Below, in pieces: positions 1 through 64,000 of a DNA stretch of 64,000 nucleotides; within the stretch, counting starts at the first letter, position 1; every line of letters begins with the position of its first letter. The notes under the pieces were generated by a model. It made no database searches and was not told the origin of the DNA. It saw only the letters and a program-made list of their open reading frames with translations. Origin of the DNA: Bacillota bacterium (GTDB lineage: Bacteria; Bacillota; UBA4882; UBA8346); assembly GCA_029776205.1 (NCBI GenBank), contig JAKOTQ010000096.1, positions 133,771-197,770 on the forward strand, read 5' to 3'. The translations under genes and the position numbers were made by a program.

Positions 1-664
1 ATCCGGTCTTTCCGCCAGGGCGAGCTTCCAGCAACACCAGATTGCTTTCGGTATCCGGATAGGAGTATACGAAACAAAGACGCTTCGGTGTAAGATGATA
101 ATGAACCATGGTGGTCATCAATTCTGCCAATCGTTCGGTCGGATAAATGACTGCCACCCGGCCATTACCTTTAACCAAACGCGAAGCGGCTTGAACCCAA
201 TCTTTTAAGGTACAAACCACTTCAAACTTGGCCATAGCCAAAGCCGGATTTTCAGAAACAATCCCTGCTCCGGCAGGATAATATGGCGGATTGGTCACTA
301 CCCAATGAAATCCGTTATTAGGCAACTGGCGGTGAATTTCCCGCAAATCTCCATTGATAATAGTAACCTGATTTTCAAGCTGATTCAGTTGAACACTTCG
401 CCTAGCCATATCCGCTAAATCCGGTTGAATTTCAACCCCGGTTACCTGAGTTACCCGATCCTGACCGGCCAATAACAATGGCAATACGCCGCCTCCCGTT
501 CCCAAATCAATGATGGTCTCCGACGACTTGGGACGGATAAAACCGGTCAACAAAAACGCATCCAATGTAAATTTAAAAACAGCCGGGTTCTGAATGATCT
601 GTAAACCCTGATAGCCAAGGCGGTCAATCCTCTCCCCAGGCTTGAGAGTAATGGTATCAGTCAC
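1..664 (-). CDS. tRNA1(Val) adenine-N6 methyltransferase family protein (3' part missing)
   Basis: This is a class I SAM-dependent methyltransferase of the TrmN6/YabB group, which N6-methylates adenosine in tRNA. I translated it directly from the minus strand. It starts at GTG 662-664 with an AGGAGTG ribosome site just upstream. The SAM-binding motif I (DLGTGGG) lies at about residues 53-59 and the N6-adenine signature NPPYY at about 125-129. About 221 residues are present and the C-terminus runs off the left edge. It follows murA on the same strand after about 30 bases, so it is probably the distal gene of the ireB-murA transcript. The exact tRNA target is inferred from the family only; related 16S or HemK-like enzymes share the NPPY motif. 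Confidence 0.8.
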   Translation of the reverse strand, partial: MTDTITLKPGERIDRLGYQGLQIIQNPAVFKFTLDAFLLTGFIRPKSSETIIDLGTGGGVLPLLLAGQDRVTQVTGVEIQPDLADMARRSVQLNQLENQVTIINGDLREIHRQLPNNGFHWVVTNPPYYPAGAGIVSENPALAMAKFEVVCTLKDWVQAASRLVKGNGRVAVIYPTERLAELMTTMVHYHLTPKRLCFVYSYPDTESNLVLLEARPGGKTG

Positions 665-694
665 GAATTCACTCCTGAACGGTTTTTGTAAACA

Positions 695-1945
695 CTAACA
701 TCTTCGAATATCTGCACCCAAATTTCGAAGCTTTTCGTCAAATCGTTCATAGCCCCGATCGATATGATAAACACCGGATACCTCGGTAATCCCTTCAGCA
801 ACCAATCCTGCAATCACCATCGCCACACCGGCCCGGATATCCGTAGCTTCAACCGGTGCTCCGCTCAAGCGGTCCACCCCGCGGAAGATCGCTGTATCCC
901 GCTCCACCTTAATTTCCGCTCCCATCCGGCGCAACTCATCCACATACCGGAAGCGATTATCAAAGATAGTTTCCCGGATAATTCCCGCACCTTCCGCCTG
1001 AGATAACAATACTCCAAACGGTGCTTGAAGATCAGTAGCAAACCCCGGAAAAACTGCTGTGTCCACATCGACCGCTTTCATCCGGCGATTTGCCCGAATT
1101 AAAATATCCGTATCGCCTTCAATGATTTCGGCACCAGCTTCGCGCAACTTCGCAATGGGTATCCGCAAATGTTCCGATAACACATTGGTCACCAGCACTT
1201 CTCCGCCGGCAGCAGCTGTTGCAATCAAAAATGTTCCAGCTTCGATCCGGTCTGGAATCGGTGAATGTTCACAACCGTGCAGTTCCCGAACTCCCTCGAT
1301 CCGAATGGTATCTGTGCCTGCCCCTCGAATTTTGGCACCCATGCTATTCAGCAAAATAGCCGTATCCACAATCTCCGGCTCCTTGGCAGCATTTTCTAAA
1401 ATCGTAACCCCATCGGCCAAAACCGAAGCCAGCAGCATATTAATGGTGGTGCCGACACTGCATTTATTAATATAATAATTGGCCCCTGTTAAACGGCTGG
1501 CTTTACATATCATAAATCCATGTTCCACAGTAACCTCAGCACCCAAGGTCTGAAAACCACGCATATGCAAATCAACGGGCCGGGAACCAATCTCGTCCCC
1601 GCCTGGCAATGCCACTTCAGCCTGTCCTAACCGGCCTAACAAAAGCCCCGCTGTATAAACTGACGCCCTGATCTTACGAACCAATTCATACGGAGGCTTA
1701 TGATCGACAATATCCTTACCGTTGATATATACGCAACCTTCGCCGAACCGAACCTGTACCCCGGTACTACGCAGGATCTCCGCCATGGTATAAACATCAC
1801 TATTGGATGGAATATTACTTAAACAAACATCCTCTTTCCCTAATGCAGCAGCAGACATCAACGCCAAAATACTGTTTTTGGAACCGCTTACTTCAACTGT
1901 TCCCCGAAGTTTATTTCCTCCGGTCAGAACCAACTTATCCCCCAT
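695..1945 (-). CDS. murA: UDP-N-acetylglucosamine 1-carboxyvinyltransferase MurA, Cys-to-Asp variant
   Basis: MurA catalyses the first committed step of peptidoglycan synthesis, transferring enolpyruvate from PEP to UDP-GlcNAc in the cytoplasm. The conserved N-terminal SGSKN motif (Lys22/Asn23 of E. coli) and the DLQAPF motif (Asp305 of E. coli) are present, and the length of 416 residues is normal. The loop that usually reads GGC-x-IG-x-RP reads GGDEIGSRPVDLH, so the catalytic-loop Cys115 is replaced by Asp (codon 1595-1597). This exchange is known from Mycobacterium, Chlamydia and Borrelia MurA and gives fosfomycin resistance. The start is ATG 1943-1945, overlapping the ireB stop as TGATG; an in-frame TTG lies one codon upstream. 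Coupling to ireB suggests co-regulation. Confidence 0.95.
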   Translation of the reverse strand: MGDKLVLTGGNKLRGTVEVSGSKNSILALMSAAALGKEDVCLSNIPSNSDVYTMAEILRSTGVQVRFGEGCVYINGKDIVDHKPPYELVRKIRASVYTAGLLLGRLGQAEVALPGGDEIGSRPVDLHMRGFQTLGAEVTVEHGFMICKASRLTGANYYINKCSVGTTINMLLASVLADGVTILENAAKEPEIVDTAILLNSMGAKIRGAGTDTIRIEGVRELHGCEHSPIPDRIEAGTFLIATAAAGGEVLVTNVLSEHLRIPIAKLREAGAEIIEGDTDILIRANRRMKAVDVDTAVFPGFATDLQAPFGVLLSQAEGAGIIRETIFDNRFRYVDELRRMGAEIKVERDTAIFRGVDRLSGAPVEATDIRAGVAMVIAGLVAEGITEVSGVYHIDRGYERFDEKLRNLGADIRRC

Positions 1946-2208
1946 CAAATCCCTTCTCTCTCCAGATAGTCATGAACCAATTCATCCAGAATCTGATCCC
2001 GTTCCAACTGTCTGATCATTAAGCGGGCATTCTGATGATTGGTGATATAGGTCGGATCTCCGGATATTAAGTAACCGACAATCTGGTCGAGGGGATTGTA
2101 ACCATTTTCCCGAAGTGCGCGACAGACATGTCTTAGTACCGCTGAAACTTCATTTTGGGATGATATTTGCGTCGCAAACTCCCGGGTATCATCCATATGC
2201 AGACTCAC
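1945..2208 (-). CDS. ireB: IreB/ReoM family regulatory phosphoprotein, copy 1
   Basis: This small cytoplasmic protein belongs to the IreB (UPF0297, YrzL, ReoM) family. In Enterococcus and Listeria the PASTA kinase phosphorylates an N-terminal Thr. Unphosphorylated ReoM promotes ClpCP-dependent degradation of MurA. The family core [15 protein letters not shown] and the following ITNHQNAR and ERDQIL segments are clear, and the length of 87 residues fits. Thr8 sits where the phosphorylated Thr is expected. The chosen start is GTG 2206-2208, with a GGGGGAG ribosome site about 9 nt upstream; an ATG four codons further in is the alternative. Its stop overlaps the murA start, which is striking given the known link between ReoM and MurA. 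A second copy lies at 57681-57959. Confidence 0.92.
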   Translation of the reverse strand: MSLHMDDTREFATQISSQNEVSAVLRHVCRALRENGYNPLDQIVGYLISGDPTYITNHQNARLMIRQLERDQILDELVHDYLEREGI

Positions 2209-2299
2209 GATAAGTCTCCCCCTTTAGCAACCCGCCCGAAATTCCATTTGGGTCGTTTGCGCCTTATTTTTTCCAAATTGTCGGAAATAATCCGTTGAG

Positions 2300-2336
2300 T
2301 GCACAATTCAACCCATATCCATCGTTGAACCGTGCA
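2300..2336 (-). promoter_or_regulatory. Inverted repeat in the ireB-murA leader
   Basis: Arms at 2300-2312 and 2324-2336 form a 13-bp helix with two G-U pairs in the minus-strand RNA, with an 11-nt loop. No T-run follows, so it is not an intrinsic terminator. It lies about 90 bases upstream of ireB. It could be an operator or an RNA structure; no regulator can be named. Confidence 0.35.
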
Positions 2337-2430
2337 ACGCTCTATTATTAGACATCTACAAAAAATCCCCTTTTATTTTCTTTCGGGTTTTTGATAAATC
2401 TCATGAATATTTTATTAAGTAATAAAACAA

Positions 2431-2452
2431 GAAGAGGACATATGTCCTCTTC
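2431..2452 (-). terminator. Terminator of the FtsH-like gene
   Basis: A perfect 22-bp palindrome (GAAGAGGACA and its complement) starts immediately after the stop codon of the FtsH-like gene. On the minus strand it is followed by a T-rich tract (TTGTTTTATT). This fits an intrinsic terminator. Confidence 0.75.
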
Positions 2453-3937
2453 CTATGCACATTGCAATTGTTGGCGAAACCAATCGCCAGAGACTTTTTC
2501 CTCTTCCATTAAAACATCACAGATTTTACGAATGACTGATTCTTTGTCGCTCAAGATATTCCGAACTCTCGTTTGTTGTTCTTCCAGAATCTCTTTTAAG
2601 GTTTCATAGATTCGTTCCTTACCAGCCAGATCTTCTTGGACGATCCCAAGCTTAGATAAACCGGTTAAAATCACCTGTTTCCCAAGGGACGTTGCCTGTT
2701 CAAAGTCATTGGAAGCCCCGGTACTCCAATTATGGTAAATCAGCTCTTCTGCTAAAGCTCCGCCAAGACAGATAGCAATCTGATCTTCGAGATATGCTTT
2801 GGTATACAGATACTGTTCTTTTTCCGGAGCCTGCCGCATGAATCCCAACGCTTTACCTCTAGGAATAACTGTTAACGTAGCCACCGAACCCGGCCGGACC
2901 ATTTCACTAACCAAAGCATGGCCGACTTCGTGAATGGCAACCCGCTTCAATTCGTCCCGGTCTACCTTGCGTTCCAGTTTTTCCCCGAGCATCACTTTAT
3001 CGATAGCCTCCCGAATATCGTCCATCTCAATTTGGTTTCGATCCTTCCGATAGGCTAAGATCGCCGCCTCATTGATGAGGGATTCCAAGTGAGCTCCTGA
3101 AAAACCAAAGGTATCTTTGGCCACTTCACTTAAATCAACGCTGGCAGCTAAAGGTTTTCCTTTCGCATGAATATTCAGGATATGCATACGCCCTTCCTTA
3201 TCAGGCAGATCCACTTTCACCTGGCGATCAAACCGCCCCGGTCGAAGAATGGCCGAATCAAGCATATCCGCCCGGTTCGTGGCAGCAATCACCACAACTT
3301 TCACGTTTTCCTCGGGCTTAATCCCGTCCATCTCAACCAATAACTGGTTCAATGTTTGGTCATATTCCAAATGCGAGCTGTGACTTCCCCGTTTTCCGGC
3401 AATAATTTCAATTTCATCAATAAAAATGATAGCACTCTGCTTATTCAACTTTGTTGCAAGTTGCCGAGCTTTATTGAACAATTGGCGCACCCGCTGAGCA
3501 CCCACTCCAGCGTATAGCTCAACAAACTCGCTTCCCGATGCCGATACAAACGCCGAATCAGTATAATTGGCCGCTGCTTTGGCGAGTAAAGTTTTTCCGG
3601 TTCCCGGCGGTCCAGTTAATAAAATTCCTTTAAGCGGACGGATCCCCAACTGTTGCACAGTCTCTCGGTCACGGACAAAATCCAAAGCTTCCAGAAGTTC
3701 CCGTTTGGCAACTTCCTGCCCGCCAATATCATCAAATCGGACTCCGGTATCAACCCGAGAGGCCGCCGAATTACCGACAAGTTCAAATTGACTGCCCATC
3801 TTGCCCTGAGTAAGCAGATAAAGGACAAGTAATGCTCCTCCAATCAGGAATATCGGCATCAGATCAACCCCAAGGCTGATTAAAAAGACAACTGCGCCAA
3901 GGGCTACCCCAATCAAGAGTTCCCGATATCGCATCAT
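2453..3937 (-). CDS. Short FtsH-type membrane AAA+ zinc metalloprotease
   Basis: This is an FtsH-family ATP-dependent protease that degrades membrane and regulatory proteins. Two closely spaced N-terminal membrane helices (about residues 7-23 and 27-43) are followed by the AAA+ domain: Walker A GPPGTGKT 109-116, Walker B IIFIDEIE 170-177 and a second region of homology near 220-239. The protease domain has HEVGH at 336-340 and the third zinc ligand Asp at about 411. At 494 residues it is shorter than the usual 600-650 and lacks the normal extracytoplasmic loop between the two helices. The pore loop reads YAG rather than FVG. The start overlaps the stop of the upstream membrane protein by 4 bases and has a GGGAGG ribosome site. 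It is probably a paralogue rather than the housekeeping FtsH. Confidence 0.88.
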   Translation of the reverse strand: MMRYRELLIGVALGAVVFLISLGVDLMPIFLIGGALLVLYLLTQGKMGSQFELVGNSAASRVDTGVRFDDIGGQEVAKRELLEALDFVRDRETVQQLGIRPLKGILLTGPPGTGKTLLAKAAANYTDSAFVSASGSEFVELYAGVGAQRVRQLFNKARQLATKLNKQSAIIFIDEIEIIAGKRGSHSSHLEYDQTLNQLLVEMDGIKPEENVKVVVIAATNRADMLDSAILRPGRFDRQVKVDLPDKEGRMHILNIHAKGKPLAASVDLSEVAKDTFGFSGAHLESLINEAAILAYRKDRNQIEMDDIREAIDKVMLGEKLERKVDRDELKRVAIHEVGHALVSEMVRPGSVATLTVIPRGKALGFMRQAPEKEQYLYTKAYLEDQIAICLGGALAEELIYHNWSTGASNDFEQATSLGKQVILTGLSKLGIVQEDLAGKERIYETLKEILEEQQTRVRNILSDKESVIRKICDVLMEEEKVSGDWFRQQLQCA

Positions 3938-4491
3938 AAGGAACCACCTCCCGTACCCGTATTGTTGAACGTCACCAAACGGGACGTCCGTGGAACAGCT
4001 TGATACAAGTAATGAGAACCCTCTTCAAGCTGGAGATAAACATAATCATCCGTTAAATAAACGTTGCTAATCAAGCCGTCTTCCTTTAAATTATCAAGGG
4101 CTGATTTCAACTGGATATAATGGCCGGAAGCCAATGCTTCTTCCAGATAAAACGATAAATCATAACGAATCTTTTCAAGACGTTTATTGGAATTGCTTTG
4201 TATCACAAAGGAAGTGACCGGTTTTTGGTGATACCATTCAACCTTCGTCTTGACGAACTCCAATAATTCCTTCAGATCATTTGTCTGTTTTACAGTCAAT
4301 TCAACCGCAACTCCATCATCAACCGGCCGCACCGCAAAATGCTGTATTTCACGCCTGCTTGCAAGTTCCCTCTGGAGAGGTTCGGTCACTTTAAACTTTG
4401 TATTTAAGGCTTGTCCGCCGAACAAAAGAGCTAAGGTTCCGGCAAAGGCCGCAACTACCATCCACGCCTGAAGATTTTTAAAAAGCTTCAT
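3934..4491 (-). CDS. Membrane-anchored partner protein of the FtsH-like protease, unknown
   Basis: I do not recognise a named family. The 185-residue protein has one N-terminal membrane helix (about residues 9-28) and then about 155 mostly hydrophilic residues that would face outwards. It precedes the FtsH-like gene and overlaps it by 4 bases (ATGA), so the two are translationally coupled. The protease lacks the usual extracytoplasmic domain. An attractive inference is that this protein supplies it in trans, or acts as an adaptor or inhibitor as HflKC and similar proteins do for FtsH. There is no sequence proof of that role. A GGAGG ribosome site precedes the ATG. Confidence 0.7.
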   Translation of the reverse strand: MKLFKNLQAWMVVAAFAGTLALLFGGQALNTKFKVTEPLQRELASRREIQHFAVRPVDDGVAVELTVKQTNDLKELLEFVKTKVEWYHQKPVTSFVIQSNSNKRLEKIRYDLSFYLEEALASGHYIQLKSALDNLKEDGLISNVYLTDDYVYLQLEEGSHYLYQAVPRTSRLVTFNNTGTGGGSL

Positions 4492-4559
4492 CTACATCGC
4501 CCTCCTTAGTTGACATAAAAAATTTTAACATAAAAAATATCGCCTTGTATAGGCGATTC

Positions 4560-4905
4560 CTGGAACAAAGTTTAGGCATGAGGTGTGAGACACGAGGCAT
4601 GAGTATGGTTATAGGAGTTTATGAGATAGTAGTCAGGAGACAGGATTCAGGAGAAAATTACGGGTCATGGTTCCATGCCAAAGTACACAGTAAACAGTTC
4701 ACGGTTCACGGTCATTGCAGGATGATCTGCCGATGCCAACCGAACCTCACCCCGGCCCTCTCCGAAAGGAGAGAGATGACCAAGCTCAAAACTTTTAGTC
4801 TTCTATCTTCTGTATTCTACATTCTGTCTTCTTCTATTGAACTACTGACTCCTGTCTCCTATCTTCTAACTCCTGGGACCCAGTACCCAGAACCTAGAAC
4901 TCGAT
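4560..4905. repeat. Dispersed word-repeat island A
   Basis: This 417-base gap holds no convincing gene. It is built from short recurring words: TAGTAGTCAGGAGACAGG at 4627-4644, GTTCACGGTTCACGG at 4697-4711, CTATCTTCTGTATTCT at 4803-4818 and CTACTGACTCCTGTCTCCT at 4842-4860. The left-hand words are roughly the reverse complement of the right-hand ones, giving a loose inverted arrangement. The same words recur at about 40.65-40.97 kb and 46.13-46.26 kb. An open frame through it on the plus strand is low-complexity and not credible as a gene. Confidence 0.7.
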
Positions 4906-4908
4906 ACC

Positions 4909-5928
4909 CTATTTTACTGGCGGAAGGTTTTTCTCTTCGAGCACCTGATTGAGTAAGGTCAGATCATAGATACTTTTCAAATCGGGTTTTTCTTTCCCCA
5001 AAAAACCCAAACGATAAGCACGGTCAGCAGAGACAAACAATGTCCTCATAGCCGGATCCCAGGTTAATTCAAATCGGCTGAAAGCTTGCTTCAAAATCCT
5101 TTCCGGCAGGGAAGCACCGGTAATCCTGTATAACTCCCGGTTTAAGATTTTTTGATAACGCTCCGGATCCTCATTGATTCGCTGAGTTAATTCCACATGA
5201 ACCTTCAGCCACTTTTTAACCAATACCGGATGATTCTTGAGAAACTTTTGAGACACAATAATATTGGCTGTGACAAATTTCCCCTTATCCCATAAACTGC
5301 GTTCATCCACAAAGATTACACCTCGGGCTTCCGTAATCAAACGGCTGACCCACGGCTCCACAGTCCAAGCCCCGTCAATCTCCTTCCGTTGTAAAAGATT
5401 CAACTGATCGGGATTAGGCACCGGCAGAACATGCACCGTTCCACCTTGCTGTACCGGTTTCAACCCATGGGACATTAAGTAATACCGCAAAGCAACATCT
5501 TGCGTATTTCCCATTTGAGGCGAGGCCAGTTTAAGGCCGCTTAATTGTCGAGGCGATGTAATCTTTAGATCATTACGCAATACCAACGATGCCCCTCCAC
5601 TGGCAGCACCGGCCACAATCTTCAACAACTTGCCCCGGGTCCGGATATATCCGTTCACCGCTGGATTCGGGCCAATATAGGCCAAATCCAAATGGCCGGC
5701 CATCATGGCCTCAATGACCGACGGACCAGCATTGAAAATGTATTTTTTCAATGTCACTCCAGAGCCCAAACCCTGTTGAAACGTTCCGTCGGACATACCG
5801 ATAACCGCTTGAGCATGAGTTATATTGGGGAAATAGCCGACTTTCATCTCTTGACCAGCGAAACTCGGGACCAACACGATTAACCCCGTTAACATCAATA
5901 ACAGCAACCCAATAACGAACTTGCGCAC
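4909..5928 (-). CDS. ABC transporter substrate-binding protein, SsuA/nitrate/taurine type
   Basis: This is a secreted periplasmic-type binding protein of the SsuA/TauA/NrtA superfamily, binding sulfonates, nitrate-like anions or thiamine precursors. The N-terminus is a classical signal peptide (basic RKF, a long hydrophobic stretch, then SFAGQ) with no lipobox Cys. The mature part opens with VGYFPNITHAQA, typical of the family, followed by the AGHLDLAYIGPNPAV segment. The start is GTG 5926-5928, preceded by AAGGAGG at 8 nt; a longer GTG start at 5955 lacks a usable ribosome site. No permease or ATPase gene is adjacent, so it is an orphan here. The missing lipid anchor fits a cell with an outer membrane. 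The substrate cannot be read from the sequence. Confidence 0.85.
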   Translation of the reverse strand: MRKFVIGLLLLMLTGLIVLVPSFAGQEMKVGYFPNITHAQAVIGMSDGTFQQGLGSGVTLKKYIFNAGPSVIEAMMAGHLDLAYIGPNPAVNGYIRTRGKLLKIVAGAASGGASLVLRNDLKITSPRQLSGLKLASPQMGNTQDVALRYYLMSHGLKPVQQGGTVHVLPVPNPDQLNLLQRKEIDGAWTVEPWVSRLITEARGVIFVDERSLWDKGKFVTANIIVSQKFLKNHPVLVKKWLKVHVELTQRINEDPERYQKILNRELYRITGASLPERILKQAFSRFELTWDPAMRTLFVSADRAYRLGFLGKEKPDLKSIYDLTLLNQVLEEKNLPPVK

Positions 5929-6054
5929 CTTCTTTTCCTCCTTAAGTTTTATCACCTCCCCATCCTATGCATTGAGCCTACATTTTGCCCAGCCGGGTAT
6001 AAATATCATTTCTTGAGGAAAACATCATGACAACCGAATATTACGGAGGAACGC

Positions 6055-7668
6055 ATGAATATCGCCCAATGGATTATCGCCCAACTTTCCAGTTGGGGAG
6101 TTCGTTCCATATACGGTGTACCCGGAGATGCCATCTTACCACTTATCGATGCATTGACCTGCGATAACACCATCCGTTTTTATGCAGTACGCCACGAAAC
6201 AGCTGCCGCTTTGATGGCTTCAGCCGAAGCGAAACTCACCGGAGAGCTCTCCGTTTGTATCGCCACCAGCGGCCCAGGGGCGGCCAATTTAATCAACGGA
6301 CTGGCCGATGCCAAAAACGACCGGGTTCCGGTACTCGCGATCACCGGTCAGGTAGACACCAGCCAACTAGGCACTGATACTAAGCAATATATTAACCAAA
6401 GCCAACTTCTCTCCGCAGTCGTCAGTTACTCCGGTTTAGTTACCCATGCGGCAGCCTGCCCTGAAGTTTTTGCAAAAGCGCTGCGAATGGCTGTGGCTTT
6501 AGGGACCGTAGTTCACATCGAGATCCCGGCCAACCTGTGGAATCAGTCCGTCGATACCCCCATCCGAACACCCGAACCCTATCTCAAAACCACCTGCGCT
6601 TCCGACCCAACCGTTCTCGGGCAACTGATCGATCGGCTCAATCAAGCAGAACGTCCGGCTATTTTAGCCGGACGGGGCATTCAATACTGCGGACTGAATG
6701 TTATAGAACTGGCGGAAAAATGGCAAGCCGGCATCGGGCTTTCCTTGCCTGCCAAAGGCTACGTACCAGGCAACCACCCCTTGGTCCTTGGCGGACTGGG
6801 CGAAGGAGGAAGCGAAGCCTCCCGTCGCTTATTCGAAGAGGCAGACATCATTTTGATCCTCGGTTCGACCTGGTGGCCAAAACCTTTCGTCCCTTCCTCA
6901 GCACAAATCATTCAAATCGATGCTGATCCTTTAAACATAGGCCGCATGGTACCGGTTGCCTTCGGTGCCGTCGGAGATCTGTCCCGGACACTATCCCTCA
7001 TCTCTCAATCCATTCATCCGGTAAACCGCACCCATTGGATAAACCGTTTGCATCTGTTACGGCAAGAATGGGAAGCACAAATCGCTCCGGAGCTTCTCCC
7101 GGCCGAACCGATTCCACCGGGATTTCTCATTAAAACCTTGGAAAACTCCATCGTTAATGATGCCGTCATCGCCGTCGATGTCGGCAATCATACTGTTTGG
7201 TTTAACCGGATTTTCACCGGTTCCGGCCAGACAGTTTTGGTTTCCGGAAATTGGCGGACCATGGGTTTTGGGCTTCCGGCAGCCCTCAGCGCCCAAATTG
7301 CCAGACCCGGCCGCCAAGTCATCGCATTAGTCGGCGATGGCAGCTTTGCCCAAAGTATGGCCGAGTTTTCGACGGCAGTCCGTTACCAGCTCCCCATCAC
7401 AGTCATCATCATGAACAACGGCTGGCTGGCCATGGAACGGGATAAAATGGAACTTAAACAGATGAATTCTGAAGCTTTATCCCTAACCAACCCCGATTTC
7501 GCCCAATATGCGGAAATCTGCGGAGGCCGGGGATTCTCAGTAACTCAAAGCGACCAACTGGCTACAGCATTGCAGGAAGCTCTGGGCTGCAACAGGCCAG
7601 CCATTGTAGATGTTAAAACCGCCGCACCCCTCTTTCCGGGACTATTGGCCAAAACTCAGCTCAAATAA
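6055..7668 (+). CDS. Thiamine-diphosphate-dependent enzyme, pyruvate oxidase/acetolactate synthase-like
   Basis: This protein has the three-domain TPP fold shared by pyruvate oxidase, acetolactate synthase and related decarboxylases. Catalytic Glu48 lies in RHETAAALMA. The SGPGAANLINGLADA segment and the C-terminal TPP/Mg motif GDG 427-429 with NN 453-454 are intact. The spacing and the AKNDRVPVLAITGQ segment look more like PoxB/YdaP pyruvate oxidase than anabolic acetolactate synthase, but the substrate is uncertain. At 537 residues it lacks an obvious extra C-terminal membrane-binding peptide. It has a strong GGAGGA ribosome site and stands alone between divergent and convergent neighbours, ending at a clear terminator. 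Confidence 0.82.
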   Translation: MNIAQWIIAQLSSWGVRSIYGVPGDAILPLIDALTCDNTIRFYAVRHETAAALMASAEAKLTGELSVCIATSGPGAANLINGLADAKNDRVPVLAITGQVDTSQLGTDTKQYINQSQLLSAVVSYSGLVTHAAACPEVFAKALRMAVALGTVVHIEIPANLWNQSVDTPIRTPEPYLKTTCASDPTVLGQLIDRLNQAERPAILAGRGIQYCGLNVIELAEKWQAGIGLSLPAKGYVPGNHPLVLGGLGEGGSEASRRLFEEADIILILGSTWWPKPFVPSSAQIIQIDADPLNIGRMVPVAFGAVGDLSRTLSLISQSIHPVNRTHWINRLHLLRQEWEAQIAPELLPAEPIPPGFLIKTLENSIVNDAVIAVDVGNHTVWFNRIFTGSGQTVLVSGNWRTMGFGLPAALSAQIARPGRQVIALVGDGSFAQSMAEFSTAVRYQLPITVIIMNNGWLAMERDKMELKQMNSEALSLTNPDFAQYAEICGGRGFSVTQSDQLATALQEALGCNRPAIVDVKTAAPLFPGLLAKTQLK

Positions 7669-7670
7669 AA

Positions 7671-7696
7671 AAAAGCCATCCTCCGGATGGCTTTTT
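7671..7696. terminator. Bidirectional terminator
   Basis: The hairpin AAAGCCATCC-tcc-GGATGGCTTT is flanked by an A-run on the left and a T-run on the right. It can therefore end the TPP-enzyme transcript on the plus strand and the HD-GYP transcript on the minus strand. Confidence 0.85.
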
Positions 7697-7714
7697 CATG
7701 ATGTATCCAATGTT

Positions 7715-8854
7715 TCATGGATAAGCCGACAAGTTTACCCCATTCTTTTCAAGCAAGCTATAAACCTGTTCCAAGGCAGCCCCTTCAACGATTTCCTCAA
7801 TATAAGTTTGGGAATATTCTTGTTCATTCAGATTTAACCGAATCGGCAATTCAAGACAATTTCCCTGCCGATCGATGAGAATCCGAATATCCGGACGGAA
7901 TGGCTGACCATAATTGATACCAACCACTTTGGCGATCTCCCCGGAATTCAGTTTGACGATACTGCCAATGGGATAAATTGCCATGGCCGTAAGAAACGCT
8001 TTCAGGATCTGTAAATCGTACGATTTGGAATTACCCAACAGATTTCGTAATGCTTCATGCGGAGTTAACCGAGGACGGTGCTTGCGCATCGAAACGCACG
8101 CATCGTAAACATCGGCTACAGCGATGATCTTACCGTAAAGCCCAATCTCATCACCGGATTTTCCAGAAGGATATCCACTGCCGTCATACCGTTCATGATG
8201 ATCCAAAATTCCGGATAACATTTCTTCCGAAAAATTGCCGGAAGCCCTTAACATATCATAACCATAACGCGGATGACACTTAACCTTTTCCCATTCTTCC
8301 TCGGTTAATTTTCGATCATGCTCATAAATGGAACGTTCCAACTGGATCATCCCATAATCATGCAGCAACGCAGACACCCCAAGTTCCCGCAATTGCTCAG
8401 TCGAAAGCTTAATAGCTTTTCCGATGATCAACGACAACACACAAACATTCACCGAATGGGCAAAAAGATAGTTGTCATAAGTCTTCATATGGCTTAAATT
8501 TAAAAGCACATTACTACTTAACTCAATTTGCTTATCCAAATCGCCGACCATCCCCTGGAGCAACGCCGGATCGATCATCTCCACATTGCCTTGGGTTAAA
8601 ATGTTCTCAGCGATCCCAATCACCCGGTCATGAGTAACTGTCATTTGAGCAGCGATCAAAGCTTCCTGCTGTTCAACCATTGAAGAAGACGGTTCTTCCA
8701 CATATATCTCCCTGATGTTCCAGTTGATTAATTTATTAATATAATCACTGGTTAATTTTGTCCCTTCACTGACAATTAATAATCCGGATTGATTGTAAAT
8801 ATCCCGGGATACAATCATCCCCGGAACCAACGCCTCAATTTTTACTAAATTCAT
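7715..8854 (-). CDS. HD-GYP domain protein with an altered HDxGK motif
   Basis: The HD-GYP family hydrolyses c-di-GMP (or cGAMP). The first ~60 residues form the short domain seen in front of many HD-GYP proteins (LVPGMIVSRDIYN). The HD-GYP core includes HD 165-166, the downstream HHE and the DGSGYP signature, then ADVYDA. The canonical HDxGK motif reads HDYGM, so the conserved Lys is Met169. That Lys contacts the substrate phosphate in characterised enzymes, so activity may be reduced or changed. The gene lies 17 bases after cheX on the same strand and ends at a shared terminator, suggesting a two-gene cheX/HD-GYP unit linked to motility. Confidence 0.9.
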   Translation of the reverse strand: MNLVKIEALVPGMIVSRDIYNQSGLLIVSEGTKLTSDYINKLINWNIREIYVEEPSSSMVEQQEALIAAQMTVTHDRVIGIAENILTQGNVEMIDPALLQGMVGDLDKQIELSSNVLLNLSHMKTYDNYLFAHSVNVCVLSLIIGKAIKLSTEQLRELGVSALLHDYGMIQLERSIYEHDRKLTEEEWEKVKCHPRYGYDMLRASGNFSEEMLSGILDHHERYDGSGYPSGKSGDEIGLYGKIIAVADVYDACVSMRKHRPRLTPHEALRNLLGNSKSYDLQILKAFLTAMAIYPIGSIVKLNSGEIAKVVGINYGQPFRPDIRILIDRQGNCLELPIRLNLNEQEYSQTYIEEIVEGAALEQVYSLLEKNGVNLSAYP

Positions 8855-8871
8855 TCGGACCCCCGTAATGA

Positions 8872-9342
8872 TTACAATTCATCATCCGACAAAGCAACAT
8901 TGATATCGATTTCTCCAAAATCCGTAAGAAGCGGTATCACTAATATTTGGATATTTTTGATCGAAATTACCACTTCCTTTCCCATAATCAACGTCGGAGG
9001 AGTAATTGTACAGTTAAACCCATTGCAGCTAAGTTCCGACGCAGCATTTCCGGTAATCATATTTCCCAATTCATTGACGGCGCTTTTGCATAATTCATCA
9101 AATTCCGTCACCGGCATCCCCATCATCATCGATGCCGCCACCTTCATGGCTGTATCCAGATTCATACTATATAATACCTGGCCCCGTACATCACCGGTTA
9201 CCCCAATAATCGTGTTCACATCATTCCCTTGAATCGGAGAAGCTTTCAGGCTCAACTTTCCTTTTTCCGTGTTCTGATTTCCCAAACGTTCCAGAACCAT
9301 TGAAGCTGCAGATACGAACGGATTGATAAATTCGACTTTCAT
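8872..9342 (-). CDS. cheX: CheX-family chemotaxis phosphatase, copy 1
   Basis: CheX dephosphorylates CheY-P or regulates related pathways. The signature helix with ExxN is seen as NELGNMITGNAASELS, and the family segment CTITPPTLIMG follows. The 156-residue length is normal. The start ATG has GGAGGAAC directly upstream. The gene is followed closely by an HD-GYP gene. In the leader a GCCGAAAA box with TAAG 16 nt upstream (9378-9405) weakly resembles a flagellar sigma-D promoter. A second CheX is encoded at 57996-58469. Confidence 0.88.
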   Translation of the reverse strand: MKVEFINPFVSAASMVLERLGNQNTEKGKLSLKASPIQGNDVNTIIGVTGDVRGQVLYSMNLDTAMKVAASMMMGMPVTEFDELCKSAVNELGNMITGNAASELSCNGFNCTITPPTLIMGKEVVISIKNIQILVIPLLTDFGEIDINVALSDDEL

Positions 9343-9434
9343 ATGTTCCTCCGTGAAAAATTATAAAGTTACTTATCTTTTCGGCAAAATTCGACTTTTA
9401 CCTTAGTATCCTTTGTATGTTTTTAGGAAAAAAA

Positions 9435-9470
9435 CAAAGAACCCTTTCCTTGCCAAGAAAGGGTTCTTTG
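9435..9470 (-). terminator. Terminator of the ctsR-mcsA-mcsB-clpC operon
   Basis: A perfect 14-bp stem (9435-9448 with 9457-9470) and an 8-nt loop is followed on the minus strand by seven T residues. It lies 37 bases after the clpC stop. Confidence 0.9.
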
Positions 9471-9507
9471 ATACCCGTTTACGCTAAGCCATAGGACTTA
9501 AACTTCC

Positions 9508-11937
9508 TTATCCCCTTTCAAAGACTAATGCACCATCTTTCAATGAAGCAACTAATGTGGTACCCGAGCTCAAATTGCCTTTCAACAATTCCTCCGACAA
9601 CGGATTCTCAATCAGCCGTTGCACGGCTCGTCGTAAGGGCCGAGCTCCAAAATGAGGATCAAAACCTTCTTTAGCCAGAAACTCTTTGGCTTCATCCGTC
9701 AATTTCAAGGTGATCCCTTTCTCCTCCAGCTGATGGCATAGAGGCCGCACCATCAGATCAACGATAGACTGGATCTGCTCCTTGTTTAGCGCATGGAAAA
9801 CGATCACTTCATCAATGCGGTTTAAAAATTCCGGCCGGAACGTCCGTTTCAGCTCCTCTAAGACATTACTTTTCATCTTCTCGTAATTGTCTTCTTCTTC
9901 AGATTTAGCCATTTGGAAACCTAGCGGTCCTGAACGTTCAATCAAATTGGCTCCCACATTGGACGTCATAATTACCACCGTATTTCGGAAATCCACCGTT
10001 CGGCCATGAGAATCGGTAAGCCGGCCATCTTCCAAAACCTGCAATAAGATGTTGAAGACTTCAGGATGGGCTTTTTCAATTTCGTCCAGTAATACAACGG
10101 AATAGGGCTTCCGACGAACCCGTTCGGTTAACTGTCCGCCTTCTTCATAACCAACATATCCCGGCGGAGAACCCACCAGGCGGGAAACCGTATGGCGTTC
10201 CATATATTCCGACATATCAATACGCACCATGGCGTTCTCATCACCAAACAAAGCTTCTGCTAAAGCCCTGGCCAGTTCAGTCTTTCCTACTCCGGTAGGC
10301 CCTAAGAAGATAAAGGAACCGATCGGCCGTTTGGGATCCTTCAGTCCAGCCCTAGCCCGGCGAACCGCCCGCGATACAGCTTCCACCGCTTCATCCTGTC
10401 CAATGACCCGCTGATGCAAGATTTGCTCCATTTGAAGCAATCGTTCGGTCTCTTCTTGTTTGAGTTTGGTAACCGGCACTCCCGTCCAGTTGGATACCAC
10501 ATGGGCCACTTCTTCTTCTGTAACGGTGGACTCAACCATTCCCCGTTTATTTTTCCATTCACTCCTCAAATTTTCCAGCTGTTGTATAGTTTTTTGTTCC
10601 TGATCACGTAATTCAGCAGCTTTCTCAAATTCTTCGTTTTTGATGGCCGCTTCTTTTTCTTGTTGAATCCGGTTTAAGTTTTCCTCAAGATTTTTCAAAT
10701 CCGGCGGAGTAATCGTTGTCTGCAGCCGCACCCGGGATGCTGCCTCATCGATCAGATCAATGGCCTTATCCGGAAGAAACCGATCCGTAATATACCGATC
10801 CGACAAATCCACCGCCGCCCGGATGGCCCCGTCGGTAATCTTCACCCGGTGATGGGCTTCATAACGATCCCGTAAACCTTCGAGGATTTTCACCGTTTCT
10901 TCACGGGTTGGCTCTCCGACAATGATGGGTTGAAAACGCCGTTCCAGGGCAGCATCTTTCTCTACATGTTTACGGTATTCATCCAACGTGGTTGCACCGA
11001 TACACTGCAATTCACCCCGGGCTAACGCCGGTTTGAGAATATTGGCGGCATCAATGGCTCCTTCGGCTGCTCCTGCTCCAATCAAGGTATGCATTTCATC
11101 AATAAACAGGATCACATCGCCGGCATTGCGGATCTCTTCCATCACCTTTTTCATCCGCTCTTCAAATTCACCGCGGTATTTGGAACCAGCCACCATCGAA
11201 CCCAGATCCAGGGTAATAACCCGTTTATTTAATAGAACTTCCGGAACATCACCATGGACGATCTTTTGAGCCAATCCTTCGGCGATGGCCGTTTTCCCAA
11301 CACCTGGTTCACCGATGAGCACCGGATTATTCTTCGTTCGTCTGGACAAAACCTGAATCACCCGTTCGATCTCCTTATCGCGGCCAATCACCGGATCTAG
11401 TTTCCCGATCCTGGCCTGTTCCGTCAGATCCCGTCCAAACTGATTCAAGGTCTGCGTTTTATTGGCGTTACGCGCTCCGCCAGGTTGATTACCATAGGCG
11501 CTATTTCCTCCCAGCAAACTGAAGACCTGTTTTCGAACTTTTTCAAGATCTGCTCCTAAGTTTTTCAACACCTGAGCAGCTACCCCTTCTCCTTCTCGAA
11601 TCAATCCCAGCAATACATGCTCAGTACCTACATAGTTATGGCCCATCTGACGACCTTCATCAATCGCCAGTTCCAAGACACGTTTTGCTCTGGGAGTAAA
11701 GGGAATTTCCGCAAAGGGATTGGGTTCGCCGACCCCGATAATCCGTTCAACTTCATGACGAATTTTGGCCAAATCAATATTTAAGCTCTCCAAAGCTTTA
11801 GCAGCTACTCCCTGCCCTTCTGCGACTAAACCCAACAGGAGATGTTCGGTTCCCACCACATTGTGGCCTAGTCTAGCTGCTTCCTGTTGAGCAAGGTAAA
11901 CAACCTTCCGCGCCCGTTCCGTAAACCGTTCAAACAT
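9508..11937 (-). CDS. clpC: ATP-dependent Clp protease ATP-binding subunit ClpC
   Basis: This Hsp100 AAA+ unfoldase delivers substrates to ClpP. The 809-residue protein shows two Clp-N repeats ([16 protein letters not shown] and a second GTEHVLLGL block), a first AAA+ module with Walker [10 protein letters not shown], a UVR-type middle segment ([15 protein letters not shown]), and a second module with [11 protein letters not shown] and a sensor region. It is the last gene of the ctsR operon and starts with a GAGGTGA site 11 bases after mcsB. In Bacillus, McsB-phosphorylated arginine tags substrates for ClpC. In Listeria, ClpC also degrades MurA in a ReoM-dependent way, which matters because both genes are in this window. 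Confidence 0.98.
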
Positions 11938-11948
11938 CGTTTATCACC

Positions 11949-13001
11949 TCATTTTGCATTCAATTTTTCGCGAATAATCATCGCTCGATGATAATCCCGT
12001 TCGGCCGGAGACATCTCCCGTCCAAATACTTTCTGCAAGATGGACGTCCTGGTTAAAAAGAGTAGTTCCCGGATATTTACCTTCTTAACCTCAGGAATGA
12101 TCCCCAGATCCACCCCGAGCTTCACATCGGAAAGGAGTTTCAACGCTTCCTGAGTCGTCATCAATCTGGCTTGCGATAAAATACCATAAGAACGTCCAAT
12201 TCTATCCTCCAACTGCAAACGGGATTCCTTGAGGAGATTCGCCCGTACATTACGTTCTTGTTCGATAATTTGCTTACATACGCCCTTCAAGTTATTGGTC
12301 AACTCTTCTTCTGAATGTCCCAACGTCACTTGGTTTGAAATCTGATACATATTTCCAAGAGATTCTGTCCCTTCACCGTATAAACCGCGGATATTGATAC
12401 CAACATGCGTCAATGCGGTAAGCACCTGTTTGATCTGATCAACCATGGCCAATCCCGGCAAATGCAACATCACGGATGCCCGTAGGCCAGTACCGACATT
12501 GGTCGGACAAGAAGTAAGATAACCCCGGCGTTCATCAAACCAGTAATCCAGATATTCCTCGAGAAAATCATCGACATCGTTTGCCAGTTTCAGCGCCTCA
12601 TCCAACTCAAACCCGCCCCGAATAGCCTGAATACGCAAATGATCTTCTTCATTCACCATGATACTGATGGTCTGGGCATCATTTATTATCAATAGCCGCT
12701 GCGCCGGATTTTCGGTAAATTGTGGACTGCATAAATGCTTTTCCACCAAAACCAATCGTTGATTGGGCGTAAGTTCAGATAGACGAATCGGAGGGAGAAA
12801 CGCAAAGGTTCCGGTTCGTCCCACAGCCTCACATACCCGTTGCACCACCTGCTCCAACTGTTCTTTTCCCGCATGTCCCGGGAAGGGAAAACCTTTCAGA
12901 TTTCGGGCTAAACGAATGCGACTGCTAATAACAACATCGCTGACTTCCCCTTCCGAGCGAACCCATTCCGGTAAAAAATCGTTTGATATTCCCGCACTCA
13001 T
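11949..13001 (-). CDS. mcsB: Protein-arginine kinase McsB
   Basis: McsB phosphorylates arginine residues of misfolded proteins and of CtsR, marking them for ClpCP. The phosphagen-kinase fold is recognised from SSRIRLARNLKGFP near the N-terminus and the NVGTGLRASVMLHLP catalytic segment. The C-terminal pArg-sensing motif RDYHRA is present. The start is placed at ATG 12999-13001, which has GGGAGG at a proper distance; an ATG two codons earlier sits too close to it. It lies between mcsA and clpC in the standard order. Confidence 0.96.
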   Translation of the reverse strand: MSAGISNDFLPEWVRSEGEVSDVVISSRIRLARNLKGFPFPGHAGKEQLEQVVQRVCEAVGRTGTFAFLPPIRLSELTPNQRLVLVEKHLCSPQFTENPAQRLLIINDAQTISIMVNEEDHLRIQAIRGGFELDEALKLANDVDDFLEEYLDYWFDERRGYLTSCPTNVGTGLRASVMLHLPGLAMVDQIKQVLTALTHVGINIRGLYGEGTESLGNMYQISNQVTLGHSEEELTNNLKGVCKQIIEQERNVRANLLKESRLQLEDRIGRSYGILSQARLMTTQEALKLLSDVKLGVDLGIIPEVKKVNIRELLFLTRTSILQKVFGREMSPAERDYHRAMIIREKLNAK

Positions 13002-13018
13002 CGTCATTTCCCTCCCGT

Positions 13019-13525
13019 TTACAATTGCTGCTGGAGTCGGCGGATTTCATCACGAATTTGAGCCGCCTTCTCATACTCTTCTTTCGCGATGGCTTGCTGC
13101 AACTGATGTTTCAGCTGCTCCATCTCTTTAAGCAGTCGGACTCTTCCCCCGGTTCGACGGGGGACTTTCCCTGTGTGAACAGTTCCTCCCTGAACTCTTC
13201 TAAAAAGCGGCTCCAAACTCGCTTGGAACGCATTATAGCATTCGCCGCATCCTAATAACCCCTGATTTCTAAAATCAGAAAATGTCAAACCACAATTACG
13301 GCATGTTAATTGAGTGACTACGTCCGGCTGCTGGTATAAAAAGTCCCCATCCAGCAACCCGGCGATGAGATTTTGGAATGTAAAATTGGGTTCAATCATA
13401 ATTCCCAATTCATTTCCGGCAGCTTTCGCACAGATTTCGCATAAATGCAATTCGGTTTTTTCATAGTTGATGACTTTCGTCAAATGGATCGTTGCCGGTC
13501 TTTCCTGACAGCGTTGACAAAGCAC
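13019..13525 (-). CDS. mcsA: McsA, zinc-binding activator of McsB
   Basis: McsA stimulates McsB kinase activity and dampens CtsR. Paired CxxC zinc motifs are visible: CQRC and CEIC near the N-terminus, CRNC and CGEC in the middle. A C-terminal UVR motif (KEEYEKAAQIRDEIRR) follows. The start is taken as GTG 13523-13525. This gives the family-typical N-terminus MLCQRCQERPATIHLTKV and has a GAGGTGA ribosome site; a GTG three codons upstream overlaps that site and is unlikely. It sits 20 bases after ctsR. Confidence 0.95.
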   Translation of the reverse strand: MLCQRCQERPATIHLTKVINYEKTELHLCEICAKAAGNELGIMIEPNFTFQNLIAGLLDGDFLYQQPDVVTQLTCRNCGLTFSDFRNQGLLGCGECYNAFQASLEPLFRRVQGGTVHTGKVPRRTGGRVRLLKEMEQLKHQLQQAIAKEEYEKAAQIRDEIRRLQQQL

Positions 13526-13545
13526 CCGACTCACCTCGATTATTT

Positions 13546-14010
13546 TTACTCTCTATTTTTAAAGCCTATGACCAGGATAATGGCTTTTACCAGTTTGGCC
13601 CGGAGGATGGCAGCGGATTCTCCGTGAAGATCGGAAAAATATTTTTCAAGCAACTCCCGGCAAAGCACCACATCCGTACTGTCTAACAGTTCCCGGTCGG
13701 CCAATTTCTCCAGGACCTCTTCCACAACCTCCGCATCAAGCTTCTCCGGTATCAGGCTCTCAATAGTCTGGAAAAAATCCAACGAATGATCCTGGGGAAC
13801 TAAAGTGATCCGGATAAAACCGCCGCCGCCCCGCTTGCTTTCGACCAAATACCCTTTCTCAAAGGTAAACCTGGTCTCTAAAACATAATTGATTTGGGAA
13901 GGGGCACAGCGAAACATTTTGGCCAATTCTCGGCGTTGCAATTCCACTTTCCGCTGGGTTATTAAGATATTTCGAAGATATTGTTCAATAAAATCAGCCA
14001 AATTACCCAT
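13546..14010 (-). CDS. ctsR: Transcriptional repressor CtsR
   Basis: CtsR represses class III heat-shock genes. The winged-helix N-terminal domain (IEQYLRNIL, then RRELAKMFRCAPSQINYVL) and the glycine-rich wing (KRGGGGFIRI) are clear. The length of 154 residues is typical. It is the first gene of the operon and its own ribosome site lies within reach of a CtsR operator, so autoregulation is strongly indicated. The start ATG has GAGGTG upstream. Confidence 0.96.
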   Translation of the reverse strand: MGNLADFIEQYLRNILITQRKVELQRRELAKMFRCAPSQINYVLETRFTFEKGYLVESKRGGGGFIRITLVPQDHSLDFFQTIESLIPEKLDAEVVEEVLEKLADRELLDSTDVVLCRELLEKYFSDLHGESAAILRAKLVKAIILVIGFKNRE

Positions 14011-14018
14011 GCAGCACC

Positions 14019-14035
14019 TCTGACCTTTTCTGACT
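14019..14035 (-). promoter_or_regulatory. CtsR operator
   Basis: Two direct heptads, AGTCAGA and GGTCAGA, separated by AAA, match the known CtsR consensus (RGTCAAA-NAN-RGTCAAA) with one changed base each. The site begins three bases after the -10 box and ends nine bases before the ctsR start codon. A bound dimer would block both transcription and ribosome access. Confidence 0.85.
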
Positions 14036-14037
14036 TT

Positions 14038-14066
14038 ATTCTACTAAATATTATTCAAAAAAACAA
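14038..14066 (-). promoter_or_regulatory. Sigma-A promoter of the ctsR operon
   Basis: A -35 box TTGTTT (14061-14066) and a -10 box TAGAAT (14038-14043) are separated by exactly 17 bases and sit directly upstream of the CtsR operator. The -35 overlaps the T-run of the preceding terminator. Confidence 0.75.
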
Positions 14067-14094
14067 GAGAAGGATCATAAATTTTTCCTTCTCT
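14066..14094 (-). terminator. Terminator downstream of rho
   Basis: A perfect 9-bp stem (AGAGAAGGA and its complement) with an 11-nt loop is followed on the minus strand by TGTTTTTTT. It ends the rho transcript about 115 bases past the stop codon, just before the ctsR promoter. The stretch between rho and this hairpin shows nothing else. Confidence 0.8.
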
Positions 14095-14209
14095 TCATAG
14101 AATTGCGTTTTCCGCCCATATTTATTTATTCGGAAGGGATTTCCTTCACCATTTTATCCTGGCAAACTGGAATCCGGTATTCCTCTTTAATACCAAAACC
14201 CTCTTACGA

Positions 14210-15496
14210 TTAATCCTCGCTGTTCCGTTTCTTCAACACGTTTTCAGCGAAAGTGGAGTTTAAGATCATGTCCCGCAGTTCGTCATTGGACTTACTGTGA
14301 CTGAGACGATCCAAAAGGAGTTCCATCGTTTCTTGGGGCCCGAGAGAACCCAGAACTTTCCGAAGCACCCAAGTACATTCCAGCTCCTCCGGTTTGAGAA
14401 GCAACTCCTCTTTCCGGGTACCCGACTTAATAATATCGATGGCCGGAAAGATCCGCCGGTCTGCCAATTTCCGGTCAAGATGTAGCTCCATATTACCGGT
14501 ACCTTTAAACTCTTCAAAAATCACATCATCCATCCGGGAACCGGTTTCCACCAATGCCGTTGCAATAATGGTCAAACTCCCGCCCTCTTCGATGTTGCGG
14601 GCAGCACCAAAAAACCGTTTAGGTTTATGCAAAGCATTCGGATCAACACCACCGGATAACGTCCGGCCGCTGGGGGGTTCCACCAAATTATACGCCCGGG
14701 CCAAGCGGGTAATAGAGTCCAACAAAATCACTACGTCTTTTCCTATTTCCACCAGACGTTTCGCCCGTTCCAACACCAATTCGGCAACACGGACATGATT
14801 TTCCGCCGGAAGATCAAAAGTCGAACTGACTACTTCTCCCTGGACGGAACGGGACATATCAGTAACCTCTTCGGGACGTTCATCAATCAGCAGTACGATC
14901 AATTCCACATCCGGATTATTGGCACTAATACTATTGGCAATTTTCTTCAAAAGGGTTGTTTTGCCTGCTTTGGGGGGAGCAACGACCATACCGCGTTGGC
15001 CTTTGCCAATCGGGGCCATTATATCGACTAAACGCATGGCAATTTCCTTGGGGGTAGTTTCCAATCGCAAGCGTTCGTTGGGGTAAATGGGTGTCAATTC
15101 TTCAAAATGATTTCGGAAGCGGAGCTTATCGGGGTCGGTGAGATTGATAGCCTGCACTTTAAGGAGGGCAAAATATTTTTCATTATCTTTTGGAGGTCGG
15201 ACTTGGCCAGATATCAAATCTCCGGTCCGCATATTAAAACGGCGGATTTGAGACGCAGAAACATAAATATCTTCCGGGCCCGGACTAAACCCTTCAACTC
15301 TTAAGAATCCAAAACCTTCTGGCAAAATTTCCAATATTCCCTGGGAAAAAATGAGCCCTTCTTGTACCGCCAAAACCTTTAATAATTCAAAAACCAATTC
15401 CCGTTTGCGAAATTTAGTATAATTCTCAATCTGATATTCTTTTGCAATATCTTGCAATTCTTGGAGCGTCTTCGACTCCAAATCCGCCAATTGCAT
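14210..15496 (-). CDS. rho: Transcription termination factor Rho
   Basis: Rho is the hexameric RNA-dependent helicase that terminates transcription. The N-terminal Rho_N helix ([19 protein letters not shown]), the cold-shock-like RNA-binding domain ([20 protein letters not shown]) and the RecA-like ATPase with P-loop [11 protein letters not shown] are all present. The start is ATG 15494-15496, set by GGGAGGA 6 nt upstream; an earlier in-frame TTG lies 5' of that site. This gives 428 residues. The gene appears monocistronic, with no rpmE beside it. Confidence 0.97.
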
Positions 15497-15640
15497 AAAA
15501 AATCCTCCCTTAGTCAACGCGTACCATACGTTCTTCTATTCTGTCCTTTATTGAAAGATAATGAAATTAATTTTAAAAGAAAGGGATTAAGGGTTATCGG
15601 GGTATACATGAAAGCAGTTTCGGGGTATTCCAGGCTAAGA

Positions 15641-16294
15641 TTAGAGGTTAGGGTGAACCTTACTCGAATCAAAACTGGTAAAACCTTTTTCAATCATCGC
15701 GATCATATTGGCTTGCTTAACGACGCGCAAATCTTCCAGTGTCTCCGCATAAACGATGTGTAAACTTTGGCAGACGGGACAATGCAATTCCAACTTTTCC
15801 GGAAATACATCGATTTCAATGTGATTATTGCCGCAAAGACAGAAGAGTTTATTGTCTTCAGCGATTTTGTGTAAATGATTGAGGACTTCAAACATGACCG
15901 AAGGATTACTGAAATAATCATCAAAACCAAAATTATTGATAATGCTTTCGAGATCATGTTGTTTCCGGCTGAGAACTTTCTCGAGAGCGGTATCCACACC
16001 GAGATATCCCAACTCCTGGCCAGTATCAATGCATCGTAGCACCGTTAACGGTTTTTCCCACAAATCATGTCGATTAAACTTAAGCAAATGGACCTCATCA
16101 CAGATCAAACAAGGAATTTGAAGATAGAACTCTTTAAAATTTTTCGTACTGAAGGTTAACTTATTAAAACCACAGTTGCAAGTAAGATGAAGCGGTGAAC
16201 GCCCTGACAATTGGAACAACGATAACGAAGTAATCTCCAGTTTTCCACAAAGAGGGCAGCGTAATGCAAGTTTTTTTTGCGTTGATATAATCAT
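15641..16294 (-). CDS. Unknown protein with multiple zinc-ribbon-like Cys pairs
   Basis: I cannot assign a family. The ~217-residue protein has five Cys pairs: CPLC and CNC near the N-terminus, CLIC in the first third, then CLC and CPVC near the C-terminus. This suggests two or three zinc ribbons around a helical middle. No membrane segment or signal peptide is visible. The start chosen is ATG 16292-16294, with AAAGGAGG about 11 nt upstream; a longer frame exists but lacks a ribosome site. It lies between cheB and rho on the same strand with gaps of about 145-165 bases either side. A role as a nucleic-acid-binding or sensor protein is only a guess. Confidence 0.7.
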   Translation of the reverse strand: MIISTQKKLALRCPLCGKLEITSLSLFQLSGRSPLHLTCNCGFNKLTFSTKNFKEFYLQIPCLICDEVHLLKFNRHDLWEKPLTVLRCIDTGQELGYLGVDTALEKVLSRKQHDLESIINNFGFDDYFSNPSVMFEVLNHLHKIAEDNKLFCLCGNNHIEIDVFPEKLELHCPVCQSLHIVYAETLEDLRVVKQANMIAMIEKGFTSFDSSKVHPNL

Positions 16295-16459
16295 CGCTTC
16301 AACCGCCTCCTTTCGAAGATACAAATTCGGTACGGGGTTAGAAACTCCTTCTCATTCTGATTATCTTCATATAAAAAATATGGTAATTTTCTCGAAACAA
16401 CCCCAATATCCGGTATATCTGCACAACCCAACCATCAATATATAGATAAAAGACTCCCA

Positions 16460-17512
16460 TTACGTAGTGACAATCTGCATAATCCGTTCAAAGATCTGCG
16501 GCAGGCTCTCCACATACTCTGCAGCTCCAATCTCGATAGCTACCCGCGGCATTCCAAAAACAACGCAACTCTCCTCCGCTTCAGCGATGGTCCGGGCCCC
16601 CAGATTTCGTAACTGTTTCATGCCAACTGCTCCATCGGAACCCATCCCGGTCAAAATGACACTTAACGATTTTTCTTTACATGTTTCAGCCACTGATTTG
16701 TACAAGTAATCCACCGACGGTTTATAAAGAAGTTTCGGTTCTTCAGTGACCGCAACCCGCAATCCATCAGCTCCCCGCACAACCCGCGTCTGACTGCCCG
16801 CCGGAGCCACTAACACCAACCCCGGTTCCAAACGGTCACCGTCTTTCGCTTCGACAACTTCCAAACGGCAAAGGCTGTTAAGGCGTTTAGCGAAAACACT
16901 GGTAAAATCTTTCGGCATATGTTGAGCAATGATAATCCCCAAAGGAAAATTCTTAGGAAACTGCGGGAGCAAATAATAAAGTGCCCGCGGACCTCCTGTC
17001 GATGAACCAATGGCCAAAAGTTCCAACTGATGAGGGTTAGCGATAACCTCCTCGTTCTGTTTCATCACAGCCAATCCAAATGATGGAGCTGTAACCTTTT
17101 TTAGCTGTGAAGTCTTTACCGTAGAAGCAACCTTAACCTTTTGGATCAGATCATCTTTAATGTTTTCCAATAGTTGGGGATCTGTGATTGAGGGCTTAGT
17201 GACAAAATCAACAGCCCCCAACTCCATGGCTTTCATCGTCGGCTCTGCGCCCTCAATAGTCAGCGAACTAACCATAATCACCGGCCTTGGAAAGCGCTCC
17301 ATAATTTGGGCCAAACATTCCAGGCCATTCATATTCGGCATATCAACATCCAAGGTTATGACATCCGGTTGATAGACCTCGATCTTAGCCAGTGCATCCA
17401 AACCGTCTTTAGCAGTGGCGACGACAGCTATCCCAGGATACTCTTGGAGCATTTTCAAGATAACTTGTCGCATAAATGCTGAATCATCTACGATAAGTAC
17501 ACGAATCGCCAT
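16460..17512 (-). CDS. cheB: Chemotaxis response regulator / protein-glutamate methylesterase CheB
   Basis: CheB removes methyl groups from chemoreceptors and deamidates Gln. An N-terminal receiver domain (VLIVDDSAFMRQ, phospho-acceptor Asp in VITLDVDMP) is joined to the methylesterase domain with the catalytic Ser in GSSTGGPRAL, His in AQHMPKDF and Asp in GMGSDGAVGM. The start is ATG 17510-17512 with an AAGGGA site 5 nt upstream. No other che gene flanks it, so it is separated from any main chemotaxis operon. Upstream, TAAA and GCCGAAAA are spaced 17 nt apart (17595-17623), a weak sigma-D resemblance. Confidence 0.95.
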   Translation of the reverse strand: MAIRVLIVDDSAFMRQVILKMLQEYPGIAVVATAKDGLDALAKIEVYQPDVITLDVDMPNMNGLECLAQIMERFPRPVIMVSSLTIEGAEPTMKAMELGAVDFVTKPSITDPQLLENIKDDLIQKVKVASTVKTSQLKKVTAPSFGLAVMKQNEEVIANPHQLELLAIGSSTGGPRALYYLLPQFPKNFPLGIIIAQHMPKDFTSVFAKRLNSLCRLEVVEAKDGDRLEPGLVLVAPAGSQTRVVRGADGLRVAVTEEPKLLYKPSVDYLYKSVAETCKEKSLSVILTGMGSDGAVGMKQLRNLGARTIAEAEESCVVFGMPRVAIEIGAAEYVESLPQIFERIMQIVTT

Positions 17513-17652
17513 CCGAATCCCTTCCCAGCGATAATTTAGACGGAATGCCTGTTTTAACATACCAAGAAAAAAGAAAACGTATTCTCTCCTTTAATTTTCG
17601 GCGCGATTCGTCTTCTTCCTTTATCATTTTTTAAGAATTACATTTCATTTTT

Positions 17653-18237
17653 TTACTCAGAAAAAATGCCCCGAATTTCCCCGCTGGTGTTATAAAGGAA
17701 AAATAAGCCTCTGTCTGATTGCAGCCAATCGGAATCTTCCGGGAGCCTTGCCCGTTCATCAACCCAGTAAACCCCGAGATCTCCCGATTCCGGTTGAAAA
17801 ACCGTTAGACGCAAACGGCCTTGAATATATTGATAATCCTGAATAATCCCTTCAAAACCGTAATAAAATCCATTGACCAGACAAACTTCACCTTCAGTAT
17901 TTATATAAACCGTTGCTTCAAAATATGCTGCATCCGTAACCGGTAACAACGCTTCCCATGACGCTTCAAACCCGTTACAAAAGAACCGGGCATCCCGACT
18001 AATTTCCCAACATATTGGTTTGCCTTCGACCGTTAACTGTAGATTCTCCGGAGAGAGAAAGGTAACCTCCCCATAATATTCACCGGATACTCTGTAAATT
18101 GCTTTCATCCGGTTCACTTCCGATATATTTCCGGTATAATCCGGTACCAATCCGTGTGATGCCAAAACTCCGCTTTGCCAAAGTAATACCACGAATAATC
18201 CAAAAACAGTCCCAACGAACAACTTCTTCAATATCAT
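17653..18237 (-). CDS. Secreted protein of unknown function
   Basis: No family is recognised. The 194-residue protein begins with a basic, strongly hydrophobic segment ending in GVLASHG, a likely signal peptide or N-terminal anchor. The rest is beta-rich and acidic, with repeated short aromatic strands (FYYGFEGII, YQYIQGRLRLTVF). The start ATG has GGGGTG upstream. It lies downstream of pyrG on the same strand but beyond the pyrG terminator, so it is probably transcribed separately. Confidence 0.65.
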   Translation of the reverse strand: MILKKLFVGTVFGLFVVLLWQSGVLASHGLVPDYTGNISEVNRMKAIYRVSGEYYGEVTFLSPENLQLTVEGKPICWEISRDARFFCNGFEASWEALLPVTDAAYFEATVYINTEGEVCLVNGFYYGFEGIIQDYQYIQGRLRLTVFQPESGDLGVYWVDERARLPEDSDWLQSDRGLFFLYNTSGEIRGIFSE

Positions 18238-18325
18238 TCCATTTCACCCCGGGCTATATCAATTTGCATCCTTTGAACAACTGGATGTAATACTCATTAT
18301 TGACAGCCTCGGGGCAAAAAATACA

Positions 18326-18346
18326 AAAACCGGGAAAATCCCGGTT

Positions 18347-18348
<2 letters not shown>
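18326..18348 (-). terminator. Terminator of pyrG
   Basis: The stem ACCGGGA with TCCCGGT, extended by A/T pairs, overlaps the last codon of pyrG. A T-rich tract follows on the minus strand. Confidence 0.85.
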
Positions 18349-19981
<1,633 letters not shown>

Positions 19982-20812
19982 TTAATCTATACTATCTTGG
20001 ATTTCGATCTCTTCCCCGTCTTCAGCCGTCTCGTAACGCTCCGATATAAGTTCAAACGTATTGTCTGTCATCCAGATATAGAAGGCCCCGTATAAAAAGA
20101 TCATCAAAATAACCGACGGTGCGCTCAAATAGAAGGCCCCGTATAAAAAGATCATCAAAATAACCGACGGTGCGCTCAAAACATAAATTAAAGCCATCGT
20201 CAGATTGACGACTAAAGTCAATCCAAAATTATCCATCATCACCAAAAAGGCTTTTCGAAAAACATCCGCAAATTTATGTTTGTAATAAATCAGCGGAATT
20301 AAATAAAATGACATCAAGAATAACAGAGCAATAATATAAAACGTTACCAGTCCGATAACTTTCATAAAGAAACTGGTTTCAATCAATGTAATGATAAAGT
20401 TGATAATCAATAAAACTATTCCAAAAGAGAAAGCTCCAAATACTTTGAAGGAACTCCAATATGACTTTTTAAACTGCTCAAAAAAGGTCTTTTTCTCCAA
20501 ATAATTTTCCTTGCGAACCTGATGCATACCATAAAGAGCCACAGTAACCGGGCCGGCAACCAAGGTATTCCAACCGGCAATTATAAGCATCGTCGTATTA
20601 AACAAGGGTAAAATCGCCTTTGCACCATCAGGTTTAAAGATATTTTCTGCAATAAAAACGCAAATAGCGGCGATAAAACTTGTCATGGGCAACGTGGCAA
20701 TAAACCAAATCAAGCTGACCAGAAACATATAGCCCATAGACTGGTAAAGTTCAGTAACGGTTAATTTCAGCACCGTTCCATACGCTTTAATCAGCGGCAA
20801 TTTTTCTTTCAT
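19982..20812 (-). CDS. Multi-pass membrane protein, possibly DUF624/YesL-like, with internal tandem duplication
   Basis: This is an integral membrane protein with about five or six hydrophobic helices and an acidic C-terminal tail. The pattern loosely fits DUF624 (YesL) proteins of unknown function, and I am not certain of the family. A 17-residue segment, LSAPSVILMIFLYGAFY, occurs twice in a row near residues 215-250. The encoding DNA is an exact 51-bp tandem repeat. The insertion is in frame and lengthens the last hydrophobic region. The gene lies between argS and pyrG on the same strand with short gaps. Confidence 0.75.
   Translation of the reverse strand: MKEKLPLIKAYGTVLKLTVTELYQSMGYMFLVSLIWFIATLPMTSFIAAICVFIAENIFKPDGAKAILPLFNTTMLIIAGWNTLVAGPVTVALYGMHQVRKENYLEKKTFFEQFKKSYWSSFKVFGAFSFGIVLLIINFIITLIETSFFMKVIGLVTFYIIALLFLMSFYLIPLIYYKHKFADVFRKAFLVMMDNFGLTLVVNLTMALIYVLSAPSVILMIFLYGAFYLSAPSVILMIFLYGAFYIWMTDNTFELISERYETAEDGEEIEIQDSID
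20079..20180. repeat. Exact 51-bp tandem duplication inside a membrane-protein gene
   Basis: Copy 1 is 20079-20129 and copy 2 is 20130-20180, with no mismatch between them. Identity at every base, including third codon positions, implies a very recent event or an assembly artefact. Confidence 0.97.
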
Positions 20813-20840
20813 CGTTCATCCCCCCCTGAGCGGCGCCCGG

Positions 20841-22520
20841 TTACATCCGTTCCGGAGCAGATACTCCCAACAGTTCCAACCCCCGACGCAATACCGTTCG
20901 AACGGTCCTCGCCACCGCCAGCCGGGCTGCTGTCACATCCGTATCATCCGTAATGAATCGTTTCCGGTTATAATACGAATGAAATGCCCCGGCCAGATCC
21001 AATAAATAGGACGTTAACCGATGAGGTTCGCGCATTCGGGCCGCCTCAATGATCACTTCCGGAAAATGAGCCGTTTTTTCGATCAATACCTCTTCATCCT
21101 CCGACCATTGATTCTCATATTGGTCTACATGAGCGCTGGAAATATCAACGGGACCGGCTTGGGCAAATACACTCCCAATCCGGGCATAGGCGTATTGAAC
21201 ATAGTATACCGGATTTTCATTGGATTGGGATTTGGCCAAATCCAAATCGAAATCAAGATGACTTTCCGGACTGCGCATCAAGAAAAACCAACGGGCCGCA
21301 TCATTGCCCACTTCTTCCAGTAAATCGGTCATGGTTATAAAATTACCGCGCCGTTTGGACATTTTGAAAGGCTGTCCGTCTTTAATCAGGTTAATTTGTT
21401 GGGCAATCAAAATCTCTAACCGTTCCGGATCGATTCCCAGCGCAGCCATAGCTGCCTTCATTCGGGGAATATACCCGTGATGGTCCGGACCCCAGATATC
21501 GATCACCCGATCATAACCCCGGTTAAATTTATTGAGGTGATAGGCGATATCTGCCGTAAAATACGTGGTCCTCCCATCGGAAGTACGCAACACCCGATCC
21601 TTATCATCTCCGAAATCCGTGGTTCGAAGCCAGGTAGCCCCATCCTGCATAAAGGTAAGGCCTTTGGCTTCTACCAGTTTAAGGATTTCAGCGACTGCGC
21701 CGGACTGGTGCAGCGTCCGCTCGCTAAACCAGCAATCATAATGAACGCCGTAACGCTCCAAATCCGCCTTTTGAGAGGCCAATATCTTCTGATAGGCAAA
21801 CTCCTTAAAAACCGTTATCCGCTCTGCTTCGGGCAACTCTAAATAGCTGTCCCCTTTATCTTCGATCAATTGGCGAGCTAAATCAATAATGTACTCGCCT
21901 TGATAACCTTCTTCCGGAAAGACCACGGATTCGCCGAGAAGCTCCCTGTAGCGGGCATCCACCGACTGTCCCAATATCTCCACTTGAACCCCGTGATCAT
22001 TCACATAATACTCCCGTTCGACTTCAGCACCACAGGCACTGAACAAGCGACCTAAAGTATCCCCTAAAGCTGCTGCCCGGGCATTAACCACATTCATCGG
22101 CCCGACCGGATTGGCACTGACAAATTCCAATTGGATTTTCTGACCCGCCAGTTCTGAATTACAGCCATAGTCAACCCCTTCATCCAAAACCGAAGCGACG
22201 ACCTCTGCGAGCCATCTCCGGTTGAGAAAGAAATTGATAAATCCGGGCCCAGCCACTTCACACTTTTCCACGTAAGGATTATCGCCAAAATTAGCAATAA
22301 TGATTTGAGCCGTATCCCGCGGAGATTTTCGGACGCTTTTGGCCAATACCAGAGCTAAATTCGATGAAAAATTGCCATGATTTTTATCCTTGGGGACCTC
22401 TAACATAACTGGAGGAAGCTCCTCAAAAACCAATTCCCCTTTGGCCTTCGCTTGTTCTGCGCCTGCTATGAGCAGGTTAACCAAACTTTCTTTGACTTTC
22501 CGGGTAACGATCTTTTCCAT
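20841..22520 (-). CDS. argS: Arginyl-tRNA synthetase
   Basis: ArgRS charges tRNA-Arg. The N-terminal additional domain, the catalytic Rossmann core starting LEFVSANPVGP, the KMSKRRGNF loop and the C-terminal anticodon-binding domain are all present over 559 residues. The class I HIGH motif is unusual: where SANPTGPLHxGH is expected, residues 143-146 read NVVN. The KMSKS-type loop is intact. It is followed by the membrane-protein gene and pyrG. Overall identification is certain; the signature change is discussed as a finding. Confidence 0.96.
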   Translation of the reverse strand: MEKIVTRKVKESLVNLLIAGAEQAKAKGELVFEELPPVMLEVPKDKNHGNFSSNLALVLAKSVRKSPRDTAQIIIANFGDNPYVEKCEVAGPGFINFFLNRRWLAEVVASVLDEGVDYGCNSELAGQKIQLEFVSANPVGPMNVVNARAAALGDTLGRLFSACGAEVEREYYVNDHGVQVEILGQSVDARYRELLGESVVFPEEGYQGEYIIDLARQLIEDKGDSYLELPEAERITVFKEFAYQKILASQKADLERYGVHYDCWFSERTLHQSGAVAEILKLVEAKGLTFMQDGATWLRTTDFGDDKDRVLRTSDGRTTYFTADIAYHLNKFNRGYDRVIDIWGPDHHGYIPRMKAAMAALGIDPERLEILIAQQINLIKDGQPFKMSKRRGNFITMTDLLEEVGNDAARWFFLMRSPESHLDFDLDLAKSQSNENPVYYVQYAYARIGSVFAQAGPVDISSAHVDQYENQWSEDEEVLIEKTAHFPEVIIEAARMREPHRLTSYLLDLAGAFHSYYNRKRFITDDTDVTAARLAVARTVRTVLRRGLELLGVSAPERM

Positions 22521-22541
22521 GCTAAACCCCTTTGCTACAAA

Positions 22542-22565
22542 GAAAGGTCACCGAAGTGACCTTTC
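22542..22565 (-). terminator. Terminator of fmdB
   Basis: The stem GAAAGGTCAC/GTGACCTTTC has a TTCG loop on the minus strand and a short T-rich tail. It sits directly after the fmdB stop and before argS. Confidence 0.8.
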
Positions 22566-22566
22566 G

Positions 22567-22815
22567 TTATGATGCTTTAGATTCTGATTTGGAAGATGAA
22601 CCTGCTGTTTTTTCAGCAGCAGCTTTCGAATTATAGTCACCGGACCGATAGTCGGTAACATGGAAGCCAGACCCTTTGAAAATGATATTGCTATTCTGGC
22701 TTATCAAGCGACGAACTTCTCCAGAGCATTTGGGACAATGAGTTAATGTTGTCGAGATCCCGTGAAACTCTTCAAAAATTCCACAGTTTTTACATTCATA
22801 CTCATATGTTGGCAT
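22567..22815 (-). CDS. FmdB-family zinc-ribbon protein
   Basis: This small protein of 82 residues has the FmdB/CxxC zinc-ribbon signature. MPTYEYECKNC opens the protein and CPKC follows about 20 residues later, then the GSGFHVTDY segment and a Lys/Ser-rich tail. FmdB proteins are widespread putative regulatory or ribosome-associated proteins with no settled function. An AAGGAGGTGAAGCC ribosome site precedes the ATG. Confidence 0.9.
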   Translation of the reverse strand: MPTYEYECKNCGIFEEFHGISTTLTHCPKCSGEVRRLISQNSNIIFKGSGFHVTDYRSGDYNSKAAAEKTAGSSSKSESKAS

Positions 22816-22950
22816 GGCTTCACCTCCTTATACCGATCTATACAGAATGAAGTGACAATTTATAAATTATTAAAAAATTTCAAAATTATTCTTTCTTAAG
22901 CAACAACAATATATTAAGTGAAAGACGGCCAATTGTCAAGATGGATTCAG

Positions 22951-23220
22951 CTAGATAACCAACTCCTGACGCACCCATATACTACAAATTACCCATAAAA
23001 GCAAGAGGATGGTTATCAACCAACCGATTGCCTCCCCGAATGGGCTCCGCTTGGAACCGGCGATCACTTTAAATCCGGCCAGAATCAACAATACCGGCCA
23101 ATACATTCGGGCTAATTCCAAATAAACACGACATAGATAAAGCGGTAAAATACCAAAATTCCGCAGCAGCAAAACAACACCTATCAATATCAAAACCGTC
23201 GCTGTCCTGATCTTATTCAT
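22951..23220 (-). CDS. Small membrane protein, LiaI/LiaF-TM-like
   Basis: This 89-residue protein has three hydrophobic helices (VLILIGVVLLL, YWPVLLILAGFKVIAG and the C-terminal WLITILLLLWVICSIWV). The LIGVVLLLRNFG...YWPVLLILAG pattern resembles the LiaI/LiaF transmembrane region. The ATG (23218-23220) overlaps the stop of the upstream radical SAM gene by 8 bases and has a GGAGGCG site, so it is translationally coupled. Its function is unknown. Confidence 0.75.
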   Translation of the reverse strand: MNKIRTATVLILIGVVLLLRNFGILPLYLCRVYLELARMYWPVLLILAGFKVIAGSKRSPFGEAIGWLITILLLLWVICSIWVRQELVI

Positions 23221-24961
23221 TTTGTAACGCCTCCGTCTCAATTTCTATTATCCGAACCTGCCCGGGCTCATAAACAAACAAAAGCACCACCGGCCCGGCG
23301 GACGGTTCCATCCCGGGACATTCCAAAATTCGGCGCGGATCAAAATCAAACCCGGCCATATAAGTCTTTCTTAAAATCTCCCGCACTGAAAGAGCCTCAT
23401 ATTCAGGAAGCCAGCGAATAACATTCTCACGATTTTTCCAAAACGAATACGCTTGAGATGCCAATTCCCGGTCCGACGGACCAGCCCATTCCGGTAGCTC
23501 AACCGAACGTTCTCCAGCCAAATAGTCATATTTCAGCAAATTACTGACCACTGCTGTATCAAAACCATAATCCCGGCAATAATCGCGAAGAAAACCATAA
23601 TAGTCCTTTCCCTTATGGGAGAGTTCATCTAAGCCGTACCGCTTCCACCAGTCAGCCAACGTTTCAAAGAAATCAAACGGCGAAGGATGACGGGCAATAA
23701 GATAAGCCAGCGTCACCCGGAACCTTCCGGTATTGTGGTAACGCTCCAATAATTCTTCAATGGTTTTTAAACGCAATAGTTCGTCATAAGTTATCCAATG
23801 ACTGCCAAGTACCTCATAAGGAGTTTCCCGGGTAAATCGATAACCATATTCCTCCGCCCTGTCCCGCAGTCCTGAACCGCGGAGCAGTTTTAGAAAACCT
23901 AACTGTAACCGATGGGGATTCAGTTGAAAGGTTTGATTAAACGTCGTGCCAAACGTAGGATAATCTTCTGCCGGTAAACCGGCGATCAGATCCAAATGAA
24001 CAAAGACGTTCGTTTCTGTAACTAAACGACGGACATTGTGAGCTAGTTGTTCCCAATTCATCCGACGTCGAATTAAAGCCAGCGTCTCCGGATGGGTACT
24101 TTGAACGCCGATTTCAAACTGAAACATTCCAGCCGGAGCTTTTTTAAGGATCTCAAAAGCCTCTTCATCCAACAAGTCACCGACTACCTCAAAATGAAAA
24201 TTGGTCTCTCCGGGATGTTCAATCAGAAACCCCCATATTTCCTTAGCCCATTTAGGATTGCAGTTAAAAGAACGATCCACCAGCTTCACCTGGTGAACAC
24301 CGGCCTCGATGAAACGCAACAATTCCTCTTTCACCCGATCCATCGGAAAGTACCGGACTCCCTTTTCATTGGATGAAAGGCAATATTGGCAATGAAAAGG
24401 ACAGCCTCGGGTGGTCTCATAATAAACCAGTTTCCGTTGGAAGGGTTCCAGATCATCCGGATAGGGAAAAGGAAGAATATTCAAGTCTTCGATCTCAGGG
24501 CGGGTTTCCGTTCGAATGATCCTGTCTCCATCCCGAAAAACCAACCCCCGCACCTGTTCAAACTCAGGGCGGGGACGTTTCAGTTCATCCACCCATTCTT
24601 TAAAGGCGATTTCCCCTTCCCCGCAAATAATGAAATCGATCTCAGGATTATCTTTTAAGATGCCTTCCGGATCGTCCCAGACTTCCGGGCCTCCCAGAAT
24701 AATCTTGGTTTTTGGAGCAACCTGCTTTAAACGGCGGCTGATAATAAGGATCTGCTCCATATTCCAGATATTGCACGAGAAACCGATGACATCTGCCTTC
24801 TCCCTGTATATTTCGCCGCAGACCCATGCCAAATCTTGATTTATATTATACTCTTTAAATTCAACCTCCGGATGAAACGGGCGGTTGTATTGGTATATAT
24901 ACCACAAAGCCAGCGATGTATGGACATATTTAGCATTTAAGGTTGTGAGTAAGATTTTCAT
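23213..24961 (-). CDS. B12-binding-domain radical SAM protein
   Basis: This 582-residue protein has an N-terminal cobalamin-binding-like Rossmann domain (MKILLTTLNAKYVHTSLALWY, ICGEGEIAF), a radical SAM core with the cluster motif CPFHCQYC near residue 190, and a C-terminal DUF4080-type extension. Such proteins use a [4Fe-4S] cluster and SAM, with or without bound cobalamin; the substrate is unknown. The start ATG 24959-24961 follows GAGGTCATC. A small membrane protein is coupled to its 3' end. The upstream 700 bases contain no gene. Confidence 0.9.
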   Translation of the reverse strand: MKILLTTLNAKYVHTSLALWYIYQYNRPFHPEVEFKEYNINQDLAWVCGEIYREKADVIGFSCNIWNMEQILIISRRLKQVAPKTKIILGGPEVWDDPEGILKDNPEIDFIICGEGEIAFKEWVDELKRPRPEFEQVRGLVFRDGDRIIRTETRPEIEDLNILPFPYPDDLEPFQRKLVYYETTRGCPFHCQYCLSSNEKGVRYFPMDRVKEELLRFIEAGVHQVKLVDRSFNCNPKWAKEIWGFLIEHPGETNFHFEVVGDLLDEEAFEILKKAPAGMFQFEIGVQSTHPETLALIRRRMNWEQLAHNVRRLVTETNVFVHLDLIAGLPAEDYPTFGTTFNQTFQLNPHRLQLGFLKLLRGSGLRDRAEEYGYRFTRETPYEVLGSHWITYDELLRLKTIEELLERYHNTGRFRVTLAYLIARHPSPFDFFETLADWWKRYGLDELSHKGKDYYGFLRDYCRDYGFDTAVVSNLLKYDYLAGERSVELPEWAGPSDRELASQAYSFWKNRENVIRWLPEYEALSVREILRKTYMAGFDFDPRRILECPGMEPSAGPVVLLFVYEPGQVRIIEIETEALQNE

Positions 24962-25020
24962 GATGACCTCGTTTGTGTTTTTCATTAATATTTTCGTTTT
25001 TCCTAAAAGATTCCTGCTGA

Positions 25021-25440
25021 TTGGGGACAGTATATTCGTAATTACTATTTCAATATTGTAAAAAAAATCGCTATATTTTTTCCAGTATTTCCTTACTTTA
25101 AGTTACCCGTTATTGCTTTGAGATTCTTAGTGATTTTTTGCCAACAGGAGACACTGCCCGCTCTCCTGCACCTCCTAACATCAAAGCCTTCTTGAACACA
25201 CCTTAGGGTTAGCCGTGAATGCATTACCGAACGCCCGCTGCCGCTTTTTTACCGCCAAAAAGGCGGCGCAAAAAGGCGTTTGGGATTCGGCCTATCCACC
25301 AATCGAAGCATATGGACGTACGAAGAGATTGGAGGGGTCTGGGGACACAATTGTCCCCAGCGGTGGGGTTAAGGGGTTGACCTCACAACCCCTTTGGAAT
25401 AATTCGTTCATTAAGCTCCCCCGATAAGCCGACAGGCCGA
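25021..25440. repeat. Palindrome-rich intergenic block, possible mobile-element remnant
   Basis: The gap 24962-25678 has no credible gene but at least four strong hairpins: 25145-25168 (CAGGAGA/TCTCCTG), 25252-25266 (CCGCC-AAAAA-GGCGG, set in a longer imperfect stem), 25339-25360 (CTGGGGACA/TGTCCCCAG) and 25371-25394 (AAGGGGTTG/CAACCCCTT). A GGGGACA word also occurs near 25023. Local composition is more GC-rich than the AT-rich flanks. This looks like a REP- or MITE-type element, but no terminal repeats or transposase are visible. The AT-rich part 25441-25660 shows nothing definite. Confidence 0.5.
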
Positions 25441-25678
25441 AAAGATAATCTACCGAAAATCTATAGACCAAAAGCAAAAAATAATCTATCATTAAACCCT
25501 TGAAAGTAAAAACATTCAAAATGCTTACATCTTAATTTAAAGCTACTTTACATGCCGATAATATCTAACAACTATTAAGAGACATATTCCGATTTATAAA
25601 TTTATTAATTCTTAACACACCCCAAAAAGGTCGCTACTCTTTCCTGTCGAAGATCAACTCTGAAAAGAGGTGTCCCTT

Positions 25679-26512
25679 ATGTTGATTGATTGCCATACTC
25701 ATGCATTTGCCGATAAGATCGCTGATCGGGCCGTTGAACAATTGATCAATTATTATCATATCAACACGACCTTTGGAGGCCGTCTTGCTGATTTAATCGC
25801 TGCTGCTAATACCGCCCGTTTAGATGCCCTGATTATGCTGGTGGCAGCCACCAAACCGGAACAACTCAAACCGGCCAATGACTGGATTCTGGCTCTTAAT
25901 AGTCTTTCTCAAGCTCAATTAGAAGCTCAGCTCAATATGCCTGTTTGCCCCCGGATCATTCCTTTTGGAGCCTTTCATCCCGATGCTCCCGGATGGGAAG
26001 CAGAAATCGCCAGACTCCGCTCAGCCGGCATCAAAGGCATCAAACTTCATCCTGAATTTCAGCAGATCGATCTGGCTGATCCTGCTTTGTCGCCCTTTTG
26101 GGAAGAGGTCCGCCGTGACTTCATTATCATGATTCATGTCGGCGACCCGAGAGTAAGTGCAGACAATTACAGCACACCTCGAAAAATCGCGACACTTCTG
26201 GACAAATTCCCCGGTATCCGCATTATTGCTGCACATCTCGGCGGATATAACTTTTGGGAAGAAGTTCTCCATACCCTGGCCGGCAGAGAAGTTTATCTCG
26301 ACACATCCAGCACTCTATCCTATATTAATCCGGAGCTGCTCCGGCAGATCGTTTCCAAACACGGAACTGACCGGTTGCTTTTCGGCAGTGACTACCCATT
26401 AAAATCCCCTGCCCAAGAGTTAGAACTCTTCGAAACCAAATTAAAATGGTTAACTTCCCGGGAAAAAGACCAGATTCTTGGAGATAATTGCGCCAAACTA
26501 TTAGAAATTTAG
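25679..26512 (+). CDS. Amidohydrolase-family metal-dependent hydrolase
   Basis: This TIM-barrel hydrolase belongs to the amidohydrolase-2 group. The N-terminal metal motif CHTH, a Lys in GIKGIKLHPEF, His in MIHVGD, His in IIAAHLGG and the late Asp in FGSDYP make a complete metal site. The start is ATG 25679-25681, with AGAGGTG 6 nt upstream; a GTG three codons earlier overlaps that site. The length is 277 residues. The substrate cannot be told; decarboxylases and hydrolases both occur in the family. It is a single gene, with no T-rich terminator of its own strand seen. Confidence 0.85.
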   Translation: MLIDCHTHAFADKIADRAVEQLINYYHINTTFGGRLADLIAAANTARLDALIMLVAATKPEQLKPANDWILALNSLSQAQLEAQLNMPVCPRIIPFGAFHPDAPGWEAEIARLRSAGIKGIKLHPEFQQIDLADPALSPFWEEVRRDFIIMIHVGDPRVSADNYSTPRKIATLLDKFPGIRIIAAHLGGYNFWEEVLHTLAGREVYLDTSSTLSYINPELLRQIVSKHGTDRLLFGSDYPLKSPAQELELFETKLKWLTSREKDQILGDNCAKLLEI

Positions 26513-26540
26513 AATAATAAAATCTAGAGAAAGAATTCAT

Positions 26541-26567
26541 AAAAAAAACTCTTTCTTCCGAAAGAGT
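26541..26567 (-). terminator. Terminator downstream of the response regulator/HD-GYP gene
   Basis: An 8-bp stem ACTCTTTC/GAAAGAGT with a 4-nt loop is followed on the minus strand by seven or more T residues. It lies between two convergent genes and serves the minus strand. Confidence 0.85.
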
Positions 26568-26617
26568 CAAACTGCACACAACCTGCAACTATCTATAAAT
26601 CAAAGATTTATCCGGCT

Positions 26618-27622
26618 TCAACTATTCCCAAATCGAAATTTACGTTCGCGGAATAGTTTAATACAGACATCCACCACATCAGCATCATAAAGAGTGCCCC
26701 GATGAAGCACGATCTCGTTCAACGCCTTTTCGACACCCAACGCCGGACGGTACGGACGGTGAGAAGACATGGCTTCAACCACATCCGCTACACTGAGAAT
26801 TTTAGCTTCCAGCAAAATTTCCGAACCGGTTAATCCTTCCGGATACCCAGAACCGTTGATCCGTTCATGATGCTGATGCACTATCCGGTCAATAGGCCAA
26901 GGAAACTCGATGGATTTTAAAATGTCAAACCCTACTTTAGGATGGGTTTGTATCAGATTAAACTCAATCGGGGTCAACGGTCCCGGTTTACTCAAAATCT
27001 CAGCCGGAATGTTGATTTTCCCCAAATCATGAACTTCGGCAGCCAACCTCACCCCATCAAGCTGCTCTTTTTCCAATCCCATCTCCCGGCCGATAGCCTC
27101 CACGAGCTTCGTCACTTCCCGCTGATGGCCGGCAGTATAAGGATCCCGGATTTCAACAGCAAGCGACATGGCTGAAATGGTTTTTTCCAAAGAACGCCGC
27201 AATTTTTCCAAACTCAACCGAAGTTCTTCTTCAACCCGTTTCCGCTCGATCGCATATCGAATGGTTCGGGCAAGAATATTATGATCCACATGGCCTTTGA
27301 CTAAATAATCCTGAGCCCCTTCCCGAACGGCTGTTAAAGCGATTCTTTCATCATTCAATCCGCTCATGACGACGATAGGGACACCGGGTATCTCACCATA
27401 AAGCCGTATAAATGTCTCCAACCCCTGGCTGTCCGGAAGTGACAGATCTAACAAAACGATATCTACCTCACCGGCAGCTGCCATCTCCAGTCCTGCCTCC
27501 AGCTCCCCGGCATACTTCAGTAGAAAGGACTGACCACCAATATCCGAAAGCAGTTCACGGATTAATAAAACATCCTCCTGATCATCCTCGATTAGTAATA
27601 AACGGATTGGTTTTTCCATCAT
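26618..27622 (-). CDS. Response regulator with HD-GYP output domain
   Basis: A receiver domain (LLLIEDDQEDVLLI, phospho-acceptor Asp in IVLLDLSLP, VMSG, then VKGH) is linked by a short coiled-coil-like helix to a complete HD-GYP domain. The latter has HDLGKINIP, HHER, NGSGYPEG and a C-terminal helix. It is predicted to degrade c-di-GMP in response to phosphorylation by an unlinked histidine kinase. It lies downstream of the EAL-HDOD gene with a 245-base gap. The length of 334 residues is normal. Confidence 0.93.
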   Translation of the reverse strand: MMEKPIRLLLIEDDQEDVLLIRELLSDIGGQSFLLKYAGELEAGLEMAAAGEVDIVLLDLSLPDSQGLETFIRLYGEIPGVPIVVMSGLNDERIALTAVREGAQDYLVKGHVDHNILARTIRYAIERKRVEEELRLSLEKLRRSLEKTISAMSLAVEIRDPYTAGHQREVTKLVEAIGREMGLEKEQLDGVRLAAEVHDLGKINIPAEILSKPGPLTPIEFNLIQTHPKVGFDILKSIEFPWPIDRIVHQHHERINGSGYPEGLTGSEILLEAKILSVADVVEAMSSHRPYRPALGVEKALNEIVLHRGTLYDADVVDVCIKLFRERKFRFGNS

Positions 27623-27867
27623 GGCATTTTCTCCATTTCACCAAGAATACGATCACAATCCACTTATAAACATAGGATAACAGTCTTGGATGCCTTCATG
27701 AAGAACAACACGGGGGCTCAATCTTCCCATGCTATGTATGAACCATTTCTAAACTCAATAATATACGGCTTCTCGCCTGAATCCCCAGCCGTTTGGCCCG
27801 AGTCAAGCTGATCATGGGTTTACCTTTCAGAGGTGGCCTCATACCCAGAAATGATGGGTTTTTACCT
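27623..27867 (-). other. Intergenic leader of unknown structure
   Basis: These 245 bases separate the EAL-HDOD and HD-GYP genes. The minus strand contains GGTAAACCC and several short stems, including ACGGCT/AGCCGT (27758-27785) and ACCCA/TGGGT. It is reminiscent of a structured leader but does not match any riboswitch core I know. An open frame runs through part of it but has no ribosome site. Confidence 0.3.
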
Positions 27868-29076
27868 TCAACTGAAAATTTGCTGTACCCATTGCAACGC
27901 AGTAATATATAAACGGGAGACTTCGTTTTCCGACACATTCAACTGGGCTGTCTTTTCTGTTAATACATCCCATTCACCCCGCTCATAGGCGATGATCAAA
28001 TCATATACTTCTCGTAAAGAATTAGACGTTCCCGATAAAGCATCTTTCACATCATCAGCAACAGGAACTTCATCAATAATCTCTTGGAACGGGCGATCCA
28101 TTAACGCATCAATCATTGAAAACATACCCATCAGGAACAAATCCGAACTACGATCTTTCATACCCACCTCAAAGGCTAACAATTCCGCAAACCGCGCCCT
28201 GATCAGGGAAATAATCACCAGTTCGTCAGGTTTATCTTCGCCGATACTGCGAAGGGAAACCAAAGTCACCCATTTCACAAATTCTTTGATTCCCAAAAGT
28301 ACCAGACAATATTTGATTGACGTAACCTTCGTCACCAATCCGAAAGCTGCAGAATTAACCAGCCGTAACAGTTTGTATGAAAGAGAGACATCCTGCTTAA
28401 CGATTTCTTCGATTCGATCAAAATCCCCATCAAACTGGTTAATTTCCCGGATAATCCGAAGATAATTTAATTTGTAGGGAGCCAGATCCTGACCTGAGAA
28501 AATCTCCGGCTTACTGAAAAAATACCCCTGAAAATAAGAATATCCGCAAGCCACAGCTTCCTCATATTGTTCTAGAGTCTCAACCTTTTCCGCTAGAAAC
28601 CGGATTCGGCCGTTACCGATCTCCCGAGGCATCGCCTTCCAATCATCCGGTGATGCCTTCAGAAAATCGACCTTAATGATATCAGCCAAATCAATCAAAG
28701 GAGAAATTTGATTGAACGCCACAAAATCATCCAAAGCCAACGTATAACCAAGCTGCTTCAACTTGCGACAGGCTGTTAAAATTTCATCATCGGGAACAAT
28801 GTCTTCCAAAAGTTCAATCACAACCAAGTTAGGAGGGATAACGGTTGCCATTTCTTTCTTTAATAGATTCTGCGTAAAGTTAATAAAGGCCCGTTTCCCG
28901 CCGGTCAGAGTGTCGATCCCAATGACTGAAAAACTGTTCGTAATTACATCTGATGTCGCCCGATCGCCGTCATTATGATCATAAAAATTTTGCTTCCCGG
29001 AACGGTAGAGCAACTCATAGGCAAATACACTTTTATTCTTGGTGAATATTGGTTGTCTAGCAACAAATACTTCCAT
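27868..29076 (-). CDS. EAL-HDOD domain signalling protein
   Basis: This protein resembles the CdgJ/YuxH group. The N-terminal part is a degenerate EAL domain (MEVFVARQPIF, with YELLYR replacing the EAL signature, and ALDDF and KVDF strands). An HDOD domain follows from about residue 200 (LSYKLLRLVNSAAFG). Such proteins usually lack phosphodiesterase activity and act as c-di-GMP or motility regulators. It starts at an ATG with AGGAGA, about 40 bases after apt, so it may be the distal gene of an argH-apt transcript. The length is 402 residues. Confidence 0.9.
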   Translation of the reverse strand: MEVFVARQPIFTKNKSVFAYELLYRSGKQNFYDHNDGDRATSDVITNSFSVIGIDTLTGGKRAFINFTQNLLKKEMATVIPPNLVVIELLEDIVPDDEILTACRKLKQLGYTLALDDFVAFNQISPLIDLADIIKVDFLKASPDDWKAMPREIGNGRIRFLAEKVETLEQYEEAVACGYSYFQGYFFSKPEIFSGQDLAPYKLNYLRIIREINQFDGDFDRIEEIVKQDVSLSYKLLRLVNSAAFGLVTKVTSIKYCLVLLGIKEFVKWVTLVSLRSIGEDKPDELVIISLIRARFAELLAFEVGMKDRSSDLFLMGMFSMIDALMDRPFQEIIDEVPVADDVKDALSGTSNSLREVYDLIIAYERGEWDVLTEKTAQLNVSENEVSRLYITALQWVQQIFS

Positions 29077-29115
29077 AGAATCTCCTATATATCCAAAATG
29101 ATAACCTAAAATGCC

Positions 29116-29637
29116 CTATTCCGCAGTATAATGAATTAAACTCAACACCTCATAACCTTCTAACTTTTTCCGCCCGTTTAAGGCATCCAGTTCAATAAGG
29201 AATGAAAAACCGACAATTTCTCCACCCAACTTAGTGACTAACTCTGCCGTCGCCGAAATAGTCCCCCCAGTGGCCAGTAGATCATCCACGATCAGCACCC
29301 GTTGTCCGGGCTCAATAGCATCGCGGTGAATCTCCAAAGAATCCTGCCCATATTCCAAATCATAGGTTACCTTTTCAACGGCAGCCGGAAGTTTTCCTGG
29401 CTTACGCACTAAGATGAAACCGCAACCCAGTTTATAAGCTAACGGTGCTCCCAATATAAAACCTCGGGATTCAGCACCTACCACCAGGTCCGGGCGGGCA
29501 TCCTTAAAATGCTCGGCCATCTGATCAATTGCATATTGCAATGCAGGACCATTCTTCAACAAAGTGGTAATATCTTTAAAATTAATTCCCGGTTTCGGGA
29601 AATCAGGAATTTCTCGAATCAACGCTTTTAAATCCAT
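29116..29637 (-). CDS. apt: Adenine phosphoribosyltransferase
   Basis: Apt salvages adenine to AMP with PRPP. The PRPP-binding motif [13 protein letters not shown] and the family segments [15 protein letters not shown] and [13 protein letters not shown] are intact. The start is ATG 29635-29637, set by GAGGAG 9 nt upstream, giving 173 residues. It lies 13 bases after argH on the same strand. Confidence 0.97.
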
Positions 29638-29650
29638 CTTCACACACTCC

Positions 29651-31042
29651 TCACTTTACTTGCTGCCTTTTTAAGTCAAGCCATTCACGTGCGTTTGCCA
29701 ATTGCTTCTGAACCTGTTCGAAAGCAGTCCCTCCCTCAGAACGACGGACATCCACTACCGTTTCCATCCGTAAAACCGGATATACTGTGTTATCAATAGC
29801 AGAACAGAACTTTTGCATTTCCTCCAGGGATAATTCTTCCAACTTTTTCCCGTTTTCAATACCATAACGGACCAAACGGCCGACGATGGCATGGGCTTCC
29901 CGGAACGGTATTCCTTTCACCACCAGATAATCGGCTAAATCCGTCGCGTTCAAATATCCATCTTCAGTAGCAGCAAGCAATTTCCCCCGGTTGAATTTTA
30001 AAGTTTGCAGCATAGGGGTGAAAATTGACAAGCATCCCTTGACTGTTTTGACGCTGTCAAACAAAGCCTCTTTATCTTCCTGCATATCTTTGTTATATGC
30101 CAACGGTAATCCTTTCATTACCGTCAGAATAGCCATAAGGTTTCCGTAAACTCGACCGGTTTTCCCTCGTATTAATTCGGCAACATCCGGATTTTTCTTT
30201 TGCGGCATAATACTTGAACCGGTACTGAACGAATCATCCATCTCCACAAAACCAAACTCCGCCGAAGACCAAAGCACCAATTCCTCACAAAAACGGGAAA
30301 GATGCATCATAATCAGCGATGCAATAAAGTTAAACTCCGCCACAAAGTCTCGATCGCTCACCGCATCCAAACTGTTTTGACAAACGCCGTCCATCTTTAA
30401 AGCCGCAGCAACCCGACGGCGATCAATGGGGAAACCTGTTCCCGCCAAAGCACCTGCACCGAGCGGTGAAATATTTACCCGGCCCAAACATTCATTCAAC
30501 CGGTCATAATCCCGGCGAAACATTTCAAAATAAGCGAGTAAATGATGAGCCAATAAAACCGGCTGCGCCCGCTGTAAATGAGTATATCCCGGCATAATCG
30601 TTTTTGATTCCCGTTCTGCAGTCTCGAGCAACACTTCAAACAACTGCTTTAACAAGTCTAATATGGCATAAATTTCACGACGCAGATACAACCGAACATC
30701 CAAAGCCACCTGATCGTTCCGGCTGCGGGCCGTATGGAGCTTCTTTCCCAAATCGCCGATTTCCTGAATCAATAGTTTTTCAACATTCAGATGAATATCT
30801 TCCGCCGATGGATCCCAGTGAATCTCTCCGGCAATAACCCGCTCCCGGATCCGGGACAACCCTTCCCGAATGCGTTCCGCTTCTTCGGGGGTTATAATGC
30901 CACACGCCCCCAGCATTTCGGCATGGGCCATGCTCCCTTCGATATCTTCCTGGGCCAATTGATAATCAAAATGTATCGACGAATGGAAATCATCCATTAT
31001 TGCCGCTGTTTCCTTCAAAAACCGACCGCTCCAGGCTTTCAT
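29651..31042 (-). CDS. argH: Argininosuccinate lyase
   Basis: ArgH splits argininosuccinate into arginine and fumarate, the last step of arginine synthesis. The fumarase-superfamily signature [11 protein letters not shown] with its catalytic Ser loop is intact, and the N-terminus [10 protein letters not shown] is typical. The 463-residue length is normal. GGAGG lies about 11 nt before the ATG. argG is not adjacent; apt follows directly. The upstream side is bounded by the paaK terminator, so argH probably has its own promoter in the ~100-base gap. Confidence 0.97.
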
Positions 31043-31140
31043 GATGCATTAAACCTCCACTAAATATTAAATACCTGTGATTATTCCACAAAACCCTTGA
31101 AAATCCCTCTTTCAATTTCCAAAGAATTCAATTTATCTAC

Positions 31141-31169
31141 AAAAATAAAAAAACCCGTTGCCGGGTTTT
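31141..31169 (-). terminator. Terminator of the trpP-ecf-ior-paaK operon
   Basis: An 8-bp stem AAAACCCG/CGGGTTTT with a 4-nt loop is followed on the minus strand by a T-run. It lies only a few bases after the paaK stop and marks the end of the seven-gene operon that starts near 38.12 kb. Confidence 0.88.
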
Positions 31170-31175
31170 AAAAAT

Positions 31176-32477
31176 TCAAATATCTCTTTCATCAAAAACG
31201 CGTTTGGACTTCTTTTCGCTGCGCGGTAAAGTACCTAACGGCACCGTTTTTACATCGATTACAATCCCGATTTTCTTTTTGAAATTCTGTTCGATTCTAG
31301 CAGCGACTTCTTCCAAATCGTTTCCGGGCTCTGCCTCCGCCACGAGCAGCATATGATCCCTGGCATCCTGACGACTGAGACGAACCTGATATTCGCTGCT
31401 CGCCCCTGTTGTCTCTCGCAACACATCTTCAATCTGGCCCGGATAGATATTCACCCCTTTAATCTTGATCATATCGTCGCTCCGTCCCAAAATCCGATCG
31501 ATTCTTGGAAAAATACTGCCACAATGGCAACGGCCGGGAATAATCCGCGTCAAATCCCGGGTACGGTAGCGGATTAAAGGAGCACCTTCCTTCGTTAACG
31601 TGGTGATTACCAATTCACCCAGCTCTCCGTTGGGTAATACTTTGCCGGTGGATGGATCGATAATCTCAAAATAAAGATGATCGGTCCAATAATGGATCCC
31701 TTGATGACAATGACATTCAATTCCGATGCCGGGCCCGTAAATTTCCGTTAATCCATAAATATCATATGTTTCAATACCCAATTCCAATTCGATCCGGGCC
31801 CGCATTTTATCGCCCCAACGTTCCGAGCCCATGATCCCGATCCGTAGTTTAATCTTATCACGGAGCTGCCGTTTTTGAACTTCCTCAGCCAGTAACAAAG
31901 CATAGGACGAAGTGCTGCACAAAACGGTCGACCCCAGATCCACCATCATCTCCAATTGTTTATCCGTATTCCCCGGCCCCATCGGAATGGCCATCGCTCC
32001 CAACCGTTCCACTCCTGCCTGAAAACCGATGCCGGCAGTCCACAACCCATACCCCGGTGTAATTTGCACCCGGTCTTCCGGAGTCACCCCTGCCATCGCA
32101 TAGCACCGGGCAAACATCTCCGCCCAATTGGCTACATCATTACGTGTATAGGGGATAATCACCGGTTTTCCAGTTGTTCCGGACGAAGAATGGATCCGGA
32201 CGATATCCCGATTGGGTACAGCCTGCAAGCCCAATGGATACCCTTCCCGCAACTCCTCTTTCGTCGTAAACGGGAGCTGTTGAAAGTCTTCAAGAGTCTC
32301 TATACTCCGGCCTATAAAACCGGAAAATTTTCGCTGATAAAAGAGGCTGGATTCCATCACCCGCTGATAAACCCGATTTAAAGCAAATAACTGGTATTGT
32401 TCAGATTCCTCAACGGTCAATGACAGATCATGGGGTTCATTTGTATCATATTCCATGGGCCTGACTTTGTCTAACAT
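31176..32477 (-). CDS. paaK: Phenylacetate-CoA ligase family protein
   Basis: This AMP-forming aryl-acid CoA ligase has the ATP-binding motif SSSGTTGKP near residues 97-105, the YGLTEIYGPGIG adenylation motif and the C-terminal domain with GRSDDMIKIKGVNIYP. It forms phenylacetyl-CoA, or indoleacetyl-CoA, from the acid, ATP and CoA. It is 433 residues long with GGAGGTAG upstream. It lies 14 bases after iorB. With IorAB it could either activate arylacetates for reductive conversion to arylpyruvates or handle the aryl-CoA produced by oxidation; operon control argues for the former. Confidence 0.92.
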   Translation of the reverse strand: MLDKVRPMEYDTNEPHDLSLTVEESEQYQLFALNRVYQRVMESSLFYQRKFSGFIGRSIETLEDFQQLPFTTKEELREGYPLGLQAVPNRDIVRIHSSSGTTGKPVIIPYTRNDVANWAEMFARCYAMAGVTPEDRVQITPGYGLWTAGIGFQAGVERLGAMAIPMGPGNTDKQLEMMVDLGSTVLCSTSSYALLLAEEVQKRQLRDKIKLRIGIMGSERWGDKMRARIELELGIETYDIYGLTEIYGPGIGIECHCHQGIHYWTDHLYFEIIDPSTGKVLPNGELGELVITTLTKEGAPLIRYRTRDLTRIIPGRCHCGSIFPRIDRILGRSDDMIKIKGVNIYPGQIEDVLRETTGASSEYQVRLSRQDARDHMLLVAEAEPGNDLEEVAARIEQNFKKKIGIVIDVKTVPLGTLPRSEKKSKRVFDERDI

Positions 32478-32491
32478 CTCGTCTACCTCCT

Positions 32492-33079
32492 CTAAAGCTT
32501 TGCTCCCAGCTCAAATCCTCTCTCATTTATCTCTCTCGCCTTGGCAGGGACCAACTCCAACAACACCTTCAGTACTGCCGACCGAGAAAAAGGCAGTCTT
32601 CCGGTAGCGGCCAATGCCCCTAACATCACGGTATTTACCGCTTTAAAACTTCCAGCGGCTATCGCTGTATCGAATGCCCGTACCACCTTCAGTTGAAAGG
32701 GCGTATTCTTTAGATAATCCAAGATCGCCTCCGTTTGATAAGCCGACGTTCCCAAAGTGACTGTCACCGGACGGATCGGATAATCGTTCACCATTAAAAG
32801 ACCGCCCGGTTTTAACAATCCCAATGCCCGAACCGCTTCAGCCGGTTCAAACGCCAGAAGTACGTCGGCTTGGCCGGTACCAATCACCGGCCCAAAATCA
32901 TCCTTCCCGATCCGGACATGACTTTGTACCGTCCCTTCCCGTTGGGCCATCCCAATGGTTTCCGAAGTTTTTGCCGACAATCCCGCTTCCAAAGCTGCCT
33001 GAGCCAACACCCGTGAGGCCAATACCGTTCCCTGTCCGCCTACGCCGGCGATTACAATATCCATTGATGATGGATTCAT
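32492..33079 (-). CDS. iorB: Indolepyruvate:ferredoxin oxidoreductase, beta subunit
   Basis: IorB is the gamma-domain subunit of the enzyme that interconverts arylpyruvate, CoA and oxidised ferredoxin with arylacetyl-CoA, CO2 and reduced ferredoxin. The N-terminus DIVIAGVGGQGTVLASRVL is diagnostic. The start is ATG 33077-33079, overlapping the iorA stop (TGATG) with AAAGGAGG upstream. A longer frame lies inside iorA and is rejected. It gives 195 residues, the normal size. Confidence 0.94.
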   Translation of the reverse strand: MNPSSMDIVIAGVGGQGTVLASRVLAQAALEAGLSAKTSETIGMAQREGTVQSHVRIGKDDFGPVIGTGQADVLLAFEPAEAVRALGLLKPGGLLMVNDYPIRPVTVTLGTSAYQTEAILDYLKNTPFQLKVVRAFDTAIAAGSFKAVNTVMLGALAATGRLPFSRSAVLKVLLELVPAKAREINERGFELGAKL

Positions 33080-34869
33080 CAGCAATTCGCCTCCTTTATC
33101 GCTCCCACCGGGCAAACTTGAACACATAAACCGCACCCATAACAGGAAGGCCCTATCTCCGGTTTCTCTTCCTGATAAAACGCAGGGCATCCTAATTCTT
33201 TGATACACCGTTTACAATTGATACATCGGGATGCATCCACCCGGAAACGGCGGCTTGGTTTATACAAAGCAACACAAGGATAGCGCATCACAATGGCAGC
33301 AACTCCAGGATGTTCAAGGGATTTTCGCACTGCATTCTCCGCAGCTTGCAGATCCAATGGATTTACCTCTTCGACCCATTCAACACCGCAAGCCCGGATC
33401 AAAGCCACCACGTCCACAACCTGGGTCACCTCGCCGGAAGCCGTCCGCCCCATCCCGGGATGAGGTTGATGTCCGGTCATGGCAGTAGTACTGTTATCAA
33501 GCAAAACCAATTTAATCACATGTTTGTTGTAAACAGCATTGATCAATCCGGGAATCCCTGTATGAAAGAACGTTGAATCACCAATGAACGTAAATACCGG
33601 ACGCTCCGGTTCAATGCGCTGCAATCCCTGGCCGACAGTGATACCGGCTCCCATACACAAACAGGTGTCCACCATCGCCAATGGTTGGGCATTTCCCAGC
33701 GTATAACATCCGATGTCGCCTGTATAAATGGCATTCATCCCTTTGGTTGCCCGTTTCACCGCATAAAAGGACGCCCGATGGGGACAACCGGCACAAAGTA
33801 CCGGAGGCCTCAGCGGCAACTGGGGCGGAGCATCAAGTACCGCCGCCGCTGCATCCAACTTAACGCCGCACACCTTCATCAGTACATTTTTAACCAAATC
33901 CACGCTGTATTCACCGGCCCGGGGCAAATCACCGCTGATTTTTCCGTGAATTTTACCGGTAAACCCGATTCTTCCGGCGACAGCCAACACAGCCTCTTCA
34001 ATTACCGGGTCCAGCTCTTCGACCACAATAACCTGGTCCACCTGCTGCAAAAAGGCTTCGATCTTTGCCTGCGGCGCTGGATGAGGGTTGCCGATCTTCA
34101 GGATGGTAGGATGTAGCCCCAATGCCTGGGCGGCCTCAACTGCATAATAATAGGAGATGCCGCCTGCAATGATGCCTAGCCGGTCTCCCGGCGTCATCCG
34201 GTTCCAACGATTATCGGAAAACTCGACAGCCATCTTCTCCAATTGGTTCTCCAGCCAACGATGGCGTTCGTAAGACAACCGCGGAAAGATAACCCAACGG
34301 GGATCCTTGACGAAACCTTCCGTCGGAAGTGATTGAATCTCAGAAATTTCGACGCCAGCGGTAGCATGACACACTCGGGTGGTTGGCCGTAAAAACACCG
34401 GTATCCCGTACCGATGAGATAATTCAAAAGCATCCTTCGTCATCTCCAGCGCTTCTTCCGGCGATGCCGGATCGAACACCGGCAATTTGGCAAATTTGGC
34501 GAACGTACGAGTGTCCTGTTCTGTCTGGGAAGAATGAGGTCCCGGATCATCGGCTACCGCGACCACCAAGGCGCCTTTAACTCCAATGTAGGCCAAACTC
34601 ATCAACGGATCGCTAGCTACATTCAACCCGACTTGTTTCATAGCCACCAATGCCCTGGCACCGGCATACGCCGCACCGGCTGCCACCTCCATGGCTACTT
34701 TTTCATTGACCGACCATTCCACATAATAGGGAAATTCTCCGGACCATGCGGCTAACGTCCCGATAATTTCCGAAGAAGGTGTTCCGGGGTAGGCTGTAGC
34801 CAGATGAAGCCCCGCTTCGATCGCTCCTCTGGCAATTGCCTCATTTCCCATGAATAACTTTTTTCCCAT
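33079..34869 (-). CDS. iorA: Indolepyruvate:ferredoxin oxidoreductase, alpha subunit
   Basis: The 596-residue subunit carries the pyrimidine-binding domain (GNEAIARGAIEAG...TAYPGTPSSEI), the TPP-binding domain (GDIGCYTLG; GDSTFFHTG...DNSTTAMTG) and a C-terminal two-cluster ferredoxin domain (CINCKRC, then CYGCGLCVQVCP). The start ATG 34867-34869 is set by AGAGGTGAC. It is an oxygen-sensitive enzyme, which indicates anaerobic metabolism. It lies 32 bases after ecfT without an intervening terminator, tying it to the transporter genes. Confidence 0.96.
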   Translation of the reverse strand: MGKKLFMGNEAIARGAIEAGLHLATAYPGTPSSEIIGTLAAWSGEFPYYVEWSVNEKVAMEVAAGAAYAGARALVAMKQVGLNVASDPLMSLAYIGVKGALVVAVADDPGPHSSQTEQDTRTFAKFAKLPVFDPASPEEALEMTKDAFELSHRYGIPVFLRPTTRVCHATAGVEISEIQSLPTEGFVKDPRWVIFPRLSYERHRWLENQLEKMAVEFSDNRWNRMTPGDRLGIIAGGISYYYAVEAAQALGLHPTILKIGNPHPAPQAKIEAFLQQVDQVIVVEELDPVIEEAVLAVAGRIGFTGKIHGKISGDLPRAGEYSVDLVKNVLMKVCGVKLDAAAAVLDAPPQLPLRPPVLCAGCPHRASFYAVKRATKGMNAIYTGDIGCYTLGNAQPLAMVDTCLCMGAGITVGQGLQRIEPERPVFTFIGDSTFFHTGIPGLINAVYNKHVIKLVLLDNSTTAMTGHQPHPGMGRTASGEVTQVVDVVALIRACGVEWVEEVNPLDLQAAENAVRKSLEHPGVAAIVMRYPCVALYKPSRRFRVDASRCINCKRCIKELGCPAFYQEEKPEIGPSCYGCGLCVQVCPVGAIKEANC

Positions 34870-34901
34870 CGAAGTCACCTCTTGTTGCAACCTTCGTCTT
34901 A

Positions 34902-35690
34902 TTAATTCAAAATCCCCATCTGGTTCATTATAACGACGCTGAAAGCCAATAAAACTAAACCGATACTCACTAGCCAATCGGTACGGCTAAAATCATGGCG
35001 ATGCAAATAGGTCCGTTTCCCGATGCCAAAACCGCGGGTCTCCATCGATATGGCCATCTGTTCCGCCTTTTTCACCGACGTTATCATTAATGGAATAGCT
35101 AATGGACAAATGGAAAAAAACCGGGTCACAAAATTTCGACTGTCCAACCGATGAGCCCTGGAACATTGGGCTTGAATAATTTGCTCCATTTCATTCATAA
35201 ATGTCGGAATAAAACGAAGTGACGTAATAAACATAAAAGCATAGTTATAAGGTATTTTCAGTTTTTCAACCAAGACAACCACCATATCTTTGACCTGTGT
35301 GGTGGCTAACAATACCGGAAAACTAGAGGCTATTACCATCAGCCGAAATCCCATGGCCGTAGCGATAAATATCCCCCGGTCCGTTATTCGAAGCCCTGGA
35401 TTTCCCGGAATAAGCGTCAATAACGGTTGACCTTCCGATATAAAAAAAACCTGAAACACCCAAAAAAACAAGGCAAAAAAGAAGATCCCTTTAAAAACCG
35501 GAAGCATTTCCCGAAGCATTCGAGCAATCAGGGCAACCCCCACGACCGAGAAAAAAAGCCCAGTCAAAACCCACAAATCACCAAAAAGAAAGCTTAACCC
35601 CATTACCCATAGCGACCATAGTAATTTAGTTAATGGATTAAGACGATGAACTAATGAATCGCGATTTAAATAATTAGCTACAATGGACAT
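34902..35690 (-). CDS. ecfT: ECF transporter transmembrane subunit EcfT
   Basis: EcfT is the membrane coupling subunit of energy-coupling-factor vitamin and amino-acid importers. It has about five or six hydrophobic helices and the cytoplasmic coupling segments with QCSRAHRLD and METRGFG that contact the ATPases. The protein has 262 residues. It overlaps the end of the upstream ATPase gene by 17 bases. Together with two ATPases and a substrate component it forms a dedicated ECF transporter. Confidence 0.93.
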   Translation of the reverse strand: MSIVANYLNRDSLVHRLNPLTKLLWSLWVMGLSFLFGDLWVLTGLFFSVVGVALIARMLREMLPVFKGIFFFALFFWVFQVFFISEGQPLLTLIPGNPGLRITDRGIFIATAMGFRLMVIASSFPVLLATTQVKDMVVVLVEKLKIPYNYAFMFITSLRFIPTFMNEMEQIIQAQCSRAHRLDSRNFVTRFFSICPLAIPLMITSVKKAEQMAISMETRGFGIGKRTYLHRHDFSRTDWLVSIGLVLLAFSVVIMNQMGILN

Positions 35691-36510
35691 ATTCTTCCCC
35701 TCCGCTGTCGGTAATGGCCTTATAAAATTCCTCTACAGAAAGGGGCATCCCGAATTCCTCCTGATAACGGTCAAACCGTTGCACCAAGCAAGGAATTTGC
35801 GAAGGGAAAAGATTGGTACGGCGCAACACATCCGGTTGGTAAAATACCCGGCGACATGTGTCATCCATCAAAATACGTCCCTGGCTTAAAACGATCACTC
35901 GCTCGGCATACCGGGCTACTAACTCCATATCATGGGTAACAAAAATAATGGTATGCCCCTGCCGATGTAAAGCCTTAACCATCTCCATAATTTCAATTCC
36001 TTCCCGATAATCCTGCCCGGTTGTCGGTTCATCCAATACCATCACTTGCGGCCGCATGGAAAGCAATGAAGCAAAAGCCACCCGTTGGCGCTGCCCCTTA
36101 CTTAAAAAAAGCGGATTATCATTCAAATAGGGTTCCAACCCTACCTGCACGGCGGCCTCCCGCACCCTTTTGTCAATCTCTTCCCGGGAACATCCAAGAT
36201 TAGCCGGACCGAACCCTATCTCCTGAGCAACTGTAGGCAAGAAAATTTGATGATCTGGATTTTGAAACAAAAAACCAACTTTTTGCGCCAATAGACCTGT
36301 GGTTGACTTCCGGGTATCCATTCCGTCAATCCGGACCATTCCGCGGGTCGGTTTTAATAGTCCGTTAAACTGTTTTAACAAGGTGGTTTTTCCAGCCCCG
36401 TTTTGGCCGATGAGTGCGACAAATTCACCGGACTTTATCTCGAAGCTCAGGTTTTCCAAAACCGGCAAACCATTCGGGTATGCAAAGGTCAACTCCTCAA
36501 CCTGGATCAT
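35674..36510 (-). CDS. ECF transporter ATP-binding subunit EcfA (second)
   Basis: This is an ABC ATPase with Walker A GQNGAGKTTLL, a Q-loop FQNPDHQIF, signature SKGQRQRVA and Walker B VMVLDEPT. The FQNPDHQ motif is typical of ECF ATPases. The signature begins LSKGQ rather than LSGGQ. The start ATG 36508-36510 overlaps the previous stop as ATGA and has GGAGGG upstream; a longer frame within the previous gene is rejected. It is expected to pair with the other ATPase as a heterodimer. Confidence 0.93.
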   Translation of the reverse strand: MIQVEELTFAYPNGLPVLENLSFEIKSGEFVALIGQNGAGKTTLLKQFNGLLKPTRGMVRIDGMDTRKSTTGLLAQKVGFLFQNPDHQIFLPTVAQEIGFGPANLGCSREEIDKRVREAAVQVGLEPYLNDNPLFLSKGQRQRVAFASLLSMRPQVMVLDEPTTGQDYREGIEIMEMVKALHRQGHTIIFVTHDMELVARYAERVIVLSQGRILMDDTCRRVFYQPDVLRRTNLFPSQIPCLVQRFDRYQEEFGMPLSVEEFYKAITDSGGEEYVHCS

Positions 36511-37364
36511 CCTTTCCCTCCCCTGCATTTCAACAATGCCCAATAGGCCTCATCGACTGTCAACGGCAACTCCCCAGAATAATAGCCGGCCGCCTTTAAA
36601 CGATAGACCAACTCACTAACCGGAGGAATTTGCAAACCCACACCGGTTAATAACTCCGGCTGATTGATGATTTGTCGGGGCGGTTGATCTGCAACCATCC
36701 TTCCTTCGTTCATCACCCATAAACGTTCAATATATTCCAATAAAATATTAATCTTTTGCTCAACCACGATAATGGTTAAACCGTATTCCTGATTGAGCTG
36801 TTTGAGTACTTCGAACACTTCCTTCGTCCCTAACGGATCAAGCTCCGAGGTGGGTTCATCCAGTACTAATATTTTGGGGCGGAGGGCAACAGCTGCTGCA
36901 ATCGCAACCCGCTGTTTCTGCCCTCCGGACAATTCAACGGTAGATCGATACCGTAAACCTTCGATTCCGATGCGTTGCAACGCATCGGTAATCCGGGCCT
37001 CAATCATCTCGGGCTCCATCCCGAAGTTTTCCAATCCAAACGCTATTTCATCTTCGACGGTTGACGCCACTATCTGGGCTTCCGGATCTTGAAAGACACT
37101 CCCTACTTTTCGTGAGATTTCCGTACAATGGGTGTCAACGGTATCGAGGCCATCGATCCATACTCTGCCTTGATATTCTCCTCGCTGAAAATGGGGGATA
37201 ATCCCGTTAAGGCAAAGGACCAGCGTGGATTTGCCGGCACCAGCCGGGCCGGTAATCCCGATAAATTCACCGGGATTCACCGTCACATTAATCCCTGATA
37301 AAGCCGGCCGTTCGGAACCGGCATAGGTGAAACTGAGCTGTTCAATGGAAATCACCGGTTTCAT
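36507..37364 (-). CDS. ECF transporter ATP-binding subunit EcfA (first)
   Basis: This ABC ATPase has Walker A GPAGAGKSTLV, Q-loop FQDPEAQIV, signature LSGGQKQRVA and Walker B ILVLDEPTSELDP. It has about 285 residues. The second of two adjacent ATG codons is preferred because AGGAG lies 6 nt before it. The gene is 9 bases after the substrate-component gene and overlaps the next ATPase by 4 bases. The EcfA-EcfA' pair powers uptake. Confidence 0.93.
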   Translation of the reverse strand: MKPVISIEQLSFTYAGSERPALSGINVTVNPGEFIGITGPAGAGKSTLVLCLNGIIPHFQRGEYQGRVWIDGLDTVDTHCTEISRKVGSVFQDPEAQIVASTVEDEIAFGLENFGMEPEMIEARITDALQRIGIEGLRYRSTVELSGGQKQRVAIAAAVALRPKILVLDEPTSELDPLGTKEVFEVLKQLNQEYGLTIIVVEQKINILLEYIERLWVMNEGRMVADQPPRQIINQPELLTGVGLQIPPVSELVYRLKAAGYYSGELPLTVDEAYWALLKCRGGKG

Positions 37365-37373
37365 CATCTTCTC

Positions 37374-37923
37374 CTAACGCTGCCGCCCCAAAGTCGATTT
37401 TAACGGGAAATACAATACACTGACCAAAATAGAATTAGCCAGGGCTGTGACTAAGACCACACTCATCAATGCCACAAAAGCCGGAGCATTTTTGCCACCG
37501 AACATTAACAACGTAAGCATCATTCCAACATAAGTAAATCCACTGGCTGCCGTCCCAAGGAATGTAATCACAAAAGGCCGGATATATCCAAGCACTCCAT
37601 CCTTTAATTTAATTGAAGATAACAACCCGACGACAATAGCCCCCCACCGGTTCACTGATAAAATTCAAAAATGGAATCACCGATTTTGTCGTAACCATAC
37701 ATAGAGCAGCCGATACCAAACCAATTCCGATAACCTCAGAAAATTTGGGCCGTAATAACAAAATAGCCAAACAATACATTCCAATGATAAAATTCGGCGT
37801 AATCCCTGCAAACGGGGGAGTAAACATGCGTAATACCGCCCCTACTGCCAACAGCACAGCAACCACTGCAACATCTACAGCCTGTAACCCTTTTCGTTCC
37901 ATCAATCTCGTTTCAACACTCAT
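37374..37923 (-). pseudogene. trpP: TrpP-like tryptophan ECF substrate component, interrupted by a one-base frameshift
   Basis: Two overlapping frames, 37609-37923 and 37374-37655, encode the two halves of one membrane protein. Removing a single G from the run of six (37640-37645 as C on the plus strand) joins them as ...NFISEPVG-AIVVGLLSSIK... into about 182 residues with five or six helices, close to TrpP (about 172 in Bacillus). The FTPPFAGITPNF segment resembles the FIPGFGGMKPDF of TrpP as I recall it. It begins an operon with matching ECF ATPases and EcfT. The start ATG has GGGAGG at 8 nt. The frameshift may be genuine loss, slippage-based phase variation or a homopolymer sequencing error. 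The tryptophan assignment is likely but not proven. Confidence 0.75.
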
Positions 37924-37956
37924 CTCAACAACCTCCCTAAATTCTCAACTCGTCTA
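37907..37956 (-). promoter_or_regulatory. Second GAG/UAG cluster over the trpP ribosome site
   Basis: Read on the minus strand, triplets UAG, GAG, GAG, UAG, GAG, GAG, GAG and GAG occur mostly at 4-7 nt spacing across the GGGAGG ribosome site, the start codon and the first codons. This resembles the TRAP site over the Bacillus trpP start. It is less regular than the upstream site, and purine-rich ribosome sites favour such triplets by chance. Confidence 0.45.
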
Positions 37957-37985
37957 TGTTTAAGGCAGAATACCGCCATTAAACC

Positions 37986-38032
37986 AAAATAAAAAGCCGG
38001 ACACCAGTGTCCGGCTTAACAATTCGTTAGCC
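37986..38032 (-). terminator. Leader attenuator: antiterminator and terminator
   Basis: The terminator stem AAGCCGGACA/TGTCCGGCTT (37994-38017) is followed by TTTATTTT on the minus strand, 70 bases before trpP. An alternative helix, GGCTAAC with GTTAAGCC (38013-38032, one bulged A), uses the left arm AAGCC of the terminator, so the two are mutually exclusive. The 5' side of the antiterminator abuts the last GAG triplet of the TRAP-like site. This is the classical layout of trp attenuation in Bacillus. Confidence 0.75.
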
Positions 38033-38036
38033 TTCA

Positions 38037-38089
38037 CTCGTCTCTTCTCAACCCAATCTCTTCTATTCCAAACAAACTCTACTCAACTA
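38037..38089 (-). promoter_or_regulatory. TRAP-type binding site: eleven triplet positions in a leader RNA
   Basis: On the minus strand eleven triplet positions follow one another at spacings of 5,5,5,4,5,5,5,6,5,5 nt. Eight are GAG or UAG; the other three read UGU, UGG and UGG. TRAP (MtrB) binds exactly eleven (G/U)AG triplets separated by 2-3 nt. The site ends four bases before the antiterminator. No mtrB gene is in the window, so TRAP itself is inferred. Confidence 0.7.
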
Positions 38090-38125
38090 TATCTTATATA
38101 TAATATACTATGCTGATTATTGATG

Positions 38126-38154
38126 AATATAACAAAAATTGTGCCAAAAGTCAA
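38126..38154 (-). promoter_or_regulatory. Sigma-A promoter of the trpP-ecf-ior-paaK operon
   Basis: The -35 box TTGACT (38149-38154) and -10 box TATATT (38126-38131) have a 17-base spacer. Transcription would begin near 38119, about 30 bases before the TRAP-type site, giving a leader of roughly 195 nt. Confidence 0.85.
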
Positions 38155-38247
38155 TCCGGCAGAAATTAATCACATGTTTGAAAAATTTTACTTTTCTTTA
38201 CAAAATGAAAAGCCTATAATAAAACTAGAACTATAGGGGGTATTATC

Positions 38248-39750
38248 ATGATTAAGGGTTTTGTTAGCCGCCGAACCACCCAACGCGTTCCATATGAAGC
38301 CGAAATTGGGATTCAGTTTACTTGCGGCGATAATACAGCTATCACCGCCAACACTACCAATCTCAGTCCTGAAGGCGTCCGTTTTTTTGTGCCCAAAGGC
38401 CATATTAAACTGGCTCCGGAGGAAATTATCGAATTATCCTTCAATTTGCCAAATAAAGAAGCATTCACGGTTCAAGGGGAAATTTGCTACTTTTCACAGG
38501 CCATGGACAATAACGAAAAACCCGTTGTCTATTACGGTGTTCGTTTTATCAATCTTACTGCTGAAATATCCGAAGCTATCCGTGAATTTTGTCAAATGCA
38601 ACTCACGGACGAAACCGACGAACCTGAAATGCAACAAAATACCGATACGTCTTCTATATTGGTCAATGATGTTTTTGACCCGGAAACGATGGATTCGTCT
38701 GAATTTGATATTCCCCAAGATATCCAAAAGGCATTTCAAGGAGAGCCTGCAACTACAGCGAAACCGCAACCCGCGGCCTTTTCTGCAGATATTCCAGTTG
38801 CGTCTCAGCCAGATCTCTCTGATAATCTGTTAACGTCAAAAAATGAAACCAGTTATCGCTCTTTAAGCCAAGAAATGATTGATCAAATCATCCGTTCCAT
38901 GACTTCGTCCCGGGCATCGGCAGCACCCGCATCCGAAGTTGTCACAAGCGAAACGGATTCCAAAAATGAAGCTATACCAAACCAGCATACAAAAGAAACT
39001 CCTGAAATTCATACTTCTTCGGCTGTAGAACAAAAGGAATCCCAAACGGAAAAGCAACATAATCTCATTGAACAATTCCGCAAAATCGCTGAATCGCTTA
39101 ATATCAAAATCGATGAAGAGCTTTTTGAAAAAATCTCCATTCCTGATAACAAACCCAATGAAACGCTACCATCCTCTCAACCTGAGCCGGTAAGCCATAC
39201 CGAAGCAGGACATGGTTTAACTGCCAGCAGTTTCAACCCGGATCATTCATTCGAAAGCACGGATAATTTCGATGTTTCCCATCACCAGGAAACACCGGGA
39301 AGCGGCCAAATGAATATCGATAATTTATTATTTTCCAATTCCAGTCTCTTAGATATTCTATATGGAAACGAAGGGGACACCGCAACACCATCAGCCCCTC
39401 CAGTACAGCCAGAGTCCGCCAAAACCATTATACCGTCAAATCCTGAGCCGAAGGTCTCTGGGACCGATAGCAACCACCCGGGCCAAAAGAATGAACCAGA
39501 ATCAATTCTCGCCAAACCCGTATCCGAGTTTATTCAATCAAAAGTTTCACCGGAACCGGAAACACCCCATTCCAATCACCAAATTCCGGTCAGCGGATTA
39601 GGACCACTAAATACTCAAGATGAAAAAACACAGGGAACAGCGGGTAACGATCTTTTTAACATCAATTCCATTCCGAAAAAAGCCTCCGGTGCCCCGATGG
39701 ATCAACGGATGATCGACCAAATCGTACAGGCTATGCTGAAAAAGAAATAA
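38248..39750 (+). CDS. PilZ-domain protein with a long disordered tail
   Basis: The N-terminal ~115 residues form a PilZ c-di-GMP receptor domain with the RxxxR motif (RTTQR, 9-13) and the D/NxSxxG motif (NLSPEG, 38-43). The remaining ~380 residues are rich in Pro, Ser, Glu and Gln and look disordered. Within them the peptide MIDQIIRSM (210-218) recurs as MIDQIVQAM at 488-496, next to the C-terminus. A -10 box TATAAT at 38215-38220 and a GGGGG ribosome site precede the ATG. It is divergent from the trpP operon and followed by a second PilZ gene. The repeated peptide may be a docking motif; that is inference. Confidence 0.85.
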   Translation: MIKGFVSRRTTQRVPYEAEIGIQFTCGDNTAITANTTNLSPEGVRFFVPKGHIKLAPEEIIELSFNLPNKEAFTVQGEICYFSQAMDNNEKPVVYYGVRFINLTAEISEAIREFCQMQLTDETDEPEMQQNTDTSSILVNDVFDPETMDSSEFDIPQDIQKAFQGEPATTAKPQPAAFSADIPVASQPDLSDNLLTSKNETSYRSLSQEMIDQIIRSMTSSRASAAPASEVVTSETDSKNEAIPNQHTKETPEIHTSSAVEQKESQTEKQHNLIEQFRKIAESLNIKIDEELFEKISIPDNKPNETLPSSQPEPVSHTEAGHGLTASSFNPDHSFESTDNFDVSHHQETPGSGQMNIDNLLFSNSSLLDILYGNEGDTATPSAPPVQPESAKTIIPSNPEPKVSGTDSNHPGQKNEPESILAKPVSEFIQSKVSPEPETPHSNHQIPVSGLGPLNTQDEKTQGTAGNDLFNINSIPKKASGAPMDQRMIDQIVQAMLKKK

Positions 39751-39753
39751 TAC

Positions 39754-39785
39754 ATAAAACCCAACTATTTAAGGTTGGGTTTTAT
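39754..39785 (+). terminator. Terminator of the first PilZ gene
   Basis: A perfect 12-bp stem (ATAAAACCCAAC and its complement) with an 8-nt loop and T-rich right arm lies three bases after the stop codon. The sequence also allows minus-strand use. Confidence 0.85.
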
Positions 39786-39890
39786 CATTTTAAAACATCA
39801 TGAAGTTTATCTGGAGAAATCCGACCTTCCTGCCGATATTTGCAATATAAAGTCATTACTTATCGTTTGAAATTGATGACGGAGGCAAAA

Positions 39891-40634
39891 ATGATTAAAG
39901 GCATTATTGAACGGCGCACTGCCGACCGTATTCCATTTGAAACAGCACTTCAAATTAAATTAACCTCACCGGGATCTCCGGAAGACTTGAAAGCTTTTTC
40001 CGTGGATATCAGTGCCGGTGGAATGAAATTTGCCACAGCTGCCGATTTACCTTTAATCCCTGTCGGAGAAGAGCTGGAATTCGATTTCAACTTACCTAAT
40101 TACGGGAAAGTTACCCTTACCGGCAAAGTAACCTATCGTTCCGCCGGCTCCTTCCAAGACAACCTGGTATATTATGGCGTCAAATTTCTGAAGATGGATC
40201 ATATCACCTGGAAAGCTGTTATTGATTACTGTTATGGTCCCGAACAAGCCCAGGCCGAAGAAGAGTTGATCATGAATCTTCCGGATGAAGCGCCCCAAAA
40301 ACTCACAGTCTCCAACCAAACAGTTGCTTTTGAACCGAAAAAGTTAATAACCATCCTCCATTATCAGGACGGAACCGAAGCACTGGCCAATTTGGAAGAT
40401 ATCAGTTATGGCGGAGCACGGGTTAACGTATACCAGCCATTGCCCGTTAACACGGCGGTTACGATCACCATCCGCTACGCCGACCTTCAATTGGTATTAA
40501 ACAGCATCTGCGTATGGAGCACTTCGGAACCGAACGGTACCTGGGTCGGAGGCCTGTTCTTCCAATCTTTAAACGATCAGGAATTCTCCGAATTGACCAA
40601 ACTGATTCATACTATTTCGCAAAATAAAACATAA
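39891..40634 (+). CDS. Tandem PilZ-domain protein
   Basis: The first PilZ domain has RTADR (residues 9-13) and the DISAGG motif, so it should bind c-di-GMP. A second PilZ-like domain from about residue 150 has DISYGGA but no preceding RxxxR. It may therefore be a non-binding PilZ. The start is ATG 39891, set by GGAGGC six bases upstream, giving 247 residues. The first 20 residues closely resemble those of the preceding PilZ gene (MIKG..xRRT..R.P.E), pointing to local duplication. A plus-strand terminator lies 165 bases downstream. Confidence 0.88.
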   Translation: MIKGIIERRTADRIPFETALQIKLTSPGSPEDLKAFSVDISAGGMKFATAADLPLIPVGEELEFDFNLPNYGKVTLTGKVTYRSAGSFQDNLVYYGVKFLKMDHITWKAVIDYCYGPEQAQAEEELIMNLPDEAPQKLTVSNQTVAFEPKKLITILHYQDGTEALANLEDISYGGARVNVYQPLPVNTAVTITIRYADLQLVLNSICVWSTSEPNGTWVGGLFFQSLNDQEFSELTKLIHTISQNKT

Positions 40635-40710
40635 AGGCATTCACAGTACACAGTTCATTGCGAACAGTTCATAGGAGACAGTAGTCAGGAGAAAAGTGAA
40701 TAAATAAACA

Positions 40711-40732
40711 AGAGACTCTGGAATGAGTCTCT
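40711..40732 (+). other. Hairpin inside repeat island B
   Basis: A perfect 7-bp stem AGAGACT/AGTCTCT lies here. Its left arm, AGAGACTCTGG, is also complementary to the right arm of the terminator at 40799-40828, so the two can form alternative pairings. Confidence 0.45.
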
Positions 40733-40798
40733 ATATGTTATCGATAAATTGTCCCTTTAAATGAAACATTTACATGTTCAGATTTGTCTACACTCTAA

Positions 40799-40828
40799 GG
40801 AGACCCTGGGGTTCCAGAGTCTCCTTTT
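40799..40828 (+). terminator. Probable terminator of the tandem PilZ gene
   Basis: The stem GGAGACCCTGG/CCAGAGTCTCC has one mismatch and a 4-nt loop, followed by TTTT on the plus strand. Confidence 0.6.
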
Positions 40829-40977
40829 GGTTCATTTGATCAGAATCCGCCTTTGCAATGTGTACTGTGTACTATGAACCATCCATCGGCAAATTGTTTA
40901 ACTTCCGCATTCTATCTTCTGTATTCTGTCTTCTAACCACTAAACTACTGACTCCTACCTCCTGTTTCCTACCATAA

Positions 40978-41544
40978 TTACTGCCCGCCATAACGCTGCA
41001 TCAACTGCGTGCGGCTAATCCACACTTCGTACGGATCCATAGTTTTTTGGAGTTTTGCTTTTTTACTCGTTTTAAACGAATAGTAGATCAGGCGAAGCAT
41101 AGACTCCCAAAAACCAAGCCACCATCGGTTCCAGCCTTTGGGAATAGGAATGAGAGTAAACCCCATTCGCCGGGCTCCGGCAACCAACACATTGACGCCA
41201 TAAAATCCTTTAATATTTTCCGGAATACTTCCATTTCCACACGCCTGTGCTAATCGTTTAAACTCCTCTTTGAGCATCTCCATTAAACGCCACTCCAGAG
41301 ACCGGTTCCCCGGTTCCGCGGCAATTTCAGTGATCCGAATATTCGACAAATGCAATTCTCCGACCATATCTCCGGGAGTAATGGTCGTTCCATCAAGGAT
41401 AATCTCTTCCTTTCCCTGGTATGGATGATAACACACCAACAATACCCCATGGACTGAACCAGGCACAGCCGAAGCACCGACCTTTTTCAAATAACGCCGG
41501 TCAATGGCCATACCCAATTTCCGTAAAACTTTAATGCCCGCCAT
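40978..41544 (-). CDS. YkoP-like domain protein
   Basis: This 188-residue protein resembles the YkoP-like domain found beside, or fused to, polysaccharide deacetylases in Firmicutes (an LHLSNIRI strand and the GFTLIPIPKGW segment). No catalytic motif is obvious. It overlaps the preceding deacetylase gene by 14 bases and is the last gene of a four-gene cluster. In Bacillus, ykoP lies near a glycosyltransferase of the same family as the one here, which supports a joint envelope or lipid role. The function is unknown. Confidence 0.65.
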   Translation of the reverse strand: MAGIKVLRKLGMAIDRRYLKKVGASAVPGSVHGVLLVCYHPYQGKEEIILDGTTITPGDMVGELHLSNIRITEIAAEPGNRSLEWRLMEMLKEEFKRLAQACGNGSIPENIKGFYGVNVLVAGARRMGFTLIPIPKGWNRWWLGFWESMLRLIYYSFKTSKKAKLQKTMDPYEVWISRTQLMQRYGGQ

Positions 41545-42241
41545 ATTTACCTCCTGTTATCTCATGCAATGATACAAATTCATATCCGGCTGCCCGCAAG
41601 GTATCAATCACTTCCGGTAATGCTTCCAGCATGTTTCCTGGAGCACCCGGTTCACCGCCGGCATCATGCAATACAATGATGGTATTGGGTTTTACCCGGG
41701 ACTGCAAACGCCGAATTATCTCCGTTTTACCGGTAGAAAATTTCCAATCCTGGGCATTGGCAGTCCATAGGACCACCTGTAATCCCATACGTTTGGCAAC
41801 CCATCCCTGAAAAACATTGGAAGCACCCCAGGGAGGACGGAACCAACGTAACTGTTTTCCCAATATTTCTTCAAGTTCAGCCTTTCCCCGCCGCATCGTC
41901 TCCATGCTGCGCCAAGGAGATAAACAATAAGCATGCCGGTGGAAATAAGTATGCCAACCGATTTCATGACCGAACTCCCGCATCATTCTGATCAAATCAG
42001 GCGCTGCTGCAGCCCGTTTCCCGACAACAAAAAAAGTGGCTGGTACATTTTTTTGGCGAAGAATATCCAAGAGAATCGGTGTGTACCTGGGATCCGGACC
42101 GTCATCAAAAGATAGATGAACCCGCTTTCCAGGCCCGTTCCCCTGACGGATGGTTTTACCGGAGAAAAGCCGGACTCCGGCATCCCATCCGGCGTAAGAC
42201 CATAATATTAGACCTAACCCTAGTAGAAAAATCCCCATCAT
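41531..42241 (-). CDS. Polysaccharide deacetylase (NodB fold)
   Basis: This carbohydrate esterase 4 protein has the metal motif SFDDGPD, the HTYFHRH motif supplying His ligands and RPPWGASN with the catalytic segment. An N-terminal hydrophobic helix anchors or exports it. It has 236 residues and overlaps the MFS gene by 4 bases. It removes acetyl groups from an envelope glycan or glycolipid; which one is unknown. Confidence 0.92.
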   Translation of the reverse strand: MMGIFLLGLGLILWSYAGWDAGVRLFSGKTIRQGNGPGKRVHLSFDDGPDPRYTPILLDILRQKNVPATFFVVGKRAAAAPDLIRMMREFGHEIGWHTYFHRHAYCLSPWRSMETMRRGKAELEEILGKQLRWFRPPWGASNVFQGWVAKRMGLQVVLWTANAQDWKFSTGKTEIIRRLQSRVKPNTIIVLHDAGGEPGAPGNMLEALPEVIDTLRAAGYEFVSLHEITGGKYGGH

Positions 42242-43494
42242 GACCGACCCTCATCCTGTACAGAATGAAACGGCAGAAAAACATAAACCACCGCCATTAC
42301 CAACATCAACACACCACTGATATAAAAGGGTAGTTCCATCCGGTAGGTTCCAAGAACACCACCAAGCAACGGCCCTATCGCAAATCCCACCCCTTCCACC
42401 GACATAAACAAACCCATCAATACACCGCGTTGTTCTGAAGGAATCGAACCCGCCAGCAATGCATTCCAGGCTGGTTGAATCATGGCATAAGAACAGCCAA
42501 TCATCGCAGCTATGAACCAAATATTTTGTCTCGTAGCCCACATGGCCGTGACGATAATTGATAGAGAAGCTAGAAGGAACCCAGACACCAAAAAACGGCG
42601 GGCCCCCCATTTATCAGCGAAATGCCCCACCGGGACCATGAATCCAGCGACGAAAACACCGCCCACAATCAACAAAAGGCTCAACCGACTTTCAGACAAT
42701 CCCAGCCGCTCAGTAATGAACGGCAAAAGCACCGGCAATAGCACACCCAAGGATAATGCCTGAATCAACATTCCGGGAATCAATCCTTTCACCATAGCCA
42801 ACGTGTTCAAGACTGCTTTCAGTTTCTTTTGGGGCGTTTCAGATTGTGAGACTTTCAGTTTTTCTGAACTTAACAGCCGCTCGCCCATCCAACCCAAACA
42901 GCTCATGAAAAACCCGATACCCGCCACTAGAATCAAAATATCAAATCCGGTATGATATACATCTTTTATTCCCAGTTGTGTTTTTAACCATCCGTTCTTT
43001 CCAGAATCAATTAAAAAACCCATCAAAACCGGGCCCAATCCGCCTCCAACCATCCAAACCATCGAGACCCAGCTAATCATCGTCGCCCGCTTCGCTTCAC
43101 CGACGATCCGGATAGTACCGGATACCACAGCAGGCCATACAGGTGCCGCACCGATACCAATTAATACAGCAGTTATTATCATGACAATCCATTGGTAATG
43201 AAAAAATTTAAAAAGAATCACTCCTGTCACAATCAAAAGGCTACCACCAAAAAGAACCGGCCATGGACCGTAATGATCGGCTAACCATCCGGTACCGCTT
43301 TTGGATAGATTGTCCGTCATCAGGTTGCTGCTCATCACCAATCCGATCGTACTCAAGGTATATCCCAATTGTTTCAGATAACTCGGTAAAAAAGTAATAA
43401 ATAAGGCCATCCGAACAAAGTCGATGGCTGCAATCATCATCAGAAAACAAACTAACATCCCATATTTCCAAAAGATATGGCGGCTATCAGGCAC
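42238..43494 (-). CDS. MFS transporter
   Basis: This is a 418-residue major facilitator protein with about 12 hydrophobic helices. The loop between helices 2 and 3 carries GWLADHYGPWPVLF and the corresponding loop in the second half GHFADKWGARRF, both MFS signatures. The start is GTG, overlapping the glycosyltransferase stop by 8 bases. Lying between a lipid glycosyltransferase and a deacetylase, it may move a glycolipid or precursor, in the manner of LtaA, but no substrate is proven. Confidence 0.88.
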   Translation of the reverse strand: MPDSRHIFWKYGMLVCFLMMIAAIDFVRMALFITFLPSYLKQLGYTLSTIGLVMSSNLMTDNLSKSGTGWLADHYGPWPVLFGGSLLIVTGVILFKFFHYQWIVMIITAVLIGIGAAPVWPAVVSGTIRIVGEAKRATMISWVSMVWMVGGGLGPVLMGFLIDSGKNGWLKTQLGIKDVYHTGFDILILVAGIGFFMSCLGWMGERLLSSEKLKVSQSETPQKKLKAVLNTLAMVKGLIPGMLIQALSLGVLLPVLLPFITERLGLSESRLSLLLIVGGVFVAGFMVPVGHFADKWGARRFLVSGFLLASLSIIVTAMWATRQNIWFIAAMIGCSYAMIQPAWNALLAGSIPSEQRGVLMGLFMSVEGVGFAIGPLLGGVLGTYRMELPFYISGVLMLVMAVVYVFLPFHSVQDEGRS

Positions 43495-44668
43495 GAATTT
43501 CTCTCCTTACTGTCTTTTTATAAAAATTAGCCGACCGCGGCAAAGGCCGCAACATACGATAAATAATCCTGGCACATCGCAACGCAGCATCCGGTTTTCC
43601 CAATTCCTCACAACGCCGGCTTAACCGTTCCCTGAACCGGGCATCAGTCACCACCCGGCAAATTGCCGTTTTGAGCCGACGTTCTCCCTTGGCAATAATC
43701 GCTACGCGATGCCGCCACAAATAGTTGGCATTGGCTTCTTCCTGCCCCGGATTGGGTTTATAAATAACCATCGGCAAGCGTTTAGCCAATGCTTCGGAGA
43801 CAGTAATTCCGCCCGCTTTCGTCACCAATACATCCGCTGCTTCCATTACCGCAGCCACATTCTCAATATAACGAACCGGTTTAATCCTCGGATACTTTTC
43901 ACTGATTGCGCTCAGCTTTTCAAACAACTCTTGATTGGATCCAGTAATAACAAGAGCTGTCGCCGTTGGTGGCAAATCCTTCAAAATATGACCAAACCGA
44001 AAACTCCCAAAAACGCCATCACTGCCTCCCATAAATAAAACCAATTTATCCTGTGGAGAAATGCCGTATGCTTGTTTCACCGTTTCCGGATCATAGCTTT
44101 CATAAAAATACGGCAAAATCGGAATACCGGTAACAGCGATCCTGGAAGACGGAATTCCCCGTTCAATCAGGCCGTCCACCATTTCTGTCGAACCTACCAG
44201 ATACAGATCGGTATACGGGTGAATCCATTGGCTGTGAACGCAATAATCCGTAATCACCGTGATGAGCGGAACATCGAGTTCACCGGATTCTTTCATCTCC
44301 GAGAGCACCCCGGCAGCTAATGGAAAAGTGGAAATGACCACCTTTGGATCTAAACGGTTTACCAAAGATATCAATTCGGAATAACCCATCCGGTTTAATC
44401 GTCGCTGCCAAAAGGAATCCGGTGACATCTTACCGGTAGCTTGATAGTAAAGAGCATACCCTACCGGAAAATGCCGAAGACTCTGCATATAACCAAATTG
44501 AGATAACCGGATTAATAACGGAGCCAACAAATCGCAATAATCAACGGTAATCGCCCGAATGGATGGATCCTGCATCTTTAATGCTTGGGTTAATGCTTTA
44601 GCTACTTGATTATGGCCACCGCCATAACTGGCTGATAAAATTAAGACATCACAATGTTCCCGGGTCAC
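43487..44668 (-). CDS. Glycosyltransferase of the MGDG synthase/UgtP type
   Basis: This GT28-type glycosyltransferase of 393 residues has the N-terminal MGDG-synthase motif SASYGGGHNQVAKAL and the C-terminal UDP-sugar site KAGGITVSEALAKRLP followed by PGQEEANANYL. Relatives transfer glucose or galactose to diacylglycerol. The start is GTG 44666-44668 with GGGGTG upstream. It leads a cluster with an MFS transporter, a deacetylase and a YkoP-like protein, all overlapping. A glycolipid or lipoteichoic-acid anchor pathway is a reasonable inference. Confidence 0.88.
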   Translation of the reverse strand: MTREHCDVLILSASYGGGHNQVAKALTQALKMQDPSIRAITVDYCDLLAPLLIRLSQFGYMQSLRHFPVGYALYYQATGKMSPDSFWQRRLNRMGYSELISLVNRLDPKVVISTFPLAAGVLSEMKESGELDVPLITVITDYCVHSQWIHPYTDLYLVGSTEMVDGLIERGIPSSRIAVTGIPILPYFYESYDPETVKQAYGISPQDKLVLFMGGSDGVFGSFRFGHILKDLPPTATALVITGSNQELFEKLSAISEKYPRIKPVRYIENVAAVMEAADVLVTKAGGITVSEALAKRLPMVIYKPNPGQEEANANYLWRHRVAIIAKGERRLKTAICRVVTDARFRERLSRRCEELGKPDAALRCARIIYRMLRPLPRSANFYKKTVRREIRA

Positions 44669-44854
44669 AGTTACACCCCATATTCATCAAAATTTAATCA
44701 ACCACAGAAGCTAGCATATTAAATAATTTTGACGAAATGTTCCAAAATTCCTTCATCAACTTTACATAAAAATGCATTTTCGTCCTCCATCAATCCCTAT
44801 TAATATATTTCATTATCACCCATTTAGCATCATTACCATTTGCCTGCAAAATAA

Positions 44855-44877
44855 AAACAGCAGCCTTCCTGCTGTTT
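44855..44877 (-). terminator. Terminator of the HD-GYP gene
   Basis: A perfect 9-bp stem AAACAGCAG/CTGCTGTTT with a 5-nt loop is followed on the minus strand by TTTATTTT. Confidence 0.87.
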
Positions 44878-44902
44878 CAATCATTCATAAAACCATCTGG
44901 TT

Positions 44903-45949
44903 TCAACAGATATTTTCAACGACATCGAGCCCCTGTTGTCGATATAAGTCAAATATCAATCCGACCCGCTCGCCACTGGTGACTCTTACCCAACATGCTG
45001 ATTGGGTTACCCGATCCACAATAACCTGCTCCCCGTTACTCAATAACAGCAAACTGCCGATGGGATACGGCGCCACCATCTTCTCCAGACACTGAACCAC
45101 TGTACTGTTGAATTTCCGATCAGCTTCCGCTTTGATCTTGTTTAAAACAACATGGGATGGCATAGCATTTTTATAAACCCGATACGAAGTCATCGCATCG
45201 TAGACATCAGCTACTGCCACGATCTTGGCAAACCGATGAATTTGGTCTCCAGTAATCCCCCGGGGATATCCGGAACCATCTTCACGTTCATGATGTTGGA
45301 AAGCCACATGGGACGAAATATAATTCATACCGATCTTCTCTTTTAAAAGTTCATATCCATCCCAGGTATGATTTTTAACCCGGTCATATTCCTCTGGTTT
45401 CAAGCTTCCCGGTTTATTCAGGATTTCGGCATCCACGAAAATCTTACCGATATCATGAAGCAAAGCGCCAATGCCCAGGTATTCCAGATCGCACCGACTC
45501 ATACCCATGGCCGATCCGATAATCAAAGCAATGGTGCATACATTGACCGAGTGGGCGTAGGTATAATTATCATATGAGCGAATATCCAACATATTGTAAA
45601 CTACATCGGTATGTCCGAAAATCTGATCCACCATCTCACGGACTACCTGTTTTATTTTATGAAGATGATTCTGACGCGCCTTCTGAAAATCTCTAACCGT
45701 TTCCGATACTACCAAACCTGCCTTTGCTTTGGTCTCCTGCTTGATGAGCTCTAAATTGACAAGTTCGCCGACATTTTCCCCAGGTTCCAAAATATACAAA
45801 TACGAATAGCGGAGCTCTCTTAATCGCCGAATATACATCGGCTTGAGCTCAACATTTGCTTGGAGTAAGATTTTGCCGTCATCATATCGGTATACCGGTT
45901 GAGCCAAACGCATTCCCGGTTGAACTGCTTCAATCGGTACAATCCTCAT
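44903..45949 (-). CDS. HD-GYP domain protein
   Basis: A short N-terminal domain (IEAVQPGMRLAQPVY), shared with the HD-GYP at 7715, precedes a complete HD-GYP domain. This has HDIGKIFVD, HHEREDGSGYPRG and ADVYDAMTSYR. A 40-residue C-terminal extension (PYPIGSLLLLSNGEQVIV) is also shared with that paralogue. The start is ATG 45947-45949 with GGAGGA about 11 nt upstream. A good sigma-D-type promoter lies just before it, so it may be part of the flagellar regulon. It is predicted to hydrolyse c-di-GMP. Confidence 0.92.
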   Translation of the reverse strand: MRIVPIEAVQPGMRLAQPVYRYDDGKILLQANVELKPMYIRRLRELRYSYLYILEPGENVGELVNLELIKQETKAKAGLVVSETVRDFQKARQNHLHKIKQVVREMVDQIFGHTDVVYNMLDIRSYDNYTYAHSVNVCTIALIIGSAMGMSRCDLEYLGIGALLHDIGKIFVDAEILNKPGSLKPEEYDRVKNHTWDGYELLKEKIGMNYISSHVAFQHHEREDGSGYPRGITGDQIHRFAKIVAVADVYDAMTSYRVYKNAMPSHVVLNKIKAEADRKFNSTVVQCLEKMVAPYPIGSLLLLSNGEQVIVDRVTQSACWVRVTSGERVGLIFDLYRQQGLDVVENIC

Positions 45950-45974
45950 CTCAAATCCAATCCTCCACTTAAGA

Positions 45975-46001
45975 TTATCGGCAAAACCGGCAAGATCTTG
46001 A
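45975..46001 (-). promoter_or_regulatory. Sigma-D (flagellar) type promoter
   Basis: The -10 GCCGATAA matches the sigma-28 consensus exactly. A TCAA (consensus TAAA) lies 15 nt upstream, the proper distance. It ends about 25 bases before the HD-GYP start. Confidence 0.6.
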
Positions 46002-46127
46002 TGAAGCAAATCAAGTACCGAAAATAAAACGGAATAAACAGGTAATACTGTGCTTGTCCATAATCTTAACCTAGAAAATGGTGAAAATCAATGATTACCT
46101 TGAAGTTTAGGGATGATACCTAATATA

Positions 46128-46260
46128 GTACTAGGTCCTATAGACTAGGCACTGGATACCAGGTACTAAGGTGCCGGGTACTGGATTCAGGAGACAGTAG
46201 TCATTAGCCAGAAGATTAAACAACCGTGCACTATGCTCTGTGTACCCAAACTGTAAACTA
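46128..46260. repeat. Dispersed word-repeat island C
   Basis: This is a shorter member of the same word family: GGATTCAGGAGACAGTAGTC at 46183-46202, then variants of GTGTACCCAAACTGTAAACT near 46240-46259 and a series of ACTAGG/ACTGG/GGTACT words. It lies between the divergent HD-GYP and aspartate kinase genes and contains no gene. Confidence 0.6.
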
Positions 46261-46288
46261 TTCGAAACCTTCTCCGAAGCAGGTTTGC

Positions 46289-46317
46289 TTGACTTTTTGG
46301 AATTTTAATTTTATCAT
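46289..46317 (+). promoter_or_regulatory. Sigma-A promoter of the aspartate kinase gene
   Basis: TTGACT (46289-46294) and TATCAT (46312-46317) have a 17-base spacer. The leader would be only about 27 nt, too short for a lysine riboswitch. Confidence 0.75.
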
Positions 46318-46350
46318 AAGACTAATTCATTTTCTCAAGGAGGACGCTTT

Positions 46351-47667
46351 ATGAGTATTAAGGTTGCTAAGTTTGGAGGTTCCTCTCTGGCCAATGCCTC
46401 CCAATTCCGAAAAGTCGAAGCAATTATCAAAGCTGATCCTGACCGCCGTTATATCATTCCTTCAGCTCCAGGAAAACGTACTGCCGAAGATCACAAAATA
46501 ACGGATTTGCTTTACTTATGCCAAGCCCACGTTGAACAGGGCATTCCCTTCGACGATGTATTCACCATTATCTCCAACCGCTATTTGGAAATCGTCAAGG
46601 AGCTGGGTTTAACCCTTGACCTCCAACCCTATTTGAACCAAATTAAAACTGATATAGCCACCGGAGCCTCCCCTGATTATGCTGCCAGCCGCGGCGAATT
46701 TCTAAACGGATTGATCTTAGCAGATTTGTTGGGCTTTACTTTCGTAGATCCTGCTGACATCATCTTCTTTGATAAAACGGGACTCCTTGACATGGAAAAG
46801 ACTCAATCCAAAGTCAGTGCTTGTCTCAACCAATATCCCTATGCAGTTATCCCGGGTTTCTACGGGACGGACAGTGAAGGGCAGATTAAAACCTTTTCCC
46901 GCGGCGGTTCCGACATTACCGGCGCGATCGTGGCCCGCGGCGTCAATGCCGATATTTATGAAAACTGGACCGATGTTTCAGGATTCCTAATGGCAGATCC
47001 CCGAATCGTTCCCAATCCGAAGCCCATTGAGAAAATCACCTACCGTGAACTTCGAGAATTGGCTTATATGGGCGCCACTGTTCTGCATGAAGAATCGATC
47101 TTCCCAGTCCGCCAGGCCGGAATTCCGATCAATATTAAAAATACCAATGCACCGGAACATCCCGGAACCTTAATTGTCCACGATGCCGATCCGGTTACTC
47201 AAACCGGAACCATCACCGGAATTGCCGGACGCAAAGATTTTACAGTCATCACCGTTGAAAAATCACTTATGAACGCCGAACTGGGATTCGGCAGAAAACT
47301 CCTGTCCATCCTTGAGGCTAACGGCATTTCTTTTGAACATATGCCCACCGGAATTGACACCCTTTCGGTGGTCATTGCCGATTCCCAATTGAAAAATAAA
47401 ACCGAAAAAATACTGGATGAAATTAAGCAACAATGCAAACCGGATGCCATCGAGATCTCACCGAATATGGCTCTGATCGCCACCGTTGGCCGGGGTATGG
47501 CCTTCACTCCTGGAATTGCCGCCAAAATCTTTAAAGCTTTGGGAGACGACGGCATCAACGTACGAATGATCGACCAGGGATCCAGCGAAATCAATATTAT
47601 CGTCGGCGTTGAAACAGCCGATTTCGAAAAAGCCGTACGTGCCATTTACAACGCATTTACCGGTTGA
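46351..47667 (+). CDS. lysC: Aspartate kinase
   Basis: Aspartokinase makes aspartyl-4-phosphate for lysine, threonine and methionine. The N-terminal KFGGSSLANA motif, the FSRGGSDITGA loop and two C-terminal ACT domains (ITVEKSLMNAELG, then VGRGMAFTPGIAAKIF) are intact over 438 residues. A strong AAGGAGGACG site precedes the ATG. It stands alone with its own promoter and terminator; no riboswitch precedes it. Feedback type cannot be judged. Confidence 0.94.
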   Translation: MSIKVAKFGGSSLANASQFRKVEAIIKADPDRRYIIPSAPGKRTAEDHKITDLLYLCQAHVEQGIPFDDVFTIISNRYLEIVKELGLTLDLQPYLNQIKTDIATGASPDYAASRGEFLNGLILADLLGFTFVDPADIIFFDKTGLLDMEKTQSKVSACLNQYPYAVIPGFYGTDSEGQIKTFSRGGSDITGAIVARGVNADIYENWTDVSGFLMADPRIVPNPKPIEKITYRELRELAYMGATVLHEESIFPVRQAGIPINIKNTNAPEHPGTLIVHDADPVTQTGTITGIAGRKDFTVITVEKSLMNAELGFGRKLLSILEANGISFEHMPTGIDTLSVVIADSQLKNKTEKILDEIKQQCKPDAIEISPNMALIATVGRGMAFTPGIAAKIFKALGDDGINVRMIDQGSSEINIIVGVETADFEKAVRAIYNAFTG

Positions 47668-47684
47668 GCAAAAACGATACAACT

Positions 47685-47710
47685 AAAAAACCCGCTTTCG
47701 CGGGTTTTTT
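47685..47710. terminator. Bidirectional terminator
   Basis: The stem AAAAAACCCGC/GCGGGTTTTTT with a TTTC loop lies between convergent lysC and the aminopeptidase gene, with T-runs in both directions. Confidence 0.9.
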
Positions 47711-47724
47711 TATTGACAAAGCTT

Positions 47725-48837
47725 TTAGATTAAATTTTCCGGATTAAGCGGTTCCAACTCCGGCAGGACGAACCGTCCGTCTTTGCGGATGAGTTTCCCG
47801 TCAAAGTAAATATCGCCGCCGCCATACTCCGGCCGTTGAATGAAAACCAGATCCCAGTGGATCGCCGACCGGTTTCCATTATCACATTCCTGATAAGCCT
47901 GCCCCGGAGTAAAGTGGATACTGCCGCTGATTTTTTCATCAAAAAGCGTATCTTTCATTGGTTTTAAAATATACGGATTAACTCCCAATGAGAATTCTCC
48001 GACAAAACGGGCTCCCTCATCAGTATCAAAGATCTGATTGATCCGCTGGGTATCATTGCTTTTCGCATCAACCAGCTTCCCATTTTCAAAGGTTAACCGG
48101 ATATTTTCAAAGGTCGTCCCTTGATATACCGCAGGCGTATTATATGTAATCACCCCATTGACCGAATCGATGATCGGAGCCGTAAAGATCTCTCCATCCG
48201 GGATATTCATCTTGCCGGCACAAGGTATGGCTGGCATTCCCTTGATCGAGAAAGTTAAATCGGTTCCTGCTCCGGTAATCCGCACCTGATCCGTCTTCTC
48301 CATCAGCTCCTTCAACGGTTGCATGGCTTTTTCCATTTTGCTGTAATCCAGTGTACATACATCAAAATAAAAATCTTCGAAAGCCTCGGTACTCATTGAA
48401 GCTGATTGAGCCATGGATGGCGTCGGATACCGCATGATACACCACTTGGTATGATTCACCCGCTGGTCTAATACAGGCCGCATATAATATTTCATATATG
48501 CTTGCTGCTGTTCCGCCGGGACATCGGCTGTCTCATTGGAGTTGTCAGCTGCCCGGATTCCGATATATGCCGCCATTTCTTTCATTTGGACCAGTTCATA
48601 TTCAGCCTGGCGTTCCAATTGCTCCCGAGTAGCTTCCAGCATCAGCTGCCGGTCCAATTGTTTATTTCGGACCAGGACAAAAGGAACTCCCTTAGCCCGG
48701 TAAGCCTCACGAACAACCGCCAATGCCAACGGAATCCCTGAATCGATCACTTCGATTAAAATCTTCTCTCCCGGCTGTAGTTCAACCGAGTAATTGATCA
48801 GGCCATGGGCCATCTTATCCAAACGCGGATCCTTCAT
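47725..48837 (-). CDS. Aminopeptidase, M29 family
   Basis: This thermophilic-type metallo-aminopeptidase (AmpS/PepS family) of 370 residues has the conserved metal-binding segments VGEFSLGVNP, GSIHFTPGQAY and HWDLVF, the last two giving the His/Asp ligands. It trims N-terminal residues from peptides in the cytoplasm. It stands alone between lysC and the divergent reoY. Confidence 0.92.
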   Translation of the reverse strand: MKDPRLDKMAHGLINYSVELQPGEKILIEVIDSGIPLALAVVREAYRAKGVPFVLVRNKQLDRQLMLEATREQLERQAEYELVQMKEMAAYIGIRAADNSNETADVPAEQQQAYMKYYMRPVLDQRVNHTKWCIMRYPTPSMAQSASMSTEAFEDFYFDVCTLDYSKMEKAMQPLKELMEKTDQVRITGAGTDLTFSIKGMPAIPCAGKMNIPDGEIFTAPIIDSVNGVITYNTPAVYQGTTFENIRLTFENGKLVDAKSNDTQRINQIFDTDEGARFVGEFSLGVNPYILKPMKDTLFDEKISGSIHFTPGQAYQECDNGNRSAIHWDLVFIQRPEYGGGDIYFDGKLIRKDGRFVLPELEPLNPENLI

Positions 48838-48987
48838 TTCAAATCATCCTTTCATGAGTTAGACTCGTAATTTTCCTATCTTTACATGCGATGGACGTAC
48901 ATTGAAATGTTAAAATTTGTCTCTTGGTATTTCAAGATTTTCATCCGAATAATATGGTAATAAATCATCATGAGTGAGAGGTTATCG

Positions 48988-49530
48988 ATGACCAGAAAAA
49001 CCGTCAGTTCATGGGCTAAAAGAAACTTCCTGCATTGGTTTATTGAAAATTACCCTTTCGATTCCGAGGGTTCTAAGCAACTCCTCTTGCTTCTTGCCGA
49101 CAATGAAGAATATCTTTCCCGCATCCATCTGGTCATGGACGGATCCTACCTCCGTCCGTTATTGGTCATTTCCACCACGGGAACCGGCATGCCGCCCTTT
49201 ATATTGAAAACATTCAACAGCACCGTAACAGACCCAGAGATGATCATCGCTCGCCTTCAGCTATTAAAAGAATCTCCATTATATTTAACTCTATACTTTC
49301 CGGACCGGCTTAGCTGCGAATCTTTCCATACCGTCATTGAAGAATCGCCTGTCACACTGGAGTCTACCCTCGGTCAGCAGATTTTAATCGACTTTGAATT
49401 GTCGTTATGGACTGAAGCATTCAAACGGGAAATGGAAATGAATGCATTGATGGTCCAAATCAATGAAGCCTTAGACAGCCGAAATAAACGAAAATTTTTG
49501 CGCCTGGCCCGAAAGTACAACAAACTCTAA
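48988..49530 (+). CDS. reoY: ReoY/YpiB family (UPF0302) protein
   Basis: The pattern KRNFLHWFIENY at the N-terminus, an ISTTGTGMPPF strand, a middle LYLTLYFPDRL strand and a C-terminal IDEAL-type helix (VQINEALDSRNKRKFLRLA) fits the YpiB/UPF0302 family. In Listeria, ReoY (YpiB homologue) works with ReoM and ClpCP to degrade MurA. The start is placed at ATG 48988, which has GAGAGG at 7 nt; an ATG six codons earlier has no ribosome site. This gives 180 residues. The match is by motif memory, so moderate certainty. A HAD gene lies convergent two bases after its stop. Confidence 0.72.
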   Translation: MTRKTVSSWAKRNFLHWFIENYPFDSEGSKQLLLLLADNEEYLSRIHLVMDGSYLRPLLVISTTGTGMPPFILKTFNSTVTDPEMIIARLQLLKESPLYLTLYFPDRLSCESFHTVIEESPVTLESTLGQQILIDFELSLWTEAFKREMEMNALMVQINEALDSRNKRKFLRLARKYNKL

Positions 49531-49531
49531 T

Positions 49532-50179
49532 CTAAGCCGAAAGCCGCGCCTGATGGATCTTCTCCAAACATTGGGGTAAATCGTAAATTTGATTAATGGC
49601 CCACGTTGCTTCCTGCGGCGAATCGGTCAACCATATCGCTGTCATGCCGACTGCTTCAGCTCCCACAATATTAGGCCGACTATCATCGACAAAAATGCAT
49701 TCCTCGCCGCTGGCCCGTAAATGGGCGAGAACCTTTCGATAACTGTCCGGGTTAGGTTTTCCAAAATAATTGCAGAACCGAATATCATAAATCGCCTCAA
49801 CAAGCCGGTCAATCCCAAGAACCTTCAACACTCTTTCAACATATTCCCGCGGACTGTTGCTAAATACTATTTTTGGCAATTCGATAGCCCGTAATGTCTG
49901 TTCCAGACGATCATCGGCACCAATATAACGGCTGACATCCAGGTCATAAGTCATACGGATATATTCTTCCGGATCCGTTCCATGATGGACAATCATTCCG
50001 CTTAACGTCGTCCCATATTCCTTCCAATACTGCTGCCGCACTACTGCTAACTTTTGCAATTCCCATCCAAGTTTCATCTGAATATACTTATCGATTTTCC
50101 CATCAACTGCAGGCAGTAACCCTGAACTTTTGGGATATAACGTATTATCCAAATCAAGAATCAAATAACGAAAGGCCAA
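49532..50179 (-). CDS. HAD-family hydrolase, pyrimidine 5'-nucleotidase type
   Basis: The HAD motifs are DLDNTLYP (nucleophile Asp10), FSNSP (motif II), KPNPDSY (motif III) and FVDDSRPNI (motif IV). DLDNTLY and the all-helical cap resemble SDT1-like pyrimidine 5'-nucleotidases. It has 215 residues. It lies 3 bases after ogt on the same strand, so the two probably form an operon concerned with nucleotide or DNA housekeeping. Confidence 0.85.
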   Translation of the reverse strand: MAFRYLILDLDNTLYPKSSGLLPAVDGKIDKYIQMKLGWELQKLAVVRQQYWKEYGTTLSGMIVHHGTDPEEYIRMTYDLDVSRYIGADDRLEQTLRAIELPKIVFSNSPREYVERVLKVLGIDRLVEAIYDIRFCNYFGKPNPDSYRKVLAHLRASGEECIFVDDSRPNIVGAEAVGMTAIWLTDSPQEATWAINQIYDLPQCLEKIHQARLSA

Positions 50180-50182
50180 TAG

Positions 50183-50662
50183 TTACCTCCTTAAATTATT
50201 TGTCGTTTCGGCTTCCAGCCCAAGCAACGCTTTTTTTAAGGAAAGTCCGCCGGCATACCCTCCCAAGCTTCCACTCTCCCGAATCACCCGGTGACAGGGA
50301 ATAATGATCGGAATCGGATTACGATGAAGCGCATTTCCTACCGCCCGGGCAGAACCGGGACAACCGATAGTTTCAGCAAGACGACGATAAGACCACGTCT
50401 CACCATACGGTATTTGCAGCAGTTTTTCCCAAACATTCTGTTGAAAACCAGTTCCTTGATATACCAAGGGGATTGAAAACATGGTTAATTTCTTTTCAAA
50501 ATAATACCGTAGTTGGATGACTGCGTCAAACGGATCCTTTGGAAATTTATCATCAAGAACATCCATCTGAATAGTCCCTGGTAAATGCAACGCAGTAACC
50601 CCTTTTTCATTCCATCCCAAATATCCCCATCCCCATGGTGTTTCAAACCTCGTTAAAAACAT
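50183..50662 (-). CDS. ogt: Methylated-DNA--[protein]-cysteine S-methyltransferase
   Basis: This suicide enzyme removes O6-alkyl groups from guanine. The active-site motif PCHRVI, the helix-turn-helix IPYGETWSYRRLAETIG and GGYAGGLSLKKALL are intact. It has 159 residues without an Ada N-terminal domain. An HAD hydrolase gene follows almost directly. Confidence 0.95.
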   Translation of the reverse strand: MFLTRFETPWGWGYLGWNEKGVTALHLPGTIQMDVLDDKFPKDPFDAVIQLRYYFEKKLTMFSIPLVYQGTGFQQNVWEKLLQIPYGETWSYRRLAETIGCPGSARAVGNALHRNPIPIIIPCHRVIRESGSLGGYAGGLSLKKALLGLEAETTNNLRR

Positions 50663-50855
50663 ATCAGCATCCCCTGTTCCGACAATTTGGACTTATTCGG
50701 GTAAAATCCTTTAAATCCCGTTAATAGACTGGACGTCCGGTCAAATTCGCCGAATAATATTATTTTTTAACAGATTTTCCTTTTCTTTACTATTTTGGAG
50801 GATTATATATTTTTATAGAGAATAATTAAAATAAAAACAAACGGAGGGGATTTAG

Positions 50856-51188
50856 GTGGCTTTTATAAAATATCAGAGAGAAAGAACGAAAAAAGGAATT
50901 TCTTCCAAAACAATTGGAATCAACAATAAAGGGCGTTTCGCCTTTTACAAGCCGGTTGTTGAGAAATTTATCGGCGATTGTAAATATGTTGAATTATACT
51001 TTGACCCGGAAACTAAGAAAATCGGGATCCTTCCCATTCAAAACGAATCCTTTGATTCATTTAAAATCCAAGGCAAAACCACTAAAATGGTAATTGCCAA
51101 AAAGTTTTTAAACCGTTTTAAAATTCCGGTAGAAGACCGTCGCTACGAGTTTTCCGAAGAAGGCGGCATGCTCGTCATCCAGCTTTAA
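50856..51188 (+). CDS. Small protein of unknown function
   Basis: I do not recognise it. The 110-residue, Lys-rich protein seems alpha/beta with a beta-rich end (YELYFDPETKKIGILPI-like strands, then EGGMLVIQL). Lys-rich basic segments at the N-terminus could contact nucleic acid. It starts at GTG 50856 behind a strong GGAGGGG site 6 nt upstream and ends at a shared terminator. No membrane helix or Cys motif is present. Confidence 0.7.
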   Translation: MAFIKYQRERTKKGISSKTIGINNKGRFAFYKPVVEKFIGDCKYVELYFDPETKKIGILPIQNESFDSFKIQGKTTKMVIAKKFLNRFKIPVEDRRYEFSEEGGMLVIQL

Positions 51189-51201
51189 TCTTTTTTATCT
51201 A

Positions 51202-51228
51202 AAAGCCAAAGAATGGATCTTTGGCTTT
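51202..51228. terminator. Bidirectional terminator
   Basis: A perfect 10-bp stem AAAGCCAAAG/CTTTGGCTTT with a 7-nt loop sits between convergent genes, with T-rich tracts on both sides. Its right edge touches the murC stop codon. Confidence 0.85.
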
Positions 51229-52589
51229 CAATTTTTAATGGACTGAAGCAGACGTTCCCCGACTTTCCAGATATCCCCGGCACCCATCGTAATCAAAAGA
51301 TCACCAGGCTTCAAATTTTCCCGCAAATGATCATAAATTGTATCAAAATCTCCTAAATAACGGACATCGGAATGATATTTCCGGGCTTCAGCAGCCAAAT
51401 CAGCACTGGAAATATCTTTGGGGTCAACCTCCCGGGCAGCATAGATATCCGCCAAAACGACAATATCCGCATCATTGAAGGCCCGGGCAAATTCATGCAG
51501 CAGATACTTGGTGCGACTAAAAAGATGAGGTTGAAAAGCGCACCAGATTCGCCCTTTAAAAGCCCGGCGGGCTGCATCCAATGTTAAACGAACTGCGGCC
51601 GGATGATGGGCATAATCATCCACCACCACAATCCCATTATATTCGCCTTTAATCTCAAAACGTTTCTTAACTCCGGTAAATTCCGCCAAAGTTTTCAAAG
51701 CCACCGGTAAACTGACGCCCAACTCAGTCCCGATGGTCAATGCACCCAACGCATTTTGCAGATTATGTTTTCCCGGGACTTTCAAAACCAATTCGCCCTG
51801 AGGTTTTCCTTTATACAGAAGTTCTGCACCGATACCAAGAGGGCTTACAGGATGAAGACCGCGGACGCTCCAGTCAAAATGATCTTGATAACCAAAAGTT
51901 AACGTTTTCCCGGAATAATGTTTGGCTAGCTCTAATGCATGAGAATCATCGCCCCACACTGCCAACATACCGTCAGCAGGAAGCAGATCGACAAAATCAC
52001 GAAAAGTCTTGACCACATCCTCCAAGGACGGAAAACAATCGGGATGATCCCAGTCAATATTGGTGATCAATTCAATCTTAGGCCGAAATTTCAAAAAGGA
52101 TTTTTTAAACTCACAGGCCTCCACCACCATATACGGAGAATTTCCAGTACGATGATTGCCACCCAAAGCACTGAGTTCACCACCGATAAATACCGTCGGA
52201 TCCAACCCGCCTTCGATCAACACCATTGACGTCATGGCCGTCGTCGTCGTTTTTCCATGGGTTCCGGCAATGGCTATCCCCTGACCGACCTCATCCATCA
52301 GCCGCCCCAACAGTTCAGCGCCTTCCATGGTCGGAATCCCGAGACGCTCCGCTTCTAAAACTTCCGGATTTTCATTGCCGACCGCATTGGTGTAAACCAC
52401 CAAATCTGCCCCTTTTACATTGTCAGGAGAATGGCCAATACTGATCGAAATCCCTCGTTTTCGCAAACTTTCGATCTCCCGCGAATCCTGCCAATCAGAT
52501 CCGGAAATACGATAACCGCGATCATGATATAATTTTGCCAAACCCCTCAAACGGGCTCCGCCAATTCCAACAAAGTGGAAATGTTTCAT
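51228..52589 (-). CDS. murC: UDP-N-acetylmuramate--L-alanine ligase
   Basis: MurC adds the first amino acid of the peptidoglycan stem. The ATP-binding motif GTHGKTTTTAM and the C-terminal segments DDYAHHPAAVRLTL and FQPHLFSRTK are present over 453 residues. The usual GIGGxGMSGLA N-terminal motif reads GIGGARLRGLA. It is a solitary gene, outside any dcw cluster, which is common in Firmicutes. The alternative Mpl recycling ligase is less likely from the overall length and motifs. Confidence 0.93.
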   Translation of the reverse strand: MKHFHFVGIGGARLRGLAKLYHDRGYRISGSDWQDSREIESLRKRGISISIGHSPDNVKGADLVVYTNAVGNENPEVLEAERLGIPTMEGAELLGRLMDEVGQGIAIAGTHGKTTTTAMTSMVLIEGGLDPTVFIGGELSALGGNHRTGNSPYMVVEACEFKKSFLKFRPKIELITNIDWDHPDCFPSLEDVVKTFRDFVDLLPADGMLAVWGDDSHALELAKHYSGKTLTFGYQDHFDWSVRGLHPVSPLGIGAELLYKGKPQGELVLKVPGKHNLQNALGALTIGTELGVSLPVALKTLAEFTGVKKRFEIKGEYNGIVVVDDYAHHPAAVRLTLDAARRAFKGRIWCAFQPHLFSRTKYLLHEFARAFNDADIVVLADIYAAREVDPKDISSADLAAEARKYHSDVRYLGDFDTIYDHLRENLKPGDLLITMGAGDIWKVGERLLQSIKN

Positions 52590-52800
52590 GACGTCAAGGC
52601 TCTCCCCTCAATAATAATATCAATATATTATAACATATTTACAACCCGCGAAAAACAGCATATTCCTTAATTATCCAATCATCAATATCTTACCCGTAAA
52701 TGTCCCATCTTAGGCAGATTATTCCCTATTCAAACCTTTATTTTCCTGACGCTTTACCCCTAATCAGACAATACTATACCTAAAGGGGGGTGAAACGGCA

Positions 52801-52989
52801 TTGGGTCGTCGCGGCAGTATTGTTTCCGATGAAGTTAAATACGAAATCGCCAAAGAATTGGGTTTTGCCGATCGTATCCAAGTGCAAAACGGTAATTATG
52901 ATTTCAGCAACATCACCACCCGGGAGTCCGGGCTCATCGTCCGCCGATTAATTGAAAAAGCGGAAGAGCTGATGACTCAGCAAGGTTAG
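52801..52989 (+). CDS. Small acid-soluble spore protein, alpha/beta type
   Basis: This 62-residue DNA-binding spore protein has the family core VKYEIAKELGFADRI near the N-terminus and ITTRESGLIVRRLIEKAEE at the C-terminus. It coats and protects DNA in the forespore. The start is TTG, chosen because AAAGGGGGG lies 7 nt upstream and the protein begins MGRRGSIVSD. It resembles the SspF-like branch. It is direct evidence that the organism makes endospores. Forespore sigma-G control is expected, but I could not place a confident promoter. Confidence 0.93.
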   Translation: MGRRGSIVSDEVKYEIAKELGFADRIQVQNGNYDFSNITTRESGLIVRRLIEKAEELMTQQG

Positions 52990-53006
52990 GGGCTCACCCT
53001 AACCTT
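52982..53006 (+). terminator. Hairpin after the spore-protein gene
   Basis: A perfect 10-bp stem AAGGTTAGGG/CCCTAACCTT with a 5-nt loop overlaps the stop codon. The T-tract after it is poor, so termination may be weak. Confidence 0.55.
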
Positions 53007-53046
53007 CTCACCTTTATGCCATCTCCGGCATAGAATGTACCATCAA

Positions 53047-53238
53047 AAAAGTTTGGACGTTTTGCCCGCCGGTGACCAAACTGGCATTTGAGCACCTCCT
53101 TCGCTCCGTCCTCTTTTGGTGTTCAATCAAGTCTGGAGAAAGGAGACGCTTACAACTCACTGCTTACCTATACTGACCCAAGTATTGGTAAAAACGACCT
53201 GACGATATTCAAGCCGATTCCATCGGCTTTTCTTTTTT
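53047..53238 (+). ncRNA. Candidate structured small RNA or leader ending in a terminator
   Basis: Four helices follow one another on the plus strand: AGTTTGG/CCAAACT (53050-53082), TTGAGCACC/GGTGTTCAA (53088-53126), TACCTATACT/AGTATTGGTA with one mismatch (53165-53190) and a terminator stem AAGCCGAT/ATCGGCTT plus T-run (53211-53238). The second helix carries a pyrimidine-rich 21-nt loop. CACCTCCTT spans its edge and is complementary to Shine-Dalgarno sequences. The terminator has no coding gene of its own upstream apart from the spore protein. It may be an independent RNA or an attenuated leader of the beta-barrel gene. No known family is recognised. Confidence 0.45.
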
Positions 53239-53336
53239 GCCACAATTGGAAAAATGTTAAAAACCCATTTTAGCAGGTATTTTGTTTCTTGTAACAGAAA
53301 TAAACCGGTAATCTTTTATTAAAACCGGAGGGTGCT

Positions 53337-54527
53337 ATGGGAAAATATAAAACACTGTCCTCCCTGATCAGTATAATGATGCTCCTTTCACTAGCCGTGC
53401 CAACTTTGGCACAACCTTCAACGGTCAGTTCAACCACTGAGAAAAAATTAACCGAACTAACCAACCGTTTTACTTCATTAGAATCAAACTGGGGCCGTTT
53501 TCAAATGGGCGGCAACCTATCAGTAGAATCCAATACCTATCTGGACAAACTTCCCGATAGGCCAACGTTCAACTTTGAACAACATCTCGACCTTTTTCTG
53601 GATGCTTATATCCAAAATAATCTGATGTTTTCCTTAAAAACGTCTCATGACGGCGCGTGGGGAGTAAACTGGCAAATCCTAAACTCTCCTAATTATCCGA
53701 TGACCACACCATTCCAGGTTGAAGAGGCATTTGTCCGGCTGGAATATCCGTCCAGTCTGAACTATTTTGGAAGATTCCGCTTCTCCACCAGCCCAATTGG
53801 ATTAATCAGTGACTTTTTCAGCAATCCCATCGAAGGCGTGGCACTTCAGAAGAGTTTCGCCGACCATTATCACATCATCGGTATCTACTCTCGGGTGAAT
53901 ACCGAATACTCTTCAGGTACCGATCAGGTCGTCGGCAGCGAAGGCTATTTTGCAGCCCGCCTGGGATGGTCCAATCAAAATGTTGTCTGGGGTATTAATC
54001 TTGTCCCCGACGGAATTACCGGTGAAAAGGCATTCAGCTTCGACGCTTCCTTCACCCAAGATGCCGCCAAACTCAGCGCAGAACTTGCATGGTACTCATT
54101 CCATTGGGACCCATCCCCCGATTACCAAGTGGACTGGACACCCGGATTCCTGATAAGCTACGGCCAAGCCATTTCCAAGGATGCTTATATTCAGGTGAAA
54201 GCGGCTTATCTGGCTTCGCAGTTTGTGCCCTCTTACTCCAGCCTGGCCCACCGTTCAGGCACCGATCGCGAATGGTTTACACCCAATTCGAAAGGAATTG
54301 AGCTTTCCGTTCAAAATCGGCTAGGTGCGACATTTATCCTTGAAAACAGAGTTATTGCCCTTACTCCAGTCATCAACTACGACCAGCCGGATCTGACCTA
54401 TCATTGGCGTGGAAGTTTAATTAAGTCATTCTCACCTGTAAATCAACTGGCATTCGGCCTTGATGTAGAACGCAATTACCAGGAAACGCTCACTCAAGCC
54501 TTCCTCAGCTGGAATATGAGTTTTTAA
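53337..54527 (+). CDS. Predicted outer-membrane beta-barrel (porin-like) protein
   Basis: A signal peptide ends at about VPTLA-QPS (residue 25/26). A short helical segment (TEKKLTELTNRFTSLES) leads into a long run of alternating amphipathic strands rich in Gly, Tyr, Trp and Asn. The last residues, AFLSWNMSF, have the terminal aromatic Phe expected of a BamA-recognised beta-signal. It has 396 residues, GGAGGGTG upstream and no Cys. The family is not recognised by name. This architecture is out of place in a one-membrane Firmicute and points to an outer membrane. Confidence 0.72.
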   Translation: MGKYKTLSSLISIMMLLSLAVPTLAQPSTVSSTTEKKLTELTNRFTSLESNWGRFQMGGNLSVESNTYLDKLPDRPTFNFEQHLDLFLDAYIQNNLMFSLKTSHDGAWGVNWQILNSPNYPMTTPFQVEEAFVRLEYPSSLNYFGRFRFSTSPIGLISDFFSNPIEGVALQKSFADHYHIIGIYSRVNTEYSSGTDQVVGSEGYFAARLGWSNQNVVWGINLVPDGITGEKAFSFDASFTQDAAKLSAELAWYSFHWDPSPDYQVDWTPGFLISYGQAISKDAYIQVKAAYLASQFVPSYSSLAHRSGTDREWFTPNSKGIELSVQNRLGATFILENRVIALTPVINYDQPDLTYHWRGSLIKSFSPVNQLAFGLDVERNYQETLTQAFLSWNMSF

Positions 54528-54531
54528 CGAA

Positions 54532-54795
54532 TTAACTCTTAGTCCCGAGCAACACCAAAGCCAATCCAAGAATCAGCAGAATCACTTTAGTCCAGGATAA
54601 TTTGACGGCTATAGCTGCAACGCCTAATACACTGACCAAAATAAAAATAAGCGGTCCGATTAACCCTAAAAATGCATTCAAGCGCAATGCTGTATCCACC
54701 CGGCCTGATTTGATAAACAGAATCGCGATACCGATCTCAATCAGGCCGGAAATTATTCTCAAAATGGCCATATTATTCAATGTTGCTTGTTCCAA
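54532..54795 (-). CDS. YqhV-family (DUF2619) membrane protein
   Basis: This small protein of about 87 residues has three hydrophobic helices. The pattern MAILRIISGLIEIGIAILFIK... and a Lys-rich KLSWTK loop match YqhV-like proteins found near sporulation genes in Bacillus. The start is uncertain: the TTG at 54795 is very close to its AAGG site, and ATG 54771 is the alternative. The DUF441 gene lies just upstream on the same strand. Confidence 0.72.
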   Translation of the reverse strand: MEQATLNNMAILRIISGLIEIGIAILFIKSGRVDTALRLNAFLGLIGPLIFILVSVLGVAAIAVKLSWTKVILLILGLALVLLGTKS

Positions 54796-54816
54796 CCTTC
54801 TTTCACCATCCTAAGT

Positions 54817-55275
54817 TTAATTTTTCCCCAAACCCAAGATGCTGAGTAACATTGCTGTAAATCCGGCAGCTGCTAAAGGGCCGACCGGTACCCCCTTCAA
54901 AAACGAAACCCCCAAAACCGTCCCAATAACCAACCCCACCACCACTTCCGGTTGAACCTGAAGTAAGATCAACCCCTGTCCACAAAGATATGCCGCAGCT
55001 ACCCCGCTAACCACTGCTAAAATTCCCTGTATGCTTTGAAATGTCATCCAAATATCTTTCACTCCAACCTTATCCAACGCAAAGGGAACCAGTACCGCAA
55101 TGAGCAAGAAAAGCAAACCCAGATCCATCGCCCGTCGCTCCAATAATACCAAAATTGTTTGAAGCCTGATCAATTTCAACACCAACAAACTACCTGCGCC
55201 TGCAGCGACCAAATTATTGTTAAACGCCAACCCCATTGCCATAATAAGTAACAGCAATAAATTATCATAAATCAT
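54817..55275 (-). CDS. DUF441 (UPF0756) membrane protein
   Basis: This 152-residue integral membrane protein has four or five helices and the family segment FLKGVPVGPLAAAGF near the C-terminus. Its function is unknown across the family. The start is ATG 55273-55275, set by AAGGGAGTG; a longer frame lacks a site. It lies 21 bases before the YqhV gene. Confidence 0.82.
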   Translation of the reverse strand: MIYDNLLLLLIMAMGLAFNNNLVAAGAGSLLVLKLIRLQTILVLLERRAMDLGLLFLLIAVLVPFALDKVGVKDIWMTFQSIQGILAVVSGVAAAYLCGQGLILLQVQPEVVVGLVIGTVLGVSFLKGVPVGPLAAAGFTAMLLSILGLGKN

Positions 55276-55399
55276 CAGCTTCACTCCCTTAAACAATTCA
55301 TATTCCGCCTTAGGAGACTTCATGTATCCAACTGCATTTTTCCATAAGAAAACGAACCAAAGTCCCTAACATTCATAAAATATTTGGGGAGTGATGGAA

Positions 55400-56179
55400 A
55401 TGCAAAATTGGGAACAAATGATCTTACCGCCTTTAAAAGGACGTCCGCCAAAACCGCGTAATACCGGCATTACCATGGTTTTAGACAAAGGCCTTTCCCT
55501 AACCGAAACCCGCAATCTGCTGGAAATAGGTGCTGATTTTATCGACTTTATTAAACTTTCCTTTGGTACTATCCCCTTATATCCCCCGTCTATCCTTAAA
55601 CAAAAAATCAATTTAGCTGCAGATTTCGGGATTCCGGTCTATCCGGGCGGAACCTTCCTTGAGATCGCCTTTTGGGAAAAGGTTGTCGATCGAGTATTCG
55701 ATCAATTATCCGCTTTAGATATCCATTGGGTCGAAATCTCCGACGGTACCATCAATTTTTCACCCAAAGAACGCCGTCAATTAATCACCAATGCTTTACA
55801 TCACAACTTCAAGGTCATCACTGAAGTAGGGAAAAAAGATCCGGAGCACCAGCCGGATCCTCAGCGTCTGATGCAAACCGCCAAAGAAGATTTGGAATGC
55901 GGGGCAGAGTGGGTCATTATTGAAGCTCGGGAATCAGGGACAAATATTGGAGTCTATGACAGCCTTGGCGCCGTCATTAGCGAAAAACTAGACATGATCT
56001 GTTCAGTCTTACCCCTGGATAAGATCATTTGGGAAGCACCATTAAAAAATCAACAAGCCTTTTTAATCAATCGTTTTGGTCCTGGCGTAAACCTCGGCAA
56101 TATTCCAACAACGGAAGTCATTGCTCTGGAGGCATTGCGCCGCGGGCTTCGCAGCGACACCTGGAAAATAATTCTTTAA
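55400..56179 (+). CDS. comA: Phosphosulfolactate synthase
   Basis: ComA adds sulfite to PEP, giving (R)-phosphosulfolactate. It is known for coenzyme M synthesis in archaea and for sulfolactate production in spore-forming Bacillus (YitD). The TIM-barrel segments GITMVLDKGLSL, DFIKLSFGT, VYPGGTFLEIA, EVGKKDP and WVIIEARESG are conserved. The ATG at 55400 is favoured because GGGGAG lies 8 nt before it; this gives 259 residues. No comB or comC is adjacent. A spore-linked role is likely but unproven. Confidence 0.9.
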   Translation: MQNWEQMILPPLKGRPPKPRNTGITMVLDKGLSLTETRNLLEIGADFIDFIKLSFGTIPLYPPSILKQKINLAADFGIPVYPGGTFLEIAFWEKVVDRVFDQLSALDIHWVEISDGTINFSPKERRQLITNALHHNFKVITEVGKKDPEHQPDPQRLMQTAKEDLECGAEWVIIEARESGTNIGVYDSLGAVISEKLDMICSVLPLDKIIWEAPLKNQQAFLINRFGPGVNLGNIPTTEVIALEALRRGLRSDTWKIIL

Positions 56180-56192
56180 TTATCAAAAAATA

Positions 56193-56219
56193 ACGACTCC
56201 TAAAGGAGTCGTACTTTTT
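56193..56219. terminator. Bidirectional terminator
   Basis: A perfect 9-bp stem ACGACTCCT/AGGAGTCGT is flanked by A-rich and T-rich tracts between convergent genes. Confidence 0.85.
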
Positions 56220-56226
56220 TCAAGGT

Positions 56227-57126
56227 TTATTCTACATTATGTCCAGATTCGGTACGTTCAAAAACGGGTTCCAACAGACTCCGGTCAATTTCCACAGTGC
56301 TGTCAACCACCGCAATCTTTGCCGGATGCGGCAACACAATCATCCGTAATTGACGTTTTTCCTTATCCGGGCCAATAAAATCAAAATATTCCGCCAAAGG
56401 ACGTGCTTCTTTCTTTTTGAAAAACCCATCGAAATTAGAGTCAAAAAATATTAAATCTTTCCCGTAATCATTAAAACAGCCATTACTGTTACCATCCACA
56501 ATACGGAATTTAACTTGTTGAAACTTTTTACCGTCATAAACTTTGATTTCCCCATCGAGGAAACTGGCAGAAATAAAACGAATCAACTCTTCTGCACTAC
56601 CATCCCGGCTAAATCTTTCAAACTGTGCGAAAAAGTATTGCTTTTTCTCAAACAAGCTCGAAGTTCCTTTAAAAACGACCTGCACCGGAAAAGGAATTAA
56701 ATTCGCTCCAACCTCTAAATCCATCCCTTTGCGGCGAGTTTGAGTGGTCTGAATGCCTTTAATCTTCTCCTTCTCTTCAATGAAGCGATCATTGTTTTGA
56801 TCGACATAAACAACAGGCCAAACTCCCTTTTCGCGCCCAACGACAAACCAGGTCTTTTCATTGGTATTTCCCAATTTTACTGAACCATAACGTAATTGGT
56901 TTAATCTTTTCACCTCAGGATCGACTCGAAGTCCTTCCGGTTGGGATTCGGTAAGCTCAGCCATATTAACAGTTATATCGGAATGCTCACCGGAAAATAA
57001 ATCAAAATAGGTAAACGTCCGAAGCTTTACCGGATAAGTTCCTTCCACCGGAACAACTGGTTTACGGGCAAATCCCAGAGACAATATAACCATTACCAAT
57101 AATAACGGTGGCAACAATTTTCTCAT
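56227..57126 (-). CDS. Secreted protein with EF-hand-like loops, unknown
   Basis: No family is recognised. A signal peptide (RKLLPPLLLVMVILSLGFA) starts the 299-residue protein. Three Asp/Asn-rich loops resemble calcium sites: DQNNDRFIEEKE (109-120), DGNSNGCFND (211-220) and DSNFDGFFKKKE (229-240). The first and third fit the 12-residue EF-hand pattern including the final Glu. Between them are beta-rich segments. It may bind calcium outside the membrane. It precedes a PNPOx-like gene's downstream end by about 20 bases on the same strand. Confidence 0.7.
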   Translation of the reverse strand: MRKLLPPLLLVMVILSLGFARKPVVPVEGTYPVKLRTFTYFDLFSGEHSDITVNMAELTESQPEGLRVDPEVKRLNQLRYGSVKLGNTNEKTWFVVGREKGVWPVVYVDQNNDRFIEEKEKIKGIQTTQTRRKGMDLEVGANLIPFPVQVVFKGTSSLFEKKQYFFAQFERFSRDGSAEELIRFISASFLDGEIKVYDGKKFQQVKFRIVDGNSNGCFNDYGKDLIFFDSNFDGFFKKKEARPLAEYFDFIGPDKEKRQLRMIVLPHPAKIAVVDSTVEIDRSLLEPVFERTESGHNVE

Positions 57127-57147
57127 GGTTTACTCCTTTATATCAAA

Positions 57148-57597
57148 CTACCCCTTCATCAATTCATGAAATATTTTTCGCGAGGCGATGAGCGCCGGTT
57201 CATTCCGGTGTCGGATACGAATACCCTGAGTCACAAAATGGCTGGTCGAATTGTCTTTTTTTATTTGATTAATTTCAATATCAACAACAGCCATATTATA
57301 ATCAGATTCCATATTTTCAAGATAAACGCTGGCACTGCCTTTAATGCAAACAGCGGTATCTCCCTCATCCACGACAGACAACGCCACGTTGGAATTTACC
57401 GTAATATTATGAAATGTCTGATGATTTCGGGAAATAGCCACCCGTAAATGTTTTGGGTCAGAGGCAACCAGATAATTAAAGGGGGCCGTATGAGGGCAGT
57501 TATTCTCATCAATGGTAGCCAGAATAACTGTAGTGATTCGTTTTTCGAACAAATCCAACAAGCATGGATTTAATTCGGCTCCCAGTAATACAGACAT
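57148..57597 (-). CDS. Pyridoxamine 5'-phosphate oxidase-family FMN-binding protein
   Basis: This 149-residue split-barrel protein has the family pattern TVILATIDENNCPHTAPFNY, VAISRNHQTFHNI and NVALSVVDEG, consistent with FMN binding. The partner substrate is unknown. The start ATG 57595-57597 has GAGGTG upstream. A gap of about 80 bases separates it from ireB copy 2. It may share a transcript with the secreted EF-hand-like protein. Confidence 0.82.
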   Translation of the reverse strand: MSVLLGAELNPCLLDLFEKRITTVILATIDENNCPHTAPFNYLVASDPKHLRVAISRNHQTFHNITVNSNVALSVVDEGDTAVCIKGSASVYLENMESDYNMAVVDIEINQIKKDNSTSHFVTQGIRIRHRNEPALIASRKIFHELMKG

Positions 57598-57680
57598 CGT
57601 AAACACCTCATTTTAAAGATACTCACTTTAAAACTATGGTGTTATCACATGTTTTAGAACGTCTCATACCGGAGAGCCGT

Positions 57681-57959
57681 TTATTCCTCGGATTTAAGGA
57701 TACCAGTTCGCACCAGATAGGTTTGAACCAATTCCTCTAAAATCTGATCCCGCTCCAGTTTCTTAATGAGAATCCGCGCATTTCCATGGCTGGTAATGTA
57801 TGCCGGATCGCCAGACAAGAGATAACCTACAATCTGATCTAACGGATCATAACCTTTCTCTTTCAAAGCGGAACAAACCTGCTGTAAAATCAAGGCAACC
57901 TCGGAGAGACTTTCATCTTTAGCTGAAAAACGCCGTGTTGCTTCGTTGAGTTCTCCCAT
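57681..57959 (-). CDS. ireB: IreB/ReoM family regulatory phosphoprotein, copy 2
   Basis: This is a second IreB/ReoM, 92 residues, with the core [15 protein letters not shown] and [11 protein letters not shown] Thr at position 8 lies where the kinase target Thr is expected. Its N- and C-termini differ clearly from the first copy ([20 protein letters not shown]). The ATG has GAGGTGA. It is placed 36 bases after cheX at the end of the PASTA kinase operon, which directly links it to the kinase that phosphorylates IreB in Enterococcus. Confidence 0.93.
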
Positions 57960-57995
57960 CAGTGCTCACCTCTACCGTTATTTAATCCAAACGAA

Positions 57996-58469
57996 TCATT
58001 CAATCTTGTCCTTACGTAACGCCAAATTGATTTCAATTGATCCGAAAGGTGTTTTGATCGGGATGGCCAGTGCGGTTTGAATGTGTTTCAGAAAATCCGG
58101 AATTTCACCGTCCATTAAAAATAAAGGCGGAGTAATATTACATTCATAACCGTTCTGCGACAAATTATTACTAGCCGTACCGACAATAATATTTTTCAGT
58201 TCACACAACGCACTTTGACCCATCTGGTCAATCTCAGCTGTCTCGGTAAACAACATTTGAGAGACTATTTTAGTTGCAGTTTCTTTGGACATCCCACAAA
58301 TAACCTGCCCCTGCAAATTTCCAAGGATACCCACCAAGACACTGACCTCATACTTCGCCAGAGGTTGATCGTTAAAGAAAGGGCGTCCGGCCTCAACTTC
58401 AGGATTAAGCATACATTCAATAACCGAATAAGCTGCTTTGACAAATGAATCAATATGTTCGAATGACAG
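57996..58469 (-). CDS. cheX: CheX-family chemotaxis phosphatase, copy 2, with apparent CTG start
   Basis: The ExxN helix CELKNIIVGTASNNLS and the CNITPPLFLMDG segment identify CheX. The best ribosome site, AAGGAGGT, lies inside the longer frame and points to CTG 58467-58469, 8 nt downstream. The N-terminus from there (SFEHIDSFVKAAYSV) aligns with that of the CheX at 8872 (KVEFINPFVSAASMV). An ATG at 58487 just before the site is the alternative and would add six residues. It lies between rpe and ireB. Confidence 0.85.
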   Translation of the reverse strand: MSFEHIDSFVKAAYSVIECMLNPEVEAGRPFFNDQPLAKYEVSVLVGILGNLQGQVICGMSKETATKIVSQMLFTETAEIDQMGQSALCELKNIIVGTASNNLSQNGYECNITPPLFLMDGEIPDFLKHIQTALAIPIKTPFGSIEINLALRKDKIE

Positions 58470-58510
58470 TCGAATTACCTCCTTCATCCGCCGAAACAAT
58501 ATGCTGCGTT

Positions 58511-59167
58511 TTATCGATCTAATGCGGTACAATGTTTTAACCGCTGTACCGCTCGAGCAGGATCGGGATCTTTATAGATCAGCGTTCCAGCAACCAAAAC
58601 ATTGGCGCCTGCCTCTACCAGCGTATGAACGTTCTCCCAGTTGACACCCCCATCGACTTCCAGTTTGCAGGCTAATTGATTGGCTTTAATCATTTCAGCC
58701 AACCGTCGGACCTTCGGAATCATCCCCGGAATCAACTTTTGCCCGCCATAGCCAGGGTTCACCGTCATAATCAACACCAGATCCACATCGGGCAGAATAT
58801 AGTCAAGAACCTCCAATGGCGTTGCCGGATTTAATGCAACGCCGGCCTCACATCCCAATTCCTTGATCATCTGAATGAGTCTGTGCAAATGCTTGGCCGT
58901 TTCAGCTTGAATAATAATGCGTTTGCTCCCAGCCTGAGCATACCATGGAATAAACGCCTCTGGATGTTCCACCATCAAATGGGCTTCAATGGGTAAATGA
59001 GTTACTTCTTTAATTGCCGTCACAAACATGGGGCCAAATGTCATATTGGGGACAAAATGGCCATCCATCACGTCAAAATGCAACCAATCCGCCTCTTTAA
59101 TCTTTTGAACCTCCGCTTCCAAATGCAATAAATCCGCATTCAGAATGGAAGGTGCCACTTCAATCAT
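58511..59167 (-). CDS. rpe: Ribulose-phosphate 3-epimerase
   Basis: This pentose-phosphate enzyme interconverts ribulose-5-P and xylulose-5-P. The motifs APSILNADLLHLE, HFDVMDGHFVPN, VNPGYGGQK and LEVDGGVNWEN are complete over 218 residues. It follows rsgA by 10 bases in the standard Firmicute order prpC-prkC-rsgA-rpe. Confidence 0.97.
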   Translation of the reverse strand: MIEVAPSILNADLLHLEAEVQKIKEADWLHFDVMDGHFVPNMTFGPMFVTAIKEVTHLPIEAHLMVEHPEAFIPWYAQAGSKRIIIQAETAKHLHRLIQMIKELGCEAGVALNPATPLEVLDYILPDVDLVLIMTVNPGYGGQKLIPGMIPKVRRLAEMIKANQLACKLEVDGGVNWENVHTLVEAGANVLVAGTLIYKDPDPARAVQRLKHCTALDR

Positions 59168-59177
59168 AATCCTTCTC

Positions 59178-60065
59178 CTATCGATACCGATTTTTATAAA
59201 ATTTACGGACCTCGGCTAAAAGCTCCAGATAATTTTGATAACGCATCTCATCAACTTTGCATTCGGATACTGCCTGCTTCACTCCACATTGAGGTTCAGC
59301 ATCATGACAACAGGTCGAAAACTTACAGTATTCTTTAAAAGATTCAAACTCAGGAAAATAATCCGATAATTGCTGGGGTTCAATAAAATCCAAGTCTATC
59401 TGGGTGAAACCCGGCGTATCTGCAATATAACCGTTCTGTCTTGTCTTTAATAACTGAACCTCCCGTGTCGTATGTTTTCCACGGCCGATTTTTTCGCTCA
59501 CTGCCCCCGTTCGTAGTTCTAATCCGGGAGAAACCATATTTAACAGTGCCGACTTACCAACTCCGGAAGGCCCGGCAAATACAGCCACTTTTCCAGCTAA
59601 TTCCTGTTGGAGTTTTCGTTTCCCCAAATGTGATACAACACTGGTACATAATACCTTATATCCATAATTTCGGTATTTTTCTGCCAATTGATTAGCTTTT
59701 CTTTTGGATACCAAATCGGTTTTGTTGAAAACAATCATATAAGGAATGCCGCTGGATTCGGCTAAAACAAGGAATTTAGCCATCAACAAATCATTAGGAT
59801 CCGGATTGGTATGGGCAAATACCAATACGATCAAATTCACATTGGCAATGTAAGGACGTTTAAGAAGATTTTCCCTAGGATGAACCCTAGTAATAACTCC
59901 CTTGGTTTCTTCCAGCTCATAATCGACCCAGTCCCCCACGACCAACGCTTCAGACTGATATTTCAACTTACCTCGCGCTGCACATTCGATAAGCTTCCCG
60001 TCGGATTCGACTGGCTCGACATAAAAGAATCCAGCAATCGATCTTACAATTCTTCCTACTGGCAA
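59178..60065 (-). CDS. rsgA: Ribosome small subunit-dependent GTPase A
   Basis: RsgA is a circularly permuted GTPase in 30S maturation. An OB-fold N-terminus is followed by G4 (NKTDL), G1 (GPSGVGKSALLN), G3 (DTPGF) and a C-terminal zinc site with Cys/His ligands (CKFSTCCHDAEPQC). The start is TTG 60063-60065 with AAGGAG at 6 nt. The gene has 295 residues. Confidence 0.96.
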   Translation of the reverse strand: MPVGRIVRSIAGFFYVEPVESDGKLIECAARGKLKYQSEALVVGDWVDYELEETKGVITRVHPRENLLKRPYIANVNLIVLVFAHTNPDPNDLLMAKFLVLAESSGIPYMIVFNKTDLVSKRKANQLAEKYRNYGYKVLCTSVVSHLGKRKLQQELAGKVAVFAGPSGVGKSALLNMVSPGLELRTGAVSEKIGRGKHTTREVQLLKTRQNGYIADTPGFTQIDLDFIEPQQLSDYFPEFESFKEYCKFSTCCHDAEPQCGVKQAVSECKVDEMRYQNYLELLAEVRKFYKNRYR

Positions 60066-60113
60066 TCTTAACTCCTTACCTCACTTGCTGCAAATCTGTT
60101 TATCAATAATTTT

Positions 60114-61754
60114 TTATTCTACAGTATCAGATCCGGAACTCACAATAAAATTCATAGCTGTTCCCTGGGGAACCTTTTCATACGGAACCGGCCGTTGATC
60201 GACCACAACGCCTTCGGCATAAACATTACTTGGCGTCGGCGTTGCTTGATTATAGACCAGACCCAAACCAGGCAATTCTGCGCGGACTTCTGAGAGAAGC
60301 CGACCGATAAAGTTGGGGACTTCCACCATGTTATCAGAGTCGGTCCCGTTAATTGTTATTGAAACGCTAGCTCCTTGTTCAATTTTGGTGAATTTCTCCG
60401 GTAACTGTTTGAAGACTGTCCCTTTAGGCAAGCTCTCATTCATCCCGGTATTAACTTCTCCCAACCGAAGATGGGCTTCTTCCAAAGCCAATTCCGCTTC
60501 CAACAGCGTTTTCCCAAACAAATCCGGCACTTGTACCAAACGCGGACCTTTGCTGACAACTACTTCAATCTCGGTATTTGGACGTTTTTTATTCCCTGCT
60601 AAAGGTTTTTGACTAATAATCTGATTCATTGGAAATTCGGAACTATACAGTTGGTTAACCAGACGTAGCTTCAAATTCTTCTCACGAAGAATTCGCCGGG
60701 CTTCCGCCAAATCCTTACCCACTAGATCCGGTACAGTAACTTCGGTACGGCTTCCTTCAAAAAAATTCAGATAAGCGAACATCATAATTAATCCGGTGAT
60801 CAATACCGTACCCAGTCCAATCAGAATCCGAGTCATCCAAAGGGAAAACCGGCTCTTAGGTTTCTCTTCTTCAATATCGACCGGCTTCCACATTTGAGTA
60901 GGCAAATCATCATCGGTCAAATTTGTTTCCCTGGAAAACCGGTTTAAGGCAAGATCAATATCTTTAATCATCGCTAAGGCAGACGGATATCGTTCTGTTA
61001 AATCCTTAGCCATTGCTTTATTAATTATATTTTCAACAGACACCGGAATATCGGGGCGAATATCCCGAACCCGAGTTAATTTTTCCTGTAAATGTTGAAG
61101 TGCTATGGAAATCGAAGTATCCCCTTTGAAAGGAATGGTACCAGTCAGCATTTCATACAATACGCACCCCAACGAATAAAGATCGGACTGAGGACCCACG
61201 ATACCCCCTTTAACCTGTTCCGGAGAAGCGTATTGGACCGAACCAACCACGATTCCGGTTTGAGTAAAAGAACTTGCACTGATCGCCCGTGCGATCCCAA
61301 AATCTGTCACTTTAATCTGGCCGTCGGAAGTCACCAAAATATTATGGGGTTTGATATCCCGATGAATAATGTTACGTTCATGAGCATGGTTCAACGCTTC
61401 AGCAATTTGCTTGGTATAATCCAAAGCCCGCCGAATTGAAAACGGCGCTTCACGCCGGATAATATCTTTGAGATTACCTCCGGAGATATACTCCATTACA
61501 ATATAATCGATACCGTCTTCTTGACCGACATCATAAATATTTACAACATTCGGGTGAGATAAACTTGCAGCCGACCGCGCCTCTCTGCGGAAACGCTCCA
61601 CAAATTCAATATCATTAGCATATTGCGGCCTTAATATCTTTATAGCGACCATCCGGCATAGCAGCGAACATTCCGCTTTATAAACCAATGCCATACCGCC
61701 TTCGCCGATCAATTCCACCAGACGGTAACGGTTCCCTAATATCTTCCCGATCAA
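60114..61754 (-). CDS. prkC: PASTA-domain serine/threonine protein kinase PrkC
   Basis: This is a membrane kinase that senses peptidoglycan fragments. The kinase domain (GEGGMALVYKAE, AIKIL, catalytic HRDIKPHN, DFGIAR) occupies residues 1-270. One membrane helix lies at about 310-335 and three PASTA repeats follow outside (each opening V-PDLVG/VPDLFG/VPNFIG). It has 546 residues and a TTG start with GGGGTG upstream. It lies between the phosphatase and rsgA. Known targets in relatives include IreB/ReoM, two copies of which are in this window. Confidence 0.97.
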   Translation of the reverse strand: MIGKILGNRYRLVELIGEGGMALVYKAECSLLCRMVAIKILRPQYANDIEFVERFRREARSAASLSHPNVVNIYDVGQEDGIDYIVMEYISGGNLKDIIRREAPFSIRRALDYTKQIAEALNHAHERNIIHRDIKPHNILVTSDGQIKVTDFGIARAISASSFTQTGIVVGSVQYASPEQVKGGIVGPQSDLYSLGCVLYEMLTGTIPFKGDTSISIALQHLQEKLTRVRDIRPDIPVSVENIINKAMAKDLTERYPSALAMIKDIDLALNRFSRETNLTDDDLPTQMWKPVDIEEEKPKSRFSLWMTRILIGLGTVLITGLIMMFAYLNFFEGSRTEVTVPDLVGKDLAEARRILREKNLKLRLVNQLYSSEFPMNQIISQKPLAGNKKRPNTEIEVVVSKGPRLVQVPDLFGKTLLEAELALEEAHLRLGEVNTGMNESLPKGTVFKQLPEKFTKIEQGASVSITINGTDSDNMVEVPNFIGRLLSEVRAELPGLGLVYNQATPTPSNVYAEGVVVDQRPVPYEKVPQGTAMNFIVSSGSDTVE

Positions 61755-61828
61755 AGCCTCACCCCGATTTTAACCCGCATTTCTAAAAAGGCTTGTAGAT
61801 ACTTCGCCCTGTATTTGACAATTCCTGC

Positions 61829-62524
61829 TTAAATATCCACAATCACCACAGTTACATTATCCATTCCGCCCCGTTCGACGGCTAAAGCCACCAATTGCTC
61901 AGCTAGTACCTTCGGCATGTCATTACCGGCTAAGACTTGCCCGATAGTATCTTCATCGACCATACCGGTTAAGCCGTCACTGCATAATAGAAACCTATCT
62001 CCAGGTTGGACTGGAAGAACCATCGTTTCAACTTCAATGTTTCCTTTCGTCCCTAACGCGCGGGTCAACATATTACGGTGGGGATGTTCCTTTGCTTCTA
62101 TTTCCGTAAGCTCTCCCCGTTTGACTAACTCTGCCACTAATGAATGATCATCTGTCAACCGAATTAATTCACCTTTCGCGGTATACCGGTAAATACGACT
62201 ATCTCCGATATGAGCCACAATGGCTTTATGAGGAAAAAGTACCAAAACAGCCACTGTCGTCCCCATCCCGGCTAACTCCGGATTTTTCTCCGCTTCAGCC
62301 AAAATCGCATTATTAGCTTCTAAAATCAGCTGTTTTAAACCTGCTTCATCGATCTGGGAGATATTGCCCGCCAAAATCGTTTCAACAGCAATCGAACTGG
62401 CAACTTCGCCTGCCCGATGGCCTCCCATGCCGTCGGCTACCACAAACAGATTATCTTTACAACCAAAGGAGTCTTCATTATGTTCCCGCACTTTACCAAT
62501 GTCCGTTTTTGCTCCAAATATCAT
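61829..62524 (-). CDS. stp: PP2C-family serine/threonine phosphatase
   Basis: This partner phosphatase (PrpC/Stp) of the PASTA kinase has 231 residues with the metal motifs VREHNEDSFG, VVADGMGGHRAGE, LCSDGLTGM and DNVTVVIVDI. The ATG has AAGGAGTG. It is separated by about 75 bases from prkC and preceded by the FHA gene. Confidence 0.97.
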   Translation of the reverse strand: MIFGAKTDIGKVREHNEDSFGCKDNLFVVADGMGGHRAGEVASSIAVETILAGNISQIDEAGLKQLILEANNAILAEAEKNPELAGMGTTVAVLVLFPHKAIVAHIGDSRIYRYTAKGELIRLTDDHSLVAELVKRGELTEIEAKEHPHRNMLTRALGTKGNIEVETMVLPVQPGDRFLLCSDGLTGMVDEDTIGQVLAGNDMPKVLAEQLVALAVERGGMDNVTVVIVDI

Positions 62525-62535
62525 CTGCTCACTCC

Positions 62536-63108
62536 TTACAAGGCGTCCGATGTACAGAAAGAAACACGTTCCAACTGAATCACCGTATCTCCCAGCTGTA
62601 TCAACTCTCCCGCAAATAGCTCCCGTTCACCGAAAACTTTTCCATCATTCACTTTGGTTCCATTGGTACTTCCAAGATCCTTGATATATAGTTGATCGCC
62701 ACGTATGGTGATTAAAGCATGATAACGGGATACCTTGGGATCTTTCAAATATATATGATTATCGCTTTTACGTCCTATCTTCACCAACGGAGTCGTCGCG
62801 ATATACTGTCGCCCGGCATCCAGACCAGATACCACTTTAAAAATCCATCCCTCTGTCATCCGTCGATTGGATGAATGAAGCGCACTAAATTTTTTGGTTT
62901 GATCTTCCCTATCCGCAGCGACTTCTCTCCGGGTAATATTCGGGTGGAGTTTCAATCTGCACAAGGTGTTTTCATTGTCCGGCGGGCACTCGCTCATCAA
63001 AGATTCTTGAAATGGCTTCAAACCATTAATAGGCTCTCTTTGGCCCCGCTGCAAGAATCGGGTGCGTGCCTTAATAAAGTGCAATAACCGAGACAGTCCC
63101 ACCGTCAT
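62536..63108 (-). CDS. FHA-domain protein
   Basis: The last ~100 residues form a forkhead-associated phosphothreonine-binding domain with GRKSDNHIYL, SRYHALI and GSTNGTKVND. The first ~85 residues are unlike any domain I know and include three Cys. The gene overlaps rlmN by 4 bases and lies 11 bases before the phosphatase gene. An FHA gene between rlmN and prpC is not the usual Firmicute order. It is a natural reader of PrkC phosphorylation. The true start may be further in, because the first ATG has a poor ribosome site. Confidence 0.88.
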   Translation of the reverse strand: MTVGLSRLLHFIKARTRFLQRGQREPINGLKPFQESLMSECPPDNENTLCRLKLHPNITRREVAADREDQTKKFSALHSSNRRMTEGWIFKVVSGLDAGRQYIATTPLVKIGRKSDNHIYLKDPKVSRYHALITIRGDQLYIKDLGSTNGTKVNDGKVFGERELFAGELIQLGDTVIQLERVSFCTSDAL

Positions 63109-64000
63109 TCACCTCGAAACTTTCCTTGAAGTTGTCCGCAAGCAGCAGTGAGTGTGGTACCCCGTTCTTTACGGATCGTCGTTTCAATATGAGCCCGGTT
63201 TAATTCCGCAGCAAACCAATGGATTTGAGACGGAGTTGAACGGCGAAATGGCGACCCGGGAACCGGATTAAACGGAATTAAATTGACGTGACAGAGCATT
63301 CCCCGAAGCAGCCGAATGAGATTAGCCGCATCTTGAGGCCGGTCATTTATACCATCGATTAACGTATATTCAAAGGTAACACGACGGCCGGTCCGTTCAA
63401 TATACTCCTGGCAAGCTTTGAGCAACGGAACGATCGGATATTTTTTATTTACCGGCATCAATCGGTTACGCAGATCATCATCAGCAGCATGCAGAGAAAT
63501 GGCCAGATTAACTTGTAACTGTTCCTCGGTTAACTTTAACACACCTGGAATTATGCCGCAAGTCGAAATCGTAATCCGCCGAGCCCCCATCGACAGTCCC
63601 TTCGGATCATTGATAATTCGTATTGCCTTTATTAAGGCATCATAATTTAACAATGGTTCCCCCTGACCCATCGCCACCAAATTGGTAAGGGTTACCCCTT
63701 GGAATTTGCTAATTCGCAAAATCTGATCAATGATCTCTCCTGTAGTTAAATTGCGAGTTAACCCATTTTGACCAGTAGCACAGAAAAGACATCCCATCGG
63801 ACAGCCAACCTGCGTCGAAAAACAGACCGTATGCCGATCATCATCGGGTAAATAAACACTTTCAACAGTAGAGCCGTCATCCAGTCCAAAGAGATATTTG
63901 ACTGTACCATCCGGAGCCGCTTCCCGCTCAACCACGGTTAAACATCCGATGGATAATCCCGCCTTATCCAACTGGTTCCTAAGCTCCATCGGTAAATTGG
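63105..64000 (-). CDS. rlmN: 23S rRNA / tRNA adenine-C2 methyltransferase RlmN (5' part missing)
   Basis: This radical SAM enzyme methylates A2503 of 23S rRNA and A37 of some tRNAs. The cluster motif CPMGCLFC, the GQGEPLLNYD segment and the catalytic Cys in AACGQLQG are present. The reading frame stays open to the right edge; the codons before the internal ATG encode NLP, which aligns with the family's NLPxxLR, so the real start lies outside. About 298 residues are visible. It leads the prpC-prkC operon. Confidence 0.95.
   Translation of the reverse strand, partial: NLPMELRNQLDKAGLSIGCLTVVEREAAPDGTVKYLFGLDDGSTVESVYLPDDDRHTVCFSTQVGCPMGCLFCATGQNGLTRNLTTGEIIDQILRISKFQGVTLTNLVAMGQGEPLLNYDALIKAIRIINDPKGLSMGARRITISTCGIIPGVLKLTEEQLQVNLAISLHAADDDLRNRLMPVNKKYPIVPLLKACQEYIERTGRRVTFEYTLIDGINDRPQDAANLIRLLRGMLCHVNLIPFNPVPGSPFRRSTPSQIHWFAAELNRAHIETTIRKERGTTLTAACGQLQGKFRGE

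Follow-up and report, generated by a model that had tools for sequence, protein, structure and literature searches.

Upstream of an ECF transporter operon, within a stretch of 64,000 nucleotides from a Bacillota contig (hereafter the window), lies a short leader that raises the question of whether a tryptophan switch can govern a transport operon in this organism. TRAP, the ring-shaped, tryptophan-sensing protein whose mechanism is textbook material, is to our knowledge known almost only from Bacillus. Our answer is that the leader lets TRAP attenuate transcription of an operon for tryptophan uptake, a reading to which we give a probability of about 0.92. It is carried by the regulator gene in the same genome, the array and its rarity, helices that are mutually exclusive by folding, conservation, and a link with mtrB. 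Each of the features that define attenuators of this type and could be examined by computation was found, and we classify the leader accordingly. Counting against this reading are three of the eleven leader positions, which are not (G/U)AG, and a trpP gene that is frameshifted in the assembly.

Leader elements and predicted switch

The coordinates of all features are given in Table 1. The first-pass annotation, made from the letters of the window, had described a consensus sigma-A promoter, eleven triplet positions of which eight are exact (G/U)AG, and an antiterminator sharing AAGCC with a strong terminator; all were recovered. The promoter is also present in the congener L013. Leader triplet positions lie 4-6 nt apart, the exact ones starting at 38084, 38079, 38060, 38049, 38044 and 38039, as well as at 38089 and 38065, where the first base is U; the degenerate ones are UUG/UGG-like. 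TRAP targets typically carry some 11 (G/U)AG triplets with 2-3 nt between neighbours. At the RNA level the terminator reads AAGCCGGACA-CUGG-UGUCCGGCUU. Its stem comprises 10 pairs (6 of them G-C), is followed by a good T tract and is conserved in the family.

Table 1. Features of the trpP operon and its leader, in the order of transcription (positions in the window)
Feature	Position	Strand	Evidence or remark
Sigma-A-type promoter TTGACT-N17-TATATT	38154-38126	minus	10/12 consensus matches
Leader TRAP-type array, predicted	38089-38037	minus	8/11 positions exact (G/U)AG, exactly 53 nt
Predicted antiterminator, GGCUAAC/GUUAAGCC + AGUG/CACU	38038-38006	minus	folding
Intrinsic terminator AAGCCGGACACTGGTGTCCGGCTT, then T tract	38017-37994	minus	-16.1 kcal/mol
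Second GAG array	37956-37907	minus	7/11; covers the trpP Shine-Dalgarno and start codon (37923)
trpP-like ECF S component, N-terminal part	37609..37923	minus	PF17099 TrpP 32.3 bits, cut-off 27.2
trpP-like S component, C-terminal part, other frame	37374..37655	minus	aligns to profile positions 93-183
ecfA1, ECF ATPase 1	36507..37367	minus	TIGR04520 259.5 bits (below equivalog cut-off); PF00005 above cut-off
ecfA2, ECF ATPase 2	35674..36543	minus	TIGR04521 261.5 bits (below equivalog cut-off); PF00005 above cut-off
ECF T component, CbiQ family	34902..35690	minus	PF02361 110.4 bits
iorA, indolepyruvate:ferredoxin oxidoreductase alpha	33079..34977	minus	TIGR03336 782 bits, cut-off 651
iorB, indolepyruvate:ferredoxin oxidoreductase beta	32492..33208	minus	PF01558 above cut-off
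Third GAG array	32537-32471	minus	7/11; covers the PaaK-like gene start and the bases before it
PaaK-like aryl-CoA ligase	31176..32477	minus	PF14535 and PF00501 above cut-off; TIGR02155 418.6 bits (below cut-off)

Folding predicted that the antiterminator overlaps both the last leader triplet and the 5' arm of the terminator, so that it engages the array and excludes the terminator. In nascent RNA, before the terminator 3' arm exists, its computed energy was -12.0 kcal/mol; it weakened to -6.6 when the array was masked as if bound and to -2.9 when the next AAG triplet was covered too. Given this weakening and the energy of the terminator, TRAP binding would be predicted to tip the balance towards termination. 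The folding z-score of the leader segment was only -2.0, and the structure therefore rests on the competing helices and on conservation, not on energy alone.

TRAP binding, tryptophan dependence, termination and a translational step would combine as follows. When tryptophan is scarce, TRAP would be empty and the nascent leader would fold the antiterminator, which occupies the terminator 5' arm; RNA polymerase would then read into trpP-ecfA1-ecfA2-ecfT-iorA-iorB-(paaK-like), the gene order on the minus strand. When tryptophan is plentiful, tryptophan-loaded TRAP would wrap the 11-position array and remove the last triplet and its flank from the antiterminator, so that the terminator would form and transcription stop. 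On read-through transcripts, further TRAP rings may occupy the arrays where ribosomes would bind to translate trpP and paaK-like, and so block translation.

Rarity of the arrays and additional sites at gene starts

The background of the arrays was assessed on the 346-kb contig to which the window belongs and by whole-genome pattern searches. On both strands of the contig, no site other than the leader reached 8 of 11 triplets, and the only two sites with 7 (at 37907 and 32487) fall in the same operon and on the same strand, one at the ribosome-binding region of trpP, the other at that of the PaaK-like gene. Four Markov-3 shuffles of the contig produced no site with at least 8 triplets and a single one with 7. 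Likewise, an independent chain score ranked the leader and the two start arrays as the top three on the contig (scores 12-13); as the reversed-sequence control reached 11.5, more weight falls on the clustering of the arrays within a single operon. A whole-genome search for a regular 5-nt spacing recovered the trp operon arrays and missed the trpP-operon leader because of its irregular spacing; its total counts were no higher than those of the reversed-pattern control. The one other match (C58:5083) was rejected as a TRAP target, no recognisable gene start being present there.

Both start-site arrays come in addition to the single leader array of the first-pass annotation. At the trpP start, 7/11 triplets were counted in the window as well as in L013, whereas the remaining family members have 5-6; at the ligase start, the counts were 7/11 in the window and in L013, and 6/11 in L082. 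The trpP start array partly coincides with the codons of a conserved N-terminus, MSVETR, and 5/11 triplets were still present there on a Geobacter-labelled contig devoid of mtrB, for which reason only start-array scores of at least 6 were counted as support. From the position of these arrays, tryptophan-loaded TRAP probably represses translation of trpP and the ligase. In B. subtilis, TRAP translationally represses trpE, trpD, trpG, trpP and ycbK (PMC13170310).

The Geobacter-labelled contig (L012, 5900-6300) encodes a TrpP 76% identical to that of the window, with residual GAG codons at the trpP start and neither mtrB nor a leader array; it may reflect a recent transfer or a mis-binned contig.

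The regulator and the trp operon

A search of the genome for mtrB, proposed in the first-pass annotation as a check, identified the gene (E 3.6e-37; PF02081 127.8 bits, cut-off 21.3). The encoded protein is identical to B. stearothermophilus TRAP, of which structures were solved, at 43 of 66 residues. Conserved positions (B. subtilis numbering) are T52 and the residues which we take to contact RNA (K37, K56, R58) and tryptophan (T25, T30, Q47, T49, S53). In the genome's own contig C37 (L022, 3049-5380), mtrB is directly followed by a leader with a 10/11 GAG array, a terminator and trpE-trpG-trpD. Further GAG arrays were observed at the trpE and trpD starts, and a weaker one (6/11) at that of trpB (C82; L071, 1770-1815). 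In family members, mtrB likewise precedes a GAG-rich leader and trpE. Profile searches for anti-TRAP gave no match in this genome or its family and only sub-threshold matches elsewhere in the class; in a control, the model also retrieved proteins from TRAP-less genomes.

In a sample of the phylum, mtrB occurred in 200 of 399 genomes and 142 of 267 genera, a distribution far wider than one would expect for TRAP from a literature centred on Bacillus. One genome (G017) carries two mtrB genes.

Orthologous leaders and replacement by T-boxes

Thirty-nine related transporter operons were compared, 30 from mtrB-positive and 9 from mtrB-negative genomes. Arrays were called at a threshold of 14 in a chain score whose design postdates inspection of the first leaders. 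Array and regulator went together: arrays reached the threshold in 27 of the 30 mtrB-positive cases and in none of the 9 others (Fisher p ~1e-6, kinship ignored). Among other upstream regions, 0 of 489 scored above 9. The three mtrB-positive leaders below 14 all have gapped arrays, namely that of the window (12), which is among the weakest of the set, G003 (13) and G004 (8.5).

In L013-L018, which include the cultured Pseudobacteroides cellulosolvens (L017), a GAG array and then a terminator lie upstream of trpP, and across the sample of 399 genomes GAG arrays precede trpP in mtrB-positive genomes having the trpP operon. Judged by sequence, some twelve bacterial families share this arrangement. 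The comparison of orthologous leaders suggested by the first-pass annotation thus turned out in its favour, triplets and terminator being conserved in the genus, the family and some dozen other families and tracking mtrB; together with the mtrB gene itself, this supports its proposal of TRAP control. Two array-bearing genomes in which mtrB was not found, L013 and L016, are represented by assemblies only ~85% and ~72% complete and were excluded from the mtrB/array counts. Automatic folding picked an implausible terminator or array boundary in a few relatives (L135, L014), so that per-genome folds are only illustrative, and in relatives the terminator arm did not in every case become less paired on average once the array was masked.

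The four closest mtrB-negative Bacillota operons (L019, L136, L158 and L160) are preceded by T-box leaders, two of them above the Rfam gathering score and two below it with E<1e-14. Each displays UGG, the tryptophan codon, at the expected position, where it presumably acts as specifier. By family in the phylum sample, arrays were recorded in 11 families and T-boxes in 2. The remaining five mtrB-negative operons (the Geobacter-labelled and Spirochaetales contigs and three more distant S components) displayed neither array nor T-box. This exchange of TRAP and T-box at one operon offers a clean case of regulatory replacement. One genome (G168) harbours two trpP-ECF operons (L143 and L146), each with a TRAP-type leader.

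Other readings of the control

Could the array be a decaying relic, inherited from a TRAP-controlled ancestor and of no consequence now that the transporter is broken? The trpP gene is indeed split into two frames near 37635 with a stop inside, three triplets are degenerate and the array scores below those of most relatives. Yet the break consists of one extra homopolymer base relative to relatives, a common assembly error in draft assemblies such as this one, and the flanking frames are intact and conserved. Promoter, leader, terminator and both start-site arrays have moreover been retained, and trpP is intact in L013, which makes decay very unlikely. The break itself may be an assembly error or a real inactivation.

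Still less probable is that TRAP acts only on translation through the start-site arrays, the leader terminator serving as a constitutive brake. Such arrays are present in this genome, and B. subtilis trpP was described as TRAP-controlled at the level of translation (PMC13170310, PMC11255114); however, the leader array stands directly before a terminator in nearly all mtrB-positive relatives, array and terminator also occur where start-site arrays are absent (Pseudobacteroides L017, and L135), and the antiterminator overlaps the array end. That the leader is read by some other purine-motif RNA-binding protein or RNA element (T-box, riboswitch) is the least probable of these readings. GAG-rich RNA could bind other proteins, but an Rfam scan of the window gave no match to known RNA families, including T-box RF00230, and above-threshold arrays were confined to mtrB genomes, with T-boxes instead in four mtrB-less ones. 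TRAP-controlled attenuation is the reading that we retain.

Relation to known systems

That TRAP attenuates trpEDCFBA and controls trpP at translation is already known (PMC3913778, PMC11255114, PMC13170310). The leader shares with the B. subtilis trpEDCFBA attenuator an 11-position (G/U)AG array, an overlapping antiterminator and terminator, and an mtrB-encoded TRAP (PMC3913778, PMC13170310). It differs in the operon that it precedes and in its terminator, of -16.1 kcal/mol, whereas intrinsic termination at the B. subtilis attenuator is described as weak (PMC3913778). Such a strong terminator could serve as a system to separate TRAP's own role from intrinsic termination, a matter debated for the weak B. 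subtilis attenuator. With B. subtilis trpP (yhaG), the operon has in common the regulator, the TrpP family PF17099 and an array at the ribosome-binding region. The control described there is translational, while here a leader attenuator is present in addition and trpP heads an ECF module together with iorAB and a PaaK-like gene. The T-box leaders of the four relatives mentioned above act on the same operon core, respond to a tryptophan-supply signal and are likewise leader-based, but in these tRNA-Trp charging is read by RNA, not TRAP.

In the literature searched, which lay outside most subscription journals and the main comparative papers on trp regulation, we found no ECF-trpP or iorAB operon described as being under TRAP. 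Apparently new are the transcription attenuation of an ECF-trpP operon, its extension to iorAB and a PaaK-like ligase, the presence of three arrays in one operon and the TRAP/T-box swap. The list of TRAP targets is likely to grow by an ECF tryptophan transporter and an indolepyruvate oxidoreductase.

Operon content and physiological aim

The first-pass annotation had noted transport and 2-oxoacid oxidoreductase genes in place of trp genes and regarded the operon as an odd TRAP target. ECF transport was confirmed, the S component adjoining two ECF ATPases and CbiQ, and the oxidoreductase genes match IorA and IorB models best. The oddity disappears, since a TrpP-type S component and IorAB indicate that the operon concerns tryptophan, and mtrB-less relatives have a tryptophan T-box at the corresponding operon. 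For iorB, the best NCBIfam matches are all IorB models, each below its own cut-off. By sequence similarity, all genes of the operon are plausible tryptophan-supply genes.

Very probably the operon imports tryptophan and is turned off by the TRAP switch, and probably it recycles tryptophan breakdown products. The predicted repression by tryptophan points to a supply role, in which ligase and IorAB would make indolepyruvate from indole-acetate and not degrade tryptophan; we thus infer that the aim is tryptophan import combined with indole-acetate salvage, through the ligase and IorAB run towards indolepyruvate. The opposite direction, in which both enzymes would serve the breakdown of tryptophan or aryl amino acids, would touch only the aim and leave TRAP control unaffected. 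A catabolic role of IorAB in amino acid fermentation has been described (see the discussion in PMC5817080), and PaaK-like ligases fit either direction. Yet repression by tryptophan through TRAP and, in relatives, T-box induction by uncharged tRNA-Trp both fit supply, and Methanococcus maripaludis is known to build aromatic amino acids from aryl acids, according to the passage of PMC4162585 that cites it. We consider breakdown rather unlikely, and tryptophan-repressed control of iorAB argues for salvage. The M. maripaludis IorAB was itself proposed, in the same passage, to form aryl-pyruvates from aryl-acetates; here the enzyme is bacterial and accompanied by its own tryptophan transporter and ligase, and would run in that direction. 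In Pseudobacteroides, the ior-ligase genes precede the TRAP leader instead of following it and lack an array, so that co-control is common, not universal.

A broader view, to which we give somewhat less than even chances, is that TRAP directs a widespread tryptophan-supply regulon outside Bacillus. This would comprise synthesis, ECF uptake and indole-acetate salvage by reductive IorAB and ligase, with three sites in one operon and a T-box swap where mtrB is absent.

Upstream of the operon (38248-40634, plus strand), two divergently oriented genes encode products with similar N-termini that, by eye, resemble PilZ-type domains.
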